DNA from: Gammaproteobacteria bacterium
GTDB lineage: Bacteria; Pseudomonadota; Gammaproteobacteria; Pseudomonadales; Ketobacteraceae
Reading direction: 5' to 3'
Assembly (NCBI GenBank): GCA_013178375.1
Contig: JABLXQ010000002.1
Span: 62,001-126,000 of the forward strand
Length of the DNA: 64,000 nt
Below, one piece after another: positions 1-64,000 of the stretch. Under the pieces are notes generated by a model. The model had not been told where the DNA came from, made no database searches, and was given only the letters and a program-made list of their open reading frames with translations. Within the stretch, counting starts at the first letter, position 1. Every line of letters begins with the position of its first letter. A program made the translations under genes and the position numbers.

Positions 1-104
1 GGTATAAAAATTGGCCTGCCGTACAAACGCTTGGCGACCTCCCGGTCCACCGGAATATAGAGGCGCCAAAGCGGATTTTTTATTTCGATTTGTTGGAGTT
101 CCAA

Positions 105-3100
105 ATGTTTCATTGGGGAAGATCAACCGCGCTCGCGGGTCTGTGCGTGTTTTTGGCGGCTTGTGGCGGAGGGGGCGGTGGCGGCGACAAAGAACCCGAA
201 CAAAGGGCTCCGGAACCGCCTACCTATGCGTTGACACAATTGCAAAACACCTACGAAGGTTATCGTCGTCAAAGCTATGGGGGCGTTACTACGGCCGCAG
301 ACCTGACTGCCACTAATATCGGCCCATTTGCGACGCTAGTAGCCGAGTTGACTGGCAACGACAACGCGCTGCAGCGTTCGCCCTCCATGTTAGCCGTGAC
401 AGCGGTGAGCCGGGCGTCCTCTCGGGGGATGCTGGCCGCATCAGTGACGGATGAAGGTCAGGGCTCTGGTAAGTCTGCAAGAATTTCCCGTCTGACTGTC
501 AATGAAACTGCCGACTGTATCTATGGCGGCAGTATGTCCCTGTCCGGTCAGTTGGCGGAGAATGGGACTGGTGGACTTGGGGTTGTTTACCATTCCTGCA
601 ACCAGGATGGCGCAGTCACACTCGACGGTAGTGGCGCCATGTATTTTCACGATCCCGAAGCCACCCATTACACACTGTTTTACAACGGTCTGACGATTCA
701 GGCTGGCGCATTCAGCCAGACCCTGACAGGTAGTGTGGAAATCGAAGAAAGCCTGTTCGACGACGAGATGCAGATCCAGATCCAGCGTGAAACCCACAAT
801 GTGTTACTGCAATCCGGGTCACAACGCTACATGTCTGAGAATCTGGTCCTGAAGCAGGGGCAGTATTACGAACATCAGACTGTTCGGGGAAAACTCTACT
901 TGCCAACACTGGGTTTTGTGGACGTTGACACCCGCGAGAAATGCATAAACAGCCAGAACCAATTCCTGCCGGCGATAGGCGAATTGTCACTGCGTGGCGG
1001 CCCTGGCAACGCTCAGATTCATTATGACTACAGCCACCCGCGGTTGCATCTGGACCTGAACGACGATGATGTTTTCGACCTGGGCGCCAACCTGGCATCC
1101 GACCCGCAGACCGGGGCGGTTAGTATCAGTGCACTGGTTGCCATGAATGACCTGAATTCGCCACCCGATATCGGCACTATCGATTTTGCCGAAAGTAATG
1201 TGAACACCACCAGCGCCATCACCGTATGGGGAACCAATACCTACGATTATGACGGTGATGCGGTGACGCTTTCCTTTGAGTGGCGCCTGAACGGGCAGGC
1301 GCCACTGATTCACAGTGACAGAACACTGCCGCCGGGCGTTGCCCAGAAAGGTGATAGGGTGACTGTCGCGGCTGTGGCGGATGACGGGCAGGAAAAAGCC
1401 CGCTCGCCCGCTATTAGTCTGGTGGTGGGAGATGCCCCCGGTTGGCTGGAGTGGCAGGAGCTGGCGGATAATGTAACGTCGGGTGAAACCGCGCGGATCG
1501 TTGCACGCTATCTGGATGCGGATGCCATCGACCTCAATGTATCGAGCCGCCCTTTCAAGCTGGATTACGGTCCGGCGGGCATGCAGGTGGCAACGGACGG
1601 CACCTTGGTCTGGAAGGCAGACGACCTCTTGTTCGGGGTGCCACAGATCTATAACTTCAGCATCAGCATAGCAGGCAACTCCGCGCCACCGCTGACCGGC
1701 AGCATCCAGGTGCAGGATCCGTCCGCAATGCTGCCACTAGCCCGTTCCGGTCACGACTCGCCGGAGTTCAACCGCTCGCTGTGGGTGGGCGATTATGACG
1801 CCGAGCCTGGCAATGAAATTCTGCTGGCGGATGAATCTGGCCGAGTGATGTTGCTGCAGGAGATTGCCGGTGATTACCGGCAGAAATGGCTTTATCCCTT
1901 CACCTTTGGTGATGCTTTTGAAATCCGGGCCGTGCTGCCGGTGGATCAGGACGGCAATGGCCGCGACGAGCCACTAGTGCTGGCGTCCGGAGGGCTGTAC
2001 CTGATCAGTGATCTCAATCGGCTTGCCGAAGAAAAATATCGCAGCGGGGAAAGGGAATATCTGTTGGCGGCTGCTGCGGCCAATCTCGACAATGATCCTG
2101 GTATCGAAGTGGCTGTGCTGGTCAGCTACCTCGGCAACAGTTACGACAGTGTCAGTGAAATGCGCGTCATCGATCTCGACACGGGTATGGTGTTGTGGAC
2201 CACGCCGGTGACCTGGGGCAACCGTGCCTTGGAGATTGGCAATGTCGACGGCGACGCCAATCCTGAAATCGTATTGAGCGACGGCTCGGTTTACGATGCG
2301 CTGACTCATGTCGAAGAGTGGAACAACAGCTCGCCGTTTGGCGACTATTTGGCATTGGCTGATGTGAATGCTGACGGTGTACTGGAAATTATCGGCGCCC
2401 GGCACGAATCCCATGCGGCGCTGTACGATGCCAGAACGAAATCAGCGCTTTGGGTGCTGGAAGGCGTACACGTTTGCTCGTTAGGTGCCGGTAATGTCGA
2501 TGCCGATTCTCAGGACGAATTATTGGTGGGCGACTGTCAATGGGGCAGCATTTCTGTAGTGGATGGTCGTTCAGGACATCCGGTAACGCAGTGGTCCACT
2601 TCGACCATCAATCATGGCTCAGTCAGCCTGACCTCCGGTGATGCCGACAATGACGGCGATGTCGAAGTGCTCTGGGGCTCGGGAGTCACATCCAGCGGCG
2701 CGGAAATCATCGTGGTGGCAAATCCGGGGAACAGTTCGCTCTGGTATAACGCCAATCCGGCGCAGTTGGATTATTTTGTGGCAGCTGGATGGGGTGCAAT
2801 TTCCCCTGAAAATCATGCTGCGGTCTTTGTTAGCGCCTGGAGCAACGGCGATCACGGCGGTCAGCGCATCATTGTTTTGGATGCTTTAGGCAATCTGGAC
2901 ATCGGCGACCAGATCAGTACCAATGCAGGCAAGACGCGCTATGCCCATCTGACTGACTATGACAAGGATGGTTTGAGTGAACTGTTTATGGGGTCAGCTG
3001 CGGATTACAACGGCTATTTCCAGGTTCGCCAGGTGCTGGACGACGTGGTCGAATGGTCAACGTCGGCTAGTGCTTCTTCCACTGTGGGCATCGTAACTGC

Positions 3101-3761
3101 CGCCCGGCTGAACGATGATGAATATGAAGACGCGCTTTATTTGGATGGCAACCGGGTGATTGCCACAGATATCGCCAACCAGGCGCTGCTTTGGACCAGC
3201 CCCTTGCTGGGCCGAATCGAGGACGTGACAGCCGCCAGCCTGGGTGGCCCGGACCACGACATTGTCATTGCGGAGGGTGGCCAGCTGTCGATCTGGAGCA
3301 AGAACGGTTCGGGTTACGCCAGGCAGCGTTCCGTGATGCGTCAGTGCACCCGGGTATTAGCCGTGAATGTCACCGCCGATGCGCGGCAGGAGATCGTTTG
3401 CGCCAATTTCGATTTTAGCTATGGATTGAACGGATATACATCCTACATTGCGGTGTACGACGCATCGCTGCTGCAACTGGCCGCGTTCCAGGTGCCCGGT
3501 TGGATAGTCGATCTGGCGCCCGCCCCGGGTTCCAGCCCGGGTCAGATTCTGGTTGCATTCCACCATATCGATCAGGAAGGGCTGGGTCGGCTCAATGGTT
3601 CGGCAATTGCCTTGGTGTCGCTGACGCAACAAGCCGTGGTCTGGACCAGTCCGGAGTTCCCGGGGGCGATGCAGTCCCACAGCTTGCATCCGTTTACCGA
3701 CGAAGCCGGCAAATCGCGGCTGACCTTCGCCACGCAGTTCGCCATGTTTATGACTCGTTAA
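105..3761 (+). CDS. Giant surface lipoprotein with FG-GAP/VCBS-like beta-propeller repeats
   Basis: This gene encodes a predicted lipoprotein of about 1218 residues. The ATG at 105 is preferred over an upstream TTG because TTGGAG lies 7 nt ahead of it. The N-terminus is a lipoprotein signal with lipobox LAAC (Cys20), followed by seven glycines. Residues from about 380 to 460 look like an Ig/cadherin-like fold (YDYDGDAVTLSFEWRLNG). From about residue 560 onward there are many Asp-rich blocks such as DQDGNGRDE, DGDANPEI, DVNADGVLEI, DADNDGDVEV and DYDKDGLSEL, each followed by a short hydrophobic strand. This spacing is typical of integrin-alpha-type FG-GAP/VCBS propellers, whose acidic loops bind calcium. 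It is probably an outer-membrane-anchored adhesion or polymer-binding protein; the ligand is unknown. No clear enzymatic motif is visible. Confidence 0.8.
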   Translation: MFHWGRSTALAGLCVFLAACGGGGGGGDKEPEQRAPEPPTYALTQLQNTYEGYRRQSYGGVTTAADLTATNIGPFATLVAELTGNDNALQRSPSMLAVTAVSRASSRGMLAASVTDEGQGSGKSARISRLTVNETADCIYGGSMSLSGQLAENGTGGLGVVYHSCNQDGAVTLDGSGAMYFHDPEATHYTLFYNGLTIQAGAFSQTLTGSVEIEESLFDDEMQIQIQRETHNVLLQSGSQRYMSENLVLKQGQYYEHQTVRGKLYLPTLGFVDVDTREKCINSQNQFLPAIGELSLRGGPGNAQIHYDYSHPRLHLDLNDDDVFDLGANLASDPQTGAVSISALVAMNDLNSPPDIGTIDFAESNVNTTSAITVWGTNTYDYDGDAVTLSFEWRLNGQAPLIHSDRTLPPGVAQKGDRVTVAAVADDGQEKARSPAISLVVGDAPGWLEWQELADNVTSGETARIVARYLDADAIDLNVSSRPFKLDYGPAGMQVATDGTLVWKADDLLFGVPQIYNFSISIAGNSAPPLTGSIQVQDPSAMLPLARSGHDSPEFNRSLWVGDYDAEPGNEILLADESGRVMLLQEIAGDYRQKWLYPFTFGDAFEIRAVLPVDQDGNGRDEPLVLASGGLYLISDLNRLAEEKYRSGEREYLLAAAAANLDNDPGIEVAVLVSYLGNSYDSVSEMRVIDLDTGMVLWTTPVTWGNRALEIGNVDGDANPEIVLSDGSVYDALTHVEEWNNSSPFGDYLALADVNADGVLEIIGARHESHAALYDARTKSALWVLEGVHVCSLGAGNVDADSQDELLVGDCQWGSISVVDGRSGHPVTQWSTSTINHGSVSLTSGDADNDGDVEVLWGSGVTSSGAEIIVVANPGNSSLWYNANPAQLDYFVAAGWGAISPENHAAVFVSAWSNGDHGGQRIIVLDALGNLDIGDQISTNAGKTRYAHLTDYDKDGLSELFMGSAADYNGYFQVRQVLDDVVEWSTSASASSTVGIVTAARLNDDEYEDALYLDGNRVIATDIANQALLWTSPLLGRIEDVTAASLGGPDHDIVIAEGGQLSIWSKNGSGYARQRSVMRQCTRVLAVNVTADARQEIVCANFDFSYGLNGYTSYIAVYDASLLQLAAFQVPGWIVDLAPAPGSSPGQILVAFHHIDQEGLGRLNGSAIALVSLTQQAVVWTSPEFPGAMQSHSLHPFTDEAGKSRLTFATQFAMFMTR

Positions 3762-3803
3762 GATAAAATATTTCCAACAACCATGAAAAATCAGAGGTAA
3801 TTT

Positions 3804-4250
3804 ATGTTTAAGAAGTTTGTTATTGGGGCAGCATTGATTTCGTCTTCATTTTTGACAGGATGTGCTTCGGTACCGATGGCGTCTCAGGAAGCTGATGCGG
3901 AGCTGAAAAAATTTGCGCCACCGTTATCAGATAAAGCAGGGCTTTATATTTATCGTAATACGGCTGTGGGCCAAGCACTCAAGAAAACCGTGTCTCTTGA
4001 CGGAGCCGTTGTCGGCGAAACTGCGAATAAAGTCTATTTCTACAAAGAAATCACGCCAGGGGAACATGTTCTCGCAACGGAATCCGAGTTCAGTGACAAC
4101 TCTGTTACCTTCCAGGCTGATGCAGGCAAAAATTACTTTGCTGAGCAATATATAAAAATGGGTGTTTTCGTGGGTGGAGCCGGCGTGAAGATGGTTGATG
4201 AAACTACTGGCAAACAAGCAGTGAGTGAATGCGGTTTGGCGCAGCAATAA
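3804..4250 (+). CDS. Small lipoprotein, DUF2846-like
   Basis: This is a 148-residue lipoprotein with a Lys-rich N-terminus, a hydrophobic core and lipobox LTGC (Cys20). The mature part contains the pattern GLYIYRN, then a basic KKTVSLDGAVVGE segment and a Y-F-Y-KEITPGEH stretch. This resembles the DUF2846 beta-sandwich family of short lipoproteins of unknown role. AGAGGT lies 9 nt upstream of the ATG. Base and codon use is clearly more AT-rich than in neighbouring genes (many AAA, AAT and TTT codons), which hints at recent acquisition. It ends before an 11-bp inverted repeat and a strong bidirectional terminator. Confidence 0.75.
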   Translation: MFKKFVIGAALISSSFLTGCASVPMASQEADAELKKFAPPLSDKAGLYIYRNTAVGQALKKTVSLDGAVVGETANKVYFYKEITPGEHVLATESEFSDNSVTFQADAGKNYFAEQYIKMGVFVGGAGVKMVDETTGKQAVSECGLAQQ

Positions 4251-4261
4251 TGCCTGACAGT

Positions 4262-4298
4262 CGTTCAAGGGGACATGCCTAGCGTACCCCCTTGAACG
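4262..4298. repeat. Perfect 11-bp inverted repeat downstream of the DUF2846 gene
   Basis: CGTTCAAGGGG at 4262-4272 is matched exactly by CCCCTTGAACG at 4288-4298, with a 15-nt spacer. There is no T-run after it, so it is not an obvious intrinsic terminator. It could stabilise the mRNA 3' end. Confidence 0.6.
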
Positions 4299-4330
4299 CC
4301 AGCGTTAACGGTAAAATAGATTGTTCAATA

Positions 4331-4367
4331 AAAAATGGGGGCTTTCCATTTGGAATAGCCCCTTTTT
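4331..4367. terminator. Bidirectional rho-independent terminator
   Basis: GGGGCTTTCC at 4337-4347 pairs with GGAATAGCCCC up to 4362, with a short ATTT loop. An A-run precedes the stem and a run of five T follows it. It lies between two convergent genes (lipoprotein and TetR regulator) and can serve both. Confidence 0.85.
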
Positions 4368-4476
4368 CATGTCTGTCATTGCTGGTTGTCCAGCTCAAGA
4401 CCGTATTTCTGTGGCAGGCGCGACGGATCCGTGCCGATGCCCCGCAGGACCCGCAATATAGATAAAACCGGGGCAA

Positions 4477-5025
4477 TCACGCCGTCTGCACGCCCGCGCG
4501 CAGCAACCATTGCACGATGGCCTCGCGTTGCGGCTGTGGAGTAGCGTGGGACAGCAGCCCTTCCACCACGAATCCAGTCACCGTGGCCAGCAATCCAGCC
4601 TGTTCGGCGGTGACGCCCTGGGCCTGCAGCCGGGCAATCATCAGCTGATCCAGCATCATGTGGAAGTTCGCGTGCCATTCCCGCACCGTCGCTGCGTGTT
4701 CAACCCGTGCATGCACCGTGGTGACCAGCGCGCTGAACTGCTCGAACTGGCCCAGCAGCCATAACAGCTGTGTGTCCAGCGGTTGATCGGCCATCTGCGC
4801 ATACTCCGACAGCCCTTTGCCCACCAGGCGGTTGAGCGTGGCCACCAGCATCTCGTCCTTGTTCTTGTAGTACCAGTACAGCGTGTTGGGGGCGACTCCC
4901 GCCTGCTCGGCCACCTGTGCCATGGAGGTGGCATCGTAGCCCCGCTCAACGAACAGCCGGGTGGCGGCCGCCTCGATTTCCTCCTGCTTCACCTGTCGTT
5001 CAATGTCGCGCTTGTTTTTTGCCAT
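4477..5025 (-). CDS. TetR/AcrR-family transcriptional regulator
   Basis: This is a 182-residue TetR-type repressor. The N-terminal helix-turn-helix is clear: IEAAATRLFVERGYDATSMA, then VAEQAGVAPNTLYWYYKNKDEM, at about residues 13-55. The C-terminal part is the variable ligand-binding domain. The open frame continues 31 codons further upstream, but MAKNKRDIE at 5025 is the usual TetR start and keeps the two operators outside the coding region. It is divergent from an alpha/beta hydrolase gene. Two similar 21-bp palindromes lie between them, so it very likely represses itself and the hydrolase. The ligand is unknown; a hydrophobic ester or fatty substrate fits the context. Confidence 0.88.
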   Translation of the reverse strand: MAKNKRDIERQVKQEEIEAAATRLFVERGYDATSMAQVAEQAGVAPNTLYWYYKNKDEMLVATLNRLVGKGLSEYAQMADQPLDTQLLWLLGQFEQFSALVTTVHARVEHAATVREWHANFHMMLDQLMIARLQAQGVTAEQAGLLATVTGFVVEGLLSHATPQPQREAIVQWLLRAGVQTA

Positions 5026-5070
5026 GGGAATACCGGTTTCAGTCGTGGGATTAAAATCAGGTGAAAGCAC

Positions 5071-5091
5071 ATCTTGAACAGTATACAAGAA
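5071..5091. promoter_or_regulatory. Putative TetR operator 1 (imperfect palindrome)
   Basis: ATCTTGAAC, a 3-nt centre, then ATACAAGAA. The outer TCTTG/CAAGA arms are exact. It matches the perfect palindrome at 5105-5125 in most arm positions, and the two centres are 34 bp apart, about three helical turns. Confidence 0.6.
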
Positions 5092-5104
5092 ACGCGGTAA
5101 GCTT

Positions 5105-5125
5105 ATCTTGAATTGCATTCAAGAT
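5105..5125. promoter_or_regulatory. Putative TetR operator 2 (perfect palindrome)
   Basis: ATCTTGAAT-TGC-ATTCAAGAT has perfect 9-bp arms around a 3-nt centre. It lies 28 bp upstream of the first ATG of the hydrolase gene and 80 bp from the regulator start, where bound repressor would block both transcripts. Confidence 0.7.
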
Positions 5126-5152
5126 CATTTCCCCACTGTGAAAACCGCCACC

Positions 5153-6115
5153 ATGAGGCCGACTGATATGAAGCCCACTGCCCTGCCAACGCCAGCCAAC
5201 ACCCCCGATACACAGATTTGCCGGATGCGGAAATCCACCTTCCGCTCGGAAGGAGTCGCCTGCGCAGCGACGTTGCACCTGCCGGCGGGGGTTGACGCCA
5301 AACCGGTGCCGGCGATCCTGATGCTGCACGGCTGGGGTGGCGTGGGCGGCGCGTTACTGATGCCGTTCATCGAAGGCTTTGTGGCAGCAGGCTTTGCAGT
5401 GATGACCTTTGACTACCCCGGCTGGGGCGACAGCGACGGCTGGCCGCGCCATGTCATCAATCCGTGGGCACGGGTGCGTACTGCTGAAAGCGCGCTGACC
5501 CATCTGAAAAGCCAGCCCGAGGTGGATCAGCGTAAGGTGGTGCTGTGGGGCACGTCCTTCGGTGGCGGCCATGCGGTTGAGCTGGCGGCGGAGCACCCGG
5601 AGCTGCTGGGCGTGATTGCCCATGTGCCCATGCTGGACGGCAGGGACGCGGTGAAAGCTGTGCCGTTGCCGCGCCTGCTGCGGTTCGGGCTGCACGCTGC
5701 TGCCGACCTGCTCAGTCCTGGCCGCCCCCATTACATTCCTGTGATTGCGCCGCCGGGGGAGTTCGGCACGATGGATCGCGACGGTGCCAATGACGCCCTG
5801 ATGCGGGGCATGGAGCAGATGGGAATAAGCTATGACAACCGGATTGCGGCCCGCTCGGTGCTGACAATGGGCCTGTACCGGCCTTTCCGGCAGCTCAAGC
5901 GCATCCGGGTGCCAACCCTGCTGGTGGGGGCAACCCGCGATACCGTCGCGCCGTTCATTGAGGCAAGGCTGCGCAAACTGGCGGGACCTCTGCTGCAGAT
6001 CCGGACCCTGGACGCCAACCACTTCGAGCCCTATTTCGAACCGCAGCTGGCGGGAAATCTCGCCTGGCAGCTGGATTTCCTGGGGTCGCTGCGACAGGCC
6101 CGGGCCAACCCTTGA
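5153..6115 (+). CDS. Alpha/beta hydrolase (DLH/peptidase S9-like)
   Basis: This is a predicted cytoplasmic serine hydrolase of about 320 residues. ILMLHGWGGVGG is the oxyanion-hole segment, and WGTSFGGGHA is the nucleophile elbow (G-x-S-x-G). TLLVGATRDTVAP is the usual acid segment and LDANHFEPYF carries the catalytic His. The Met at 5153 or the one at 5168 is the likely start; a TTG further upstream would place the start inside the operator. The divergent TetR gene and the paired operators imply ligand-induced expression. The fold is certain, but the substrate (ester, lactone or thioester) is not. Confidence 0.82.
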   Translation: MRPTDMKPTALPTPANTPDTQICRMRKSTFRSEGVACAATLHLPAGVDAKPVPAILMLHGWGGVGGALLMPFIEGFVAAGFAVMTFDYPGWGDSDGWPRHVINPWARVRTAESALTHLKSQPEVDQRKVVLWGTSFGGGHAVELAAEHPELLGVIAHVPMLDGRDAVKAVPLPRLLRFGLHAAADLLSPGRPHYIPVIAPPGEFGTMDRDGANDALMRGMEQMGISYDNRIAARSVLTMGLYRPFRQLKRIRVPTLLVGATRDTVAPFIEARLRKLAGPLLQIRTLDANHFEPYFEPQLAGNLAWQLDFLGSLRQARANP

Positions 6116-6242
6116 CCCGCGTCAAGCTTTGGCCGAATTCCAATGCATCCGGCCGAAACTATCAATTATTCAGGAGGAAACATCCTGTCCACCGTCCAGA
6201 ATGGCCTACTACTATTGAGCTACTGCAGGCCCTGAACGTTAT

Positions 6243-6271
6243 TTGGTCTGTCTGCCCTGATTCCATATCAA
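6243..6271 (+). promoter_or_regulatory. Possible promoter of the flavin monooxygenase gene
   Basis: TTGGTC at 6243-6248 and TATCAA at 6266-6271 are separated by 17 nt and end 20 nt before the start codon. The match to sigma-70 consensus is only moderate. Confidence 0.3.
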
Positions 6272-6290
6272 AGTCTACAGAGGTGTACCC

Positions 6291-7829
6291 ATGACTGCCC
6301 AAGCCAAAATTCAGACCGATTCCCGCCATGTGGACACCGTCATCCTGGGTGCCGGTTTCGGTGGCCTGTGCATGGCCATCAAGCTGCGCGAGCAAGGCAA
6401 CGACAATTTCGTGATTCTGGAAAAAGGCAGTGACGTGGGTGGTACCTGGCGCGACAACAGTTATCCGGGCTGTGCCTGCGACGTGCAATCGCACATGTAT
6501 TCGTTCTCGTTCGAAGGCAAGGCCGACTGGACCAAGCGTTACGCTCCCTGGAACGAAATCCAGGACTACATCCTGAAAACCACCGAAAAATATGGCATCC
6601 GCCCTTTCTGCCGCTTCAACCAGGAAGTGAACTCCGCCAAATTTGATGAGCTGACTGGCCTCTGGACAGTCGGCACCAAAAACGGCGACACCTGGACCTG
6701 CCGCCATTTCGTATTGGCCTCCGGTCCGCTGCACGTGCCGCAGATTCCCAACATAAAGGGCCTGGATAAATTCAAGGGCAAGCTGTTCCACTCGGCGCAG
6801 TGGGATCACAATTACGATCTGAATGGCAAGACAGTGGTGTCCATCGGCACGGGCGGCAGCGCCATCCAGTACTGCCCGGAAATTGCGCCAAAAGTGAAAC
6901 AGCTTTATGTGTTCCAGCGCACGCCGGCGTGGGTGATTCCTCGCGACGAACGCAAGTATCCGGAAATTACCAAGCAGGCGTTTGCGAAAGTGCCGGGGCT
7001 GCGCCAGCTGTACCGCGCGCGTCTGTACTGGAGCAACGAATCCCGCGTCTGGCCGCTGTTCAATCCGTCCATAGCGAAAGTCGTGCAGAAACTGGCGGAA
7101 GGATTTATCCGTTTCCAGGTGAAAGATCCGGCGCTCGCGAAAAAACTCACGCCCGAATACACCATCGGCTGCAAGCGCATCCTGATTTCCAATAAATATT
7201 TCCCGATGTTCAACCGGCCCAATGTGGAACTGGTGACTGACGGTATCAAGGAAATCCGCGAGAACAGCATTGTCACGGCGGATGGCAAAGAGCGGCCGGT
7301 GGACTGCATCATTCTGGGCACCGGCTTTATCGTGGACCCGCGCATTTACATGAAGGATTTCGAACTCACCGGCTTGGGCGGACGCGATCTGCGCGAGGAC
7401 TGGAAAGATCACGCGGAATGCTACTACGGCACCACCGCCAACGGTTACCCGAACCTGTGGCAGCTGGTGGGACCGAACGCAGGTCTGGGCCACAACTCGA
7501 TTATTTTCATGATCGAGGCGCAGGTGCACTACATTCTGGAATGCATGAAGCTGATGCAGGAGCGCGGCGCCGATTTCATGGATGTGAAGGCCGATGTGCA
7601 GCGCCGGTTCAACGATGAACTGCAGAAAAATTTCAAGGGCTCGGTGTGGAGCGAAGGCGGTTGCGCCAGCTGGTACAACCAGGCCGACGGCCGCAACATC
7701 GCGCTGTGGCCAAAATCCACCTGGCGTTTCTGGCTGGAAACCCTGCGGGTGAAAGCGTCGGACTATAGCTTCGGTTTCGTCGAAGCACAGGTGGCGAAGA
7801 AAACCCGCAAGAGCAAGGCCACGGCCTGA
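6291..7829 (+). CDS. Flavin-containing monooxygenase, Baeyer-Villiger type
   Basis: This is a 512-residue FAD/NADPH enzyme. The first Rossmann motif GAGFGG is at residues 20-25 and the FAD-binding VGGTWRDNSYPGCACD segment at about 49-64. The Baeyer-Villiger fingerprint F-x-G-x(3)-H-x(3)-W-D is at 161-172. The NADPH Rossmann motif GTGGSA is at 186-191. The fingerprint distinguishes type I Baeyer-Villiger monooxygenases from plain FMOs; such enzymes insert oxygen next to a ketone to give an ester or lactone. AGAGGTG lies 7 nt before the ATG. Upstream is an alpha/beta hydrolase and downstream are two esterase-like lipoproteins, which suits a ketone-to-ester-to-acid route (inference). Confidence 0.9.
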   Translation: MTAQAKIQTDSRHVDTVILGAGFGGLCMAIKLREQGNDNFVILEKGSDVGGTWRDNSYPGCACDVQSHMYSFSFEGKADWTKRYAPWNEIQDYILKTTEKYGIRPFCRFNQEVNSAKFDELTGLWTVGTKNGDTWTCRHFVLASGPLHVPQIPNIKGLDKFKGKLFHSAQWDHNYDLNGKTVVSIGTGGSAIQYCPEIAPKVKQLYVFQRTPAWVIPRDERKYPEITKQAFAKVPGLRQLYRARLYWSNESRVWPLFNPSIAKVVQKLAEGFIRFQVKDPALAKKLTPEYTIGCKRILISNKYFPMFNRPNVELVTDGIKEIRENSIVTADGKERPVDCIILGTGFIVDPRIYMKDFELTGLGGRDLREDWKDHAECYYGTTANGYPNLWQLVGPNAGLGHNSIIFMIEAQVHYILECMKLMQERGADFMDVKADVQRRFNDELQKNFKGSVWSEGGCASWYNQADGRNIALWPKSTWRFWLETLRVKASDYSFGFVEAQVAKKTRKSKATA

Positions 7830-7904
7830 CCAGAACCACCACGGCGCTGCCGGTTGCGACGGCGCGCGTGCTGGCATTAAGGTGTGCGGACTTGAATAAA
7901 TCGG

Positions 7905-7941
7905 GGGCGGACCGCTATCGGTGCCGCCCTTCTTCGTTTTT
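7905..7941 (+). terminator. Rho-independent terminator after the monooxygenase
   Basis: GGGCGG at 7905-7910 pairs with CCGCCC ending at 7929, with an inner CCG/CGG pairing, and is followed by TTCTTCGTTTTT. It lies 75 nt after the stop codon. Confidence 0.65.
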
Positions 7942-8167
7942 ACGTGCCAGTTGCCTGATTTTCCGGTCATTAAGCGAGCTATAAAAATCCTGACTCTTCT
8001 ATCAGTCGCAGTGGCCGCCCCTGCGATCGCCCGTCACCGCGCATCCGTTTACAATAATCAAACTTTTGCGGAAAGATTGTCGATATAACATAGGTGGAAC
8101 TTGCGGACTGTCCGCGTGTGTCACTGACAACAACAAAATCACAACAAGAAGCAGATTGGGGAATGCC
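7942..8167. other. Intergenic region upstream of the tandem lipoprotein hydrolases
   Basis: No gene is supported here. The stretch 8048-8092 is AT-rich, with TATAAC at 8084-8089 as a possible -10 element but no good -35 at the right distance. An in-frame extension of the downstream reading frame reaches into this region; the lipoprotein signal beginning at 8168 argues against using it. Confidence 0.4.
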
Positions 8168-10270
8168 ATGAACAAGCAGGTTCGGAAGCGGATTGCGCAT
8201 CTGGCGCAGTGTGTGCTGGCAATCAGTGTGCTGGCTGGGTGTAAGGCATCCACTACAGTGCAGATGAAAATGAGTGTGGCACCGGATACCCGCGCCACCG
8301 CCAGCGAAGTCACCATTCCCCCCGGCAGTTTCTTCACCAACGGTTTCCCCACCGATCTGCGTGTCAAATCAAACGGCAAGGCCGACATTTCTGATTTCCC
8401 CCGCCGGATTCACCTGCTCACCAATGCCTATGTGAAAGGTGTCGACAGCGAAGTCACCGGTTACTCGCCGCTGCTGCCGATCTACATTCCGTTCACCGCG
8501 CCGATCCTCACCGATCTGATGCCGCAGGATGAAATGGATTACGTGCGCGACGATGCGGCGGTGCAGCTGATCGACGTGGACAGCGACTCGCCCGAATACG
8601 GTCGCCGCTTCCCGCTGTCGCTGAAAATGAACACTCGGCCCGAGCAGTACCGGCCCGACAACCTGTTGCAGGCACTGCCGATGCTGGGCGTGAACCTGCG
8701 CCCCGGAACCACTTATGCGCTGATCGTCACCGACCAGGTGCCGGTGGCCGAAGACCTGAGCATCGTGCAGGACCCGCAGCTGCAAACCCTGCTCGATCCG
8801 GAATCCGGTGCGGCGGCCGTTTCCGAGCGCGCGCTGGCGGTGTATGCGCCGCTGCGGACGTTGCTGGAAACCGAAGGCTTCGACAAGGACAGCATCATCG
8901 GCGCCACCGTGTGGACCACCGGCGAGATGAAGACCCGCATGCGCGCCGGCGCGGCCCATGTGGCGGCGTTGCCGGTGGCAGAGTCGAAAGACGTCAAACT
9001 GCTGGAAGAGTTTGACGATTACTGCGTGATCCAGGGCTTCGTCGATGTGCCGGGTTTCCAGAAGGGTGCCATTCCCTACCCGCTGGCCGGCGGCAAGATC
9101 CTGTTCAACAGCGACAACACCCCGATCCAGCAGTACACCCGTTCCGCCGAATGGATCATCACCATTCCCAAACGCACCGCCATGCCGGAAAACGGTTTCC
9201 CGGTATTGAGTTTCCATCACGGCGCTGGTGGCAATGCCGAGCAGGTGTTCACGCGGGGCGCCTTCCTGCGCCGGGCAATCGATATCATCCTGCCCTATTC
9301 CGTGCTGGATCGCGGTAACGGTCCGTCGCAGATTGCGGCAGAACGCGGCTGGGCCAGCTCCGGTTTCGCCGGCCACATGTCGATGGATCACCTGGGTGCC
9401 GAAGGTGGTGGTTACGGTCTGTTTGGCTACAACATGTTTAATCCGGTGGCCTTCAAGTACACCTACTACCAGATGGTGTGGGAACGCATTTATTTCCGCC
9501 GTGTACTGGGTGACCTGAAGATCGACGCCAGCCTGTGCCCGGATGCTATTGCCGGTGATGGCAACAACGAATTCCGCATCGATCCGGACATGCAAGTGTC
9601 GATGGGCCAGTCGCTGGGCAACTGGACGTCCAGCCTGCAGGTGGCCAACGATCCCGATCCGTTTGAAGGTGTGATCTTCACCGGCATCGCCGGCACCTGG
9701 TTGATGATGTTCATCGATGATCCAGGCCGGCGTTCCGCGTTTGAACTGGGCGTGGTCAGTCTGCTGCCGGGTGAGCATCTGGATATATATCATCCGTTCC
9801 TGGCGCTGCTGGAGTGGATGATGAGCGATGTCGATCCCACTCTGTACATGGATGAGGTGCTGCGCAATCCCACCAAGACTGCGCCCCATGTGCTGGCGAT
9901 TTCCGGCATCGACGACAGCGGCAGTTCCGAGGTGGTGCAGCGCACCTTCCTGACGGCTCTGGGCCTGGATCTGGCGGGCGAGGAACTGGGCACCACGCCC
10001 AACGACAATCTGCTGGCCTACCTGCAGAAAACCGGCACGCAACAGCTGCCGTATCCGGTAGTGAACAATATCAGCGTGCCCGGTCAGGGTCAGCGCACCG
10101 GCGCGATTGTGCGTTATGAAAATACCGTGCGCCCCGATCACAACGGCCACCACGTCACCTTCGACATTCCGGCACCCAAACACCAGTACGGCTGCTTCAT
10201 GCAGAATCTGGCGGAAGGCCGGGCGCCGGTGATCGTCGAAGGCAGTGTGCAGAACGGTCCCTGTTTGTAA
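8168..10270 (+). CDS. Lipoprotein alpha/beta hydrolase, first of a tandem pair
   Basis: This is a 700-residue predicted lipoprotein. Lipobox LAGC is at Cys25, and a GGGGA-like Shine-Dalgarno precedes the ATG. The N-terminal half has LRPGTTYALIVTD, a pattern seen in the non-catalytic domain of surface lipases related to VolA/Pla-1. The C-terminal half has FHHGAGGNAEQVFTRGA (oxyanion-hole region) and GQSLGN with Ser482 as a G-x-S-x-G nucleophile. A His-rich DHNGHHVTFD segment near the end probably supplies the catalytic His. It is a probable surface-exposed esterase or lipase. The next gene is a clear paralogue in the same orientation, 132 bp downstream. The exact family name is uncertain. Confidence 0.78.
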   Translation: MNKQVRKRIAHLAQCVLAISVLAGCKASTTVQMKMSVAPDTRATASEVTIPPGSFFTNGFPTDLRVKSNGKADISDFPRRIHLLTNAYVKGVDSEVTGYSPLLPIYIPFTAPILTDLMPQDEMDYVRDDAAVQLIDVDSDSPEYGRRFPLSLKMNTRPEQYRPDNLLQALPMLGVNLRPGTTYALIVTDQVPVAEDLSIVQDPQLQTLLDPESGAAAVSERALAVYAPLRTLLETEGFDKDSIIGATVWTTGEMKTRMRAGAAHVAALPVAESKDVKLLEEFDDYCVIQGFVDVPGFQKGAIPYPLAGGKILFNSDNTPIQQYTRSAEWIITIPKRTAMPENGFPVLSFHHGAGGNAEQVFTRGAFLRRAIDIILPYSVLDRGNGPSQIAAERGWASSGFAGHMSMDHLGAEGGGYGLFGYNMFNPVAFKYTYYQMVWERIYFRRVLGDLKIDASLCPDAIAGDGNNEFRIDPDMQVSMGQSLGNWTSSLQVANDPDPFEGVIFTGIAGTWLMMFIDDPGRRSAFELGVVSLLPGEHLDIYHPFLALLEWMMSDVDPTLYMDEVLRNPTKTAPHVLAISGIDDSGSSEVVQRTFLTALGLDLAGEELGTTPNDNLLAYLQKTGTQQLPYPVVNNISVPGQGQRTGAIVRYENTVRPDHNGHHVTFDIPAPKHQYGCFMQNLAEGRAPVIVEGSVQNGPCL

Positions 10271-10281
10271 GCGTTACCCGG

Positions 10282-10312
10282 GCGGCGCCTTGTTTCCAGA
10301 CAGTGGCGCCGC
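10282..10312. repeat. GC-rich hairpin between the paralogous lipoprotein genes
   Basis: GCGGCGCC at 10282-10289 is exactly complementary to GGCGCCGC at 10305-10312, with a 15-nt loop. No T-run follows, so partial termination or an RNA-processing role is as likely as full termination. Confidence 0.45.
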
Positions 10313-10402
10313 TCATCCCGGCAGGCGTGCGCAGTTGCACCGTCATGCCTGCATTATTGCTGAGTCGTTTGTTGTCACCGTTTTTCATCGCAAGGATTGC
10401 CG

Positions 10403-12457
10403 ATGTTGACCGTTACTCCTGCGCGCCTGTCGCGCTATCTTGCCTGTGTGTTTCTGCTATTGATCGCCGGCTGCAAACAGACCATCGAAATGCGGATGGA
10501 TGTGAATGCAGTGCCGGCGGCGCGCTCGAAACATTTTTTCCACAACGGTTTTCCCACCGACCTGCGCCGGCAGGATGATGGCAGCATCAACCTGACCGAC
10601 ATTCCGCGCGGCCAGGAATATTTCACGCGTTTATACGCCGACAGCATTCAGCAGGAAGCCATTGGCTATTCGCCGGTGATGCCGGTGTATTTGCCGTTCA
10701 GTGGCGCGCTGCAACTGGATTTGCTGTCATCGAACGAAACGGATTTCGCCAGTGCCGATGCGCCGATCCAGCTGATCGACATCGATCCGGATTCGCCCGA
10801 ATACGGCCGCCGCTTTCCGTTGCAGCTTTCGATGACCTGGCAGGCGGACAGTTACCGCCCCAGTCGCCTGCTGCAGGTGTTGCCATCGCCCGGGGTGAAT
10901 TTGCGCACGCACACCACCTATGCGCTGATCGTCACCGATGCTGTGCCTGTCGCGGCGGAAGACCAGTTCCGGCAGCATCCGCAATTGCAGACCCTGCTCG
11001 ATCCGGATTCAAACGCGGCGGATGTCAGTGATCGCGCGCTGACAGTGTTCGCGCCGCTGCGGAATTTTCTGGCGATTGAGAATGTCGACACTGCCCGCAT
11101 CATGGGCGCCACCGTGTGGACCACGGGCGATCCAACCACGTGGCTGCGCCGGGGCGCGCAACACATGACGACACTGCCGGTGCCCGTGCCGCAAAATGTC
11201 GTGCGCGCCGAGGATTTTCCCGAGTACTGCGTGATTCGCGGCACCTTTGCCGTGCCCGGTTTCCAGCGCGGCACGATTCCGTATCCGCTGGTCAATTACG
11301 GCGGCGATATTGCGTGGAATGCCGAGGGCACACCCATTCAACAATACACGCGCGAAGCGAAATTCGTGGTGACGATTCCGAAGCATGCCAGCATGCCCGA
11401 CACTGGTTTCCCGGTGATGTGGTTCAATCACGGCGCTGGCGGCACGGCGGATCAGGTGTTCACCCGGGGTGCGCACATTGATGTCGGCGTGCGGGTGGAA
11501 GGCGGCGGGCCTGCGATGATCGCGGCACAGAAAGGCTGGGTCACCGCCAGCATGGCGGCGCACATGTCGATGGACCATCTGGGCGTGCTCAACGGCGGCC
11601 AGGGCATCTGGGAATACGATCTGATGAATCCAGTGGCAATGCGCAACAACTACGCGCAGATGGTGTGGGAGAAAATCCTGTTCCGCTATTTCATCCGCCA
11701 GTTGCGGCTCGATGCATCGCTGTGCCCGGAAGCCGATCCCGGTGCAAACCGCGCAGAATTTTTCCTTGATCGCGACAAGGAAGTGTTGATGTCGCAGTCG
11801 CTGGGTAACTGGGTGGGCACGATCCAGACGGCAGTGGAACCGGAGCCTTATATCGGCGTGATCTACAGCGGTTTTGCCGCCAACTGGCTGCGCTTCTTCC
11901 CCGACAGTTTCATCAAGTCCCACGTCATCGAGACCGGCATGCTGGCGCTGCCGCCGCTGGAGCATTTCGATCAGTGGCATCCGTTCATGATGCTGTTGCA
12001 GTGGCTGGCGGCAGCGGCCGATCCGACACTGTATGCGCCGGACATTCTGCGTGCGCCCACCAAAACTGCGCCCCATGTGCTGGCGATCTCGGGCCAGTTC
12101 GACCGCTCCAGCAGCGAATGGGTGCAGCAGGTGTATGCCACCGCGCTGGGCGTGGATCTGGCGGGGCCGGAACTGGGTGCGGACAACAAGACGCGCATTC
12201 TGGAATACATGCAGCAGTTCGGCGCACGCCAGCTCGATTATCCGGTAACGAACAATCTGGATATTTCCGGCCAGGGCCTGCGCACGGCGGTGGTGGTGCG
12301 GCATTTCAATTCCGGCAGGGCGGACAACAACGGTCACAACGTCACGTACGATATTGATCCGCCCAAGCACCAGTACGGCTGTTTCCTGCAGCAGCTGGCC
12401 GAAGGGCGGGCACCGGTGATTGCGGAAGGCAGCGTGCAGAACGGGCCCTGCGATTGA
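10403..12457 (+). CDS. Lipoprotein alpha/beta hydrolase, second of a tandem pair
   Basis: This 684-residue protein is colinear with its upstream neighbour and shares long identical stretches (DSPEYGRRFPL, TTYALIVTD, PTKTAPHVLAISG, PKHQYGCF). The ATG at 10403 follows AAGGAT by 5 nt; an upstream TTG is rejected. Lipobox IAGC is at Cys24. The oxyanion region is FNHGAGGTADQVFTRGA. The nucleophile elbow reads S-Q-S466-L-G, so the first Gly of G-x-S-x-G is Ser here. This is a visible difference from the first copy and may change activity or substrate. The pair probably arose by duplication and then diverged. Confidence 0.78.
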   Translation: MLTVTPARLSRYLACVFLLLIAGCKQTIEMRMDVNAVPAARSKHFFHNGFPTDLRRQDDGSINLTDIPRGQEYFTRLYADSIQQEAIGYSPVMPVYLPFSGALQLDLLSSNETDFASADAPIQLIDIDPDSPEYGRRFPLQLSMTWQADSYRPSRLLQVLPSPGVNLRTHTTYALIVTDAVPVAAEDQFRQHPQLQTLLDPDSNAADVSDRALTVFAPLRNFLAIENVDTARIMGATVWTTGDPTTWLRRGAQHMTTLPVPVPQNVVRAEDFPEYCVIRGTFAVPGFQRGTIPYPLVNYGGDIAWNAEGTPIQQYTREAKFVVTIPKHASMPDTGFPVMWFNHGAGGTADQVFTRGAHIDVGVRVEGGGPAMIAAQKGWVTASMAAHMSMDHLGVLNGGQGIWEYDLMNPVAMRNNYAQMVWEKILFRYFIRQLRLDASLCPEADPGANRAEFFLDRDKEVLMSQSLGNWVGTIQTAVEPEPYIGVIYSGFAANWLRFFPDSFIKSHVIETGMLALPPLEHFDQWHPFMMLLQWLAAAADPTLYAPDILRAPTKTAPHVLAISGQFDRSSSEWVQQVYATALGVDLAGPELGADNKTRILEYMQQFGARQLDYPVTNNLDISGQGLRTAVVVRHFNSGRADNNGHNVTYDIDPPKHQYGCFLQQLAEGRAPVIAEGSVQNGPCD

Positions 12458-12529
12458 TCTCGGGCGGTATTTGGTGCGACAGCTTTGCTATGCTTGTCCC
12501 ACCAGAGTATGGAATCCGGGTGCACTTGC

Positions 12530-13512
12530 ATGGCTTCACCGAAGATGGATACCGCCGCCGACCCGGCCCAGGGTGCCAGCCCTGCCTCGCCAGCCGGAAC
12601 AGTCGCAGCAGAACCGGGTCGCCCGCTCATCCTGATCGTTGACGACAGCCCCGAGAGCATCCGCCTGCTGAGCGGACTCATCCTCGACAAGGGCGACGTA
12701 CTGTTTGCCACCAGCGGCGAGGCCGGCCTGAATCTGGCGCGGCAGAGGCGTCCGGATCTGATTCTGCTGGATGTGGAAATGCCCGACCTGTCGGGCTACG
12801 AGGTGTGTCGCCGGTTGAAGGATGATCCGGATACCCGCGACATCGCTGTAATGATCGTCACTTCGCATCATTCCAGCGCCCATGAAGTGCAGGCGCTGGA
12901 ATCCGGCGCTATCGATTTTCTTACCAAGCCGCTGGCGCCTGCAGTGGTGCGCGCCCGGGTGCAAACCCAGCTCACCCTCAAAAGCCAGGCCGATGCCCTG
13001 CACCGGCAGGCCATGCTCGACGGCCTCACCGGCCTCTATAACCGCGCCTATTTTCACGAACACCTGGAACTTGAATGGCGTCGCCATCAGCGCCAGCAGG
13101 TTCCGCTCGGATTCGCCCTGCTGGACGTCGATCATTTCAAGGCATTCAACGATCAGTACGGCCATGTCGCCGGCGACGCCTGTCTGCGCCGGGTGGCGGA
13201 AGCGCTAAAGGCCAGTACCCGGCGGCCGGCAGAATTCGTGGTGCGCTACGGTGGCGAGGAATTTGCCATCGTGATGCCCAATACGCCACGGGAGGAGATC
13301 GGCCGTTTTGGCGAGTGGATCTGTCGCCAGGTGCAGGATCTGGCCATTCCCCACGAAGGTTCCTCCGCGGCGCCGGTGGTGACGATCAGTGCTGGCCTGG
13401 CGGTGCTGGTGCCGACCCCTGATCGGACCTGGTCGGACCTGATCGAGCGGGCCGACCGCGCCCTGTACCGGGCCAAGCAGGAGGGGCGCAACCGGGCAAT
13501 GGTTGCTGACTG

Positions 13513-13513
<1 letters not shown>
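12530..13513 (+). CDS. Response regulator diguanylate cyclase (REC-GGDEF)
   Basis: Counting from the ATG at 12530, the protein has about 327 residues. Other in-frame ATGs at 12509 and 12545 are possible, and none has a strong Shine-Dalgarno. A receiver domain (LILIVDDSPES; phospho-acceptor Asp81 in LLDVEMPDLSG; KPLAP) is followed by a GGDEF domain with LDGLTGLYNR and the active-site GGEEF at 241-245, so it should make cyclic di-GMP when phosphorylated. The inhibitory I-site RxxD reads R232-P-A-E235, so feedback inhibition may be weak. The stop codon overlaps the start of the hybrid kinase gene (TGATG), which suggests the kinase is its partner. Confidence 0.88.
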
Positions 13514-17802
<4,289 letters not shown>

Positions 17803-17820
17803 CAGCAGCCCGCCCCTCAT

Positions 17821-17848
17821 TTGACTTCCCCCGACCCGCGTCTATACC
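17821..17848 (+). promoter_or_regulatory. Probable sigma-70 promoter of the chemosensory operon
   Basis: TTGACT at 17821-17826 and TATACC at 17843-17848 are separated by 16 nt. They sit between the hybrid kinase stop and the first MCP gene, 75 nt before its start. Confidence 0.5.
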
Positions 17849-17922
17849 TAAAACACGGCGCGGCGCCACCTAGCGCGGCTGCGACCACCTGCCCAACTTA
17901 CAGGGATTGATGGCGTTTTCTT

Positions 17923-19116
17923 ATGAAAAAGTCGGTATTGCCCGTGCTGGCCGGACTGCTGGTTCCGTCCCTTGTCCTTTTGATCCTGGCTTTCAACAGC
18001 AACGCCCTCAATCCCTGGCACTGGACCGGTATTCTGGTTGCCCTGGTGGCCGCCGCCATGGGCCTGGCCGGCTGGCAGCGCAACAGTCGCCTGCTGGACG
18101 AGCGGGAACAGGAATGCCAGACCCTGAGGGAACGGGAAAAGAACCTGACCAGCCCTGCCCGGCTCACCGGTAACTACCAGCACCTGATGCAATCCGTCCT
18201 GCCCCTGTGGGGGCGGCAGACCGGTCTGGCCCAGACCCAGATCGAACAAGGCATCGGCGACCTTGCCAACCGCTTCGGTGAGATCCATGACCGCCTGCAG
18301 GTGGCTATCGCCACCTCGCAACAGACCGCCAGCGGCATGAGCGGCCGCGAGGGCCTCAGCGCCGTCATCAGCCATGCCGACCAGGAACTCAACCAGATCG
18401 TGTTGTCCCTGCGCAGCGCCATCCAGAGCCGCGACGAACTGCTGGGTGAAATCAGCAAGCTGTCGCAGATCACCGACGAACTGCGCGCCATGGGCGCGGA
18501 AGTGGCGGGCATCGCCTCGCAGACCAACCTGCTGGCGCTGAATGCGGCGATCGAAGCTGCCCGCGCCGGTGAGCAGGGCCGCGGTTTTGCCGTGGTGGCC
18601 GACGAAGTGCGCACCCTGTCCACCCGCTCCGGCGCCACCGGTTCCCGCATCACCCAGCGCATCGTGCAGGTGAACGACACCCTGCAGGCCACGCTGGAAC
18701 GCACTACGCAATTCGCCCAGCAGGAAGCCCGCATCCTGCAGCAGGCGGAAACCACCATTCAGTCGGTGCTGAGTGAATTCCGCGAATCCGGTAACCAGAT
18801 TGTGGAATCGGCCCAGGTGCTGGAACAGGAAAGCGGCCAGGTCCGCAACAACGTGGCCGATGTGCTGGTGGCGCTGCAGTTCCAGGACCGGGTGAGCCAG
18901 ATTCTCGCCCATGTCATCACCGACATGCAGAAGCTCACCGACACCCTGGGTGAACACAACCAGCAGCTGAAAGAAGGCAAGGCCGTGGCTGAGCTGGACG
19001 TGCCGCGCTGGCTGGCGGACATCGAGCGTACCTACACCACCCTGGAACAGGTCGCGGTGCATCGCGGCGGTCGCCAGAAACAGAATCCGGCGGATTCCTC
19101 CGTCACTTTTTTCTGA
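17923..19116 (+). CDS. Methyl-accepting chemotaxis protein with a short N-terminal membrane anchor
   Basis: This 397-residue protein has two N-terminal hydrophobic segments (about 8-25 and 33-50) joined by a loop too short to be a periplasmic sensor domain, and no evident HAMP domain. The signalling domain contains the conserved tip [20 protein letters not shown], then [13 protein letters not shown]. The protein ends in SSVTFF, an ending I associate with accessory-system MCPs. It probably senses at the membrane or in the cytoplasm, or acts as a scaffold for this CheA/CheW array. It is the first gene of the operon, 27 nt before cheY. Confidence 0.88.
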
Positions 19117-19143
19117 AGCTATTTTGCGAACGAAGGTAAGGCT

Positions 19144-19512
19144 ATGGGCAAGAACATCATGATTGTCGATGACTCCGCCAGCCTGCGTCAGGTCGTGGCC
19201 ATCGCCCTGCGCGGCGCCGGCTATGACGTGATCGAGGCGCAGAACGGTCAGGACGCACTGAGCAAACTGGACGGCAAGAAAGTCCATCTGATCATTTCCG
19301 ACGTGAACATGCCGGTGATGGACGGCATCACGCTGGTGAAGGAAGTGAAGAAACTGCCGGCGTATAAATTCACGCCCATCATCATGCTCACCACCGAAGG
19401 CGCCGACGCCAAGAAAAAAGAAGGCCAGGCCGCCGGCGCCAAGGCCTGGATCGTGAAGCCGTTTCAACCCGACCAGATGCTCAAGGCTGTTTCCACCCTG
19501 ATATTGCCGTAG
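19144..19512 (+). CDS. cheY: CheY-type response regulator
   Basis: This 122-residue single receiver domain has acidic residues Asp9 and Asp10 (IMIVDDSASLRQ), phospho-acceptor Asp53 (IISDVNMPVMDG), Thr in MLTTEG, and Lys in KPFQP. It lacks an output domain, so it acts by binding a partner. AAGGTAAGG precedes the ATG. It lies between the short MCP gene and a STAS gene, which raises the question of whether it controls a flagellar motor or another output such as the STAS protein. No flagellar genes are in the window. Confidence 0.93.
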   Translation: MGKNIMIVDDSASLRQVVAIALRGAGYDVIEAQNGQDALSKLDGKKVHLIISDVNMPVMDGITLVKEVKKLPAYKFTPIIMLTTEGADAKKKEGQAAGAKAWIVKPFQPDQMLKAVSTLILP

Positions 19513-19524
19513 CAGAGGCACCCC

Positions 19525-19857
19525 ATGGACATCAGCCGCAAGGACAGCAAGAACAGCACACGCATCAGCATCAGCGGCGAACTCACCATCTACGATGTCA
19601 GCGCGGCCAGGGCCCGTCTGCTGGATGACAGCAAGGGCTGGCCCGCCACCGTCAATCTCGATCTCAAGGGCGTCACCGAACTGGACAGTGCCGGCGTGCA
19701 ATTGCTGCTGATGCTGCAAAAAGGCGTGGTCGCCGCCGGTGGCCAGTTGCGCCTGCCCGCCGTGAGCGAACCGGCGCAGCAGGTGTTCAACACCCTGCAC
19801 CTGGGCGCACCTTTCACCGCGCAAGGACTGTTGTCTGCAAAAGGAGAGAGCGCATGA
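19525..19857 (+). CDS. STAS-domain protein (anti-sigma-factor-antagonist-like)
   Basis: This is a 110-residue stand-alone STAS domain. The core motif is TELDSAGVQLLLMLQKG, with Ser55 at the position phosphorylated in SpoIIAA/RsbV-type proteins. The gene starts 12 nt after cheY, and its stop overlaps the cheA start (GCATGA). Being embedded between cheY and cheA implies a role in the same complex. STAS proteins of this kind normally bind a kinase or phosphatase partner; no such RsbW or RsbU homologue is visible in the window. Confidence 0.85.
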   Translation: MDISRKDSKNSTRISISGELTIYDVSAARARLLDDSKGWPATVNLDLKGVTELDSAGVQLLLMLQKGVVAAGGQLRLPAVSEPAQQVFNTLHLGAPFTAQGLLSAKGESA

Positions 19858-22034
19858 ATCTGGACGGCGCGCTGCAAACCTTTTTTGCCGAGGCCGAAGA
19901 ACTGCTCACCTCGATGGAATCCGCCCTGCTGCGGGTGGACGAAGGCGCCTACGACGCGGAAACCCTGAATGAAATTTTTCGCGCGGCGCACACCATCAAG
20001 GGCTCTGCCGGCCTGTTCGGCCTGCACTCCATTGTCGGCTTCACCCACATCGTGGAAAACCTGCTGGACCAGGTGCGTTCGGGCGTCATGGCCATCGACC
20101 GCGACCTGCTCAGCCTGCTACTGAATTGCCGCGATCACATGGCGGGCCTGGTGCGCGACGTGATGAACCAGGAAGAACCGGACGCCGATCGCATGAACCG
20201 CGGCGACCGCCTGTTGCAGCAGCTGATGCAACGGCTGGGCACCGGCGACAGCGCGGAGCCGGCCGCCGCCAGCGCCGAACCTGTCGCCGAAGAATCGACG
20301 CAGCGGACGCCCGGCACCTGGCACCTGTCGCTGCGCTTCGGGCCGGACACGTTGCGCAACGGCATGGACCCGCTGTCGTTTATCCGCTTCCTGCATACCC
20401 TGGGCGAAATCACCCAGCTGGTGACGCTGGACGATCATCTGCCGGAAGCGGCCGACTATGATCCGGAAACGCTGTATCTGGGTTTTGAAATCGATCTGCT
20501 CACCGAGCAGAACCGCGCCGCCATCGACGATGTGTTCGAATTTGTGCGCGAAGGATCGGACATCCGCATCCTGCCGCCGGACAGCAAGATCGAGGAATAC
20601 GTCCAGCTGATTCATTCGCTGCCGGAAACGCCGCGCCGGCTCGGTGACATCCTGGTGCAGAGTGGTGCGCTCAGCCCCGCCTGCCTGGAGCGCGCGCTGC
20701 AACGGCAAAGCACGCAGGACGCGCCGCAGCGGCTGGGCGAGATTCTGGCGGCGCAGCACTGCGTGCCGGAACAGGTGATCGAAACCGCGCTGGACCAGCA
20801 GAAAAAAGTGGCCGAGCGCAAGGCCGCGCCGGAGAACCGCACCATCCGTGTCGATGCAGAAAAGCTCGACAGCCTGATCAACCTGATCGGCGAACTGGTG
20901 ATCACCCGGCAGCGGGTGGATTTGTTGTCGGCCCAGACCGGCCACGGCGCCCTGCTGGAATCGGTGGCGCAACTGAAAGGATTCACCGAACAGATCCGTG
21001 ATGCGGCGCTGGCCCTGCGCATGGTGCAGATCGGCGACACCTTCCAGCGTTTCAAGCGCGTGGTGCGCGACGTGGCGCAGGAACTGGGCAAGAGCATCGA
21101 TCTGGTGATCGGCGGCGCGGAAACCGAACTGGATCGCTCGATGGTGGAAAAGCTCACCGATCCGCTTACCCATATCGTGCGCAACGCCATCGATCATGGT
21201 ATCGAACCAGTGGACGTGCGGCGCCAGCGCGGCAAGTCGGATACCGGCACGTTGCGGCTCACTGCCTGCCACGATTCCGGCAACATCGTGATCGAGATCA
21301 GCGATGATGGCGGCGGCCTCAACCTGGAAAAAATCCGCGCCAAGGCGGTAGCCAACGGCCTGATCGATGCCAGCACCCATCTCAGCGATCACGATCTGTT
21401 CCAGCTGATTTTCCACCCGGGCCTGTCCACCGCCGAGCGTGTCACCAACCTGTCGGGCCGTGGTGTTGGCATGGACGTGGTGAAGCGCAACATCGAGGCG
21501 CTGCAGGGCGGCATCGACATCGACAGCGTGTTGGGCGAAGGCACCCGCTTCCGCATCCGCCTGCCGCTGACACTGGCGATCATCGACGGCTTTCATGTGT
21601 CCTCGCGCAACACGCATTTCATCATTCCGCAGAACACCGTGCTCGAATGCATGGATCTGGCGTCACTGCATCAGGTGAAAGGCCGCGCCTGCATCAATCT
21701 GCGCGGCGAGCAGGTGCCCTACATCCGCCTGAGCGATCTGTTCGCGCTGCGCGACAGCGAACGTCATGGCGACGAACGCGCCAAACTGGTGGTGGTGCAG
21801 TTCGGCCAGGAGCGTTCCGGCATTGTGGTGGATGAATTGCACGGCGAGATCCAGACCGTGGTGAAACCGTTGAGCCCCATATTCCAGGCGTTGAAAGGCA
21901 TCGGCGGTTCCAGCCTGCTGGGTACCGGTGACATTGCCTTCATCCTCGATATTCCCCAGCTGATTGAACTGGCCATCGCGCGGGAATCCCGTCGCATCGG
22001 CAAATCCGCTGTCACGCAGGAGCGTGCCTCATGA
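19854..22034 (+). CDS. cheA: Chemotaxis histidine kinase CheA with MshEN-like repeats
   Basis: This is a 726-residue CheA. P1 (HPt) carries FRAAHTIKGSAG with phospho-acceptor His46. A second globular region spans about 145-250. At 262-285 and 293-316 there are two 24-residue repeats beginning RLGDIL and RLGEIL, which match the pattern of MshEN cyclic-di-GMP-binding motifs. Then come the P3 dimerisation helices, the P4 ATPase (VRNAIDHGIE, DDGGGLN, GRGVGMDVVK) and the CheW-like P5 C-terminus (HFIIPQNTVLECMD, LRGEQVPYIRLSDLF). The start overlaps the STAS stop by ATGA and the stop overlaps cheW. P2 for CheY docking is not obvious. The function is certain; the link to cyclic di-GMP is inference. 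Confidence 0.94.
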   Translation: MNLDGALQTFFAEAEELLTSMESALLRVDEGAYDAETLNEIFRAAHTIKGSAGLFGLHSIVGFTHIVENLLDQVRSGVMAIDRDLLSLLLNCRDHMAGLVRDVMNQEEPDADRMNRGDRLLQQLMQRLGTGDSAEPAAASAEPVAEESTQRTPGTWHLSLRFGPDTLRNGMDPLSFIRFLHTLGEITQLVTLDDHLPEAADYDPETLYLGFEIDLLTEQNRAAIDDVFEFVREGSDIRILPPDSKIEEYVQLIHSLPETPRRLGDILVQSGALSPACLERALQRQSTQDAPQRLGEILAAQHCVPEQVIETALDQQKKVAERKAAPENRTIRVDAEKLDSLINLIGELVITRQRVDLLSAQTGHGALLESVAQLKGFTEQIRDAALALRMVQIGDTFQRFKRVVRDVAQELGKSIDLVIGGAETELDRSMVEKLTDPLTHIVRNAIDHGIEPVDVRRQRGKSDTGTLRLTACHDSGNIVIEISDDGGGLNLEKIRAKAVANGLIDASTHLSDHDLFQLIFHPGLSTAERVTNLSGRGVGMDVVKRNIEALQGGIDIDSVLGEGTRFRIRLPLTLAIIDGFHVSSRNTHFIIPQNTVLECMDLASLHQVKGRACINLRGEQVPYIRLSDLFALRDSERHGDERAKLVVVQFGQERSGIVVDELHGEIQTVVKPLSPIFQALKGIGGSSLLGTGDIAFILDIPQLIELAIARESRRIGKSAVTQERAS

Positions 22035-22546
22035 TGACCCGCGAACGCGCAGGCGCAGTTGCGCAGGCGGAACCCGAAGCCATTCAGCAGTTTCTCACCT
22101 TCCGCATCGGCCAGGAATTTTTTGGCATGGCGCTGACACAGACGCGGGAAATTCTCGAATACAGCGGTGTGACCGAAGTGCCGCTGATGCCGAAATTCCT
22201 GCGCGGTGTGATCAACCTGCGTGGCGAAGTGGTGCCCGTGATTGACCTGTCGGTGCGGATCGGGCGCGATCCGATCCAGGTGCAGCGCCGTACCTGCATC
22301 ATCGTGGTGGAACTGGAAATGGAGGACCAGCAGCACATACTGGGTCTGCTGGCGGACGCCGTGAGCGAAGTGATTGAAATCGCCGCCGGCGACATTGAGG
22401 ACGTACCTGCGTTCGGTGCCCGCATCCGCGCCGATTTTATCCAGGGCATCGCCAAGCGTGGCCAGGATTTCATCGTGCTGCTCGATCCGAACAATGCTTT
22501 GTCGGTGCGGGAACTGGCGCATCTGGTGGAAGTGGAGTTGCAGTGA
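22031..22546 (+). CDS. cheW: CheW coupling protein
   Basis: This 171-residue CheW-like domain couples MCPs to CheA. It has FLTFRIGQEFFGMAL, EILEYSGVTEVPLMPKFLRGVINLRGEVVPVIDL and VSEVIEI, all in the standard order. The start is one of two adjacent ATGs at 22031/22034 overlapping the cheA stop (ATGATGA), so the two proteins are probably made in a fixed ratio. The N-terminus has about 15 extra residues before the domain. Confidence 0.93.
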   Translation: MMTRERAGAVAQAEPEAIQQFLTFRIGQEFFGMALTQTREILEYSGVTEVPLMPKFLRGVINLRGEVVPVIDLSVRIGRDPIQVQRRTCIIVVELEMEDQQHILGLLADAVSEVIEIAAGDIEDVPAFGARIRADFIQGIAKRGQDFIVLLDPNNALSVRELAHLVEVELQ

Positions 22547-22576
22547 ACGGACACCCCGTGACGGGAGGACGCTGTC

Positions 22577-24244
22577 ATGCTGAACAAACTGAGCCAACTG
22601 AGTCTGAAACTGAAAATAATCCTGCTGAGCGCGCTTATCGTGGCGGCGTTGCTGATCCTGGGTCTGAGTGCGCTCGGGCAACTGGGCACCTTCAATGACG
22701 GCGTCACCCGCAGCCTGGACATGATCCGCGCCCGGGTGGCCATTCTCACCGCAGTGGAGCAGGCCCATGTCAGCTTCAAGGTGCAGGTGCAGGAGTGGAA
22801 GAACATCCTGATTCGCGGCAACAACCCGGAACAGTACACAAAATACATAAAGCAGTTCGGTGAAGAAGAGCAGCGGGTGCAGAGCCAGCTGGCCAATGCA
22901 ATCCAGCAATCCGGCGCCGCGCAACTGCCGGTGGATGAATTGCAGAAAGTGAAGGCTGAGCACGCCAAGCTGGGTGAAGCCTATCGCCAGGCATTGAAAC
23001 AATTCAATCAGAATGAAGCGGAAACCGGCAAGCAGGTGGACACGCTGGTGCGGGGCCTGGACCGTGCCGCCAGCGATGGCCTGATGGCGTTGGCGTCCAG
23101 TACTGAAACAGCATTTGAGCAATTGCTGGCCCAGACCACCGCTGATATCGGCGACCAGTTCAGCAGCGCCCGCAACCGATTCGTCCAGATCATGCTGGTG
23201 GCGTCGGCGCTGATCCTGGCGTTGATGGTGCTGGTGTTTATGGATCTGTTTCGCACCCTGGGTGGCGAACCGGCCTATGCCTCTGCCGTGGTGCAGAAAG
23301 TGGCGGACGGTTATCTGGATACGCAGGTGAATTTGCGTGCCGGTGACAACCTTTCCCTGCTGGCTGCCATCGCGGGCATGGCGCGGCAGCTGTCCGACGT
23401 GATCACAGAGGTGCGCAGTTCGGCGGAAGCGCTGTCATCGGCATCGGAGGAGGTGAACGCCACGGCGCAGTCGCTGGCCAAGGGTGCCTCGACTCAGGCT
23501 GCCAGCGTGGAGGAAACCTCTGCTTCGATGGAGCAGATGTCCTCTTCCATTGCCCTCAACAATGAAAACGCCCGCGTTACCGACGGTATCGCCCAGAAGG
23601 CGGCCAATGACGCCAGCAACGGCGGCGATGCCGTGTCTGCCACCGTGGAAGCCATGCAGCAGATCGCCGAGCGCATCGGTGTGATCGACGATATCGCCTA
23701 CCAGACCAATCTGCTGGCGCTGAACGCCGCGATCGAAGCCGGTCGCGCTGGCGAGCACGGCCGTGGTTTCGCTGTGGTGGCGTCGGAAGTGCGCAAGCTG
23801 GCGGAACGCAGCCAGGTGGCGTCGCAGCAGATCGGCCAGCTGGCCACCGAGAGCGTCAAGCGCGCGGATCTGGCAGGCCGCCTGCTGAACGAGATGGTGC
23901 CTTCCATCAGCAAGACTGCGGAGCTGGTGCAGGAAATAGCAGCCGCGTCGGCCGAGCAGGCCACCGGCGTGCACCAGATCAATTCCGCCATCGGTCAGGT
24001 GAGCCAGACATTGCAGCAGAACGCAGCCGCGTCGGAACAATTGAGCTCCACCGCCGAGGAAATGAGTGCGCAGGCGCTGCGGCTGCAGGAATGCGTGGGC
24101 TATTTCAAACTCAGTGGCCGGACCGCCGCGCAAACAGCGGCGATGGCAGCGGCGCGCAGTGCGCCGAAAAGTAAAGTGGTGCCGATCACCAGCAACAACG
24201 GTGACGCTGACAAAGAAGACAAGCATTTCATCCGATTCGACTGA
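22577..24244 (+). CDS. Transmembrane methyl-accepting chemotaxis protein, first of a tandem pair
   Basis: This is a 555-residue MCP. TM1 is at about 12-32, followed by a helical periplasmic ligand-binding region to about residue 205, TM2 at about 207-228, and a HAMP-like segment with [18 protein letters not shown]. The signalling domain includes [20 protein letters not shown], then [18 protein letters not shown]. After a flexible linker the protein ends HFIRFD; HFIRF fits the x-[aromatic]-x-x-[aromatic] pentapeptide used to tether CheR or CheB. A GGGAGG Shine-Dalgarno precedes the ATG. The signalling half is nearly identical to that of the next gene, but the sensor half differs. Confidence 0.92.
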
Positions 24245-24257
24245 AAGGGAAAGCTTC

Positions 24258-25913
24258 ATGAAGCAACTGACTGTCAAGGCCCGGCTGGCGCTGCTCAGCG
24301 CTGTGCTGTGCGTATTTATGGTAATCATCGGCATTGCCGGTTTGCGTGGTATCGCCTCCAGCAACGCCGGGCTGGAAACCGTGTACAACGACAGAGTGGT
24401 GCCGCTGCAGCAGCTGAAAGCCATCGCCGATGCCTACGCGGTGGCGGTGGTCGACGCCATTAACAAGGCCAACGCCGGCCTGCTCAGCGCGGAAGAGGCG
24501 GCGGCGGGTATGAGCGCCGCCAACCACACCATCGCCGGCAACTGGCGCGCCTTTCTCGCCACCCATCTCACGGCTGAAGAACTGCAGCTGGCCAATGAGG
24601 CGGAGCAGCTGTTCCGTCCCGCCGACGAAGCCATCACCCGGGTGCTGGCGCAGCTCAAGGACATGAAGGGCAGCCAGGCCGGCCGCCTCAACCAGTTCGA
24701 CGGTGCCATGTACCAGGCCATCGATCCCATCAGCAACAAGATCAATGAACTGGTGGAGTTGCAACTGGGCCAGGCGAAGATCGAATACGAAGCCGCGCAG
24801 CAAAACTATGTCGCCATCCGCAATCTGAATATGGGAATGATGGCGATCTCGGTGGTGCTGGCGGTGCTTCTCAGCGCCTGGATCGCCCGGCGCCTGCTGC
24901 GTCAGCTGGGGGGTGAGCCGGACTATGCTGCCGCCGTCGTCAACCAGGTGGCAAGCGGGCGTCTTGATGTGGCGATCGCGTTGCGCCCGGGCGACCAGGA
25001 TTCGCTGCTGGCGTGCATCGCCAACATGAAACAGCAACTGGCAGAGAGCATCGGCGAAGTGCGGCGTTCATCGGATGCGCTGTCGTCGGCGTCGGAAGAA
25101 GTGAGTGCCACCGCGCAGTCGTTGGCGAAAGGCGCCTCGGTGCAGGCCGCCAGTGTTGAGGAAACATCGGCGTCGATGGAGCAAATCTCCGCGTCCATCG
25201 CCCAGAACAACGACAACGCCCGCACCACCGACGGCATTGCCCGCAAGGCCACCGCCGATGCTGCCAATTGCAATGCAGCGGTACTGTCGATGGTGGAAGC
25301 CATGCAGCAGATCGCCGAACGTATCGGTGTGGTGGACGACATCGCCTATCAGACCAATCTGCTGGCGCTGAACGCCGCCATCGAAGCCGGCCGTGCCGGT
25401 GAGCATGGGCGCGGTTTTGCGGTGGTGGCGTCGGAAGTGCGCAAGCTGGCGGAACGCAGTCAGGTAGCCGCGCAGCAGATCGGCCAGCTGGCGGGGGAAA
25501 GCGTCAAGCGCGCCGACGTGGCGGGCAAGCTGCTGACGGAAATGGTGCCGTCCATCAGCCGCACCGCCGAGCTGGTGCAGGAAATTGCCGCCGCGTCCAC
25601 CGAGCAGACCGGCGGTGTCAACCAGATCAACGCTGCCATCGGCCAGGTCAGCCAGACCCTGCAGCAGAACGCTGCGGCGTCGGAGCAATTGAGTTCCACC
25701 GCCGAGGAAATGAGTGCGCAGGCGATGACACTGCAGGATTCCGTCGCCTATTTCCGCCTGGAAGCAGCGCCACCGTCGCGCCGGACCGATCCGGCACCGC
25801 CTGTCAATCCTGCGCGTGCATCAGCGCGATCATCGACACAGTCATTGGCGCAGGCTTCGGCACCGGCAGCAGGCGCCGACGATGACGACCGCCATTTCGT
25901 TCGTTTCAACTGA
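24258..25913 (+). CDS. Transmembrane methyl-accepting chemotaxis protein, second of a tandem pair
   Basis: This is a 551-residue MCP. The reading frame is open further upstream, but the ATG at 24258 ([20 protein letters not shown]) begins a normal TM1 anchor and lies 13 nt after the previous stop. The periplasmic region is helical and Tar/4HB-like ([17 protein letters not shown]). TM2 is at about 195-213, followed by [20 protein letters not shown] and the signalling domain. The C-terminal linker is rich in Ala, Pro and Ser and ends DDRHFVRFN, again with a possible pentapeptide, HFVRF. The two MCPs probably duplicated within the operon and took on different ligands. Confidence 0.92.
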
Positions 25914-25929
25914 AACAGGAAACGGCGGC

Positions 25930-26766
25930 ATGGCCGGTGACAATGGCATAGCAGTTCCCAACGACAAGGAATTCCGCCTGTTCCAGCGCATGCTGCTGGA
26001 CCGGCTCGGCATTTTTTTGCCGGACCAGAAAAAAGCCCTCGTGAGCCACCGCTTGTGGAAACGGCTGCAGGCGCGCCAGCTCAACTGTTTCAGTGATTAC
26101 TACCGGCTGATCAACCAGCCGGACGAACAGCCGGAACTGAATCAGGTACTGGAACTGCTTACCACCAACGAAACCTATTTTTTTCGCGAGCCCCGCCATT
26201 TCGAATTTCTGCGCGACAACATCCTGCCCGGCTTCGATGCCCGCCGTACGTTGCGGGTGTGGAGCGCGGCGTCTTCCACCGGCGAGGAACCCTACAGCCT
26301 CGCGATGCTGTTGATGGACCGCCGCGCCGGGCCCTGGGAACTGGTGGCCAGCGACGTCAACCAGAGCGTGCTGGACAAGGCGCGGCGCGGCATTTACCGC
26401 GATCAGCGCACCGAGCAGATTCCAGAAGTCTATCGCCAGCGTTTCTGTCGCAAGGGCACTGGCCCCTACGAGGGTTGTCTGCGCATCGTGCCGGAACTGC
26501 GCGAGCGCGTGCGCTTCCAGCAGGTGAATCTGAACCAGGCGCTGCCGGAATTGGGCCGTTTCGATCTGGTGTTCCTGCGCAACGTGATGATCTATTTCGA
26601 CGACACCACCAAGCGCGATGTGCTGAACCGGGTGGCGCGGGTGCTGCAACCGGATGGCTGGCTGTTCGTCGGCCATTCGGAAAGCCTGCAGGGAATCGAC
26701 AGCGAATTCCGCGCACTGGCGCCCGCCATCTACCAGTTACAGGGAGGCCGGCGTGGACAACATTGA
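25930..26766 (+). CDS. cheR: Chemotaxis protein methyltransferase CheR
   Basis: This 278-residue enzyme uses SAM to methylate glutamates of the MCP signalling helices. The N-terminal helical domain (FRLFQRMLLDRLGIFLPDQK) is followed by LLTTNETYFFREPRHFEFL. The SAM-binding region contains VWSAASSTGEEPYSLAM, and NVMIYFDD and GWLFVGHSESL complete the fold. The ATG at 25930 is chosen because CAGGA lies 9 nt upstream; an earlier ATG at 25882 would overlap the MCP gene. It overlaps cheD by 14 nt. Confidence 0.93.
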   Translation: MAGDNGIAVPNDKEFRLFQRMLLDRLGIFLPDQKKALVSHRLWKRLQARQLNCFSDYYRLINQPDEQPELNQVLELLTTNETYFFREPRHFEFLRDNILPGFDARRTLRVWSAASSTGEEPYSLAMLLMDRRAGPWELVASDVNQSVLDKARRGIYRDQRTEQIPEVYRQRFCRKGTGPYEGCLRIVPELRERVRFQQVNLNQALPELGRFDLVFLRNVMIYFDDTTKRDVLNRVARVLQPDGWLFVGHSESLQGIDSEFRALAPAIYQLQGGRRGQH

Positions 26767-27244
26767 AGCGCCCCTTCTGGTACACCCGGGCGAATGGTTT
26801 TTCGGTCGGGCACCGTCCCGGGTTTCCACTCTGCTGGGTTCCTGCGTTGCCATCACCGTATGGCACCCGTCACTGCGCTGGGGTGGCCTCTGTCATTACC
26901 TGCTGCCGCGCCCGCCGGGCCACGCGCCGCAGGACCGGCCGGACCCCCGCTATGGCATTTTCGCGCTCGCCTTTCTGCGACACCAGGCGGAGCGCTACGC
27001 GCCATTGCGGGAATACGAGATCGGCTGCTTCGGCGGCAGTGACATGTTCAGCGGCAAGGCCCAGTCCCGCGTCGGCGAAATCAATGTGGACTTCGCCGTG
27101 AAGTGGCTGCACCGGCACCAGCTCAAACCCAGCCGGCAGAACCTGTGCGGCTGCTTCAGCCGCAATATACTGCTGGATCTGACGAACGGGAACATCACGC
27201 TCAAGCGTTACCCGATCGAATCCGCTCCGGAGACACCGCTATGA
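26753..27244 (+). CDS. cheD: Chemoreceptor glutamine deamidase CheD
   Basis: This is a 163-residue protein starting at GTG 26753, seven nt after GGGAGG; no ATG fits. The catalytic residues are visible: Ser25/Thr26, Cys31 in [13 protein letters not shown] and His48 in [18 protein letters not shown] and NILLDL are also conserved. CheD deamidates glutamines on MCPs and, in some species, docks with CheC; no cheC gene is seen here. It overlaps cheR upstream and cheB downstream (ATGA). Confidence 0.9.
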
Positions 27245-28281
27245 CGATACAAGTGCTCGTGGTCGATGATTCCGCCGTGGTGCGCCAGGTGATGCAGGCG
27301 ATCGTGAACGAAGCGCCGGACATGCAGGTATATGCGGTGGCGTCCGATCCGATTTTCGCCCGTCATCACATGGAAAAAAAATGGCCGGACGTGATTGTGC
27401 TGGACATGGAAATGCCGCGCATGGACGGCCTCACCTTTCTGCGCCAGATCATGAGTGAGCGGCCCACGCCGGTGGTGATCTGCTCGTCGCTGGCGGAAAA
27501 GGGCGCCGAACTCACGGTGCAGGCGCTGGCTGCCGGCGCGGTGGATGTGGTGACCAAACCGCAGCTGGGCGTAAAAGGTTTTCTGGAAGATGCCAAGCAG
27601 GAATTCTGGCAGATCATCCGCGCCGCGGCCGCCGCCCACTTGCCCCGCCGCAGTGGCACCACCCAGGCTGCTGTCAAATCCGTGCACAAAAGCAACGCCG
27701 ATCTGGTCAACCTGGCGCGCACCACCGATCGCCTGGTGGCCATCGGCACTTCCACTGGCGGTACCCAGGCGCTGGAGGCGGTGCTCACCCGCTTGCCGCG
27801 CACCTGCCCGGGCATTGTGGTGGTGCAGCACATGCCGGAAAAATTCACCGCTGCGTTTGCTGATCGCCTCAACACCGTGTGCCAGATCGAAGTGAAGGAA
27901 GCCGAGAGTGGCGACCGCGTGCTGGCGGGCCGTGCGCTGATTGCACCGGGCGGCCATCACCTGGAAGTGCAGCGCAGCGGCGCCCAGTTTATTGCCAAGG
28001 TATTTCGCGGCCCGGTGGTGAACCGGCATTGTCCGTCGGTGGACGTGCTGTTCCGTTCGGTAGCCAAACAGGTGGGCCGCAACGCCATCGGCGTGATCAT
28101 GACCGGCATGGGCGACGACGGTGCGCGCGGCCTGCTGGAAATGCGCAATGCCGGCGCGCGCACCATTGCCCAGGACGAGGCGTCCTGCGTGGTGTTCGGC
28201 ATGCCGAAGGAAGCCATCAAACTGGGCGCGGCGCAGGAAATTGCCGCGCTGGACCAGATACCGGATCTGATCGGGAACTGA
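27241..28281 (+). CDS. cheB: Chemotaxis protein-glutamate methylesterase CheB
   Basis: This 346-residue two-domain protein has an N-terminal receiver with Asp55 ([15 protein letters not shown]) and a C-terminal methylesterase. The catalytic triad is Ser171 in GTSTGG, His197 in [10 protein letters not shown] and Asp293 in [10 protein letters not shown]. Phosphorylation by CheA activates removal of methyl groups from the MCPs. The start is the ATG overlapping the cheD stop; the open frame upstream is only overlap. It is followed after 7 nt by the REC-EAL gene. Confidence 0.95.
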
Positions 28282-28288
28282 GGAAAAC

Positions 28289-29494
28289 GTGGCTATGGGC
28301 GAACTGAACCTGCTGGTGGTGGACGACAGCGATGTGCAGCGCAAGTTCGCGCTGGACCTGTGTCGCACCATCGGCGTGTCCCGGCTGCGCGATGCCAGCA
28401 ATGGCTCCCTGGCGCTGGATCAGTTGCGGCAGCAGCATGCCGACGTGGTGATCGTGGATCTGGAAATGCCGGTAATGGACGGTGTGGAACTGATCCGCCA
28501 CATCGCGAAGGAAAGCCTGGCCCGCGCAGTGATCATCCTGAGTTCGAAAGATCCGGTGCTGATTTCCAGCGTGGGCACCATGGCGGAAGCGGACGGCCTG
28601 CCGGTGCTGGGCACGTTCAACAAACCGCTGAACCAGGATCTGCTGCGCTGCGGCCTGAAACAACTGGGCTCACTGACGGCGCAGAAAGACCCGTCGCAAC
28701 GCCTGGAGGAAGTCACCGCCGACGATATCGGCGTCGCCCTGCGCTCCGGCTATCTGACCCTGTACTACCAGCCCAAACTCACGGCCAAGGGTCTGCTGCT
28801 GAAGGGCGTCGAGGCGCTGGCGCGCTGGCACGATCCGGTAAAAGGCACGATTTCCCCCGCCCAGTTCATCGCGGTGGCGGAGCGGCATGGCCTGATCGAT
28901 GTACTCACCCGCCATCTGCTGGAAATCGCGCTGCAGCAGAAACAGCAGTGGCAGCGGCGTGGCGTCAGTTTCAACGTGGCCTTCAATCTGTCGCCACTGT
29001 CGCTGGCCGATCCCGCATTGGTGGACTGGATCGCGAAACTCACGGCGCAGTACGGCATTGCGTCTGGCGAAATCACCCTGGAAGTCACTGAAAACGCCCT
29101 GCTGGGGGAACTGGCATCCTCGATCCAGACTCTGGCGCGTTTGCGTCTGAAGGGATTCGGCATTGCCATCGACGATTACGGCAGCGGTTTCGCCAACGCC
29201 CAGCAACTGTCGCGGGTGCCGGCCACCGAACTCAAGATCGATCGCGCCCTGGTGCACAATGTGGCCACCCGGCCACAGCAGCGCACCATCCTGCAGAACA
29301 CGGTGGAAATGGCGCACCAGCTGCAACTGGTAACCGTGGCGGAGGGCGTTGAACACCGCGAGGATTTCGATCTGTTGCGCCAGCTCAACGTGGAACTGAT
29401 CCAGGGCTATTTCCTCGCGAAACCCATGCCGGCGGACAAACTGATGCAGTGGATGCAGACGGATCTGGCTCAGCTGCGCAAGGATCTGCGCTAG
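28289..29494 (+). CDS. Response regulator cyclic-di-GMP phosphodiesterase (REC-EAL)
   Basis: This is a protein of about 401 residues; GTG 28289 and ATG 28295 are both plausible starts, as TGAGGA overlaps the cheB stop. The receiver has Asp57 in VIVDLEMPVMDG. The EAL domain has E175-A-L, FNLSP, LEVTEN, AIDDYGSGF (DDFGTG in the family), LKID, AEGVE and QGYFLAKP, so all usual metal and catalytic residues are present and hydrolysis of cyclic di-GMP is likely. As the last gene of the chemosensory operon it is a plausible direct phosphorylation target of CheA, linking chemosensing to cyclic di-GMP breakdown. Confidence 0.92.
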   Translation: MAMGELNLLVVDDSDVQRKFALDLCRTIGVSRLRDASNGSLALDQLRQQHADVVIVDLEMPVMDGVELIRHIAKESLARAVIILSSKDPVLISSVGTMAEADGLPVLGTFNKPLNQDLLRCGLKQLGSLTAQKDPSQRLEEVTADDIGVALRSGYLTLYYQPKLTAKGLLLKGVEALARWHDPVKGTISPAQFIAVAERHGLIDVLTRHLLEIALQQKQQWQRRGVSFNVAFNLSPLSLADPALVDWIAKLTAQYGIASGEITLEVTENALLGELASSIQTLARLRLKGFGIAIDDYGSGFANAQQLSRVPATELKIDRALVHNVATRPQQRTILQNTVEMAHQLQLVTVAEGVEHREDFDLLRQLNVELIQGYFLAKPMPADKLMQWMQTDLAQLRKDLR

Positions 29495-29704
29495 GCTTTC
29501 ACTGCTGCCCGCCCGTACACGAAAAATACACCGCTCATTCCCGTTAGCGCTAAAAAAATCAGTTGCTAAGAAAAAATGAATCCAATCGCACCGCGGTTTC
29601 CACAGCTATCATGATCAGTGTCATAGTCAGTGCTGGTTGTCATAACCGCTCGCGTTAAAGGGATATTGAGCGCCACATTACATCAACGCCAAGAGCTCGC
29701 AATC

Positions 29705-30811
29705 ATGGCCAATGAAAGTCCTGTCCACACGGATCTGCAGGGATTTCATTTTTCCAGCAGCATGGAATTCCTGCTGCATGTCATCCAGCAACTGTCGCTG
29801 GCCCGCAATCTTTCCACGGTGCAAACTATCGTGCGCAGTGCCGCCCGCCGCCTCACCGGTTGCGATGGCGCCACCTTCGTGCTGCGGGACGGCGATTACT
29901 GTCACTACCTTGATGAAGACGCCATCGCACCGCTGTGGAAAGGCCAGCGTTTTCCGCTGGACAAGTGTGTCAGTGGCTGGTGCATGCAGAACCGGGCGCA
30001 GGCGGTGATTCCGGACGTATCGAAAGACGAGCGCATTCCTTGCGGCGTTTATCAGCAAACCTTCATCAAAAGCATGGTGATGGTGCCGGTGCGCGCCCAC
30101 GCGCCCATCGGTGCCATCGGCAATTACTGGGCGCGGCCGCATCAACCCCGGCGCGAGGAAGTTCAGCTGTTGCAAGCGCTGGCGGATGCCGTTTCCGTAA
30201 CGCTGGAAAACATTCAGATGTATGCCGAACTGGAGCAGCGGGTGCAGGAACGCACCGGTGAACTGCAACAGGCGCTGCAGCAGATTCACATGCTGTCGAT
30301 CACCGACGAACTCACGGGTTTATACAACCGGCGCGGTTTTCGCCTGCTGGCGGACAAGAGCATCCGGCGGGCATTGCGCGGTGGTGAACGCTTCAGCCTG
30401 GTGTATCTGGATCTGGACGGACTGAAGCTGATCAACGACAGCCAGGGCCATGGCGTTGGCGACGGCATGATCAGCGCCATCGCCGGAGTGTTGCGACAGA
30501 CGTTTCGCGAATCCGACATCCTCGCCCGTATCGGCGGCGATGAATTCTGCGTGCTGGCGCTGGGCCATACCGAAGACAGCGCAGGTCTGCGCCGTCGTCT
30601 GCAGGCCAGACTGGATGCCTTCAACCAAAGCAGCGACAAACCCTACCAGCTGTCCTGCAGCCTGGGTCTGGTGACAGGCCCCATGCCCGGCGTTACAGGT
30701 CTGGATGATCTGTTGCGCCATGCCGATGCCCGCATGTATGCCGACAAGCAGGCACGGACAGCTGCGGCCGCGCCTGCGCGCGCTGTTGCGGTAAATCTCG
30801 CCGCCACCTGA
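29705..30811 (+). CDS. GAF-GGDEF diguanylate cyclase
   Basis: This is a 368-residue soluble protein from the ATG at 29705. A GAF domain spans about residues 12-165 and includes CDGATFVLRDGDYCHYLDED and WCMQNRAQAVIPDVSKDERIP, a pattern common in GAF domains near phytochrome-like sensors. A coiled coil (LEQRVQERTGELQQALQQI) leads to the GGDEF domain. The active site GGDEF is at 277-281 and the I-site R268-E-S-D271 is intact, so cyclic di-GMP synthesis with product inhibition is expected. A separate 210-bp upstream region, AT-rich for this window, suggests its own promoter. The GAF ligand is unknown. Confidence 0.9.
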   Translation: MANESPVHTDLQGFHFSSSMEFLLHVIQQLSLARNLSTVQTIVRSAARRLTGCDGATFVLRDGDYCHYLDEDAIAPLWKGQRFPLDKCVSGWCMQNRAQAVIPDVSKDERIPCGVYQQTFIKSMVMVPVRAHAPIGAIGNYWARPHQPRREEVQLLQALADAVSVTLENIQMYAELEQRVQERTGELQQALQQIHMLSITDELTGLYNRRGFRLLADKSIRRALRGGERFSLVYLDLDGLKLINDSQGHGVGDGMISAIAGVLRQTFRESDILARIGGDEFCVLALGHTEDSAGLRRRLQARLDAFNQSSDKPYQLSCSLGLVTGPMPGVTGLDDLLRHADARMYADKQARTAAAAPARAVAVNLAAT

Positions 30812-30977
30812 CCCTCAACAACACCTGAAGTGTCTGATTTCCCGCCAGTAAAATCCGCCGGAAAATGGCAGGGAACCAAATCCGGCTGACGGCCTCGAAA
30901 ATCAAGACAGGAAATTAACAAGTGTTCCTGCGGTGCCGGAATTGCCGTCATTGGCCAGAATCCTTGTCAATTCCCCG

Positions 30978-31005
30978 TTGATTCTTGTGAAACTCACCAT
31001 ATTAC
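30978..31005 (+). promoter_or_regulatory. Possible promoter of the BON-domain gene
   Basis: TTGATT at 30978-30983 and TATTAC at 31000-31005 are spaced by 16 nt and lie just upstream of a perfect AAGGAGGT ribosome-binding site. Each hexamer matches four of six consensus bases. Confidence 0.4.
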
Positions 31006-31027
31006 GACCCTGCAAAGGAGGTCGCTC

Positions 31028-31639
31028 ATGTTGACGGGCAAACAGAAAAAACTGGTTCCGGTGTTGATGATGATCGGTGCGATGGGCGCGTTGCCAGCCT
31101 CGCTGGTGCATGCGGAAAATCCGTCGCGCAAAGTGGATTCCACCACGCAACAAATGAAGCAGACGTTCAGTGACGGCGTGAAACAGGGCAAGCTGGAAAC
31201 AGCCTATCTGTTCAGCGAGCACTTGAACGCATTCGACATCGATACGGAGGTGACGGGCAACCGCGCAGTGCTGACCGGCGAAGTGGCGAGCGAGGTTGAA
31301 AAGGAACTGGCCGGCGAAATTGCCAAAGGTGTTGAAGGCATCGTCGATGTCGAAAACCATCTGGTGGTCAACGAGCGTGTGGAGCGGCGCAATGCGGCAT
31401 CCGAGCAGTCGCTGCGCAGCTGGGTGAGGGATTCCACCATTACCGCCATGGTCAAGAAGGACCTGCTGGCCAATGATCAGGTCGCCGGCCTGCTCATCAG
31501 TGTGACCACCAAAAATGGCGTGGTGACACTTTCGGGCAGCGTCAAGTCCGATGTGGCAAAGGATCTGGCAGAACAGATCGCCCGTAATGCGGACGATGTT
31601 GCCGGTGTGTTGAACAAGCTGCAGGTCAGTGAATCCTGA
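31028..31639 (+). CDS. Periplasmic BON-domain protein (OsmY-like)
   Basis: This is a 203-residue protein with a Sec signal peptide (VLMMIGAMGALPASLVHAEN). Two BON domains follow, at about 60-120 and 130-200. Each has the pattern of a helix, then V-x-G-x-V, then helix and valine-glycine strand (ENHLVVNE; NGVVTLSGSVKSD). BON proteins bind phospholipids and are often induced by osmotic or envelope stress. AAGGAGGT sits 8 nt before the ATG, the strongest ribosome-binding site in the window, which points to high expression. It stands alone, not in an operon. Confidence 0.85.
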   Translation: MLTGKQKKLVPVLMMIGAMGALPASLVHAENPSRKVDSTTQQMKQTFSDGVKQGKLETAYLFSEHLNAFDIDTEVTGNRAVLTGEVASEVEKELAGEIAKGVEGIVDVENHLVVNERVERRNAASEQSLRSWVRDSTITAMVKKDLLANDQVAGLLISVTTKNGVVTLSGSVKSDVAKDLAEQIARNADDVAGVLNKLQVSES

Positions 31640-31652
31640 TCGCACCGTGCAG

Positions 31653-31892
31653 TTAAACAGTGAAGCCAAACAGTGCAGCTGAAATGAAAGAAGCGGCGGC
31701 CGGTTCGGTGTAGTAATAGGCGGAGATCGACAGTACGCCCGGTGGTGTGCTGGCCGGTTGGTCCTCGTCGTCCGATCCGGAGGAGCCGCCACCGCAACCT
31801 GCCAGCCACAGGTACAGGGCCAATGTGCCCGCTGCGGCCCGGCGCCCCCATGAATTTGCCCGCGAAACCCTTGCCACTGGCGTTACCCTCAC
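31653..31892 (-). CDS. Small predicted lipoprotein
   Basis: This short open frame (79 residues from a GTG at 31892; 99 from an ATG at 31952) reads toward the BON gene. It encodes a basic N-terminus, a hydrophobic core AAAGTLALYLWLAGC with a good lipobox, then GGGSSGSDDEDQ, like many small Gly/Ser-linker lipoproteins. It is divergent from the next gene. I find no family resemblance in the remaining 40 residues. The lipobox makes it likely but not certain to be real. Confidence 0.45.
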   Translation of the reverse strand: MRVTPVARVSRANSWGRRAAAGTLALYLWLAGCGGGSSGSDDEDQPASTPPGVLSISAYYYTEPAAASFISAALFGFTV

Positions 31893-31960
31893 TGCAATCC
31901 GTGTCCGCCGGATTATAATGCGGAACTTTCCTCCACCCCGGCACTGACGCACGAATACCG

Positions 31961-32839
31961 ATGACGCAGAATTTATTTGATGTCTTTCTGACTGGTCACC
32001 TGCTGGACGGTCACAACCGCAGGGAAGTGATCGTGAATCTGGCCCAGCTCACCGGCAGCAGCCTGCCCCAGGCCACTGAGCTGCTGGACGGTGCCGTGCG
32101 CATGAAGGCCGGGGTCGATCAGACGACGGCCGGGTTGTATCACGAAGTGCTGGAGGAAACCGGCGCCCAGGCAGTGGTGCGGGCCTGCATGGCGTTCAGC
32201 GCGGAAGTGCCGGCAGCCCCGGCGACGCCAGTAGCCAGCGAACCTGAGCCGGTGGCCGCTTCCATTCCGCAGGTCGAGGTCCAGACTGCGCCGCCCGAAG
32301 ATGACGCCACTCTCATCACGCCGGAACTGACTCCGCCCTATCGTGACGAGGATGAAGCTCCCGCGCTGGTTGACCTGCCCAAGGCATTCACTGCGCCGGC
32401 CCCCCCGCATTCGGCACGCCCTGGCCTGCCGTTGCGCTGGCCTCTGCTGGGTCTGGCGGTGCTGGCCTTCGCCCTGCTGGCGGCTGTGCCCTGGCTGTGG
32501 CCCCTGACCAAGGTACCCGGCACTCATCTGGCGGCGGTGGGTGAAACCCTCAATCTGGCCCAGCCCTACCAGCAGCAGGTGGACGCGTTCTGGCAGCGGC
32601 AGGGTCGTCCGCCCGCCAACCTGTCCGAGCTGAAGCTGGCCACGCCCCCTGCGCTGGGTGAAGTGGCCACGCTGACCCTGGGTGCCGAGGGTCGCCTGCT
32701 GATCATCTTCACCGCTGCTGCAGGCGCCATTGCCGGCTCCACTCTGGAACTGATCCCGGCCCCGGTCGATGTGGGCATCGAGTGGCAGTGCGGCGGCGGC
32801 ACGCTGCCCGCTGCCGAGCGCCCGGCGGAATGCCAGTAG
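31961..32839 (+). CDS. Single-pass membrane protein with a pilin-like C-terminus
   Basis: This is a 292-residue protein. Residues 1-85 form a soluble helical domain (VFLTGHLLDGHNRREVIVNLAQLTG), followed by an Ala/Pro/Glu-rich linker. One transmembrane segment lies at about 150-178 (LLGLAVLAFALLAAVPWLW). The last 110 residues resemble the periplasmic part of type IV pilins: a helix with YQQQVDAFWQRQGRPPANLSEL, strands, then IEWQC277 and a second Cys291 two residues from the end, like the pilin disulfide loop (W-x-C ... P-x-x-C). There is no prepilin peptidase motif at the N-terminus. The function is unknown; it could interact with pili. Confidence 0.7.
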   Translation: MTQNLFDVFLTGHLLDGHNRREVIVNLAQLTGSSLPQATELLDGAVRMKAGVDQTTAGLYHEVLEETGAQAVVRACMAFSAEVPAAPATPVASEPEPVAASIPQVEVQTAPPEDDATLITPELTPPYRDEDEAPALVDLPKAFTAPAPPHSARPGLPLRWPLLGLAVLAFALLAAVPWLWPLTKVPGTHLAAVGETLNLAQPYQQQVDAFWQRQGRPPANLSELKLATPPALGEVATLTLGAEGRLLIIFTAAAGAIAGSTLELIPAPVDVGIEWQCGGGTLPAAERPAECQ

Positions 32840-32878
32840 TTCGCTATACTGCAATGAAATCAATCAGCTGGTGATCGC

Positions 32879-33463
32879 ATGAACGTTCTGATTCCGATGG
32901 CGGCCGGCGCCTTGCTGCTGGCCGGCACCCCGGCCGCACTGGCCCAGCAGGATCGCACTGGCAACCTCTACCTGGGCGCCACCTTCCAGAAAGTCGCTCT
33001 CGACAGCGACGGGCTGTATGACAGCCTCGCCCTCGACGACACCGATTCCGACTATGCGATATTCGGCGGCATCCGCTTCAGCCGGACCTTTGCCCTGGAA
33101 GTCGATTATGCCCGCCTGGGTGAATTTACTTATTTGGGCGGCACCGTGGACTACACCGGTGCCCAGGTGGCCGGGCTGATGATCGCGCCGGTGGATGCGG
33201 AACTGGAGCTGTTCGCCCGGGGCGGGATTGGTCTGGTGGATGTGGAGCAGTCGCAGCCGGCCTTCGACGACACCAGCACGTCCTTCTCCCTGGGGGTGGG
33301 TGCCGACTGGACGCCGCGGGATCTGCATGTGGTTACCGTGCGGGTGCTGATCAGTAATCGCTGGATTCGGGTGGAACCCCGCGATGCCCAGGCGGGCGAT
33401 CCCGACCAGCGTTACGATCAAAGCCTGTATGAATTCGGGGTGGGGTTGGCTTACAATTTCTGA
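32879..33463 (+). CDS. Outer-membrane beta-barrel protein
   Basis: This is a 194-residue protein with signal peptide MAAGALLLAGTPAALAQQ. It contains alternating amphipathic strands (NLYLGATFQKVAL, FALEVDYARLGEF, AQVAGLMIAPVDAELELFARGGIGL) and ends GVGLAYNF with a C-terminal Phe, the usual Bam recognition ending. It resembles the OmpA-like/outer-membrane protein beta-barrel family with eight strands. It lies 39 nt after the preceding gene and may share its transcript. The exact role is unknown. Confidence 0.78.
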   Translation: MNVLIPMAAGALLLAGTPAALAQQDRTGNLYLGATFQKVALDSDGLYDSLALDDTDSDYAIFGGIRFSRTFALEVDYARLGEFTYLGGTVDYTGAQVAGLMIAPVDAELELFARGGIGLVDVEQSQPAFDDTSTSFSLGVGADWTPRDLHVVTVRVLISNRWIRVEPRDAQAGDPDQRYDQSLYEFGVGLAYNF

Positions 33464-33501
33464 GGGATTGCTTCTGGAGGACTGCCGCCACCAGCCGCCC
33501 T

Positions 33502-34527
33502 TCAACCCCGCTTCGGTTTGCCACCCGGCTTTTTCCCTGCCGCCGACTTTGCTTTGAAGCCGCTTTTCCCCACCGGCTTGCCACCGGGGGATTTGCCGGT
33601 GGGCTTGCCAGAGGACTTTCCAGAGGATTTGCCGCCTGCGGGCCGTGGCCCTGATTTGCGTGTGCGTTCGCCGGGTCGGCGCTCCTGCCTGGCGCCGCCA
33701 CCGGGCCTTGTGCCTGCTGCACGGCGTGGTGCTTCAGCCGTCGTCGTGGCCGGGGCTGCGTCCGGTGCGGGCTCGCGACGCGGTATGCGGTGCTGACGCC
33801 AGAATTCGCTCAGCAGCACACCGGTGGCGACGCTCACGTTCAGGCTTTCCACCCAGCTGGTACCGGCAATCACAATGCGGCCGTCCACCACCTGCAACAC
33901 CGCCTTGCTGACACCGGTCTGTTCCTCCCCCATCACCAGCACCAGCCGGGTCGGCAGGGGGGCGTCGTACAGGGAACGGCTTTCATGGCTGGAGGTGGCC
34001 AGCACGGTGAACTCGTTTTTCTTCAGCAGATTCAGGGTTTTCACCAGATTGTCGGTGCCCATCACCATCACATGGGTGGCGCCACCCTCGGCGGTGCGTA
34101 TGGCGGAACCGGAACGCAGGGCCTGCGGATTCGTCGTCAGGATTGCGCTGACGCCGAAATGCGCCGCCACCCGCATGATCGCCCCCAGATTGTGGGGATT
34201 GCTGACGCCGTCCAGCGCCAGCACGCACAGCGGCTTGCCCGGTTTCAGCCCCGCCAGCCAGCCTTCCGGTGTGAACACCGGCAGTTCCTGCACCAGCAGG
34301 CACACGCCCTCGTGGTGGGACGAATCGGTGACCCGCTCCAGTTCCGCCTCATCTGCCAGATGGTAGGCGCGTTTTTCCTGCGCCAGGAATTTCATCAGCG
34401 GACCAAAGCTGATCTTGGCCGCCTCCTCGGTGATCCAGGCGCGGATGATGCGTTCGGGAAAGCGCTGGTAAAAACTCTGGCAGGCGTTGATGCCGTAGAT
34501 CTTGCGTTCGGCTTTGGCTTTGGACAT
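33502..34527 (-). CDS. SpoU/TrmH-family RNA 2'-O-ribose methyltransferase with a basic tail
   Basis: This is a 341-residue protein. The N-terminal substrate-binding domain (about 1-95, KIYGINACQSFYQRFPERI) precedes a SPOUT knot with motif 1 NPHNLGAIMRVAAHFG (Asn and Arg), motif 2 LVMGEEQTGVSK and motif 3 ESLNVSVATGVLLSEF. From about residue 245 to the end the chain is a low-complexity tail of Lys, Arg, Gly, Pro and Ser with repeated SSGK/GGKP units, about 95 residues long, likely for RNA binding. It resembles E. coli YfiF/TrmH-type enzymes; the target nucleotide is unknown. The tail explains the repetitive DNA at 33510-33760. Confidence 0.88.
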   Translation of the reverse strand: MSKAKAERKIYGINACQSFYQRFPERIIRAWITEEAAKISFGPLMKFLAQEKRAYHLADEAELERVTDSSHHEGVCLLVQELPVFTPEGWLAGLKPGKPLCVLALDGVSNPHNLGAIMRVAAHFGVSAILTTNPQALRSGSAIRTAEGGATHVMVMGTDNLVKTLNLLKKNEFTVLATSSHESRSLYDAPLPTRLVLVMGEEQTGVSKAVLQVVDGRIVIAGTSWVESLNVSVATGVLLSEFWRQHRIPRREPAPDAAPATTTAEAPRRAAGTRPGGGARQERRPGERTRKSGPRPAGGKSSGKSSGKPTGKSPGGKPVGKSGFKAKSAAGKKPGGKPKRG

Positions 34528-34598
34528 GGCGGGCGGGTTCCGGCTGGCTGGAAAGCGCGAATTCTATCACAGAGCCTGCGGGTCCACGGCCAGCCGTC

Positions 34599-34610
34599 AC
34601 AGGCGCCTGT
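34599..34610. promoter_or_regulatory. 12-bp palindrome in a divergent promoter region
   Basis: ACAGGCGCCTGT is a perfect palindrome between the methyltransferase gene and the divergent TPR gene. It may be an operator; a single copy in GC-rich DNA is weak evidence. Confidence 0.3.
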
Positions 34611-34663
34611 TAAACTGAAGGGCAGACATTCAAAACGCGCAGCATACGATTGAGGACACTCCC

Positions 34664-35401
34664 ATGCCCCTTCTGTTCGGCCTGTCGATCCTGGTGCAGA
34701 TTCTGCTGGTCATTCACATCATGAAAACCGGCCGCAACACCTACTGGATCTATCTGGTGATCTTCGCGCCCCTGATCGGCAGCGTGGCCTACCTGATCAT
34801 TGAACTGCTGCCGGAATTTTTTGCCACCCGCACCGGACGCAAGCTCAGCCAGAACCTGGACAACGCCATCAACCCGCATCGGGATCTGAAAAAGGCTGCG
34901 CTCAATCTGGAGATCGCCGACACGGTGGAAAACGCACGCCGGCTGGCCCAGCAGTGCCTGGACAGCGGCCGCTTCGCCGATGCCCGCGACCTGTTCCGCA
35001 AAAGTCTGAACGGGTTGTATCACGACGATCCCAACCTGATGCTGGGTCTGGCGCAAAGTGAATTCGGCCTGGGCGAATTCCAGCAGGTGAAAAATACCCT
35101 CGACGAACTCAAGCAGAAAAATCCCGACTACCGGCACGCCGATGCGCACCTGCTGTATGCGCGGGCGCTGGAAAGCCTGGGCGACACCGCCGCCGCACTG
35201 CACGAATACGAAGTGTTGGCGGACTATTACCCCGGCCCGGAGCCGGTGGTGCGATTGGGTCTGTTGTTGCAGCAGCTGGGACGTGAACAGGAAGCACGGG
35301 AACGTTTTACCCGCGTGCTGACGCTGGCGAAAAATTCCGGCCGCAATTATCGCGATTTTCACAAGGAGTGGATCGCCATCGCGAAACGGGAAACGAAGTA
35401 G
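34664..35401 (+). CDS. Membrane-anchored TPR protein with a PLDc_N-like N-terminus
   Basis: This is a 245-residue protein. Two hydrophobic segments at about 3-20 and 26-48 (IYLVIFAPLIGSVAYLIIEL) resemble the PLDc_N membrane module. The cytoplasmic remainder is built of TPR-type helix pairs: ARRLAQQCLDSGRFADARDLF, LAQSEFGLGEFQQVKNTLDEL, ARALESLGDTAAALHEYEVL and LGLLLQQLGREQEARERF. It probably acts as a membrane scaffold or assembly factor; no partner can be deduced from its neighbours. Confidence 0.8.
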   Translation: MPLLFGLSILVQILLVIHIMKTGRNTYWIYLVIFAPLIGSVAYLIIELLPEFFATRTGRKLSQNLDNAINPHRDLKKAALNLEIADTVENARRLAQQCLDSGRFADARDLFRKSLNGLYHDDPNLMLGLAQSEFGLGEFQQVKNTLDELKQKNPDYRHADAHLLYARALESLGDTAAALHEYEVLADYYPGPEPVVRLGLLLQQLGREQEARERFTRVLTLAKNSGRNYRDFHKEWIAIAKRETK

Positions 35402-35451
35402 CGCGTATTGCTGGCACATCCTGCAGTTATGCGCTGTGGCGGCGTGCTGGA

Positions 35452-36552
35452 TCAGCGGTCGGCCTCGATTCCTGACAATCGCAACCGCTCCACCGGATCA
35501 AACCGTTCATTGCGCAGCTGTTCCAGCGCCGCCTGCGCATCCTCCGGCGCCAGGCCCGAATGTTCAAGGATGCGCGAACGTTCCTGCTGCCACTGCCGCA
35601 CCCGCCGTTCCCATGCCTGCCGTTCCTGATCCAGAATCTGTAGCCGCTCGGCTGCCTCGGGGCCTGCCAGTGCCGTGCGCATCTGCTGCAGGTTTTCCGC
35701 GTTTTCAACGCCGTTTTGTGCCTGCGCAGCAAGCGCCAGCAACTGCTGCAGTTGTGCCGCTTCGGCCCTGGCCTGTTGCTGCTCTGCGGGCAGAGCCGCG
35801 TCCAGTTGTGCCAGCCGGTCGGCCCGGGTGGTGGCATCCAGAGCAGGGTCGGTGACAATTTCCAGCCGCGCCAGTGCATCGGCATTGAACGCGTCTTCAG
35901 CCTGAAAAAAAGCCTCGGCTTCCGGCGCGGAAAAATGCTGTTCACGGGCGGCTTTATCCAGCGCCATCTGCGTGCGCACCGACGCGATGTCCACCGGTTC
36001 GCCCGCAATCACTTCCGCTTCCTGCATGTCGTGCAGCGCGAGCTTGTAGGCCAGGTATTGCTGAAGCAGCGCTTCCGCCTGGGCAGCGGCAGGTGGCGGC
36101 AGGCGATGCTGAAGATAAGCCTGAATCCGCTGCTCAATCACCGCCTGCGATTCCAGTCCGTTGAGCGACAGAAAATAATCGAACAGGTTGCGCACCGCTG
36201 CATCGACCACCAGATCGCCGGCAGCGTCCACCCGCAGATGGTCTTCCACCGATGTGTCCTGCAGAAAGGCGGGCAGGTTTTCCAGGCCGGTGGTAAACGT
36301 TGGCACAGTGTCGGTGCTGCCGGGCAGTACGGGCGCGCCGTAAGCCGGCGCAGGGAAATGACTGCCCTGCCGCCGGGCGGCTGCTGGTTGATCCGGCGCG
36401 GACCATTCCGGCCAGAAAAAGTCCGGCCAGGAAAAGACCGACCAGATCAACCAGGCCACCACTACAACAGGCACAAGCGGGATCAGAATGCGTGTGCGTC
36501 CGATCTTTTTGTGCCCGGTCCCTCTGTAGTTCTGTGAAATGTTCTGCACCAT
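35452..36552 (-). CDS. lifO: Lipase-specific foldase (lipase chaperone, Lif)
   Basis: This is a 366-residue protein with one N-terminal membrane anchor (LIPLVPVVVVAWLIWSVFSW) and a periplasmic domain. The family signature R-x-x-F-D-Y-F-L-S is present at about 118-126 (VRNLFDYFLSLNGLES). The rest is a long extended helical scaffold rich in Gln, Ala and Glu that would wrap around the lipase, as in Burkholderia Lif. The start is only 4 nt downstream of the lipase stop, so the two genes are co-transcribed and coupled. The presence of a foldase supports the lipase being secreted by type II secretion, although no secretion genes are seen here. Confidence 0.88.
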   Translation of the reverse strand: MVQNISQNYRGTGHKKIGRTRILIPLVPVVVVAWLIWSVFSWPDFFWPEWSAPDQPAAARRQGSHFPAPAYGAPVLPGSTDTVPTFTTGLENLPAFLQDTSVEDHLRVDAAGDLVVDAAVRNLFDYFLSLNGLESQAVIEQRIQAYLQHRLPPPAAAQAEALLQQYLAYKLALHDMQEAEVIAGEPVDIASVRTQMALDKAAREQHFSAPEAEAFFQAEDAFNADALARLEIVTDPALDATTRADRLAQLDAALPAEQQQARAEAAQLQQLLALAAQAQNGVENAENLQQMRTALAGPEAAERLQILDQERQAWERRVRQWQQERSRILEHSGLAPEDAQAALEQLRNERFDPVERLRLSGIEADR

Positions 36553-36556
36553 GGAT

Positions 36557-37537
36557 TTACAGGCCCATGTTCTTCAGCCGGTTGGCGTGCTGTTTCCACA
36601 CGGTTTTGGGATTGACGGCAAACACATCCACCAGACCGAACGCCTGATTCACCTCGTCGAAGTGATTCATGCGGTAGTCGTCGCGGATCACCTTGCCCAG
36701 ATGGGATTCACACTGGCCCACCACCGAGTCGGTGACTTCGGTGACGCCGGTAACCTGTTTGCTGATGGAGCGGTTGAGCCAGTCCAGCACCGGAAAATAA
36801 TTGGTGGGGTCGAGCAGATTGGTCATGGTGGCGTTGCCGATCCAGGAAAAATAATGCACGCCGTCGACCAGCGCAGCGCCCTGGCCGCAACGGGTGGCCG
36901 GCACACCGGCGGGAAAGCGGGTGTTGAATGCGGCCATGCCGTCCATGCTGATTTCACGGATGGTGCCCAGCGTGTCCTGCGGCAGCTGTTCGCCTGCTGA
37001 CAGATAGCCGATCAGAATGCCGAGGGCGCCGCCGATTTCCTGCACCGCCCAATCCACGAAATCCCCCGCCAGCCCCAGTTTGTTGGCGCTGTCGGTATAG
37101 AGTTGTGCAACGTAGTTGCCGTTGACATTGCCCGCCACGGCGGTCACCGATGCGACGCGCCCCGGCATGGTGGCGGCCACGTAGCGGATCGTGCCGGCGC
37201 CCTGGCTGTGGCTTTGCAGATTGACTTTCTCCACCTGCGGATTCAGCGCGAAATAGGTTTCCAGATAGGCCCGCAACTGTTCGCCGCGCTGTTCCGACGT
37301 GGCCAGTGCGGAAAATTCCGGCGTCAGCACGGTGGCTCCGTTGCAGCGCAGATCTTCGGGAATCTGGTAGAAATACGGCAGCACGCCACCCAGGTTGACG
37401 AAGCCGAAGCCGCCGGGCACCAGCACGATGGGGTATTTGGTTTTCGCGTAGGTGGTGGGATTGTTGCAGGCGGCGCTGACGTTACCGCTCAGCATTGCAG
37501 ACAGGATCAGGGCAGCGATGCCCGGCAGACGTTGCAT
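36557..37537 (-). CDS. lip: Secreted family I triacylglycerol lipase
   Basis: This is a 326-residue precursor with signal peptide MQRLPGIAALILSAMLSGNVSA. The ATG at 37537 follows GAGGA by 7 nt; the longer open frame upstream is not used. It is colinear with Pseudomonas aeruginosa LipA: LRAYLETYFAL, IRYVAATMPG, LGILIGYLSAG, FNTRFPAGVPATRCGQG, SHLGKVIRDDYRMNHFDEVNQAFGL and QHANRLKN. The catalytic triad is Ser111, Asp270 and His292, and Cys217/Cys276 form the conserved disulfide. Two key motifs differ: the oxyanion HG dipeptide reads P41-G42 (VLVPGGFGF), and the GHSxG elbow reads S109-H-S-Q-G. The foldase follows in the same operon. Confidence 0.9.
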   Translation of the reverse strand: MQRLPGIAALILSAMLSGNVSAACNNPTTYAKTKYPIVLVPGGFGFVNLGGVLPYFYQIPEDLRCNGATVLTPEFSALATSEQRGEQLRAYLETYFALNPQVEKVNLQSHSQGAGTIRYVAATMPGRVASVTAVAGNVNGNYVAQLYTDSANKLGLAGDFVDWAVQEIGGALGILIGYLSAGEQLPQDTLGTIREISMDGMAAFNTRFPAGVPATRCGQGAALVDGVHYFSWIGNATMTNLLDPTNYFPVLDWLNRSISKQVTGVTEVTDSVVGQCESHLGKVIRDDYRMNHFDEVNQAFGLVDVFAVNPKTVWKQHANRLKNMGL

Positions 37538-37664
37538 GGTGGCGTCCTCGTTTTTGTTATTGGAATAGGTGTCCAGGGAATGCATGACCCAGGATTGCAA
37601 CGTTATTCCGCCGCCAGCCAGCCGTATTGTCCAAACCCACGCAGACGCTTGTCCTTTCGCGCAA

Positions 37665-38690
37665 TCAGGGGGTTGGTTTGCCCATGCGCTTGCGATATTC
37701 CCCCGGCGTTTCCCCGGTCCAGCGTTTGAACGCCTTGTTGAACGGGCTTTGCTCGGAGTAGCCCAGCAGAAATGCCACGTCCACCAGCGCCATGTCCGGA
37801 TCGCCCAGGTAGAAGCGGGCCAGTTGTGTGCGCACTTCATCCAGCAGTTGACGATAGCTGGTGCCGCTGGCTTCCAGTTGATATTGCAGAGTGCGGGACG
37901 CCAGCCCCATATCCTCGGCCAGTTGTTCCAGCGTGACGCCGCCGCTGCTGGTCAGGCGTCGGGTGATGGCATCCCGCAATTGTTGCTGCACCGTATTTTC
38001 AGCATTCAGCGCCTCGAACTGGCTTTGCGCCTGCGACAGCAGGATGCGATGGGTGTCGGCGTCGTGATGGGTGATCGGCAGTTGCAGGTACTGCAACGGA
38101 AAAACCAGCTGGGTGACAGGCTGGTTGAAGGCGATGGTGCCGCCAAAAATGCGCTGGTAGGGCGTGATGTCAGCGGGTGCGGGAAACGTGAAGTGCACAT
38201 CCGCCACCAGTTCGGCGTGCCCGGTGTAGCGGCGGGCGAATACGCACCAGCTGGAGAGCGACAACTGCATGAGTGCCGGCACCGGCGCCTTCACCCGGGG
38301 CAGCCACTGTAACCCTGCCTTGTCACCCAGCAACACCATGCGGGTATCGTTCACTTCGTCGATCAGGCGCTCGTAGCGTTCCAGAATAACGACCACTTCC
38401 GCCAGGGTTTTGCAGCTCATGGCGGCGTAGGCGAACACGCCCCAGTGGCGGGGAGTGAGTTCTCCGGCGATGTGCAAAGGCAGCGCGGTATCACCCGTGT
38501 GTGCGATGGCGCGCTCCAGTAGTTCGCCCCAGCGCTGCACGGGCAGGCGTTCATTGAGGGAAGGCGCGTCCAGTTCCGCCAGCAGATCCGCTGAAAAAAC
38601 CGGTGACACGTCAATGTCATGGTGCTGTAGATAATCCAGCAACGCACGTACATAACCAATACGCACAGTGCCGCCGGGCAGGTGTTCCAT
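37665..38690 (-). CDS. AraC-family transcriptional regulator
   Basis: This is a 341-residue protein from the ATG at 38690, 9 nt after AGGAGAAGG; the 41 codons upstream are not supported. The N-terminal domain (about 1-230) resembles the arabinose-binding-like domain of the OruR/OxyA AraC group (SPVFSADLLAELDAP, PLHIAGELTPRHWGVFAYAAM). The C-terminal double helix-turn-helix (about 240-335) contains VTLEQLAEDMGLASRTLQYQL, then VDVAFLLGYSEQSPFNKAFKRWTGETPGEYR. It lies just upstream of, and in the same orientation as, the lipase gene and divergent from a hydrolase gene, so control of these lipid genes is likely. Confidence 0.88.
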   Translation of the reverse strand: MEHLPGGTVRIGYVRALLDYLQHHDIDVSPVFSADLLAELDAPSLNERLPVQRWGELLERAIAHTGDTALPLHIAGELTPRHWGVFAYAAMSCKTLAEVVVILERYERLIDEVNDTRMVLLGDKAGLQWLPRVKAPVPALMQLSLSSWCVFARRYTGHAELVADVHFTFPAPADITPYQRIFGGTIAFNQPVTQLVFPLQYLQLPITHHDADTHRILLSQAQSQFEALNAENTVQQQLRDAITRRLTSSGGVTLEQLAEDMGLASRTLQYQLEASGTSYRQLLDEVRTQLARFYLGDPDMALVDVAFLLGYSEQSPFNKAFKRWTGETPGEYRKRMGKPTP

Positions 38691-38843
38691 GCCTTCTCCT
38701 TTTTTTGCGTGTTTGGTCAATCGGCGCCGGTTTGAATCAATACGACGGATGGACCGGCTGCTATGGTTTCGCCACGCCGACATTCTGCATAATGAACGCC
38801 GTGATAATACCAACTATGTGAACCCGCTACGCAAGGCATCGTC

Positions 38844-39614
38844 ATGCAGCCACCTGAAGCGCGACATTTCTATCTGATCCGGGGCCTGATCCGCGAGGCG
38901 CGTCACTGGGGCGTGCTGCCGGATCTGCTGCGCCAGGCGTTTCCGGGCGCAAAGGTTTCCACGCTGGATATTCCCGGGGCCGGCGATTATTTCCGCCAGG
39001 CATCGCCGTTGAGCGTGGATGACATGGTCAATCGCATGCGGGCAGATTTTTTGCAGCGCACCCGCGCCGGTGAAGACAACACGCTGATTGCCATTTCGCT
39101 GGGCGGCATGATCGCGGCGCGCTGGCTGCACGCGCATCCACAGGACTTTCAGCGTGCGGTGCTGATCAACACCAGCTTCGGCGGACTGTCGCCACTGTAC
39201 CACCGGCTGCGACCGGGCGCGGCACTGAGCATGCTGCACGCAGCCGTGACCAGGCCCCGGCAGCGGGAGGGTGTGATCCTGCGTCTGGTGAGCAACCACG
39301 CCGATGTGTTCGATGAGGGCTTGGCGCTGTGGGAGAGTATCCGTCGCGAGCGACCGGTGTCCGCTGCCAATGCGCTGCGACAACTGTGGGCGGCGACTGG
39401 ATTCCGTCTGCCGGAAGGGCGGCCGGCAGTGCCGATACTGCTGCTGGCCTCCACCCACGACCGCATGGTGAGCGTGGAATGCTCCCGTGCGATTGCGCGG
39501 GCCTGGCAGGCGTCACTGAGCGAGCATGACAGCGGCGGCCACGATCTGTCGCTGGATGATCCGGCCTGGATTCTGGAGCAGGTGCGTCGCTTTCTGGTAG
39601 AAGGCCCGCAGTGA
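38844..39614 (+). CDS. Alpha/beta hydrolase
   Basis: This is a 256-residue cytoplasmic hydrolase. YLIRGLIREARHW replaces the usual HG segment at the oxyanion hole. LIAISLGGMIAARWL is the nucleophile elbow, with A-x-S-x-G instead of G-x-S-x-G. PILLLASTHDRMVSVE is the acid segment and SGGHDLSLDDPAW supplies the His. The Ser, Asp and His are in the right places. It is divergent from the AraC regulator, which makes it a candidate target gene. Substrate unknown. Confidence 0.8.
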   Translation: MQPPEARHFYLIRGLIREARHWGVLPDLLRQAFPGAKVSTLDIPGAGDYFRQASPLSVDDMVNRMRADFLQRTRAGEDNTLIAISLGGMIAARWLHAHPQDFQRAVLINTSFGGLSPLYHRLRPGAALSMLHAAVTRPRQREGVILRLVSNHADVFDEGLALWESIRRERPVSAANALRQLWAATGFRLPEGRPAVPILLLASTHDRMVSVECSRAIARAWQASLSEHDSGGHDLSLDDPAWILEQVRRFLVEGPQ

Positions 39615-39808
39615 CTGGATAGCAGTGACTCCAAATTGGCAGCGACCAGGATTTGCCGCCGCGACGCAGGCCTCCGCTTCTTTACCTACTGACAGCCGGG
39701 TGAAAATCGGTGTAGGCTGATTAGTCGGGACGATCGTGCTAATTAACCAATAAGGCGCGACGGCAAAAAAACTACAAAAACTACAACAATAAAGACCGGG
39801 TGTTCCCC

Positions 39809-41461
39809 ATGAAGAATTTTGTTCAGACCGGCCGGGTCCTGCCCGTCCTGCTGCCGTTGCTGTTGGCTGCTCCTGCCCACGGTCAACTGCTCACCAACCT
39901 CTCCATCGGCAATCCCAAAGGGCTGGCCCTGGCCAACGCGGTCACCGCCGATCCGCCGGGCATCGATTCCATCCATTTCAATCCAGCCGGTCTGGCCAAA
40001 ATCCAGGGCCGCCAGACGAACCTGAAAGTGCTGATCGCGCAGGTGGATCTGGAATCGCATTTCGGTGAGCCGATCCGGCCCAACGAGGTGGAAAAGCAGG
40101 CCTACTACAACGTCAATGAACAGTGCCAGACGGATTATCCCGCCGGTGATGCCGATGCCATCAGCCAGTGCTGGGGCATCGATCCGGTGGCGGGTGCTTC
40201 CACCCAGTCCGGCGATCCCGTGGTGATGATTCCGTTCGTCGGCGTGCAGGAAGTGCCGATCCTCGCGTTTCCCATGGGCGGCATAGCGTTCGAAGACGCG
40301 GAAAACCGCTGGGTGCTGGGCAGCGCCGTGTATGTGCCGGAAGGCATCGGTCTGACCCGCGAAATGGACGGCCCCGGCGCGTACCAGGGTCAGGAAGTGG
40401 CGCTGACCCGGCTCACCTATTTTTCGCCCACCATCGGCCTGCCGCTTGCCGACAATCTGTTTGTCGGGCTGGGCCTCAACCTGTCCTACCAGGGTCTGTA
40501 TGTGCGCACCAAATTTCGCGCGCCCACGCTGACGTTGGGTTATCTGCGCGATCTCAACAACATCGCCGGCAGCCCGCTGCCGCCCATCGAGTTCGGCCCT
40601 TACGACAGCGCCGGCCTGCTGTCGCTGGAACTGGAGGACATGCTGTCAGTCGGTTTCAATTTCGGCCTGCTGTGGGAACCGCTGCCCTGGCTGGCGCTGG
40701 GCTTCGTCTATCACAGCGAATCGAAATCGGACCTGAGCGGCGATTTCAAGATGGAAAACTCCGAGCTGTTTCTGAAAACCACAACCGGCCTGAGCCAGGA
40801 CCCGCTGGTGTCCGGCCTGATCATCGGCCTGGGTGGCGCGCCGCTGAACGCACAGGCGGTCGAAGAGGGCAGCGTGGAGCTGGAATACATCACGCCGCAA
40901 AATCTGGCGTTCGGTGCGTCGATCCGCGTGCTGCCGGATCTGAAATTGAACGTCGACGCGAAGTGGAGCAACTACAGCCGCTGGAATGACCTGACCTTCT
41001 ACTTCGACCAGAACGTGGATTTTCTCAGCTTCGGTACCGCCATCAGCACCGCGGCGGGATACAACTTCACCTCGCCGGACACGATGGTGATCACCCGCGA
41101 ATACGAGGACACCTGGTCCTGGGCGCTGGGGCTGGAATACCAGATCAACGCCAACTGGGTGGCGCGGGTGGGCTACGAGCCGCGCACCTCGGCAATTCCG
41201 GATGACCGCACCGATCTTATTTTCCCGCTGGGCAAAATGGATCTGTATGCGGCGGGGCTGGGCTGGCAGTTCGACAAGGCCACACGCGTCGACGCTGCCA
41301 TCGCCTTCATTCACTCGGAAACCAGCACACCGGCTTGCGAATCGCAGAATGCCAACAGCTGCGAGGAAGGCAATGTGGTGTACAACCCCTATTTCGCCAC
41401 CGATTTTGAAAATGAGGTGAATGGCGTTCTGGTGGCGCTGTCCGTCGATCGCAAGTTCTGA
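39809..41461 (+). CDS. OmpP1/FadL-family outer-membrane hydrophobic-compound transporter
   Basis: This is a 550-residue protein with signal peptide VLPVLLPLLLAAPAHG. The FadL-type N-terminus appears as ADPPGIDSIHFNPAGLAKIQG. Many beta-strands follow (LFVGLGLNLSYQGLYVRTKF, LNVDAKWSNYSRWNDLTFYF), including WVARVGYEPRTSAIPDDR, a FadL-like signature. It ends NGVLVALSVDRKF with a terminal Phe. FadL proteins import long-chain fatty acids or hydrocarbons. Being next to hydrolase and lipase genes suits uptake of the released lipids. It is longer than E. coli FadL because of extra loops near the N-terminus. Confidence 0.88.
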   Translation: MKNFVQTGRVLPVLLPLLLAAPAHGQLLTNLSIGNPKGLALANAVTADPPGIDSIHFNPAGLAKIQGRQTNLKVLIAQVDLESHFGEPIRPNEVEKQAYYNVNEQCQTDYPAGDADAISQCWGIDPVAGASTQSGDPVVMIPFVGVQEVPILAFPMGGIAFEDAENRWVLGSAVYVPEGIGLTREMDGPGAYQGQEVALTRLTYFSPTIGLPLADNLFVGLGLNLSYQGLYVRTKFRAPTLTLGYLRDLNNIAGSPLPPIEFGPYDSAGLLSLELEDMLSVGFNFGLLWEPLPWLALGFVYHSESKSDLSGDFKMENSELFLKTTTGLSQDPLVSGLIIGLGGAPLNAQAVEEGSVELEYITPQNLAFGASIRVLPDLKLNVDAKWSNYSRWNDLTFYFDQNVDFLSFGTAISTAAGYNFTSPDTMVITREYEDTWSWALGLEYQINANWVARVGYEPRTSAIPDDRTDLIFPLGKMDLYAAGLGWQFDKATRVDAAIAFIHSETSTPACESQNANSCEEGNVVYNPYFATDFENEVNGVLVALSVDRKF

Positions 41462-41486
41462 GTCTGGCCAAGCTGCATTAGGTGTT

Positions 41487-41507
41487 GGCCCCACCACTCG
41501 TGGGGCC
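41487..41507 (+). terminator. GC hairpin after the FadL-type gene, possible terminator
   Basis: GGCCCCAC at 41487-41494 pairs perfectly with GTGGGGCC at 41500-41507 around a 5-nt loop, 26 nt after the stop codon. The T-run is missing, so termination may be weak or rho-assisted. Confidence 0.45.
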
Positions 41508-41698
41508 TGACCGGCATCATTGGCTATTAGCCTGCACCAGATTAGAAGATTTCCCCCTGCCAGCCCGGCGCACCGTCGCAATCTGTTGCTTTTTGGTGCG
41601 CTCGTGCCTAATTTTAAACCGAGTGCCCCGTTTTTTGCCTGGCAGGTTGCCCTGCGGACGAGGCGGGAAACCGGCCGGTATGCGAGGGAAATGCGACA

Positions 41699-41983
41699 AT
41701 GAGTGAAAATGAAATTCTGGTTCTGCTGGTTGGTACCCTGGTATTGGGTTTCGTGCTGCTGTACCGCAGGGATATCCAGCGTCTGCCTGCCTATCAATAT
41801 CTGTTTGCCGCCTACCTGTCCGCCTGGATCGCCTGGGTAGCGACTGTTGCTGAACACGTTTTCTTCTACACATTTTTTAACGTGCTGGAACATGTCGGCT
41901 ATGCCGCCAACGGCGTGCTGTTGCTGATCTGGTGCTGGAAGGGTTTGCGCAACGGAGCTCCCGAGCATCATGCCCATGATTAG
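41699..41983 (+). CDS. Small inner-membrane protein
   Basis: This is a 94-residue protein with hydrophobic segments at about 5-22 and 32-52 and a third helix at about 62-80 (YAANGVLLLIWCWKGL). The ending is EHHAHD, a His-rich tail. It overlaps the start of the next gene by 14 nt, so it is co-translated with the PAS-GGDEF-EAL protein and may act with its membrane part. I do not recognise the family. Confidence 0.75.
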   Translation: MSENEILVLLVGTLVLGFVLLYRRDIQRLPAYQYLFAAYLSAWIAWVATVAEHVFFYTFFNVLEHVGYAANGVLLLIWCWKGLRNGAPEHHAHD

Positions 41984-43940
41984 TTCACTGGACCTGACCG
42001 GCGCGATTGCGGCAGCGCTGGCGACGCTGTTTCTGATCACCCACTGGCGCCGGCGCTTGGCCACCGAGGAAAAATGGATCGTACTGCTCGTCTGCGCGCT
42101 CACAGTGCTCATCAACGGCATCAGTGTCTGGTCGTGGAGCGGGCAGCACTTTGCCGGCCAGGTGGCGGAGAACTGGGGCGATTACCTGCAGATTCTGCAA
42201 CCGGCGCTGTGGGGTATGTTTTTTTATGTGGTGGTGCAGTCGGCCCTGCGCAATGAACTGAAAGCCAGCCGCCAGCGCATGCGCGATCTGGTGGAAAACA
42301 TGCCGGTGATTCTCAATGCCTATGATCGCGATGGTCGCATCCTGGCGTGGAACCGCACTGCGCAGGAAGTCACCGGCTTCAGCCGTGACGATGTGGTGGG
42401 CAATTCCCAGGCGCTGCAGCAACTGTTTCCCGATTCCCAGGTGCAGGAACAATTGCGCATGGAGTGCGAGCACGGTGGCGGCCACTACAAGCACCGCATT
42501 TATACGCTGAAAGGTCGCAAGGACGAACGCCAGATCGCCTGGTACAACATCGCGCAGGAATTTCCCATCAGCGGCTGGGCCAACTGGAGCATCGGCCTGG
42601 ACATGACCGAGCAGCTGGCCGCGCAACGTCAGCTCGAACATCTTGCCACTCACGACGAACTCACCGGCCTGGCCAACCGCGCATTGCTGCACGACCGTCT
42701 GCATCACGCCCTGGCCGCCAGCCAGCGCAATGACACCACCGGCGCGCTGCTGATGCTGGATCTGGATCACTACAAGATGGTCAACGACAGCCACGGCCAT
42801 CCGGTGGGTGATCAGCTGTTGCGGGAAGTGGGCAAGCGGCTGAGCCGCTGCCTGAAGTCCACTGACACCCTGGCGCGCATCGGCGGCGATGAATTCATGG
42901 TGCTGCTGGACTACATTCACGATCCGGAAGAAGCCGCGATCGTGGCGCAGCGTCTGTTGAGTGCGCTGGGCGAGGCACCCTTCCTGCTGTTCGGAACCAG
43001 TATCCGCACCCGCGCCAGTATCGGCGTCACCATTTTCCCCGACGACGATATCCGGCTGGACGAGCTGATGAAAAATGTCGATCTGGCGCTGTACACCGCC
43101 AAGCAGAACGGCCGCAACAACTTCCATTTCTATTCGCGCAACCTGCACACGCAATTTCGCTGGCAGCACCAGGTGGCGGAAAAATTACGGGACGCTATCA
43201 GTAGTGACGGCCTGATGTTGCATTACCAGCCGCAGATCGCGCTGCGCGACCACCGCGTGGCGGGCGTGGAAGCGTTGTTGCGCTGGCCCGGTTTCGAAAA
43301 CGGATCGCTGTCGCCTGCGGTCTTCGTGCCGATTGCCGAGAACAACGGCCTGATGCCGGATCTGGGGCGCTGGGTAGTAGAAAATGCATTCCGGCAGGCG
43401 GCCACCTGGCAGGCCCTGCATGGCCCCATGACCACGGCAGTGAACCTGTCGGCAGTGCAGTTGTATCAACCCAACCTGGCGGATTTTTTGCTGCAGCTGC
43501 TGGAACGGTTGCAGCTGAATGCGGAAAACATCGATCTGGAAATTACCGAATCCGCTGTAATGCGCAATGTGGATGATGCCATCGCCGCGATGAAACAACT
43601 GCGCGACAAGGGCTTTCACATTTCGCTGGATGATTTTGGCACCGGCTATTCGTCGCTGAGCTATTTGAAGCGTTTCCCGGTGTCGCGCATCAAGATCGAC
43701 CAGTCCTTCGTGCAGGGCATGGACACCAGCGCCGGTGACATCGCCATCGTGCGCAATGTCATCCGCCTGGGCCATGATCTGGGCCTGCTGGTGCTGGCGG
43801 AAGGGGTGGAAACCCGCGAGCAGTTGCAGCGGCTGGGTGATGAAGGTTGTGATCTGGTGCAGGGTTTTTTCTGCTCGAAGCCTCTGGCGGCGGGGCCACT
43901 GGGCGAGTTTTTGAGGCAGGGCGGCGGGTTGGTGCATTGA
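41970..43940 (+). CDS. Membrane PAS-GGDEF-EAL cyclic-di-GMP protein
   Basis: This is a 656-residue protein. Two N-terminal membrane segments (about 10-25 and 35-52) and a third near 72-92 are followed by a PAS domain (about 100-215: MPVILNAYDRDGRILAWNRTA). The GGDEF active site GGDEF is at 305-309; the I-site reads K296-S-T-D299, so the Arg is replaced by Lys. The EAL domain has E434-A-L, LEITESAVM, DDFGTGYSSL, IKIDQSFV, AEGVETREQL and QGFFCSKPL, all needed for phosphodiesterase activity. Both activities are possible, with one likely dominating. Its stop overlaps the start of a TonB-dependent receptor gene. Confidence 0.9.
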   Translation: MPMISSLDLTGAIAAALATLFLITHWRRRLATEEKWIVLLVCALTVLINGISVWSWSGQHFAGQVAENWGDYLQILQPALWGMFFYVVVQSALRNELKASRQRMRDLVENMPVILNAYDRDGRILAWNRTAQEVTGFSRDDVVGNSQALQQLFPDSQVQEQLRMECEHGGGHYKHRIYTLKGRKDERQIAWYNIAQEFPISGWANWSIGLDMTEQLAAQRQLEHLATHDELTGLANRALLHDRLHHALAASQRNDTTGALLMLDLDHYKMVNDSHGHPVGDQLLREVGKRLSRCLKSTDTLARIGGDEFMVLLDYIHDPEEAAIVAQRLLSALGEAPFLLFGTSIRTRASIGVTIFPDDDIRLDELMKNVDLALYTAKQNGRNNFHFYSRNLHTQFRWQHQVAEKLRDAISSDGLMLHYQPQIALRDHRVAGVEALLRWPGFENGSLSPAVFVPIAENNGLMPDLGRWVVENAFRQAATWQALHGPMTTAVNLSAVQLYQPNLADFLLQLLERLQLNAENIDLEITESAVMRNVDDAIAAMKQLRDKGFHISLDDFGTGYSSLSYLKRFPVSRIKIDQSFVQGMDTSAGDIAIVRNVIRLGHDLGLLVLAEGVETREQLQRLGDEGCDLVQGFFCSKPLAAGPLGEFLRQGGGLVH

Positions 43941-46006
43941 TGGGGCGTAACCTCCAATGGAGGCTGCACATAACAAAAAATCGGGTGAGACGGACGCTGT
44001 GCAATCTGTGCCCCTGTCTGCTGCTGGCCTGCATCGGCTCCAGCGCCACGGCGGAGGAGATCGATGCACTGCTCGGCCTGTCACTGGAACAGCTGATGGA
44101 TGTGAAGGTGAGCAGCCCCACGCTGACGCCGGAATCCATCAACCGCACGCCCGCCGCGATTTCGGTTTTCAGCCGCGAGGAAATCCAGCGCACCGGTTTT
44201 GATTATCTGCACGAGCTGCTGAATCTGGTGCCGGGTTTGCAAGTGGTGCGCAGCCCTGACGGTCCGTTCAGCGTCATTTCCCGCGCGCGCACCAATTCCA
44301 CCAGTTCCAGGGAAATCCTCGTGCTGGTGGACGGTGTGCCGCGCAACGAACCGCGCAGTGGTGGTGCCAGCAACCAGCTGGATTATTTTCCGCTGGAGCG
44401 CATCGAACGGATCGAAGTGGTGCGTGGCCCTGGCTCGGCACTGTATGGCGAGAACGCGTTCACCGGTGTGATCAATATCATCACCCGCCAGGGTCAGAAC
44501 GAAGTCGCGGCGCTGGCCGGCAGTTTTGATCGCGCGCATCTGCACGGTCTGGGTCACCAGCGCTGGGACGGCTGGCAGTTGGACGGTTTCATGCGGGCCG
44601 AAAAAGACAACGGCGATAACTACAATGTGGCGGATTCCTTTTCCGCCGGTCGTGTCGATACCAGTGATCCGATCCGCAACCTCGATTTCAGTGCGGCCCT
44701 GGCCAGTGCCAATACCCGCATCAGCGCGGAATATCAGCAGCGTCACACCGAAGATTTTTTCTATGCCGAAACCGTTGCCGATGATTACAACGATCTCACC
44801 GCGGACTATCTTTCGTTGCACCTGGAGCAGCAACTGCATTGGCTGGATGACGGCAGCTCGCGCCTGCTGGCCGGTTGGCAGCGGCGGGAATCGGAAGCCT
44901 GGGTCCAGAGTACGGCAGAAGGTGCCCTGTCTGCCATCAGCACGCCGTCCAGCACCGAACCGCTGATTGTCAGAAGCATGACTCAGTCAACCGTCTGGGA
45001 GGCGTACTGGAAAAACGACTGGTCGCCCAGCCCGCGGTACGGTCTGCAGTTTGGCGCCGACTGGCGCGAGGAAGCAGACGATATTTCCCGTCAGTTTGCC
45101 AACTACAACATGCTGCAATTGTTCTCCCGGCAATTTCCCATCCAGCATTTCGATGGCAACGACTACGAATTACCCTTCACGAACGAGGAAAGTCGCCGCG
45201 TGCTGGGCGCCTATCTGCAATACCAGCAGCAGCTGGCGGAGCCTACGCGGCTGACGCTGTCGCTGCGGCATGATGATTACAGCGACGTTACGGGCCGCAC
45301 ATCGCCCAGAATTGCGCTGGTGCACGCGCTGTCGGCGCAGCACAGCCTGAAACTGCTGTATGCGGAAGCGTTTCGTGCACCGTCGCTGTTTGAAATGAAC
45401 CTGAAAAACAATACGCGGGTGCTCGGCAATCCCGAGCTGGAACATGAAATCGTGAAAACCTGGGATGCGATCTGGGTTTATGATGCCGGTGACCGGGTCG
45501 CTTCGGTCGGCTGGTTTCATAATCACTACATCGATCCGATCACGCTCGTGCAGACCGGCAATACCCGCACTTACGCCAACGGGGAAGAGGAATCCAGCGA
45601 GGGCTTTGAACTGGTGGCGCGCTGGCAGCCGGTCATGCCGCTGCAACTGCGTGCCACCCTGACCCGCTTTACCGATCTGCCGGATTCCGCCTTTCGCGAG
45701 GCCGACACCCTGGGTTCATTACTGGTGAATTACAGCCACGCCAACTGGAACCTGAACCTGGCCGCCGTCCATCACAGCGAGCGCGCCATGCTGACACCGG
45801 TGGCCGGTGAAGTGCTGGAGCTGGATGCCTACTGGCAACTGACGGGTAAACTGCTGTTCGATCTGGGGGACGGCGTGCAGTGGTGGCTACAAAGCAAGAA
45901 TCTGCTGGATGCCGATATCGAAACGGCGGGGCAGGGCAACCGGCTGGAAGAGGGCATGCCCAACCGCGGTCGCGAATTCGGGGTGGGCGTGCTGTGGCGG
46001 CATTAA
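43940..46006 (+). CDS. TonB-dependent outer-membrane receptor
   Basis: This is a 688-residue protein with signal peptide CLLLACIGSSATAEE. A region SLEQLMDVKVSSPTLTPES precedes the plug domain (TPAAISVFSREEIQRTGFDYLHELLNLVPGLQV; LVLVDGVPRNEP; RIEVVRGPGSALYGENAFTGVINIITRQG). The remainder is a 22-strand barrel with typical YAEAFRAPSLFEMN and WVYDAGDRVASVGWF strands. The plug resembles BtuB/CirA-type receptors with an N-terminal STN-less start. The ATG overlaps the stop of the PAS-GGDEF-EAL gene (TGATG). Ligand unknown. Confidence 0.9.
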   Translation: MGRNLQWRLHITKNRVRRTLCNLCPCLLLACIGSSATAEEIDALLGLSLEQLMDVKVSSPTLTPESINRTPAAISVFSREEIQRTGFDYLHELLNLVPGLQVVRSPDGPFSVISRARTNSTSSREILVLVDGVPRNEPRSGGASNQLDYFPLERIERIEVVRGPGSALYGENAFTGVINIITRQGQNEVAALAGSFDRAHLHGLGHQRWDGWQLDGFMRAEKDNGDNYNVADSFSAGRVDTSDPIRNLDFSAALASANTRISAEYQQRHTEDFFYAETVADDYNDLTADYLSLHLEQQLHWLDDGSSRLLAGWQRRESEAWVQSTAEGALSAISTPSSTEPLIVRSMTQSTVWEAYWKNDWSPSPRYGLQFGADWREEADDISRQFANYNMLQLFSRQFPIQHFDGNDYELPFTNEESRRVLGAYLQYQQQLAEPTRLTLSLRHDDYSDVTGRTSPRIALVHALSAQHSLKLLYAEAFRAPSLFEMNLKNNTRVLGNPELEHEIVKTWDAIWVYDAGDRVASVGWFHNHYIDPITLVQTGNTRTYANGEEESSEGFELVARWQPVMPLQLRATLTRFTDLPDSAFREADTLGSLLVNYSHANWNLNLAAVHHSERAMLTPVAGEVLELDAYWQLTGKLLFDLGDGVQWWLQSKNLLDADIETAGQGNRLEEGMPNRGREFGVGVLWRH

Positions 46007-46247
46007 AATGCCACTGTTCCGGCCGGAAAGCAGACCACAGCCCTGCATCGGTGCGTCGCTGATTCCGCATTGCCCGTTTCTGGCGCATCTTCATCCAGCC
46101 CCCCGCATTTCCCGCCCTCTTCGCCGTGGCACAGAACTTGCGCTGCACTCGAGTCCCGACATTGCACGCGACCCGGCCTGTCAAACACGTTAGGCTACAG
46201 GTCGCGCTGTTCATGCTGTGCGAAACCCTGATCACACAAGGTTGCCT

Positions 46248-49200
46248 ATGTCCATCAAAGTTGCCATCCGCCACCACACCCGCTACGTCTACGACCGCGA
46301 CGTGCAGTTGTTCCCGCACATATTCCGCCTGCGGCCCGCCGTGCACAGCCGCACGCCCATCGAGGGCTACTCGCTCAACATCAAGCCCGACAACCATTTC
46401 ATCAACTGGCAGCAGGACCCGTTTGGCAATTTTCTGGCCCGCGTGATTTTTCCCGAGAAAACCCGCGAACTGCAGATCGACGTGGAAGTGATCGCCGATC
46501 TGAAAGTGATCAACCCATTCGACTTTTTTGTCGAGGAATACGCCGCCAAATTTCCGTTCAAGTACGAAGAACAGCTGGCGAAGGAACTGGTGCCCTATCT
46601 GGAAATAAAAGAACAGGGGCCGTTGCTGCTGGACTGGATCGGCACCATCGACCGCACGCCGCGCATCATCGTGGATTTTCTGGTGGAGGTGAATCAGGCG
46701 CTGTACAAACACATCAAGTACAGCATCCGCATGGAACCGGGCGTGCAGACCTGCGAGGAAACCCTGACCAGCCAGGTGGGTTCCTGCCGCGATTCGGCAT
46801 TCCTGCTGGTGCAGGTGCTGCGGCATCTGGGTCTGGCGGCGCGCTTTGTGTCCGGTTATCTGGTGCAGCTGAAACCGGATGTGGAATCCCTCGACGGCCC
46901 CAGTGGCCCGCACGCGGATTTCACCGATCTGCATGCCTGGTGCGAAGTGTATGTACCCGGTGCCGGCTGGATCGGGCTTGATCCCACGTCGGGATTGCTT
47001 GCCAGCGAAGGCCACATTCCGCTCGCGTGCACACCCGATCCGGTCAGTGCAGCACCGGTGACCGGTGCCTCTTCGAAATGCGAAGTGGAATTTGAATTTG
47101 AAAACCGCGTCGACCGCATTCTGGAAGATCCGCGCGTCACCAAGCCTTACACCGAGGAGCAGTGGCAGAACATCCAGGCGCTGGGCAATCAGGTGGAAGA
47201 CGATCTGGTGAACGGTGACGTGCGCCTGACTATGGGCGGCGAGCCCACCTTCGTGTCGGTGGACGACATGGAAGGCGCAGAGTGGAACGTCACCGCCGAC
47301 AGCCCCAACAAACGCAAACTGGCGCACAGCCTTTTTATCGGCATGCAAAAACATTTCGCACCGGGCGGCGTGAAGCATTATGGCCAGGGTAAATGGTATC
47401 CGGGCGAGCCGCTGCCACGCTGGCAATATGCCTGCTATTGGCGCAAGGATGGCAATCCGCTGTGGCACAATCCGGCGCTGATGGCCGATCCCAATCACAA
47501 TTACAATTTTTCCGTGCACAACGCGCGGCAATTCATGCAGCAGCTGTGTCATGAACTGAAACTGCCGGACCGTTTTGCGATTCCCGCTTACGAAGACGCG
47601 GTGTATTACCTGTGGCAGGAAGGCAACCTGCCGGCGGAGTTCGATCCGACGAAAAAAGACCTGAAGCTGGATCTGGAACGCAAGCGGCTGCTGGCGCAAT
47701 TGCAGCGCGGACTGGATCAACCCGTGGGATACACCCTGCCGCTGAGTTGGGACTGGTACGACCGCGCCTGGCACAGTTGCGGCTGGTCGTTCCGCCGCAG
47801 CCATCTGCATCTGGTGCCCGGCGATTCGCCGCTGGGCATGCGGTTGCCGCTGGAAGTGATTCACTGGCTGCCGGCCGACAAGCGTGAACAGCACCAGCCC
47901 ATCAGCCTGTTCGAGGAAGCCTCGGCGCTGCCGTATTTTCCGCCCAGCCTGGCGCCCATCGAAGCCAGTGAAACATCAGAGAAAAATGAAAAGGAAAAAT
48001 TCATCCAGACTGCGCTCTGCGTCGAACCGCGCCACGGTGTGCTTTATGTATTCCTGCCACCGCTGTCCAACGCCGACCAGTTCATTCTGCTGATCAACGC
48101 CATTGAATCCGCCGCCGCCAAACTCAGCATGCCGGTGGTGCTGGAAGGCTACGATCCGCCCAAGGATCTGCGCCTGGAAAAATTCATGGTAACGCCGGAC
48201 CCGGGCGTGATCGAAGTGAACATTCATCCGGCCCACAGCTGGAAACAGCTGCAGCAGAACACGCTGGACCTGTACGAGATCGCGCGCAAATCCCGTCTGG
48301 GTACGGAAAAATTCATGGTGGATGGTCGTCACGCCGGTACCGGCGGTGGCAACCACGTCACCATGGGCGGCGCTACCCCAGCGGATTCGCCGATGTTGCG
48401 GCGGCCGGAAGTGCTGCGCAGCCTGATCACCTTCTGGCAGCATCATCCCGGTTTGTCCTATCTGTTTTCCGGTTTGTTTATCGGCCCCACGTCGCAGGCA
48501 CCCCGCGTTGACGAAGGCCGCAACGAAAGTCTGTATGAACTGGAAATCGCCTTCGGCCAGATGCCGGAGGGCGAAATCGCGCAACCCTGGCTGGTGGATC
48601 GCCTGCTGCGCAATCTGCTGGTGGATATTTCCGGCAACACGCACCGTTCCGAATTCTGCATCGACAAATTATATTCGCCGGATTCCGCCACCGGACGCCT
48701 GGGCATCCTGGAATTCCGCGCCTTCGAAATGCCGCCGCACGCGCACATGAGTCTGGTGCAGATGCTGTTGCTGCGCACGCTGGTGGCCATGTTCTGGAAA
48801 CAGCCGTACCGGCAGCGACTGGTGCGCTGGGGTACCGCGTTGCACGACCGCTTCATGCTGCCCCATTACGTGATGGAAGATCTCAACAACGTATGCGAAT
48901 TCATGCAGCAGCAGGGCTATCCGTTCCAGGTGGAATGGCTGGCACCGTTCCTGGAATTCCGCTTCCCGCATTATGGTCGCGTCAAAATCCGCGACATCGA
49001 AATCACGCTGCAGACTGCAATTGAACCCTGGAACGTGATGGGCGAGGAAGTGACGCGCTCCGGCACCGCGCGTTTCGTGGATTCGTCCATCGAACGCATG
49101 CAGGTGAAAGTGAGCGGGCTCAGCGAGGGCCGCTACGTGCTGGCGTGCAACGGCCGCACCGTGCCGCTGCGCAATACCGGCACCCACGGCGAATATGTGG

Positions 49201-49592
49201 CGGGCGTGCGGTACCGGGCGTGGCAGCCGCCGTCGGCGCTGCATCCCACCATCGGCATTCATTCGCCGCTGGTGTTCGACCTGATCGACACGTTCAACGG
49301 ACGCTCCATCGGCGGCTGCACCTATCATGTGCACCATGCCGGCGGCCGCAGCTATGACACCTTCCCGGTGAACGCTTATGAGGCAGAGGGTCGCCGCATC
49401 AGCCGTTTCTGGGGTTATGGCCATACCCAGGGTCCGCTGGCAGTGACGCCGGAAGTGCGGCCGTTCCTGCACAGCGGCGACCGCTTCTATCCCAACGGTA
49501 ATCCGCCGGGACCCATGGCGCCACCGCCGGAGGAAACCAACCGCGAGTACCCGTACACGCTTGACCTGCGCCGGCCGTTGCGTACGCCCTGA
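46248..49592 (+). CDS. Transglutaminase-like protein fused to a putative DUF2126 amidoligase
   Basis: This is a 1114-residue cytoplasmic protein. Residues 1 to about 300 are a transglutaminase-like cysteine-protease-fold domain with its bacterial N-terminal beta-domain (IRHHTRYVYDRDVQLFPH). The triad is Cys180 (VGSCRDSAF), His229 (DLHAWCEVYVPG) and Asp245 (LDPTSG). From about 320 onward the protein is the DUF2126 type (VRLTMGGEPTFVSVDDMEG, WYPGEPLPRWQY, NPAHSWKQLQQNTLDLYE), predicted as a glutamine-synthetase-like COOH-NH2 ligase. AAGG precedes the ATG at 46248; the upstream open frame is ignored. It leads the five-gene run and would build or modify a peptide-linked molecule, product unknown. 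Confidence 0.9.
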   Translation: MSIKVAIRHHTRYVYDRDVQLFPHIFRLRPAVHSRTPIEGYSLNIKPDNHFINWQQDPFGNFLARVIFPEKTRELQIDVEVIADLKVINPFDFFVEEYAAKFPFKYEEQLAKELVPYLEIKEQGPLLLDWIGTIDRTPRIIVDFLVEVNQALYKHIKYSIRMEPGVQTCEETLTSQVGSCRDSAFLLVQVLRHLGLAARFVSGYLVQLKPDVESLDGPSGPHADFTDLHAWCEVYVPGAGWIGLDPTSGLLASEGHIPLACTPDPVSAAPVTGASSKCEVEFEFENRVDRILEDPRVTKPYTEEQWQNIQALGNQVEDDLVNGDVRLTMGGEPTFVSVDDMEGAEWNVTADSPNKRKLAHSLFIGMQKHFAPGGVKHYGQGKWYPGEPLPRWQYACYWRKDGNPLWHNPALMADPNHNYNFSVHNARQFMQQLCHELKLPDRFAIPAYEDAVYYLWQEGNLPAEFDPTKKDLKLDLERKRLLAQLQRGLDQPVGYTLPLSWDWYDRAWHSCGWSFRRSHLHLVPGDSPLGMRLPLEVIHWLPADKREQHQPISLFEEASALPYFPPSLAPIEASETSEKNEKEKFIQTALCVEPRHGVLYVFLPPLSNADQFILLINAIESAAAKLSMPVVLEGYDPPKDLRLEKFMVTPDPGVIEVNIHPAHSWKQLQQNTLDLYEIARKSRLGTEKFMVDGRHAGTGGGNHVTMGGATPADSPMLRRPEVLRSLITFWQHHPGLSYLFSGLFIGPTSQAPRVDEGRNESLYELEIAFGQMPEGEIAQPWLVDRLLRNLLVDISGNTHRSEFCIDKLYSPDSATGRLGILEFRAFEMPPHAHMSLVQMLLLRTLVAMFWKQPYRQRLVRWGTALHDRFMLPHYVMEDLNNVCEFMQQQGYPFQVEWLAPFLEFRFPHYGRVKIRDIEITLQTAIEPWNVMGEEVTRSGTARFVDSSIERMQVKVSGLSEGRYVLACNGRTVPLRNTGTHGEYVAGVRYRAWQPPSALHPTIGIHSPLVFDLIDTFNGRSIGGCTYHVHHAGGRSYDTFPVNAYEAEGRRISRFWGYGHTQGPLAVTPEVRPFLHSGDRFYPNGNPPGPMAPPPEETNREYPYTLDLRRPLRTP

Positions 49593-49642
49593 GTGTTATA
49601 CTTCAAACCTCGGCAACGGCACGACTCTGGGCGCAACCGGGC

Positions 49643-52264
49643 ATGACCACAGACATCCAAATGAAGCAATCGCAGTCTCAGACGCAAACGGCCGCGGAAA
49701 CGCCGTCCGAACTGGAGCAGATGCTCGCGGATTATCCCGCCGGACTGGATGGCTACGACGAAATGTGGGATGCCGACCCCGCCGCAGTGAATCCCCAGTG
49801 GCGCCGGCTGATGCGGGATCTGCAGGATCTCGGCGGTGACGAGCTGGAACGGCGTCGCACGGAAGCGCGTCGTCTGCTGCGGGAAAACGGCGTCACCTAC
49901 AACATTTACAACGATCCCAAGGGCCAGCAGCGCACCTGGCAGCTGGACCCGATTCCCCTGCTGATCAAATCCGCCGACTGGGCTGCTATCAGCGTGGGCC
50001 TGAAACAGCGCGCCCGTGTGCTGGACATGGTGTACCGCGACCTGTACGGCGCGCGCCGCCTGATCCGCGAAGGTCTGTTGCCGCCGGAACTGATTTACGC
50101 GCACCAGGGTTTTCTGCGCCCCTGCGATCAGGTGCCGCAGGAAAACATGCCCCAACTGCTGCTGTACGCCGCCGATCTGGCCCGTGGTCCCGATAATCGC
50201 ATGTGGGTAATCGGCGACCGCACCCAGGCGCCTTCTGGTGCGGGCTATGCGCTGGAAACCCGCATGGCCATGACGCGGGTGATGGCGGACGAATTCCGTC
50301 GCACCCAGGTGCACCGCCTGTCGATTTTCTTCCGCAACCTGCGCGCCACCCTGGCCAGCCTGCTGCCCAACTACGAGGAAGAACCGCGCGTGGTGATCCT
50401 CACGCCGGGGCCGCGCAACGAAACCTATTTCGAGCACGCCTATCTGGCGTCTTACCTTGGCTACAGCCTGGTGCAGGGCGACGACCTCACGGTGCGTGAT
50501 GGCAAGGTCTGGCTGAAATCCCTCGACGGCCTGAAAAAGGTCGACATCATCGTGCGGCGGGTGGATGACAACTTCTGTGATCCGCTGGAACTGCGCGAGG
50601 ATTCCCACCTCGGCGTGCCCGGACTGCTGCAGGCAGCGCGGCTGGGTAACGTCATCATCGCCAACCCGCTGGGATCGAGCCTGCTGGAAAGTCCGGGCAT
50701 CATGCCGTTCCTGCCCGCCATCACCAAACACTGGCTGGGGGAAGAGATCCTGTTGCCCTCCGCCGCCACCTGGTGGTGCGGCCAGAAAAAGGAAATGGAC
50801 TATGTGCTGGAGCATTTGCCGGATCTGGTGATCAAGACCATCGACCGCCGTATGCCCTCGTTCTTCGGCCCGCAGCTGAGCACGGCCCAGCGTGCGGAAC
50901 TGAAGGCCCGCATCACCGCCATGCCCTATCTGTTCGTAGGCCAGGAACTGCTGAGCTGCTCCACTGCGCCATCGCTGCGGGAAGCGGCCATCGTGCCGCG
51001 CCGGGTGCTGCTGCGGGCGTTCGTCACCGCGCACCAGGGCGACTACGACGTGATGCCCGGCGGCCTTAGCCGGGTCGCGCCGGATTCCGACAGCCTGTTC
51101 ATTTCCAACCAGTCCGGCGGCCTGTCGAAAGACACCTGGATTCTGGCGGACAAACCGGTGCACCAGGTCAGCCTGTGGCCCAGCGTGCGCCAGATGGACA
51201 ACCTGGTGACCGGCGAAGGCTCGCTGCCATCGCGCTCCGGCGAGAACCTGTTCTGGGTAGGCCGCTACGCCGAACGCGCCGAGGGCCTGCTGCGGCTGCT
51301 GCGCACCGTGATCGGCAAGCTGGCGGACTACGACGACTACCGCGACGAAGCCGACATGGCGGTGCTGACCCAGCTGCTGATCACCCTCACCCATTTCACG
51401 TCCATCTACCCCGGCTTTACCGGCGAGGACGCCAAGGAATTACTGGCCAATCCGCGGGAAAAAATCCTGGAAATGGCGCTGGACCGCAACCAGCGCTGCA
51501 GCCTGATCAGCACGCTGGAATCCTTCATGCAGAGCGCCTACAACGTGCGCGACCTGTGGTCGGTGGACACCTGGCGCCTGATCGACGACATCGATGAAAA
51601 CATCCAGTACCTGGGCGGCAAGGCCGACGATTTCGGCCTGCTACAGAACGAACTGGATTCCCTGATCGGCACCCTGATGGCGATCTTCGGCCAGAACCAG
51701 GAAAGCATGCCCCACGATGCCGGCTGGTACCTGCTGAGCATGGGCCGGCGCATCGAACGCTGCCTGCAACAGATCATCCTGCTGCGCACCTGTCTGCTGC
51801 AACCCAGCGGCGACGTGGTGGAGCACCTGATGCTGGAATCGGTACTGATCAACCAGGCCAGCCTGATCACCCACCGCCGCCGTTACCGTGCGCTGCAGCA
51901 CGTCTACACCGTGCTGGACCTGCTGCTGCTGGATAGCCAGTACCCGCGCTCGCTGGCCTACCAGATTGAACAGATCGGGCAACTGCTGGCCAAGCTGCCG
52001 CCGGTGCAGCGGAACCTGCCGCCCCACCAGCTGAGCCGGGAACAGCGCCTGATCCTGCAGGCCAGCACCGAAATCAAGCTGGCGGAAGTGGAAAAGCTGG
52101 GCCGCATCAGTGAAGACACCGGCAGCCGGGCCCAGCTGGCCAAACTGCTGGACAATGTCGAGCGCCGCCTCGCCAAGGCGTCCGCCCTGCTGACCCAGAA
52201 ATACTTCAGCCACACCGAAAGCGCACGCCAGCTGGCGCCCACCCGCATGGACCTGTCGGTATGA
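49643..52264 (+). CDS. Fused circularly permuted ATP-grasp and alpha-E protein
   Basis: This is an 873-residue protein. The N-terminal half (about 20-520) is a circularly permuted ATP-grasp domain (YNIYNDPKGQQRTWQLDPIPLL, VGLKQRARVLDMVYRDLYGARRLI, GDRTQAPSGAGYALETRMAM, SGGLSKDTWIL). The C-terminal half (about 530-870) is an alpha-E helical domain beginning ENLFWVGRYAERAEGLLRLL. Compared with the stand-alone paralogue at 53165, the acidic E-D-N is replaced by G191-D-R193 and the Gly-rich ESGGYG loop by D401-RRMPS, so ATP binding may be altered. The stop overlaps the next gene by ATGA. Its function is predicted only from context. Confidence 0.88.
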   Translation: MTTDIQMKQSQSQTQTAAETPSELEQMLADYPAGLDGYDEMWDADPAAVNPQWRRLMRDLQDLGGDELERRRTEARRLLRENGVTYNIYNDPKGQQRTWQLDPIPLLIKSADWAAISVGLKQRARVLDMVYRDLYGARRLIREGLLPPELIYAHQGFLRPCDQVPQENMPQLLLYAADLARGPDNRMWVIGDRTQAPSGAGYALETRMAMTRVMADEFRRTQVHRLSIFFRNLRATLASLLPNYEEEPRVVILTPGPRNETYFEHAYLASYLGYSLVQGDDLTVRDGKVWLKSLDGLKKVDIIVRRVDDNFCDPLELREDSHLGVPGLLQAARLGNVIIANPLGSSLLESPGIMPFLPAITKHWLGEEILLPSAATWWCGQKKEMDYVLEHLPDLVIKTIDRRMPSFFGPQLSTAQRAELKARITAMPYLFVGQELLSCSTAPSLREAAIVPRRVLLRAFVTAHQGDYDVMPGGLSRVAPDSDSLFISNQSGGLSKDTWILADKPVHQVSLWPSVRQMDNLVTGEGSLPSRSGENLFWVGRYAERAEGLLRLLRTVIGKLADYDDYRDEADMAVLTQLLITLTHFTSIYPGFTGEDAKELLANPREKILEMALDRNQRCSLISTLESFMQSAYNVRDLWSVDTWRLIDDIDENIQYLGGKADDFGLLQNELDSLIGTLMAIFGQNQESMPHDAGWYLLSMGRRIERCLQQIILLRTCLLQPSGDVVEHLMLESVLINQASLITHRRRYRALQHVYTVLDLLLLDSQYPRSLAYQIEQIGQLLAKLPPVQRNLPPHQLSREQRLILQASTEIKLAEVEKLGRISEDTGSRAQLAKLLDNVERRLAKASALLTQKYFSHTESARQLAPTRMDLSV

Positions 52265-53142
52265 AATTTCGCGTCAAACACACCACGCATTACCGTTACA
52301 ACAGCACGGTTTCCCTCTGTTTCAACGAAGCCCGCATGTCCCCCCTGAACAACACGCACCAAACCTGTGCGCGCAATCGCTTCGTGATTCACCCGGCGCC
52401 TGATTCAGTGCACAAGCGCTTCGACTACTTTGGCAACCAGGTCACCGCCTTCGATATTCTGCAGCCCCACAAGGAACTCACGGTCACTGTTTACAGCGAT
52501 GTGCAGGTGCTCGACCCCTCGCGCCAGTTCCTGTTCAGTGCCGATTGTCCCTGGGAACACGTGCGCGACAGCCTGCGTACCACCACCCAGGCCGACCTGC
52601 TGCCGATCCGGGAATTCGCCCTGCCCTCGCCGCTGATTCCCAACCTGGACGAGATACGCGCCTTCGCCGAAATCTCCTTCCAGCCCCAGCGGCCGGTATT
52701 GGAAGCGGCGATGGATCTGATGAACCGCATCCACACCGAATTCACCTACGACCCCAACGCCACCACCATCAGCACTCCGCTGGCCACGGTGCTGGAGCAA
52801 AAACGGGGCGTATGCCAGGACTTCGCTCACCTGGGCATTGCCTGCCTGCGCAGCCTGGGACTGGCGGCCAGCTACATCAGCGGCTACCTGGAAACCCTGC
52901 CGCCGCCGGGGCAGAAAAAACTCGTGGGCGTGGATGCATCCCACGCCTGGTACGGCGTGCACATGCTGGATGACGGTTGGGTGGCATTCGATCCCACCAA
53001 CAACATCATGCCCACGGACCAGTACATCACTCTGGCAATTGGCCGGGATTTTGCAGACGTCACACCCTTAAAAGGCGTGATATACGGCGGCGATCACCAT
53101 CTGCTGAAAGTGTCGGTGGATGTGGATCGTATCGAAGCGTGA
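52261..53142 (+). CDS. Transglutaminase-like cysteine-protease-fold protein
   Basis: This is a 293-residue protein. The N-terminal beta-domain (KFRVKHTTHYRYNSTVSLCFNEARM) precedes the transglutaminase fold with Cys185 (GVCQDFAHL), His228 (ASHAWYGVHM) and Asp244 (FDPTN). GYLETLPPPGQKKLVGVDAS is a typical loop. It is a shorter relative of the N-terminal domain of the gene at 46248. In known gene clusters such domains are predicted to form or break isopeptide-like bonds on peptides made by the ATP-grasp partner. It overlaps the preceding gene by 4 nt. Confidence 0.9.
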   Translation: MKFRVKHTTHYRYNSTVSLCFNEARMSPLNNTHQTCARNRFVIHPAPDSVHKRFDYFGNQVTAFDILQPHKELTVTVYSDVQVLDPSRQFLFSADCPWEHVRDSLRTTTQADLLPIREFALPSPLIPNLDEIRAFAEISFQPQRPVLEAAMDLMNRIHTEFTYDPNATTISTPLATVLEQKRGVCQDFAHLGIACLRSLGLAASYISGYLETLPPPGQKKLVGVDASHAWYGVHMLDDGWVAFDPTNNIMPTDQYITLAIGRDFADVTPLKGVIYGGDHHLLKVSVDVDRIEA

Positions 53143-53164
53143 CTTTTCACCTATAAGACGATTT

Positions 53165-54616
53165 ATGCCCATCGACTGGAAAGATTACGAAGTAAAAGAT
53201 TTCTTCGACGAACTGATTCAAACCAACGGCCAGCCGCGCAGCTCGTCGGCCACGCTTGCGCGCTACCTCACCACCTTGTCCAGCGACGAAATCGACAGCC
53301 TGCGGGCGGCGTCGGAACTGTCGATCAAGGAAATGGGCATCACCTTCACCGTCTATACGCAGGAAGAAGGTTCCATCGACCGCTCCTGGCCGTTCGACAT
53401 CATCCCGCGCATCATCCCCAAATCCGAATGGGATCGCATCGAGCTGGGCCTGAAGCAGCGGGTGCGCGCACTGAATTTATTTATCGATGATCTTTATCAC
53501 GACCAGAAGATCATCAAGAACAAGGTTTTTCCCGCTGAGCTGCTGGCGAACTCGGTGAACTTCCGCAAGGAATGCATCGGTGTGAATCCGCCGCTGAATA
53601 TCTGGGCCCACATCTGCGGTTCGGATCTGGTGCGCGACGCCGACGGCACCATGTATGTGCTGGAAGACAATTTGCGGGTGCCGTCCGGTGTGTCGTACAT
53701 GCTGGAAAACCGCTCGGTGATGAAGCGCGTATTTCCGGAAATGTTCGAAGCCATGAGCGTGCAGCCGGTGGACGACTATCCGTCGCAACTGTTCGACATG
53801 CTGTGCGCGCTGGCGCCGCGAAAGCAGGTGCAGCCGGAAGTGGTGGTGCTGACGCCGGGCATCTACAACTCCGCCTATTTCGAGCATGCGTATCTGGCGC
53901 AGCAAATGGGTTGCGAACTGGTGGAAGGGCGTGACCTGACGGTGGAAAGCGACGACTGCGTGTACATGCGCACGGTGGATGGCCTGCAGCGCGTGGATGT
54001 GATTTATCGTCGCATCGACGATCTGTTCCTCGACCCAGATGCTTTCAATCCCGAATCCAGTCTGGGTGTGCCGGGCCTGATGCGGGCCTGGAAAAAAGGC
54101 AAGGTGGCACTGGCCAACGCGCCGGGCGCCGGTGTGGCTGACGACAAAGTCGTGTACGCCTTCGTGCCCGAGATCATCAAATATTATCTGGGCGAAGACG
54201 TGATTCTGCCCAACGTGCCCACCTACCGCTGCATGTACGACGACGAGCGCGAGTACGTGCTGAAAAATCTGGACCTGCTGGTGGTGAAACCCGCCAACGA
54301 ATCCGGCGGCTACGGCATGATGATCGGCCCCGCTGCCAGCAAAAAGGAGCGCGAAAAATTCGCGCAACTGATCAAGGCCGATCCGCGCAATTACATCGCG
54401 CAACCGACACTGTCGCTGTCCACTGTGCCCACGTTGGTGGGCGACAAAGTGGAACCGCGCCATGTGGATCTGCGTCCGTTCATACTCAGCAGCAGCGACA
54501 TCAATGTCACCATGGGCGGCCTCACCCGCGTCGCGCTGCGCAAGGGTTCGCTGGTAGTGAATTCATCCCAGGGTGGCGGCAGTAAAGACACCTGGATCGT
54601 GGAGGAGGACAAGTAA
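53165..54616 (+). CDS. Stand-alone circularly permuted ATP-grasp protein
   Basis: This is a 483-residue protein, ATG at 53165, 22 nt after the previous stop. It has LGLKQRVRALNLFIDDLYHD, YVLEDNLRVPSGVSYMLENR (E167-D-N169), TPGIYNSAYFEHAYLAQQMG, LLVVKPANESGGYGMMIGP (Lys375, Gly-rich 381-384) and SSQGGGSKDTWIV. All features expected of an active ATP-dependent carboxylate-amine ligase of this type are present, unlike the fused paralogue. It overlaps the alpha-E gene by one base (TAATG). The substrate is unknown. Confidence 0.9.
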   Translation: MPIDWKDYEVKDFFDELIQTNGQPRSSSATLARYLTTLSSDEIDSLRAASELSIKEMGITFTVYTQEEGSIDRSWPFDIIPRIIPKSEWDRIELGLKQRVRALNLFIDDLYHDQKIIKNKVFPAELLANSVNFRKECIGVNPPLNIWAHICGSDLVRDADGTMYVLEDNLRVPSGVSYMLENRSVMKRVFPEMFEAMSVQPVDDYPSQLFDMLCALAPRKQVQPEVVVLTPGIYNSAYFEHAYLAQQMGCELVEGRDLTVESDDCVYMRTVDGLQRVDVIYRRIDDLFLDPDAFNPESSLGVPGLMRAWKKGKVALANAPGAGVADDKVVYAFVPEIIKYYLGEDVILPNVPTYRCMYDDEREYVLKNLDLLVVKPANESGGYGMMIGPAASKKEREKFAQLIKADPRNYIAQPTLSLSTVPTLVGDKVEPRHVDLRPFILSSSDINVTMGGLTRVALRKGSLVVNSSQGGGSKDTWIVEEDK

Positions 54617-55587
54617 TGCTGGCCCGTGTTGCTGAAACCTTATTCTGGATGTCGCGTTATCTCGAACGTGCCGAAAACATGGCGCGCCTGATCAACGTCA
54701 ACGCCAATCTGCTGCTGGATATTCCCAAGAAAACCACGCTGGGATGGGAGCCGCTGATCGACATCACCGGCACTCGTGAGCACTATCTGAAAAGCAACGA
54801 GAATTTTGAAGAACGCTCGGTGCTGCGCTATCTGGTGAGCGACGTGGATAGCCCGGTGTCGATCGTGTCGGCGCTGAAAAGTGCTCGTGAAAATGCGCGC
54901 ACCATTCGCGACGTGATTCCGCGTGAAGCCTGGGAGCAGATCAACGCGCTGAATTATTACGCCACCGACCAGCTGGGTGCCGGCCTGTCAAAACGCGGCC
55001 GCTTCAGTTACCTGAAAGAAATCATTCTGCGCAACCAGACCATTTCCGGCCTGCTGGCGGGCACCATGAACCAGGATCAGGGTTACCTGTTCATCCGCAT
55101 GGGCCGCAACCTGGAGCGGGCGGACATGACCACGCGCATCATCGACGTGCGCACCGCCAACCTGATCACCAACGAAAACATGGAGCTGCGGCCGTTCGAA
55201 AACATCCAGTGGATGAGCGTGCTGAAATCGTTGACTGCGTACCAGATGTACCGGCAGTCGATGCAGGCCCGCGTGCGGCGCGGCGATGTACTGAAATTTC
55301 TGTTCCAGTCGAAAAAGTTTCCGCGCTCGATTTATTTCTGCGCCCAGCAGCTGGAGCAGTGCGTACTGCAACTGCCTAACTTCGAAGAAGTGTTGAACCA
55401 GATCCACAGCCTGATGGATATGGTGCAGGGCACCGACCTGGAAGCGCTCGACCAGAATCAGCTGCATGAATTCATCGACCAGTGCCAGATCGAATTCAAT
55501 GCCATCCACAATGCCCTGGTGGATAACTACTTCCTCAGTGGCCGTATTTACAAACAGGCGCCGAGGCAGGTGCAGAAGGCGGGTTGA
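54616..55587 (+). CDS. Alpha-E domain protein
   Basis: This is a 323-residue, almost all-helical protein of the alpha-E family. It begins AETLFWMSRYLERAENMARLIN, which matches the start of the C-terminal half of the fused protein at 49643. GYLFIRMGRNLERADMTTRIIDVR is a second conserved segment. Alpha-E proteins always accompany circularly permuted ATP-grasp and transglutaminase proteins, but no biochemical role is settled. It is the last gene of the run. Confidence 0.88.
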   Translation: MLARVAETLFWMSRYLERAENMARLINVNANLLLDIPKKTTLGWEPLIDITGTREHYLKSNENFEERSVLRYLVSDVDSPVSIVSALKSARENARTIRDVIPREAWEQINALNYYATDQLGAGLSKRGRFSYLKEIILRNQTISGLLAGTMNQDQGYLFIRMGRNLERADMTTRIIDVRTANLITNENMELRPFENIQWMSVLKSLTAYQMYRQSMQARVRRGDVLKFLFQSKKFPRSIYFCAQQLEQCVLQLPNFEEVLNQIHSLMDMVQGTDLEALDQNQLHEFIDQCQIEFNAIHNALVDNYFLSGRIYKQAPRQVQKAG

Positions 55588-55596
55588 TCCACCCAG

Positions 55597-55613
55597 CCGG
55601 GGCGCTGCCCCGG
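55597..55613 (+). terminator. GC hairpin after the alpha-E gene, possible weak terminator
   Basis: CCGGGGC-GCT-GCCCCGG forms a perfect 7-bp stem with a 3-nt loop 10 nt after the stop. No T-run follows. Confidence 0.35.
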
Positions 55614-55724
55614 TGTGGCCGGGGGCAGCATTCCCGGCGTTCAACGCCGATGCCGGTTTCCTGGCCGCGCGCGGCGCACTATCATTCCACCATCAACCCG
55701 ACGCTTCCCCGGTGGAATCCCCTC

Positions 55725-57092
55725 ATGAACCAAAACGACGACCTGATCCGGCGCGACCTCGCCGTGCTCTGGCACCCCTGCACGCAGATGAAGGATCATG
55801 AGTCCTTGCCGCTGATCCCGATCCGGCGCGGCGAGGGCGTCTGGCTGGAGGATTTCAACGGCAAGCGCTATCTGGACGCCGTGAGTTCCTGGTGGGTGAA
55901 CCTGTTCGGTCACGCCAACCCGCGCATCAGTGCCCGCGTGAAGCAGCAGCTGGACCAGCTGGAGCACGTGATCCTGGCGGGCTTCACCCACGAGCCCGTG
56001 GTGGAACTGTCGGAGCGCCTGTTCGCACTCACCCCGCCCGCACTCAGCCGCGTGTTCTATGCCGACAACGGCTCTTCCGGCATCGAAGTCGCGCTGAAAA
56101 TGAGTTTCCACTACTGGCTGAACCGCTGTGGCGGCGATCCGGCCCGTGTGCGCAAAACCAAATTTGTCACGCTCGGCAACAGCTACCACGGCGAAACCCT
56201 GGCGGCGCTGGCAGTGGGCAACGTGGATCTGTACAAGCACACCTACCAGCCGTTGCTGATGACCACCTTCACCGCGCCCAGCCCCGACGCCTATCTGGCT
56301 CTACCGGGCGAATCTGCAGAAGACTGCGCATTGCGCGCAGCAGCTGAACTGGAAAAAATCCTGCAGCAGCACGGCGATGAGATCTGCGCCCTGATTGTGG
56401 AGCCGCTGGTGCAGTGTGCCGGCAGTATGCGCATGTACCATCCGGCGTATCTGAAGAAAGCCAGTGAGCTGTGTAAGCGCTACGAAGTGCACCTGATTGC
56501 CGACGAAATCGCGGTGGGGTTCGGCCGCACCGGCACCCTGTTTGCCTGCGAGCAAGCGGGCATCACGCCGGATTTCCTCTGCCTGTCGAAGGGCCTCACC
56601 GGCGGTTATCTGCCACTCTGCGCTGTGCTCACCACCGACACCATCTACGACATGTTCTACGCCGACTACGCCAGCCTGCGCGGCTTCCTGCATTCCCATT
56701 CCTACACCGGCAATCCCCTCGCCTGTGCCGCCGCCCTCGCCACCCTGGATATTTTCCGCGACGACAACGTGCTGGAACAGAATCAAAAGCTGATCCGGAA
56801 AATGCAGCAGGCCACCACGCACTTCAAAGACCATCCCCATGTGGCCGACGTGCGCCAGACCGGCATGATCCTGGCCATCGAACTGGTGAAAAACAAAACC
56901 ACGCGCGAGCCCTATCCCTGGCAGGAACGCCGGGGTCTGCGGGTGTACCAGCTCGGGCTGGATCAGGGTGCGCTGCTGCGGCCCCTGGGCAGCGTGGTGT
57001 ATTTCATGCCGCCCTACGTGATCACCGAAGACCAGATCGACTGGCTGGCGCAGGTGGCCTGGGAGGGGATTCAGAAGGCGACGCAGGACTGA
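55725..57092 (+). CDS. bioA: Adenosylmethionine-8-amino-7-oxononanoate aminotransferase
   Basis: This is a 455-residue PLP enzyme of biotin synthesis that transfers an amino group from SAM to KAPA to give DAPA. It has LWHPCTQMKDHE near the start, YLDAVSSWWVNLFGHANPRI, VFYADNGSSGIEVALKMSFHYW, LIADEIAVGFGRTG (Asp), LCLSKGLTGGYLPL (PLP lysine) and FLHSHSYTGNPLACAAAL. The ATG at 55725 follows the usual BioA N-terminus; the longer frame upstream is not supported. The other bio genes are not in the window. Confidence 0.95.
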   Translation: MNQNDDLIRRDLAVLWHPCTQMKDHESLPLIPIRRGEGVWLEDFNGKRYLDAVSSWWVNLFGHANPRISARVKQQLDQLEHVILAGFTHEPVVELSERLFALTPPALSRVFYADNGSSGIEVALKMSFHYWLNRCGGDPARVRKTKFVTLGNSYHGETLAALAVGNVDLYKHTYQPLLMTTFTAPSPDAYLALPGESAEDCALRAAAELEKILQQHGDEICALIVEPLVQCAGSMRMYHPAYLKKASELCKRYEVHLIADEIAVGFGRTGTLFACEQAGITPDFLCLSKGLTGGYLPLCAVLTTDTIYDMFYADYASLRGFLHSHSYTGNPLACAAALATLDIFRDDNVLEQNQKLIRKMQQATTHFKDHPHVADVRQTGMILAIELVKNKTTREPYPWQERRGLRVYQLGLDQGALLRPLGSVVYFMPPYVITEDQIDWLAQVAWEGIQKATQD

Positions 57093-57128
57093 GCCTGTCG
57101 CGTTTGGCCAGTCCTGCGTCAAACGCGA
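57081..57128. repeat. Overlapping inverted repeats at the bioA 3' end
   Basis: ACGCAGGACT (57081-57090, inside the last codons) is exactly complementary to AGTCCTGCGT (57110-57119). TCGCGTTTG (57098-57106) is exactly complementary to CAAACGCGA (57120-57128). The two stems interlock and cannot both form easily. No T-run follows. Confidence 0.6.
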
Positions 57129-57189
57129 ATTGAACACGAATAAGCCTTCGCATTAAAGTGGCCTCATCATTTGGAATACGAGGCACACC

Positions 57190-58044
57190 ATGTCGCAACC
57201 GGCAACCCGCGCCAGCACCGACCAGGCGTTCGCCGAGATCCGCAAAACACCGCTTGTCTCCTGGCCGGCCCTGGCCATCGTGGTGGTGTATTACGCGGTC
57301 TATATCGCCCTGTGGAAACTGTCGCTGGACGGAGCTATCAACAATGTTCTAGCGGCGGCCATCGGCACTATCGTTGCCTATCTGGCTTTCACGCCCGCCC
57401 ACGATGCCATGCACCGGGCGGCGTCGCGCATTCCCTGGGTGAACGAACTGATCCTGCGCATGGCCACCTTCGTGGCGGTGCCGTTTGGCTCCGGCAAACT
57501 GTTCCGCATCATGCACATGCAGCATCACCGTTTTGCCAATGATGAAAAAGATCCGGACCACGCCCTGTCCAGCCAATACCGCAACATCCTGCTGTGGGGT
57601 GTCTGGCCGTTCCTGTACCTGTGGACCTGGGCCCGCCACCGCGACCAGTATCCGCCGATCAAGTTCTATAACGTGTGGGGCGAAGCGGGCGTGGGCGTGG
57701 CGATCATTGTCGCGATGTTCTGGTTTTTCCCGCAGCAGATGATCTGGCTGTGGGCGGTGCCGATGTATTTCGCGTTTTTCCTGATGTGCCTGGTGTTCAT
57801 GGTGCTGCCGCACTACCCGCACAAGGTGAAGGACAGCATCGATCCGTATCAGGCCACCGTCATTCGCACTGGCTGGGAGTGGCTGCTGACGCCGCTGCTG
57901 ATGTACCAGAATTATCATCTGGTGCATCACCTCTATCCCACCGTGCCGTTTTACCGCTACAAGCAGGCATGGCTGGCGCGGGAAGCGTTTCATGAATCGC
58001 ATCATCCGGCGAAAGTGACGGCGTTCCAGCTGTTTCGGGATTAG
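57190..58044 (+). CDS. Membrane fatty-acid-desaturase/beta-carotene-hydroxylase-type diiron enzyme
   Basis: This is a 284-residue integral membrane protein with hydrophobic segments at about 18-40, 45-65, 130-145 and 172-205. The three histidine boxes are HDAMH, HMQHHRF and HLVHHLYP, in the order and form of the desaturase/hydroxylase superfamily that uses a diiron centre and O2. NYHLVHHLYPTVPFYRY resembles beta-carotene hydroxylase-like members more than acyl-lipid delta-9 enzymes. The substrate (fatty acid or carotenoid) cannot be decided from the neighbours. Confidence 0.85.
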   Translation: MSQPATRASTDQAFAEIRKTPLVSWPALAIVVVYYAVYIALWKLSLDGAINNVLAAAIGTIVAYLAFTPAHDAMHRAASRIPWVNELILRMATFVAVPFGSGKLFRIMHMQHHRFANDEKDPDHALSSQYRNILLWGVWPFLYLWTWARHRDQYPPIKFYNVWGEAGVGVAIIVAMFWFFPQQMIWLWAVPMYFAFFLMCLVFMVLPHYPHKVKDSIDPYQATVIRTGWEWLLTPLLMYQNYHLVHHLYPTVPFYRYKQAWLAREAFHESHHPAKVTAFQLFRD

Positions 58045-58073
58045 ATGATTGCGGATTAAAAATCGGTGCGCGC

Positions 58074-58102
58074 AAAAAAGGCGGGAATTTCCCGCCTTTT
58101 TT
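58074..58102. terminator. Bidirectional rho-independent terminator
   Basis: An A-run, GGCGGG, AATTT, CCCGCC and a run of six T between the convergent desaturase and fbp genes. The structure is symmetrical and can terminate both transcripts. Confidence 0.9.
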
Positions 58103-58123
58103 ATTGAGTCCAGCCAGCAACCA

Positions 58124-59134
58124 TCAGCCGTGCTGCTTGATGAACTCTTCCAGCTTGTCCACCATGTCGGGCGAGCCGACAAACAGCGGGCAGCGCTGGT
58201 GCAGTTCCGTCGGCTGGATATCCAGAATCCGCTTGCCCACGCCCGCCAGCGCCTTGCCGCCGGCCTGTTCGATCAGAAACGCCATCGGGTTGCATTCATA
58301 CAGCAGACGCAGCTTGCCATCCGGGTGACGGCTGGTGGACGGATACAGGTAAATACCGCCCTTGATCAGGTTGCGGTGAAAATCCGATACCAGCGATCCG
58401 ATATAACGCGATGAATAGGGACGCTGGGTGCTCTTGTCTTCTTCCTGGCAGTATTTGATGTATTTCTTCACGCCATCGGGGAAGTGCACATAGTTGCCTT
58501 CGTTGATGGAATAAATAGTGCCGCCCGCCGGCGTTTTCATGTTGGGGTGGGACAGGCAGAACACACCGATGGTGGGATCATAGGTAAAACCGTTCACGCC
58601 ATTGCCGGTGGAATACACCAGCATGGTGGACGATCCGTAAATCACATAACCCGCCGCCACCTGCCTGTTACCCGGCTGCAGAAAATCCTCCTGCGTCACA
58701 TGGCTGCCCAGCGGAGAGACGCGGCGAAACACGCTGAAAATCGTGCCGACGGAGACGTTCACGTCGATGTTGGAGGAACCGTCCAGAGGATCGATCAGCA
58801 CCACATATTTACCGTCGAGATTGCGGGTTTCCTCGAAGCGGACAAACTGTTCCTCTTCCTCGGATGCAATCCCGCACACTACGCCGCGCTGCGCCAGCGC
58901 GTTCTTGAAGCGTTCATTGGCATACACATCCAGCTTCTGCTGCTGTTCGCCCTGCACGTTGTCGGCGCCCGCCGCACCGGTGATATCGGCCAGGCCTGCC
59001 TTGTTCACTTCCCGGTGCAGGATTTTGGCCGCCAGACGGATGGAGGAAAACAGCGAGGTCAGTTCCCCGGTGGCATCCGGATATTCCAGCTGCTGGTCAA
59101 TGATGAATTCGCCGAGCGTCTTGATGATTTCCAT
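58124..59134 (-). CDS. fbp: Class I fructose-1,6-bisphosphatase
   Basis: This is a 336-residue gluconeogenic phosphatase that converts fructose-1,6-bisphosphate to fructose-6-phosphate and needs Mg2+. GIASEEEEQ and [23 protein letters not shown] are the metal-site signatures. [24 protein letters not shown] and [20 protein letters not shown] are also typical. Gluconeogenesis fits growth on lipids. It is convergent with the desaturase gene. Confidence 0.96.
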
Positions 59135-59248
59135 GAATGAGATACCAGCCTGTTGACGGGAAACAGCAGGGAATGCCTGCGTGCGATGAAATTCAGGTGA
59201 ATGATCGTGTGCATTATACCTGTGCCGGTTTGCAGCGGATATGTGCCC

Positions 59249-59908
59249 TCACAGATTCTTGATGGCCTGGTGCAGGTTGTGTCGTGCCTGGGCTTCCCGC
59301 TGCTGCCGGAAATGTCCGGTGGCATACAGGAAGGGATGGCGCAGGAACCGGCGCAGCAGGCGCTTGCGGCCCCAGCGGTAAAGCCAGTGCGGCACATGGG
59401 CATATTCCTGGCGCACCCACTGTTCGTAGCGTCCGTACAGATCCGGCTCCGCACCCAGGATCGCCAGATCGATATCCACCAGCAGGCGGCCGTCATCCGT
59501 GTCCGGTGCGGCATCATGCCGGGTCAGCATAATCAGTTTATCCACCTGCGCGACCAGTGTGGCGTCCAGCTGGCAGGCCAGCAGGGCCGTGCGGGCGAAA
59601 TCGGCGCTGCGCCGTTCGTTGTTTTTGGCGCGGGGATCGTAGATGGCATCGTGAAACCAGAGCGCCAGCTCGACCGCCACCGGCTGCTGCAGTAGCGGAC
59701 GCACCGCATCGAAATGCTGCAGGCAGGCCTGGATATGGTCGAAGGTGTGATAGTGGCGCTGCGGCTCGTCATAGCGCGACCGCAGCGCGTGGTACCAGGG
59801 CGACGCACCGGCGGCGCCTGCCCACGGCGCCAGCAGATCGAGAAAACGCTGGCGCCAGGGATCGGAGGCAGGCGCGGCGCCAGGCTCCGATGGAATCACT
59901 TGGTTCAC
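59249..59908 (-). CDS. Predicted HD-superfamily metal-dependent phosphohydrolase
   Basis: This is a 219-residue protein with RHYHTFDHIQACLQHF and VELALWFHDAIYDPRAKNNE, which supply the H...HD metal ligands. It also has ADFARTALLA and LVDIDLAILG, matching the COG4339-type group often mis-named after an NMDA-receptor subunit. The metal site looks complete. The substrate is unknown. It is one base from the end of mscL and shares its strand, so it is likely co-transcribed. Confidence 0.82.
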   Translation of the reverse strand: MNQVIPSEPGAAPASDPWRQRFLDLLAPWAGAAGASPWYHALRSRYDEPQRHYHTFDHIQACLQHFDAVRPLLQQPVAVELALWFHDAIYDPRAKNNERRSADFARTALLACQLDATLVAQVDKLIMLTRHDAAPDTDDGRLLVDIDLAILGAEPDLYGRYEQWVRQEYAHVPHWLYRWGRKRLLRRFLRHPFLYATGHFRQQREAQARHNLHQAIKNL

Positions 59909-59909
59909 T

Positions 59910-60362
59910 TCATTTCAGTTCAGAGGTGCAGTGAGGGCAGCGCGTTGCCTTGAGGGAAATGCTGGAATAGCAGAACGGGCAGTCCTTGGTGTTGGGTGCA
60001 GCCGGTTGGGTTCTCTGCAGCTTGTTGATGCCACTGATCAGCAGGAACACGGCGAAGGCCACGATCAGGAAGCTCACCACAGAGTTGATGAACAGGCCGT
60101 AACTCAAGGTCACGGCACCTGCCGACTGTGCCGCCGCGAGGGTGGCATAGGGGCCGGCGGTGGCGCCTTCTTTCAGGGTGATGAACAGATCGGAAAAATC
60201 CACTCCCCCCAGCACCAGGCCGATGGGCGGCATGATCACATCCGACACGAGGCTTTTCACGATGGTGCCGAACGCGCCGCCGATGATGATACCGACCGCC
60301 ATGTCCACCACGTTGCCGCGCATGGCAAATTGCTTGAATTCCTTCACTATGTTCCCCAGCAT
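59910..60362 (-). CDS. mscL: Large-conductance mechanosensitive channel with a C-terminal zinc ribbon
   Basis: This is a 150-residue inner-membrane channel that opens on hypo-osmotic shock. Typical N-terminal helix and TM1 ([27 protein letters not shown]) and TM2 ([20 protein letters not shown]) are present. The cytoplasmic tail is followed by a rubredoxin-like ribbon C-x2-C-x11-C-x2-C (CPFC, CPHC), absent from E. coli MscL. The HD-protein gene follows closely. Confidence 0.95.
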
Positions 60363-60549
60363 GGAATCGCTCCTCGTGATTGCTGCCCGTGATTGATAAA
60401 GAGTCCGATGTACCTGAACCGCAACCGGTTTTCCCAGGTGACAGCAATCATACTACCATCGCGTCATGCCAGCCGACAGCCGTGTATCCCGACCTGGATC
60501 AAGCCAGCCATCGTTTGGGGGAAGGGGGAGCGATCCGGCGCGGGCCCAC

Positions 60550-60580
60550 AAAAAAAGGCGGGAGGAAATCCCGCCTTTTT
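60550..60580. terminator. Rho-independent terminator downstream of the PEP-CTERM gene
   Basis: GGCGGGA at 60557-60563, a 5-nt loop, then TCCCGCC at 60569-60575, with an A-run upstream and five T downstream. Read on the minus strand it closes the PEP-CTERM transcript. Confidence 0.85.
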
Positions 60581-60602
60581 CCACTGCTTGCCAGACTGCG
60601 CA

Positions 60603-61148
60603 TCAGTGCGTGGTGCCAGCACTCATGCGGCGGGCCAGAACAAAACCCAGAATGCCAATGGCCAGCAACGACAGCACACCCGGTTCGGGCACTTCGGTTG
60701 TCGGTCCGTCGAATTGGGAGATGTGGCTCACCTTCTGGATGTTGGCTTCACGCCAGGTGAATCCCATCAGCGACAGATCGATGACCGCGTAGGCCAGATC
60801 AGCGATGTTCTGGAACAGGAAATGGGTGTCGTTCGTGCCTTTCAGCTTGCCGGTTTTTACCAGGAAATAATCCGTCGGGTCAGCCAGGTACTGGGCGTAA
60901 ACGTCCAGTGTTCCATCTACTTTTTCCCAATCGAATTCAGCGCCTTCCAGCTTGCCGCCAAATGTCACGTCCGAACCGAGGAAGGATTGAACCCACGCCA
61001 GTTCTTCCGCTTCGCCACTGTTATACAGCTTGGTGGACGACAGCAGGGAGTCAACTCCCCCGACCGTTGCCATGGGAATGGCGAAAGAGGTGGAGCTGGC
61101 CGCCAGCAGGATCGCGCACCCCAGCGCTTTTACATTGAACAGATTCAT
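60603..61148 (-). CDS. PEP-CTERM sorting-signal protein
   Basis: This is a 181-residue exported protein with signal peptide (MNLFNVKALGCAILLAASSTSFA). The last 26 residues are a classic PEP-CTERM tail: V-P-E-P, a hydrophobic stretch LSLLAIGILGFVLA, then RRM. Exosortase cuts at the tail and places the protein outside the cell, usually in an exopolysaccharide matrix. The body has no recognised domain. The ATG at 61148 is preferred over one 18 nt upstream because GGGGA precedes it. No exosortase gene is in the window. A sigma-54-like promoter lies upstream. Confidence 0.88.
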   Translation of the reverse strand: MNLFNVKALGCAILLAASSTSFAIPMATVGGVDSLLSSTKLYNSGEAEELAWVQSFLGSDVTFGGKLEGAEFDWEKVDGTLDVYAQYLADPTDYFLVKTGKLKGTNDTHFLFQNIADLAYAVIDLSLMGFTWREANIQKVSHISQFDGPTTEVPEPGVLSLLAIGILGFVLARRMSAGTTH

Positions 61149-61179
61149 CTCGGATCCCCAAGTCATCTCGCAGGATTAA

Positions 61180-61210
61180 TGTCAAATGACAACCTGACAG
61201 ACCTGTCAGG
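61180..61210. promoter_or_regulatory. Two tandem palindromes in the PEP-CTERM leader
   Basis: TGTCA-AA-TGACA at 61180-61191 and CCTGACAG-AC-CTGTCAGG at 61193-61210 share TGACA/TGTCA half-sites. They lie between the predicted sigma-54 start site and the coding start, so they may be repressor sites or RNA hairpins. Confidence 0.45.
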
Positions 61211-61222
61211 GCAGCTTCCATG

Positions 61223-61238
61223 AGCAAGGCCCGGGCCA
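61223..61238 (-). promoter_or_regulatory. Sigma-54 (RpoN)-type promoter of the PEP-CTERM gene
   Basis: Read on the minus strand: TGGCCCG-GGCC-TTGCT. The -24 GG and -12 GC dinucleotides are 10 bp apart, with one mismatch to TGGCACG-N4-TTGC. This fits the known RpoN dependence of PEP-CTERM genes controlled by PrsK/PrsR in other bacteria. Confidence 0.6.
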
Positions 61239-61342
61239 TCGGCTAAAAAGTGTTATGGCGCGGGGGCTTAAGGCAATGCGGAATTTGTTGCGGAGGGGAG
61301 ACTGTAAAGATGGCCGACAGCGCTGGTTTTGAGGTATCGGCG

Positions 61343-61389
61343 CCAAGCCGTTGATGTGTCAGCGGGATGCGTTCACATCAACGGCTTGG
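61343..61389. repeat. Perfect 16-bp inverted repeat upstream of the sigma-54 promoter
   Basis: The left arm at 61343-61358 begins CCAAGCCG and the right arm at 61374-61389 ends CGGCTTGG. The arms are exact complements with a 15-nt spacer. It lies about 105-150 bp upstream of the RpoN-like promoter, a normal enhancer distance, and about 47 nt after the stop of the upstream membrane-protein gene. No T-run follows in either direction. Confidence 0.75.
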
Positions 61390-61435
61390 TCAGGAGGTTC
61401 GCTGGTAGCGATGTGAAAAGAGACCCGACACAGGG

Positions 61436-63355
61436 TCAGGGCTTGTTGCCGGCGTCGTCATTCTGATTGTGGTTGCTGTCCTGGCGCAGAAATCCCGCTG
61501 CTTCCGCTGCAGAGTTGCCCAGCCGTTTCTGCTCATCGCCGGGGGCAATGGCGCGGGTCTGCTGATTCACCTGGGCGATTTTGGAGATGGCGTTTAATTC
61601 CTTTTCGTTCTGCAGCGACGCCACGGATTCCCGCTGCGACAAAAAGGCTTTCACTTCGCTGATCATGGCTTTCAGTTCGTCATCGTTTTTCTCGAACGAC
61701 CAGATCAGCCGTGCGTGCTCCAGATTGTCGACACCGGACAGGGCAAACGTGGACGAATGCAGGTTGGCGCAGATCACCCAGGGCGTCATGCTGGCGCGCA
61801 CCACCACATTTTCCGACCGGGTGCTGTCGTAGATGCTCATGCCGGTGGAGACTTTCGATTCTGTAAACGTGCCCTGGCAGCGGAAGAACACCATCAGCGA
61901 CTTGAATTTGATTTCCGCCCAGAAGGTGTGGGCGTAGTTTTCCAGAAGCCGGCCAAAGATGCTCAGCAGCAGGAAACCCAGCGCCAGTTTTGCCAGCAAC
62001 AGCAGGTTGTTGACGTGGGGCGCGATCATCTCGACCGCTTTCGGATTGGTGATGTTTTTCAGCAGGTCCACATCGGGCATGGTGAGTACGGCGTTGAGTG
62101 GCTTGATCGCAAAAAACAGCAGCAGGTAGGCGACAAACAGCAGCACCTGCGCGCTCACCGTGGACACCATGCGCAGCAGTTTGAACTGGTCCGGATATTC
62201 CCACGGGATGAATTCCGGCTGGGTTTCCTGAATGGTTTCGCCGTCGAACTGGCCCTTGTCGCTGGCGCGGCCTTCCTGCAGCAGGTTGGCGTCGAAATCC
62301 CGGTACACGCGGTTGGGCACCTCGCGGTAGCGGCGATTGGCCATCACGTTGCTTTCGATATTGATGAACACGTCCTGCGGGTGCACCAGTTCCTGCCAGC
62401 TTTCGCGGAATTCCGACACTTCTGTCACCGGGTTGGCCATGCGCGCCCGCTCCGCCACCAGCAGCAAAATCAGCACCGACACCAGCGTCGCCAGGATCAG
62501 CAGGCCGACAATAAAACCACCGGTGCTGAAACTGGTGAAATGGGTTTCCATCAGTGTCACCAGATTCTGGTAATTCTTGATTTTCGCGATGTAGGGCAGC
62601 CAGAGGATTTTATGCAGGAACACAAAAATCACCGGCGTGAGGATGGCCACCAGCAGCGCGATGGTCACCTGTTTCACGCTCATCTCGCCCCTGTAGCGGG
62701 AAATGTTCACGTCGCTGAGATTCACCGTGGCGCCGCGCCAGGCCAGGATCAGGTAAATCAGCAGGGCGAAGGAAACGGCCGTCAGCACCACGTCGGCATT
62801 TTTTCCCACCAGACCGGATGCCACCATGAACCAGCTCAGCACATAACAGATCAGTGCCACGGCGGTTTTCGCCAGCGCACCTGCCAGCTGGTCGGCGATG
62901 TTGCGCACGGGAAACGGGGTGAAGGTCAGGCGCGGAAAGAGGCTGTGCACCACGCGGGAGATCAGCCCGGTGGGTTCCTTGTAGGTGATGTTCTTGCGCC
63001 CCATCAGCATTTCTTCCAGCTGCTGGTGGTTGTAGTAGACGTGTTTTTCGACGTTCTGTTTTTCGGAGCGCGACACGTTTTTTGCCAGCGACGCTGGAAT
63101 GCTGCGGCCTACGTAAAAACGCACTATCTTGATGATGCCGCGTCCCAGCGCATACAGCCCGTTGGACAGCAGAATGAAGCCCACCAGCGCTGTGATCCAG
63201 CCCAGGGTGAAACTGCTGTTGATCAGCCCCGAGACCGATACCAGCAGGTACAGCGACAGCAGGGTCTGCAGCCCGCCCCGCGTTGCCACTACCACCCCTT
63301 CCAGTTTGAACGGGTTGCGTATCCCCAATCCTGTCGAGCCGTAATCAAAAGCCAT
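61436..63355 (-). CDS. Large multi-pass inner-membrane protein of unknown family
   Basis: This is a protein of about 639 residues from the ATG at 63355; an ATG at 63379 is an alternative. Hydrophobic segments occur in pairs: near 20-65, 165-215, 240-265 and 300-320, and again at 405-425 and 455-475. Between the last pair the protein has a soluble region. The C-terminal cytoplasmic part includes a helical segment and ends in a Gln/Asn-rich tail. I do not recognise the family; it shows no transporter signature. It may be associated with the PEP-CTERM gene downstream only by position. Confidence 0.75.
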   Translation of the reverse strand: MAFDYGSTGLGIRNPFKLEGVVVATRGGLQTLLSLYLLVSVSGLINSSFTLGWITALVGFILLSNGLYALGRGIIKIVRFYVGRSIPASLAKNVSRSEKQNVEKHVYYNHQQLEEMLMGRKNITYKEPTGLISRVVHSLFPRLTFTPFPVRNIADQLAGALAKTAVALICYVLSWFMVASGLVGKNADVVLTAVSFALLIYLILAWRGATVNLSDVNISRYRGEMSVKQVTIALLVAILTPVIFVFLHKILWLPYIAKIKNYQNLVTLMETHFTSFSTGGFIVGLLILATLVSVLILLLVAERARMANPVTEVSEFRESWQELVHPQDVFINIESNVMANRRYREVPNRVYRDFDANLLQEGRASDKGQFDGETIQETQPEFIPWEYPDQFKLLRMVSTVSAQVLLFVAYLLLFFAIKPLNAVLTMPDVDLLKNITNPKAVEMIAPHVNNLLLLAKLALGFLLLSIFGRLLENYAHTFWAEIKFKSLMVFFRCQGTFTESKVSTGMSIYDSTRSENVVVRASMTPWVICANLHSSTFALSGVDNLEHARLIWSFEKNDDELKAMISEVKAFLSQRESVASLQNEKELNAISKIAQVNQQTRAIAPGDEQKRLGNSAAEAAGFLRQDSNHNQNDDAGNKP

Positions 63356-63483
63356 GGCGCTACCTATGCGTGGTTCCATTTTTCCATTGCCGGCACCAGC
63401 ACTGCTGGCCATACCGGGCTGCGTGCCAGTGTACCCAAGGTGTCTGCAATAATCATCCGGCGGTGCTGACGTCGGGCCGGTGC

Positions 63484-63513
63484 GCGACACTCCTGTGGCT
63501 TTGCCGGTATATT
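63484..63513 (+). promoter_or_regulatory. Possible promoter of the ABC1-kinase gene
   Basis: GCGACA at 63484-63489 and TATATT at 63508-63513 are separated by 18 nt. The -10 is good and the -35 matches four of six bases. Confidence 0.35.
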
Positions 63514-63588
63514 GTCGCGGCCGCGTAAGCCATCCGTGTAAGCCCCTATGGCCACGCACTGGAATTTCCCGTGGCACAGGAGTGCAGC

Positions 63589-64000
63589 ATGCAGGACGAC
63601 ACCGACAGGAAATCACTGCGCAAGCGCAGCTGGAATACTACCAAGCTGGCAGCCCGGTTGGGCTTTGCTGCCGCGACCAGGGCCATTGGGCTGGAGTTGC
63701 CGCAGTCGAACGAGCAGGCGGTTGCCAAAGCGGTGGCGCTGGTCAACCAGTTCGATGGCATGAAGGGGCTCATGCTCAAGTTCGGCCAGATGGGCAGCTA
63801 CCTGAATACGGGCTTGCCGCCCGAAGCGCAAAAGATTCTGGCCAGTTTGCAGTCCGCAGCGACGGCGATGCCCTACGCTGCCGTGGCGGGCCAGATTGAA
63901 TCCAGCCTGGGTGCGCCGGTGAGCGAACTGTTCGAGCAATTTGAAACCGACGCCTTTGCGGCTGCCTCCATTGGCCAGGTGCATCGCGCCCAGCTGCGCA
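63589..64000 (+). CDS. ABC1/UbiB-family atypical kinase, partial at window end
   Basis: The first 137 residues of a protein that continues beyond the window. AGGAG lies 6 nt before the ATG. LMLKFGQMGSYLNTGLPPEA is the KxGQ motif region, and AFAAASIGQVHRAQLR is the Ala-rich nucleotide loop, both diagnostic of the ABC1/ADCK/UbiB atypical kinases. Such proteins support ubiquinone synthesis or related lipid functions. The downstream catalytic motifs are not visible, so it cannot be told whether this is UbiB itself or a paralogue such as AarF-domain kinases of other roles. Confidence 0.85.
   Translation, partial: MQDDTDRKSLRKRSWNTTKLAARLGFAAATRAIGLELPQSNEQAVAKAVALVNQFDGMKGLMLKFGQMGSYLNTGLPPEAQKILASLQSAATAMPYAAVAGQIESSLGAPVSELFEQFETDAFAAASIGQVHRAQLR

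Follow-up and report, generated by a model that had tools for sequence, protein, structure and literature searches.

A perfect inverted repeat between a membrane-protein gene and a PEP-CTERM gene, most likely a 3′ hairpin next to a sigma-54 unit of a type already described

The locus and its inverted repeat

The window, as we will call the whole 64,000-nucleotide stretch of DNA that was analysed, carries on its minus strand a membrane-protein gene followed by a gene for a PEP-CTERM protein (Table 1). At E 0.001, neither Pfam nor NCBIfam yields a family for the membrane-protein ORF. The PEP-CTERM gene passes the Pfam cut-off (22.7 versus 20.7 bits), and its protein is matched in 30 of 293 genomes. 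In a congener, fbp (fructose-bisphosphatase) follows about 40 nt after the membrane gene, so that the two are adjacent, whereas in the window the segment 58124-61436, which holds the PEP-CTERM gene, mscL, and a small gene with no family assigned from Pfam or NCBIfam, lies between them.

Between the membrane-protein gene and the PEP-CTERM gene lies an inverted repeat. A repeat search recovered two arms of 16 nt, 100% complementary and 15 nt apart, as an earlier note on this DNA had described. The same note had judged the repeat too long to be due to chance, and the shuffles agree: among the perfect inverted repeats of the window (loops of 3-40) no other is as long, and in 20 Markov shuffles of the window the longest perfect inverted repeat never exceeded 12 bp. 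Folded as minus-strand RNA, the 47-nt repeat reaches -29.8 kcal/mol (z -9.0), and it gives a stable hairpin on both strands. The lack of a T-run, also noted earlier, applies to both flanks; the repeat is followed by CGCCGATACC on the minus strand and by TCAGGAGGTT on the plus strand, neither of which qualifies as a U-tract. The window hairpins at 60552-60580 and 58074-58102, by comparison, do have A/T runs. The repeat begins 46 nt beyond the co-oriented stop of the membrane-protein gene at 61436, and it lies 105-151 bp upstream of the -24/-12 element of the PEP-CTERM gene, essentially the 105-150 bp given before.

Table 1. Features between and around the membrane-protein and PEP-CTERM genes (positions in the window)
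Feature	Position	Strand	Remarks
PEP-CTERM protein gene	60603-61166	minus	likelier ATG at 61148 (by eye)
Sigma-54 promoter -24/-12 (motif 2)	61223-61238	minus	TGGCCCGGGCCTTGCT; 64 nt after motif 1
C-rich, G-poor 70 nt	61244-61313	minus	lies 3′ of the repeat and overlaps motif 1; C minus G = 21; candidate site for Rho loading
PEP-CTERM box motif 1, predicted PrsR site	61303-61319	minus	TGTCGGCCATCTTTACA; exact match
Perfect inverted repeat	61343-61389	minus	arms 61343-61358 and 61374-61389, 16 bp; loop 15 nt; read as a probable 3′-end RNA hairpin
Second motif-1-like box (probable)	61414-61430	minus	TGTCGGGTCTCTTTTCA; a single mismatch; 24 nt past the repeat and 111 bp upstream of motif 1
Weak terminator-like hairpin	61424-61440	minus	6 pairs, TCTCTTTTCA tail; at the membrane-gene stop; overlaps the second box
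Membrane-protein ORF	61436-63616	minus	GTG start in the ORF list, real start probably further in; ends 46 nt before the repeat

The PEP-CTERM box and the sigma-54 promoter

The earlier note had placed an RpoN-like promoter ahead of the PEP-CTERM gene, and this assignment holds: the minus-strand sequence at 61223-61238 matches 11 of the 12 scored sigma-54 positions, and the promoter is real. It had also proposed that the repeat itself is the site of the activator. The predicted PrsR box, however, is another and published element, the 17-bp motif at 61303-61319, and, judged from the sequence, the enhancer reading is attached to the wrong stretch of DNA. In the account of Haft et al. (2006), motif 1 of the PEP-CTERM box is 17 nt long, ends in TTTACA, is sometimes repeated, is predicted to bind PrsR, and is separated from the -24/-12 element by a spacer of 62.8 nt on average, with a range of 32-92 nt (PMC1569441). 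The window resembles this PEP-CTERM box of Proteobacteria in its motif 1 ending in TTTACA, its 64-nt spacer, which falls within the published range, its -24/-12 element, the presence of PrsK and PrsR in the genome, and the occasional repetition of motif 1 described there. It differs in that the inverted repeat is an extra element, absent from the published description in the parts available to us. In a 2023 paper, an RpoN1-dependent pepA promoter was mapped, and a predicted enhancer was noted upstream of it (PMC9850573).

The same arrangement recurs among PEP-CTERM loci. Ten loci were read (that of the window, those of seven homologues, and two further PEP-CTERM loci), and they share a recurring 17-mer, TGTC-N7-TTTACA. 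When up to one mismatch is allowed, a script recovers it at each of the ten, 51-74 nt ahead of a -24/-12-like site. At locus L059, the 17-mer and the -24/-12 pair lie more than 300 bp from the start codon. Within the window's own genome, where 13 PEP-CTERM genes are over the cut-off, 4 of the 12 that were checked carry the pair. On a rough motif model built from 29 of 30 composite loci, the main box of the window scores 16.6, which is the top score in the window yet low relative to the sites used for building (12.3-32.3, median 27.6). The box pattern is also found in this genome on the minus strand between a transporter-like and a PhoH-like ORF, both named by eye (L207:3149-3243, or G000:C25:12648-12742), and there the downstream gene is absent from the genome's list of PEP-CTERM genes.

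Across genomes, the box and promoter pattern parallels the occurrence of PrsR. When PrsR is called by TIGR02915 at E 1e-130 or better, it is present in 97 of 293 genomes and the pattern in 120; the pattern is found in 88 of the 97 genomes with PrsR versus 32 of the 196 without (Fisher p ~1e-36, with kinship among the genomes ignored), whereas a reversed-pattern control is found in 16 and 18 of these, respectively. The exact pattern is absent from nine PrsR genomes. Five genomes (G094, G125, G194, G222, and G258) have at least two box patterns and no PrsR at the threshold, for which either incomplete assemblies or a different activator could account. In the window's own genome, PrsR (TIGR02915, 696 bits) and PrsK (TIGR02916, 624.6 bits) both score over the cut-off and are encoded side by side with a sub-cut-off PrsT-like protein, near exopolysaccharide genes, in keeping with the earlier suggestion of PrsR as a fitting sigma-54 activator.

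A second motif-1-like box lies on the other side of the repeat and starts 5 nt past the membrane-gene stop. For sites as good as this one, the expectation in this genome is 0.006 per 280 bp of a single strand. One homologue locus (L060) has an exact box 109 bp upstream of its proximal box, versus 111 bp in the window, and the 31 nt around that distal box align to the window at 77%, including 13 identical nt (E 0.012, in a tiny search). A second copy of motif 1 is found within 450 bp at six of nine relatives' PEP-CTERM loci. On the motif model the second box reaches 11.1, behind three unrelated sites of the window. Second boxes are not a general rule, as none of the 30 composite loci has one 20-300 bp upstream, where 1.8 would be expected by chance; these loci were unselected for PEP-CTERM genes, and 9 of the 30 genomes are without PrsR. 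We consider the second box in the window probably real. Because it aligns with the exact box of L060 at nearly equal spacing, the gap between the two genes is probably PEP-CTERM control DNA, and because it begins so close to the membrane-gene stop, the gap 3′ of that gene may have been acquired together with the PEP-CTERM gene. The whole gap may thus be part of the PEP-CTERM control region rather than of the membrane gene. The repeat arms were considered as motif-1 sites themselves and rejected, since neither holds motif 1 at up to one mismatch.

The repeat as a probable 3′ hairpin of the membrane-protein transcript

What, then, is the repeat? The earlier note had offered, as its alternative, a 3′ hairpin of the membrane-protein gene, and it is this alternative that we come to favour, although only at about even strength against all other readings together. 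On this reading the membrane-protein transcript would be terminated by Rho and then trimmed, and the repeat would form the hairpin, devoid of a U-tract, at its 3′ end. A long stable stem 46 nt past a stop codon is what one expects of an intrinsic terminator; here, however, there is no T-run on either strand, and because the hairpin lacks a U-tract we do not read an intrinsic terminator at the repeat. Exonuclease processing of Rho-dependent ends back to a hairpin has been described (PMC7815308, where it is credited to Dar and Sorek, 2018), and ends sensitive to bicyclomycin have been described as consisting of a hairpin without a strong U-tract, followed by C-rich, G-poor sequence, and as being trimmed to the hairpin (PMC13289151). 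The window shares with such ends the stable hairpin after the stop, the missing U-tract, the C-rich, G-poor sequence downstream, and a rho gene in the genome (TIGR00767, 716.8 bits); it differs in its 15-nt loop and in being a case known from sequence alone. The genome has, in addition, a second, partial Rho-like match of 356.1 bits, below the cut-off, in a 332-codon frame (G000:C3:33544-34395).

By analogy with these U-tract-less ends, minus-strand transcription of the membrane gene would run beyond its stop, and the 16-bp RNA hairpin would form 46 nt after it. Rho would load on the C-rich, G-poor RNA past the hairpin, and transcription would end further down. Exonucleases acting 3′ to 5′ would then trim the RNA back to the hairpin, which would protect the mRNA. 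The PEP-CTERM gene would form a separate unit, in which PrsR, bound to motif 1 and in all probability to the 61414-61430 box as well, would activate sigma-54 polymerase at 61223-61238. The composition of the putative loading site is uncommon: on the minus strand of the window a C minus G of 21 is reached in three places, and of 959 ORF stops called mechanically, 3.1% have a 70-nt stretch with this value in the next 270 nt.

Several observations weigh against the 3′ hairpin. An intrinsic terminator candidate, the weak hairpin at 61424-61440, precedes the repeat and could be a rival, earlier end for the membrane-gene transcript; terminator-like sites number 8 in 3 kb, versus 3.2 expected. The stretch of C over G overlaps motif 1. 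The congener has its membrane gene without a hairpin, as judged by eye, before fbp, and in the window the second box starts so near the stop that the gap may belong to the PEP-CTERM gene's control region. Nor does the 3′ hairpin account for the position of the repeat midway between the two boxes.

Long repeats elsewhere in the genome provide a broader setting. We sampled the window and 60 further stretches (1.263 Mb, 20% of the genome) for repeats with a mismatch-tolerant score of at least 13 and found 25; a single shuffled version of these bases gave none. A run of four T/A stands at an end of 13 of them, and 12 of the 13 are located no more than 100 nt past an ORF stop. Among the 12 without such a run, five lie inside called ORFs and seven are intergenic, the sorting being rough in that the stem of one ORF-internal member (L155) contains an A-run. 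All seven intergenic repeats, the focal one included, fall into the 100 nt that follow an ORF stop, a zone that covers 56% of intergenic positions (p ~0.02), which is modest support for the 3′ hairpin. A C>G stretch follows only two of the seven, which speaks against it, and the combination of hairpin and C>G stretch was accordingly rejected as a rule for the class. Relatives were compared for two of the six other members. At L146:3530-3577, a 17-bp perfect repeat with a 14-nt loop and no T-run between convergent ORFs, the three long-match relatives have different hairpins, with U-runs, directly behind that gene, in favour of the 3′ hairpin; at L187:3564-3613, the one long-match relative, the congener, has no hairpin at the site, which counts against it. 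A T-less repeat at L137:9892-9934 has arms, GGCTGTTGAAAAAC, that we take to recall insertion-sequence ends.

Alternative readings and the distribution of the repeat

The repeat could also act as DNA, with a dimeric regulator on the two arms tuning the sigma-54 promoter, perhaps between two PrsR boxes. We consider this unlikely, even though several observations favour it. The arm centres are 31 bp apart, or about three helical turns; the -24/-12 element is 105-151 bp away; and the repeat sits midway between the two boxes, 23 and 24 nt from them, with centres 55 and 56 bp off. The similar box spacing in L060, with the gap as probable control DNA, points the same way, as does an excess of arm hits in the genome, 127 at up to three mismatches versus 61 for the reversed pattern. 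Against these points, there is no other genomic copy of the arm at up to one mismatch, and there are eight at two mismatches. When 30 of the 127 hit loci were read, two were the repeat itself, and none of the 28 others has an inverted partner beside the hit, 27 of them lying inside open frames of at least 247 codons. In up to 700 bp of DNA upstream of the 12 other PEP-CTERM genes, the only repeat of at least 10 bp has 10 bp and a 58-nt loop, so that among the 13 genes over the cut-off a longer one is found solely at the window gene. Inverted-repeat arms of at least 10 occur at none of the seven homologue loci, and between the boxes of six two-box relatives the best repeat is no better than in shuffles (17-80 of 100 as good), whereas for the window none of 100 shuffles is as good. 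The check that the earlier note had proposed, for arm copies in front of other PEP-CTERM genes, thus yielded none among those examined. We therefore reject the idea that PEP-CTERM genes have the repeat in common, the arms being unique and absent from the other PEP-CTERM genes examined, the homologues, and the two-box relatives, which is a further point for the 3′ hairpin. A REP-type dispersed palindrome is likewise rejected, there being one copy only.

When 60560-61700 was searched as DNA against 145 genomes, the window's own included, the hits were the region itself, the end of the congener's membrane gene, and 51 bp within an ORF that is unrelated. Nine Shewanella contigs (L116-L121, L123, L124, and L127) share a hairpin, AAGCCGTTGATG-N8-CATCAACGGCTT and then T, which is terminator-like and has the core stem of the window repeat; the core is also present in three contigs from other phyla.

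The uniqueness of the arms, the absence of the gap from the congener, and the relatives without a repeat between their boxes would also suit a repeat without function, a recent inverted duplication within the gap, whose perfect arms suggest youth. To this we assign a probability as low as to the DNA site, as the long repeats that were sampled mostly sit just after genes and the C>G stretch after the window repeat is uncommon. Quite improbable, in our estimate, is a two-box enhancer in which a protein on the arms, or a DNA hairpin, joins the PrsR sites or holds them apart; the repeat could then be a lineage-specific addition to a two-box spacing found in at least one homologue (L060). Least of all do we expect the hairpin to be part of a small RNA released by cleavage of the membrane-protein mRNA near its 3′ end: it is stable on both strands, but 60300-61700 contains no Rfam family at the gathering score, 60000-63000 has no sigma-70-like site, and the hairpin lacks the U-tract that is usual in small RNAs bound by Hfq.

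Returning to the 3′ hairpin as the preferred reading, two signals that had been merged when the sequence was first read can now be separated, the published sigma-54/PrsR unit on the one hand and the repeat on the other. The PEP-CTERM box with its sigma-54 unit has already been described; for the repeat, a 3′ hairpin is the likeliest reading. Should such U-tract-less hairpins often take the place of ordinary terminators in this lineage, they would escape any terminator finder that demands a U-tract.
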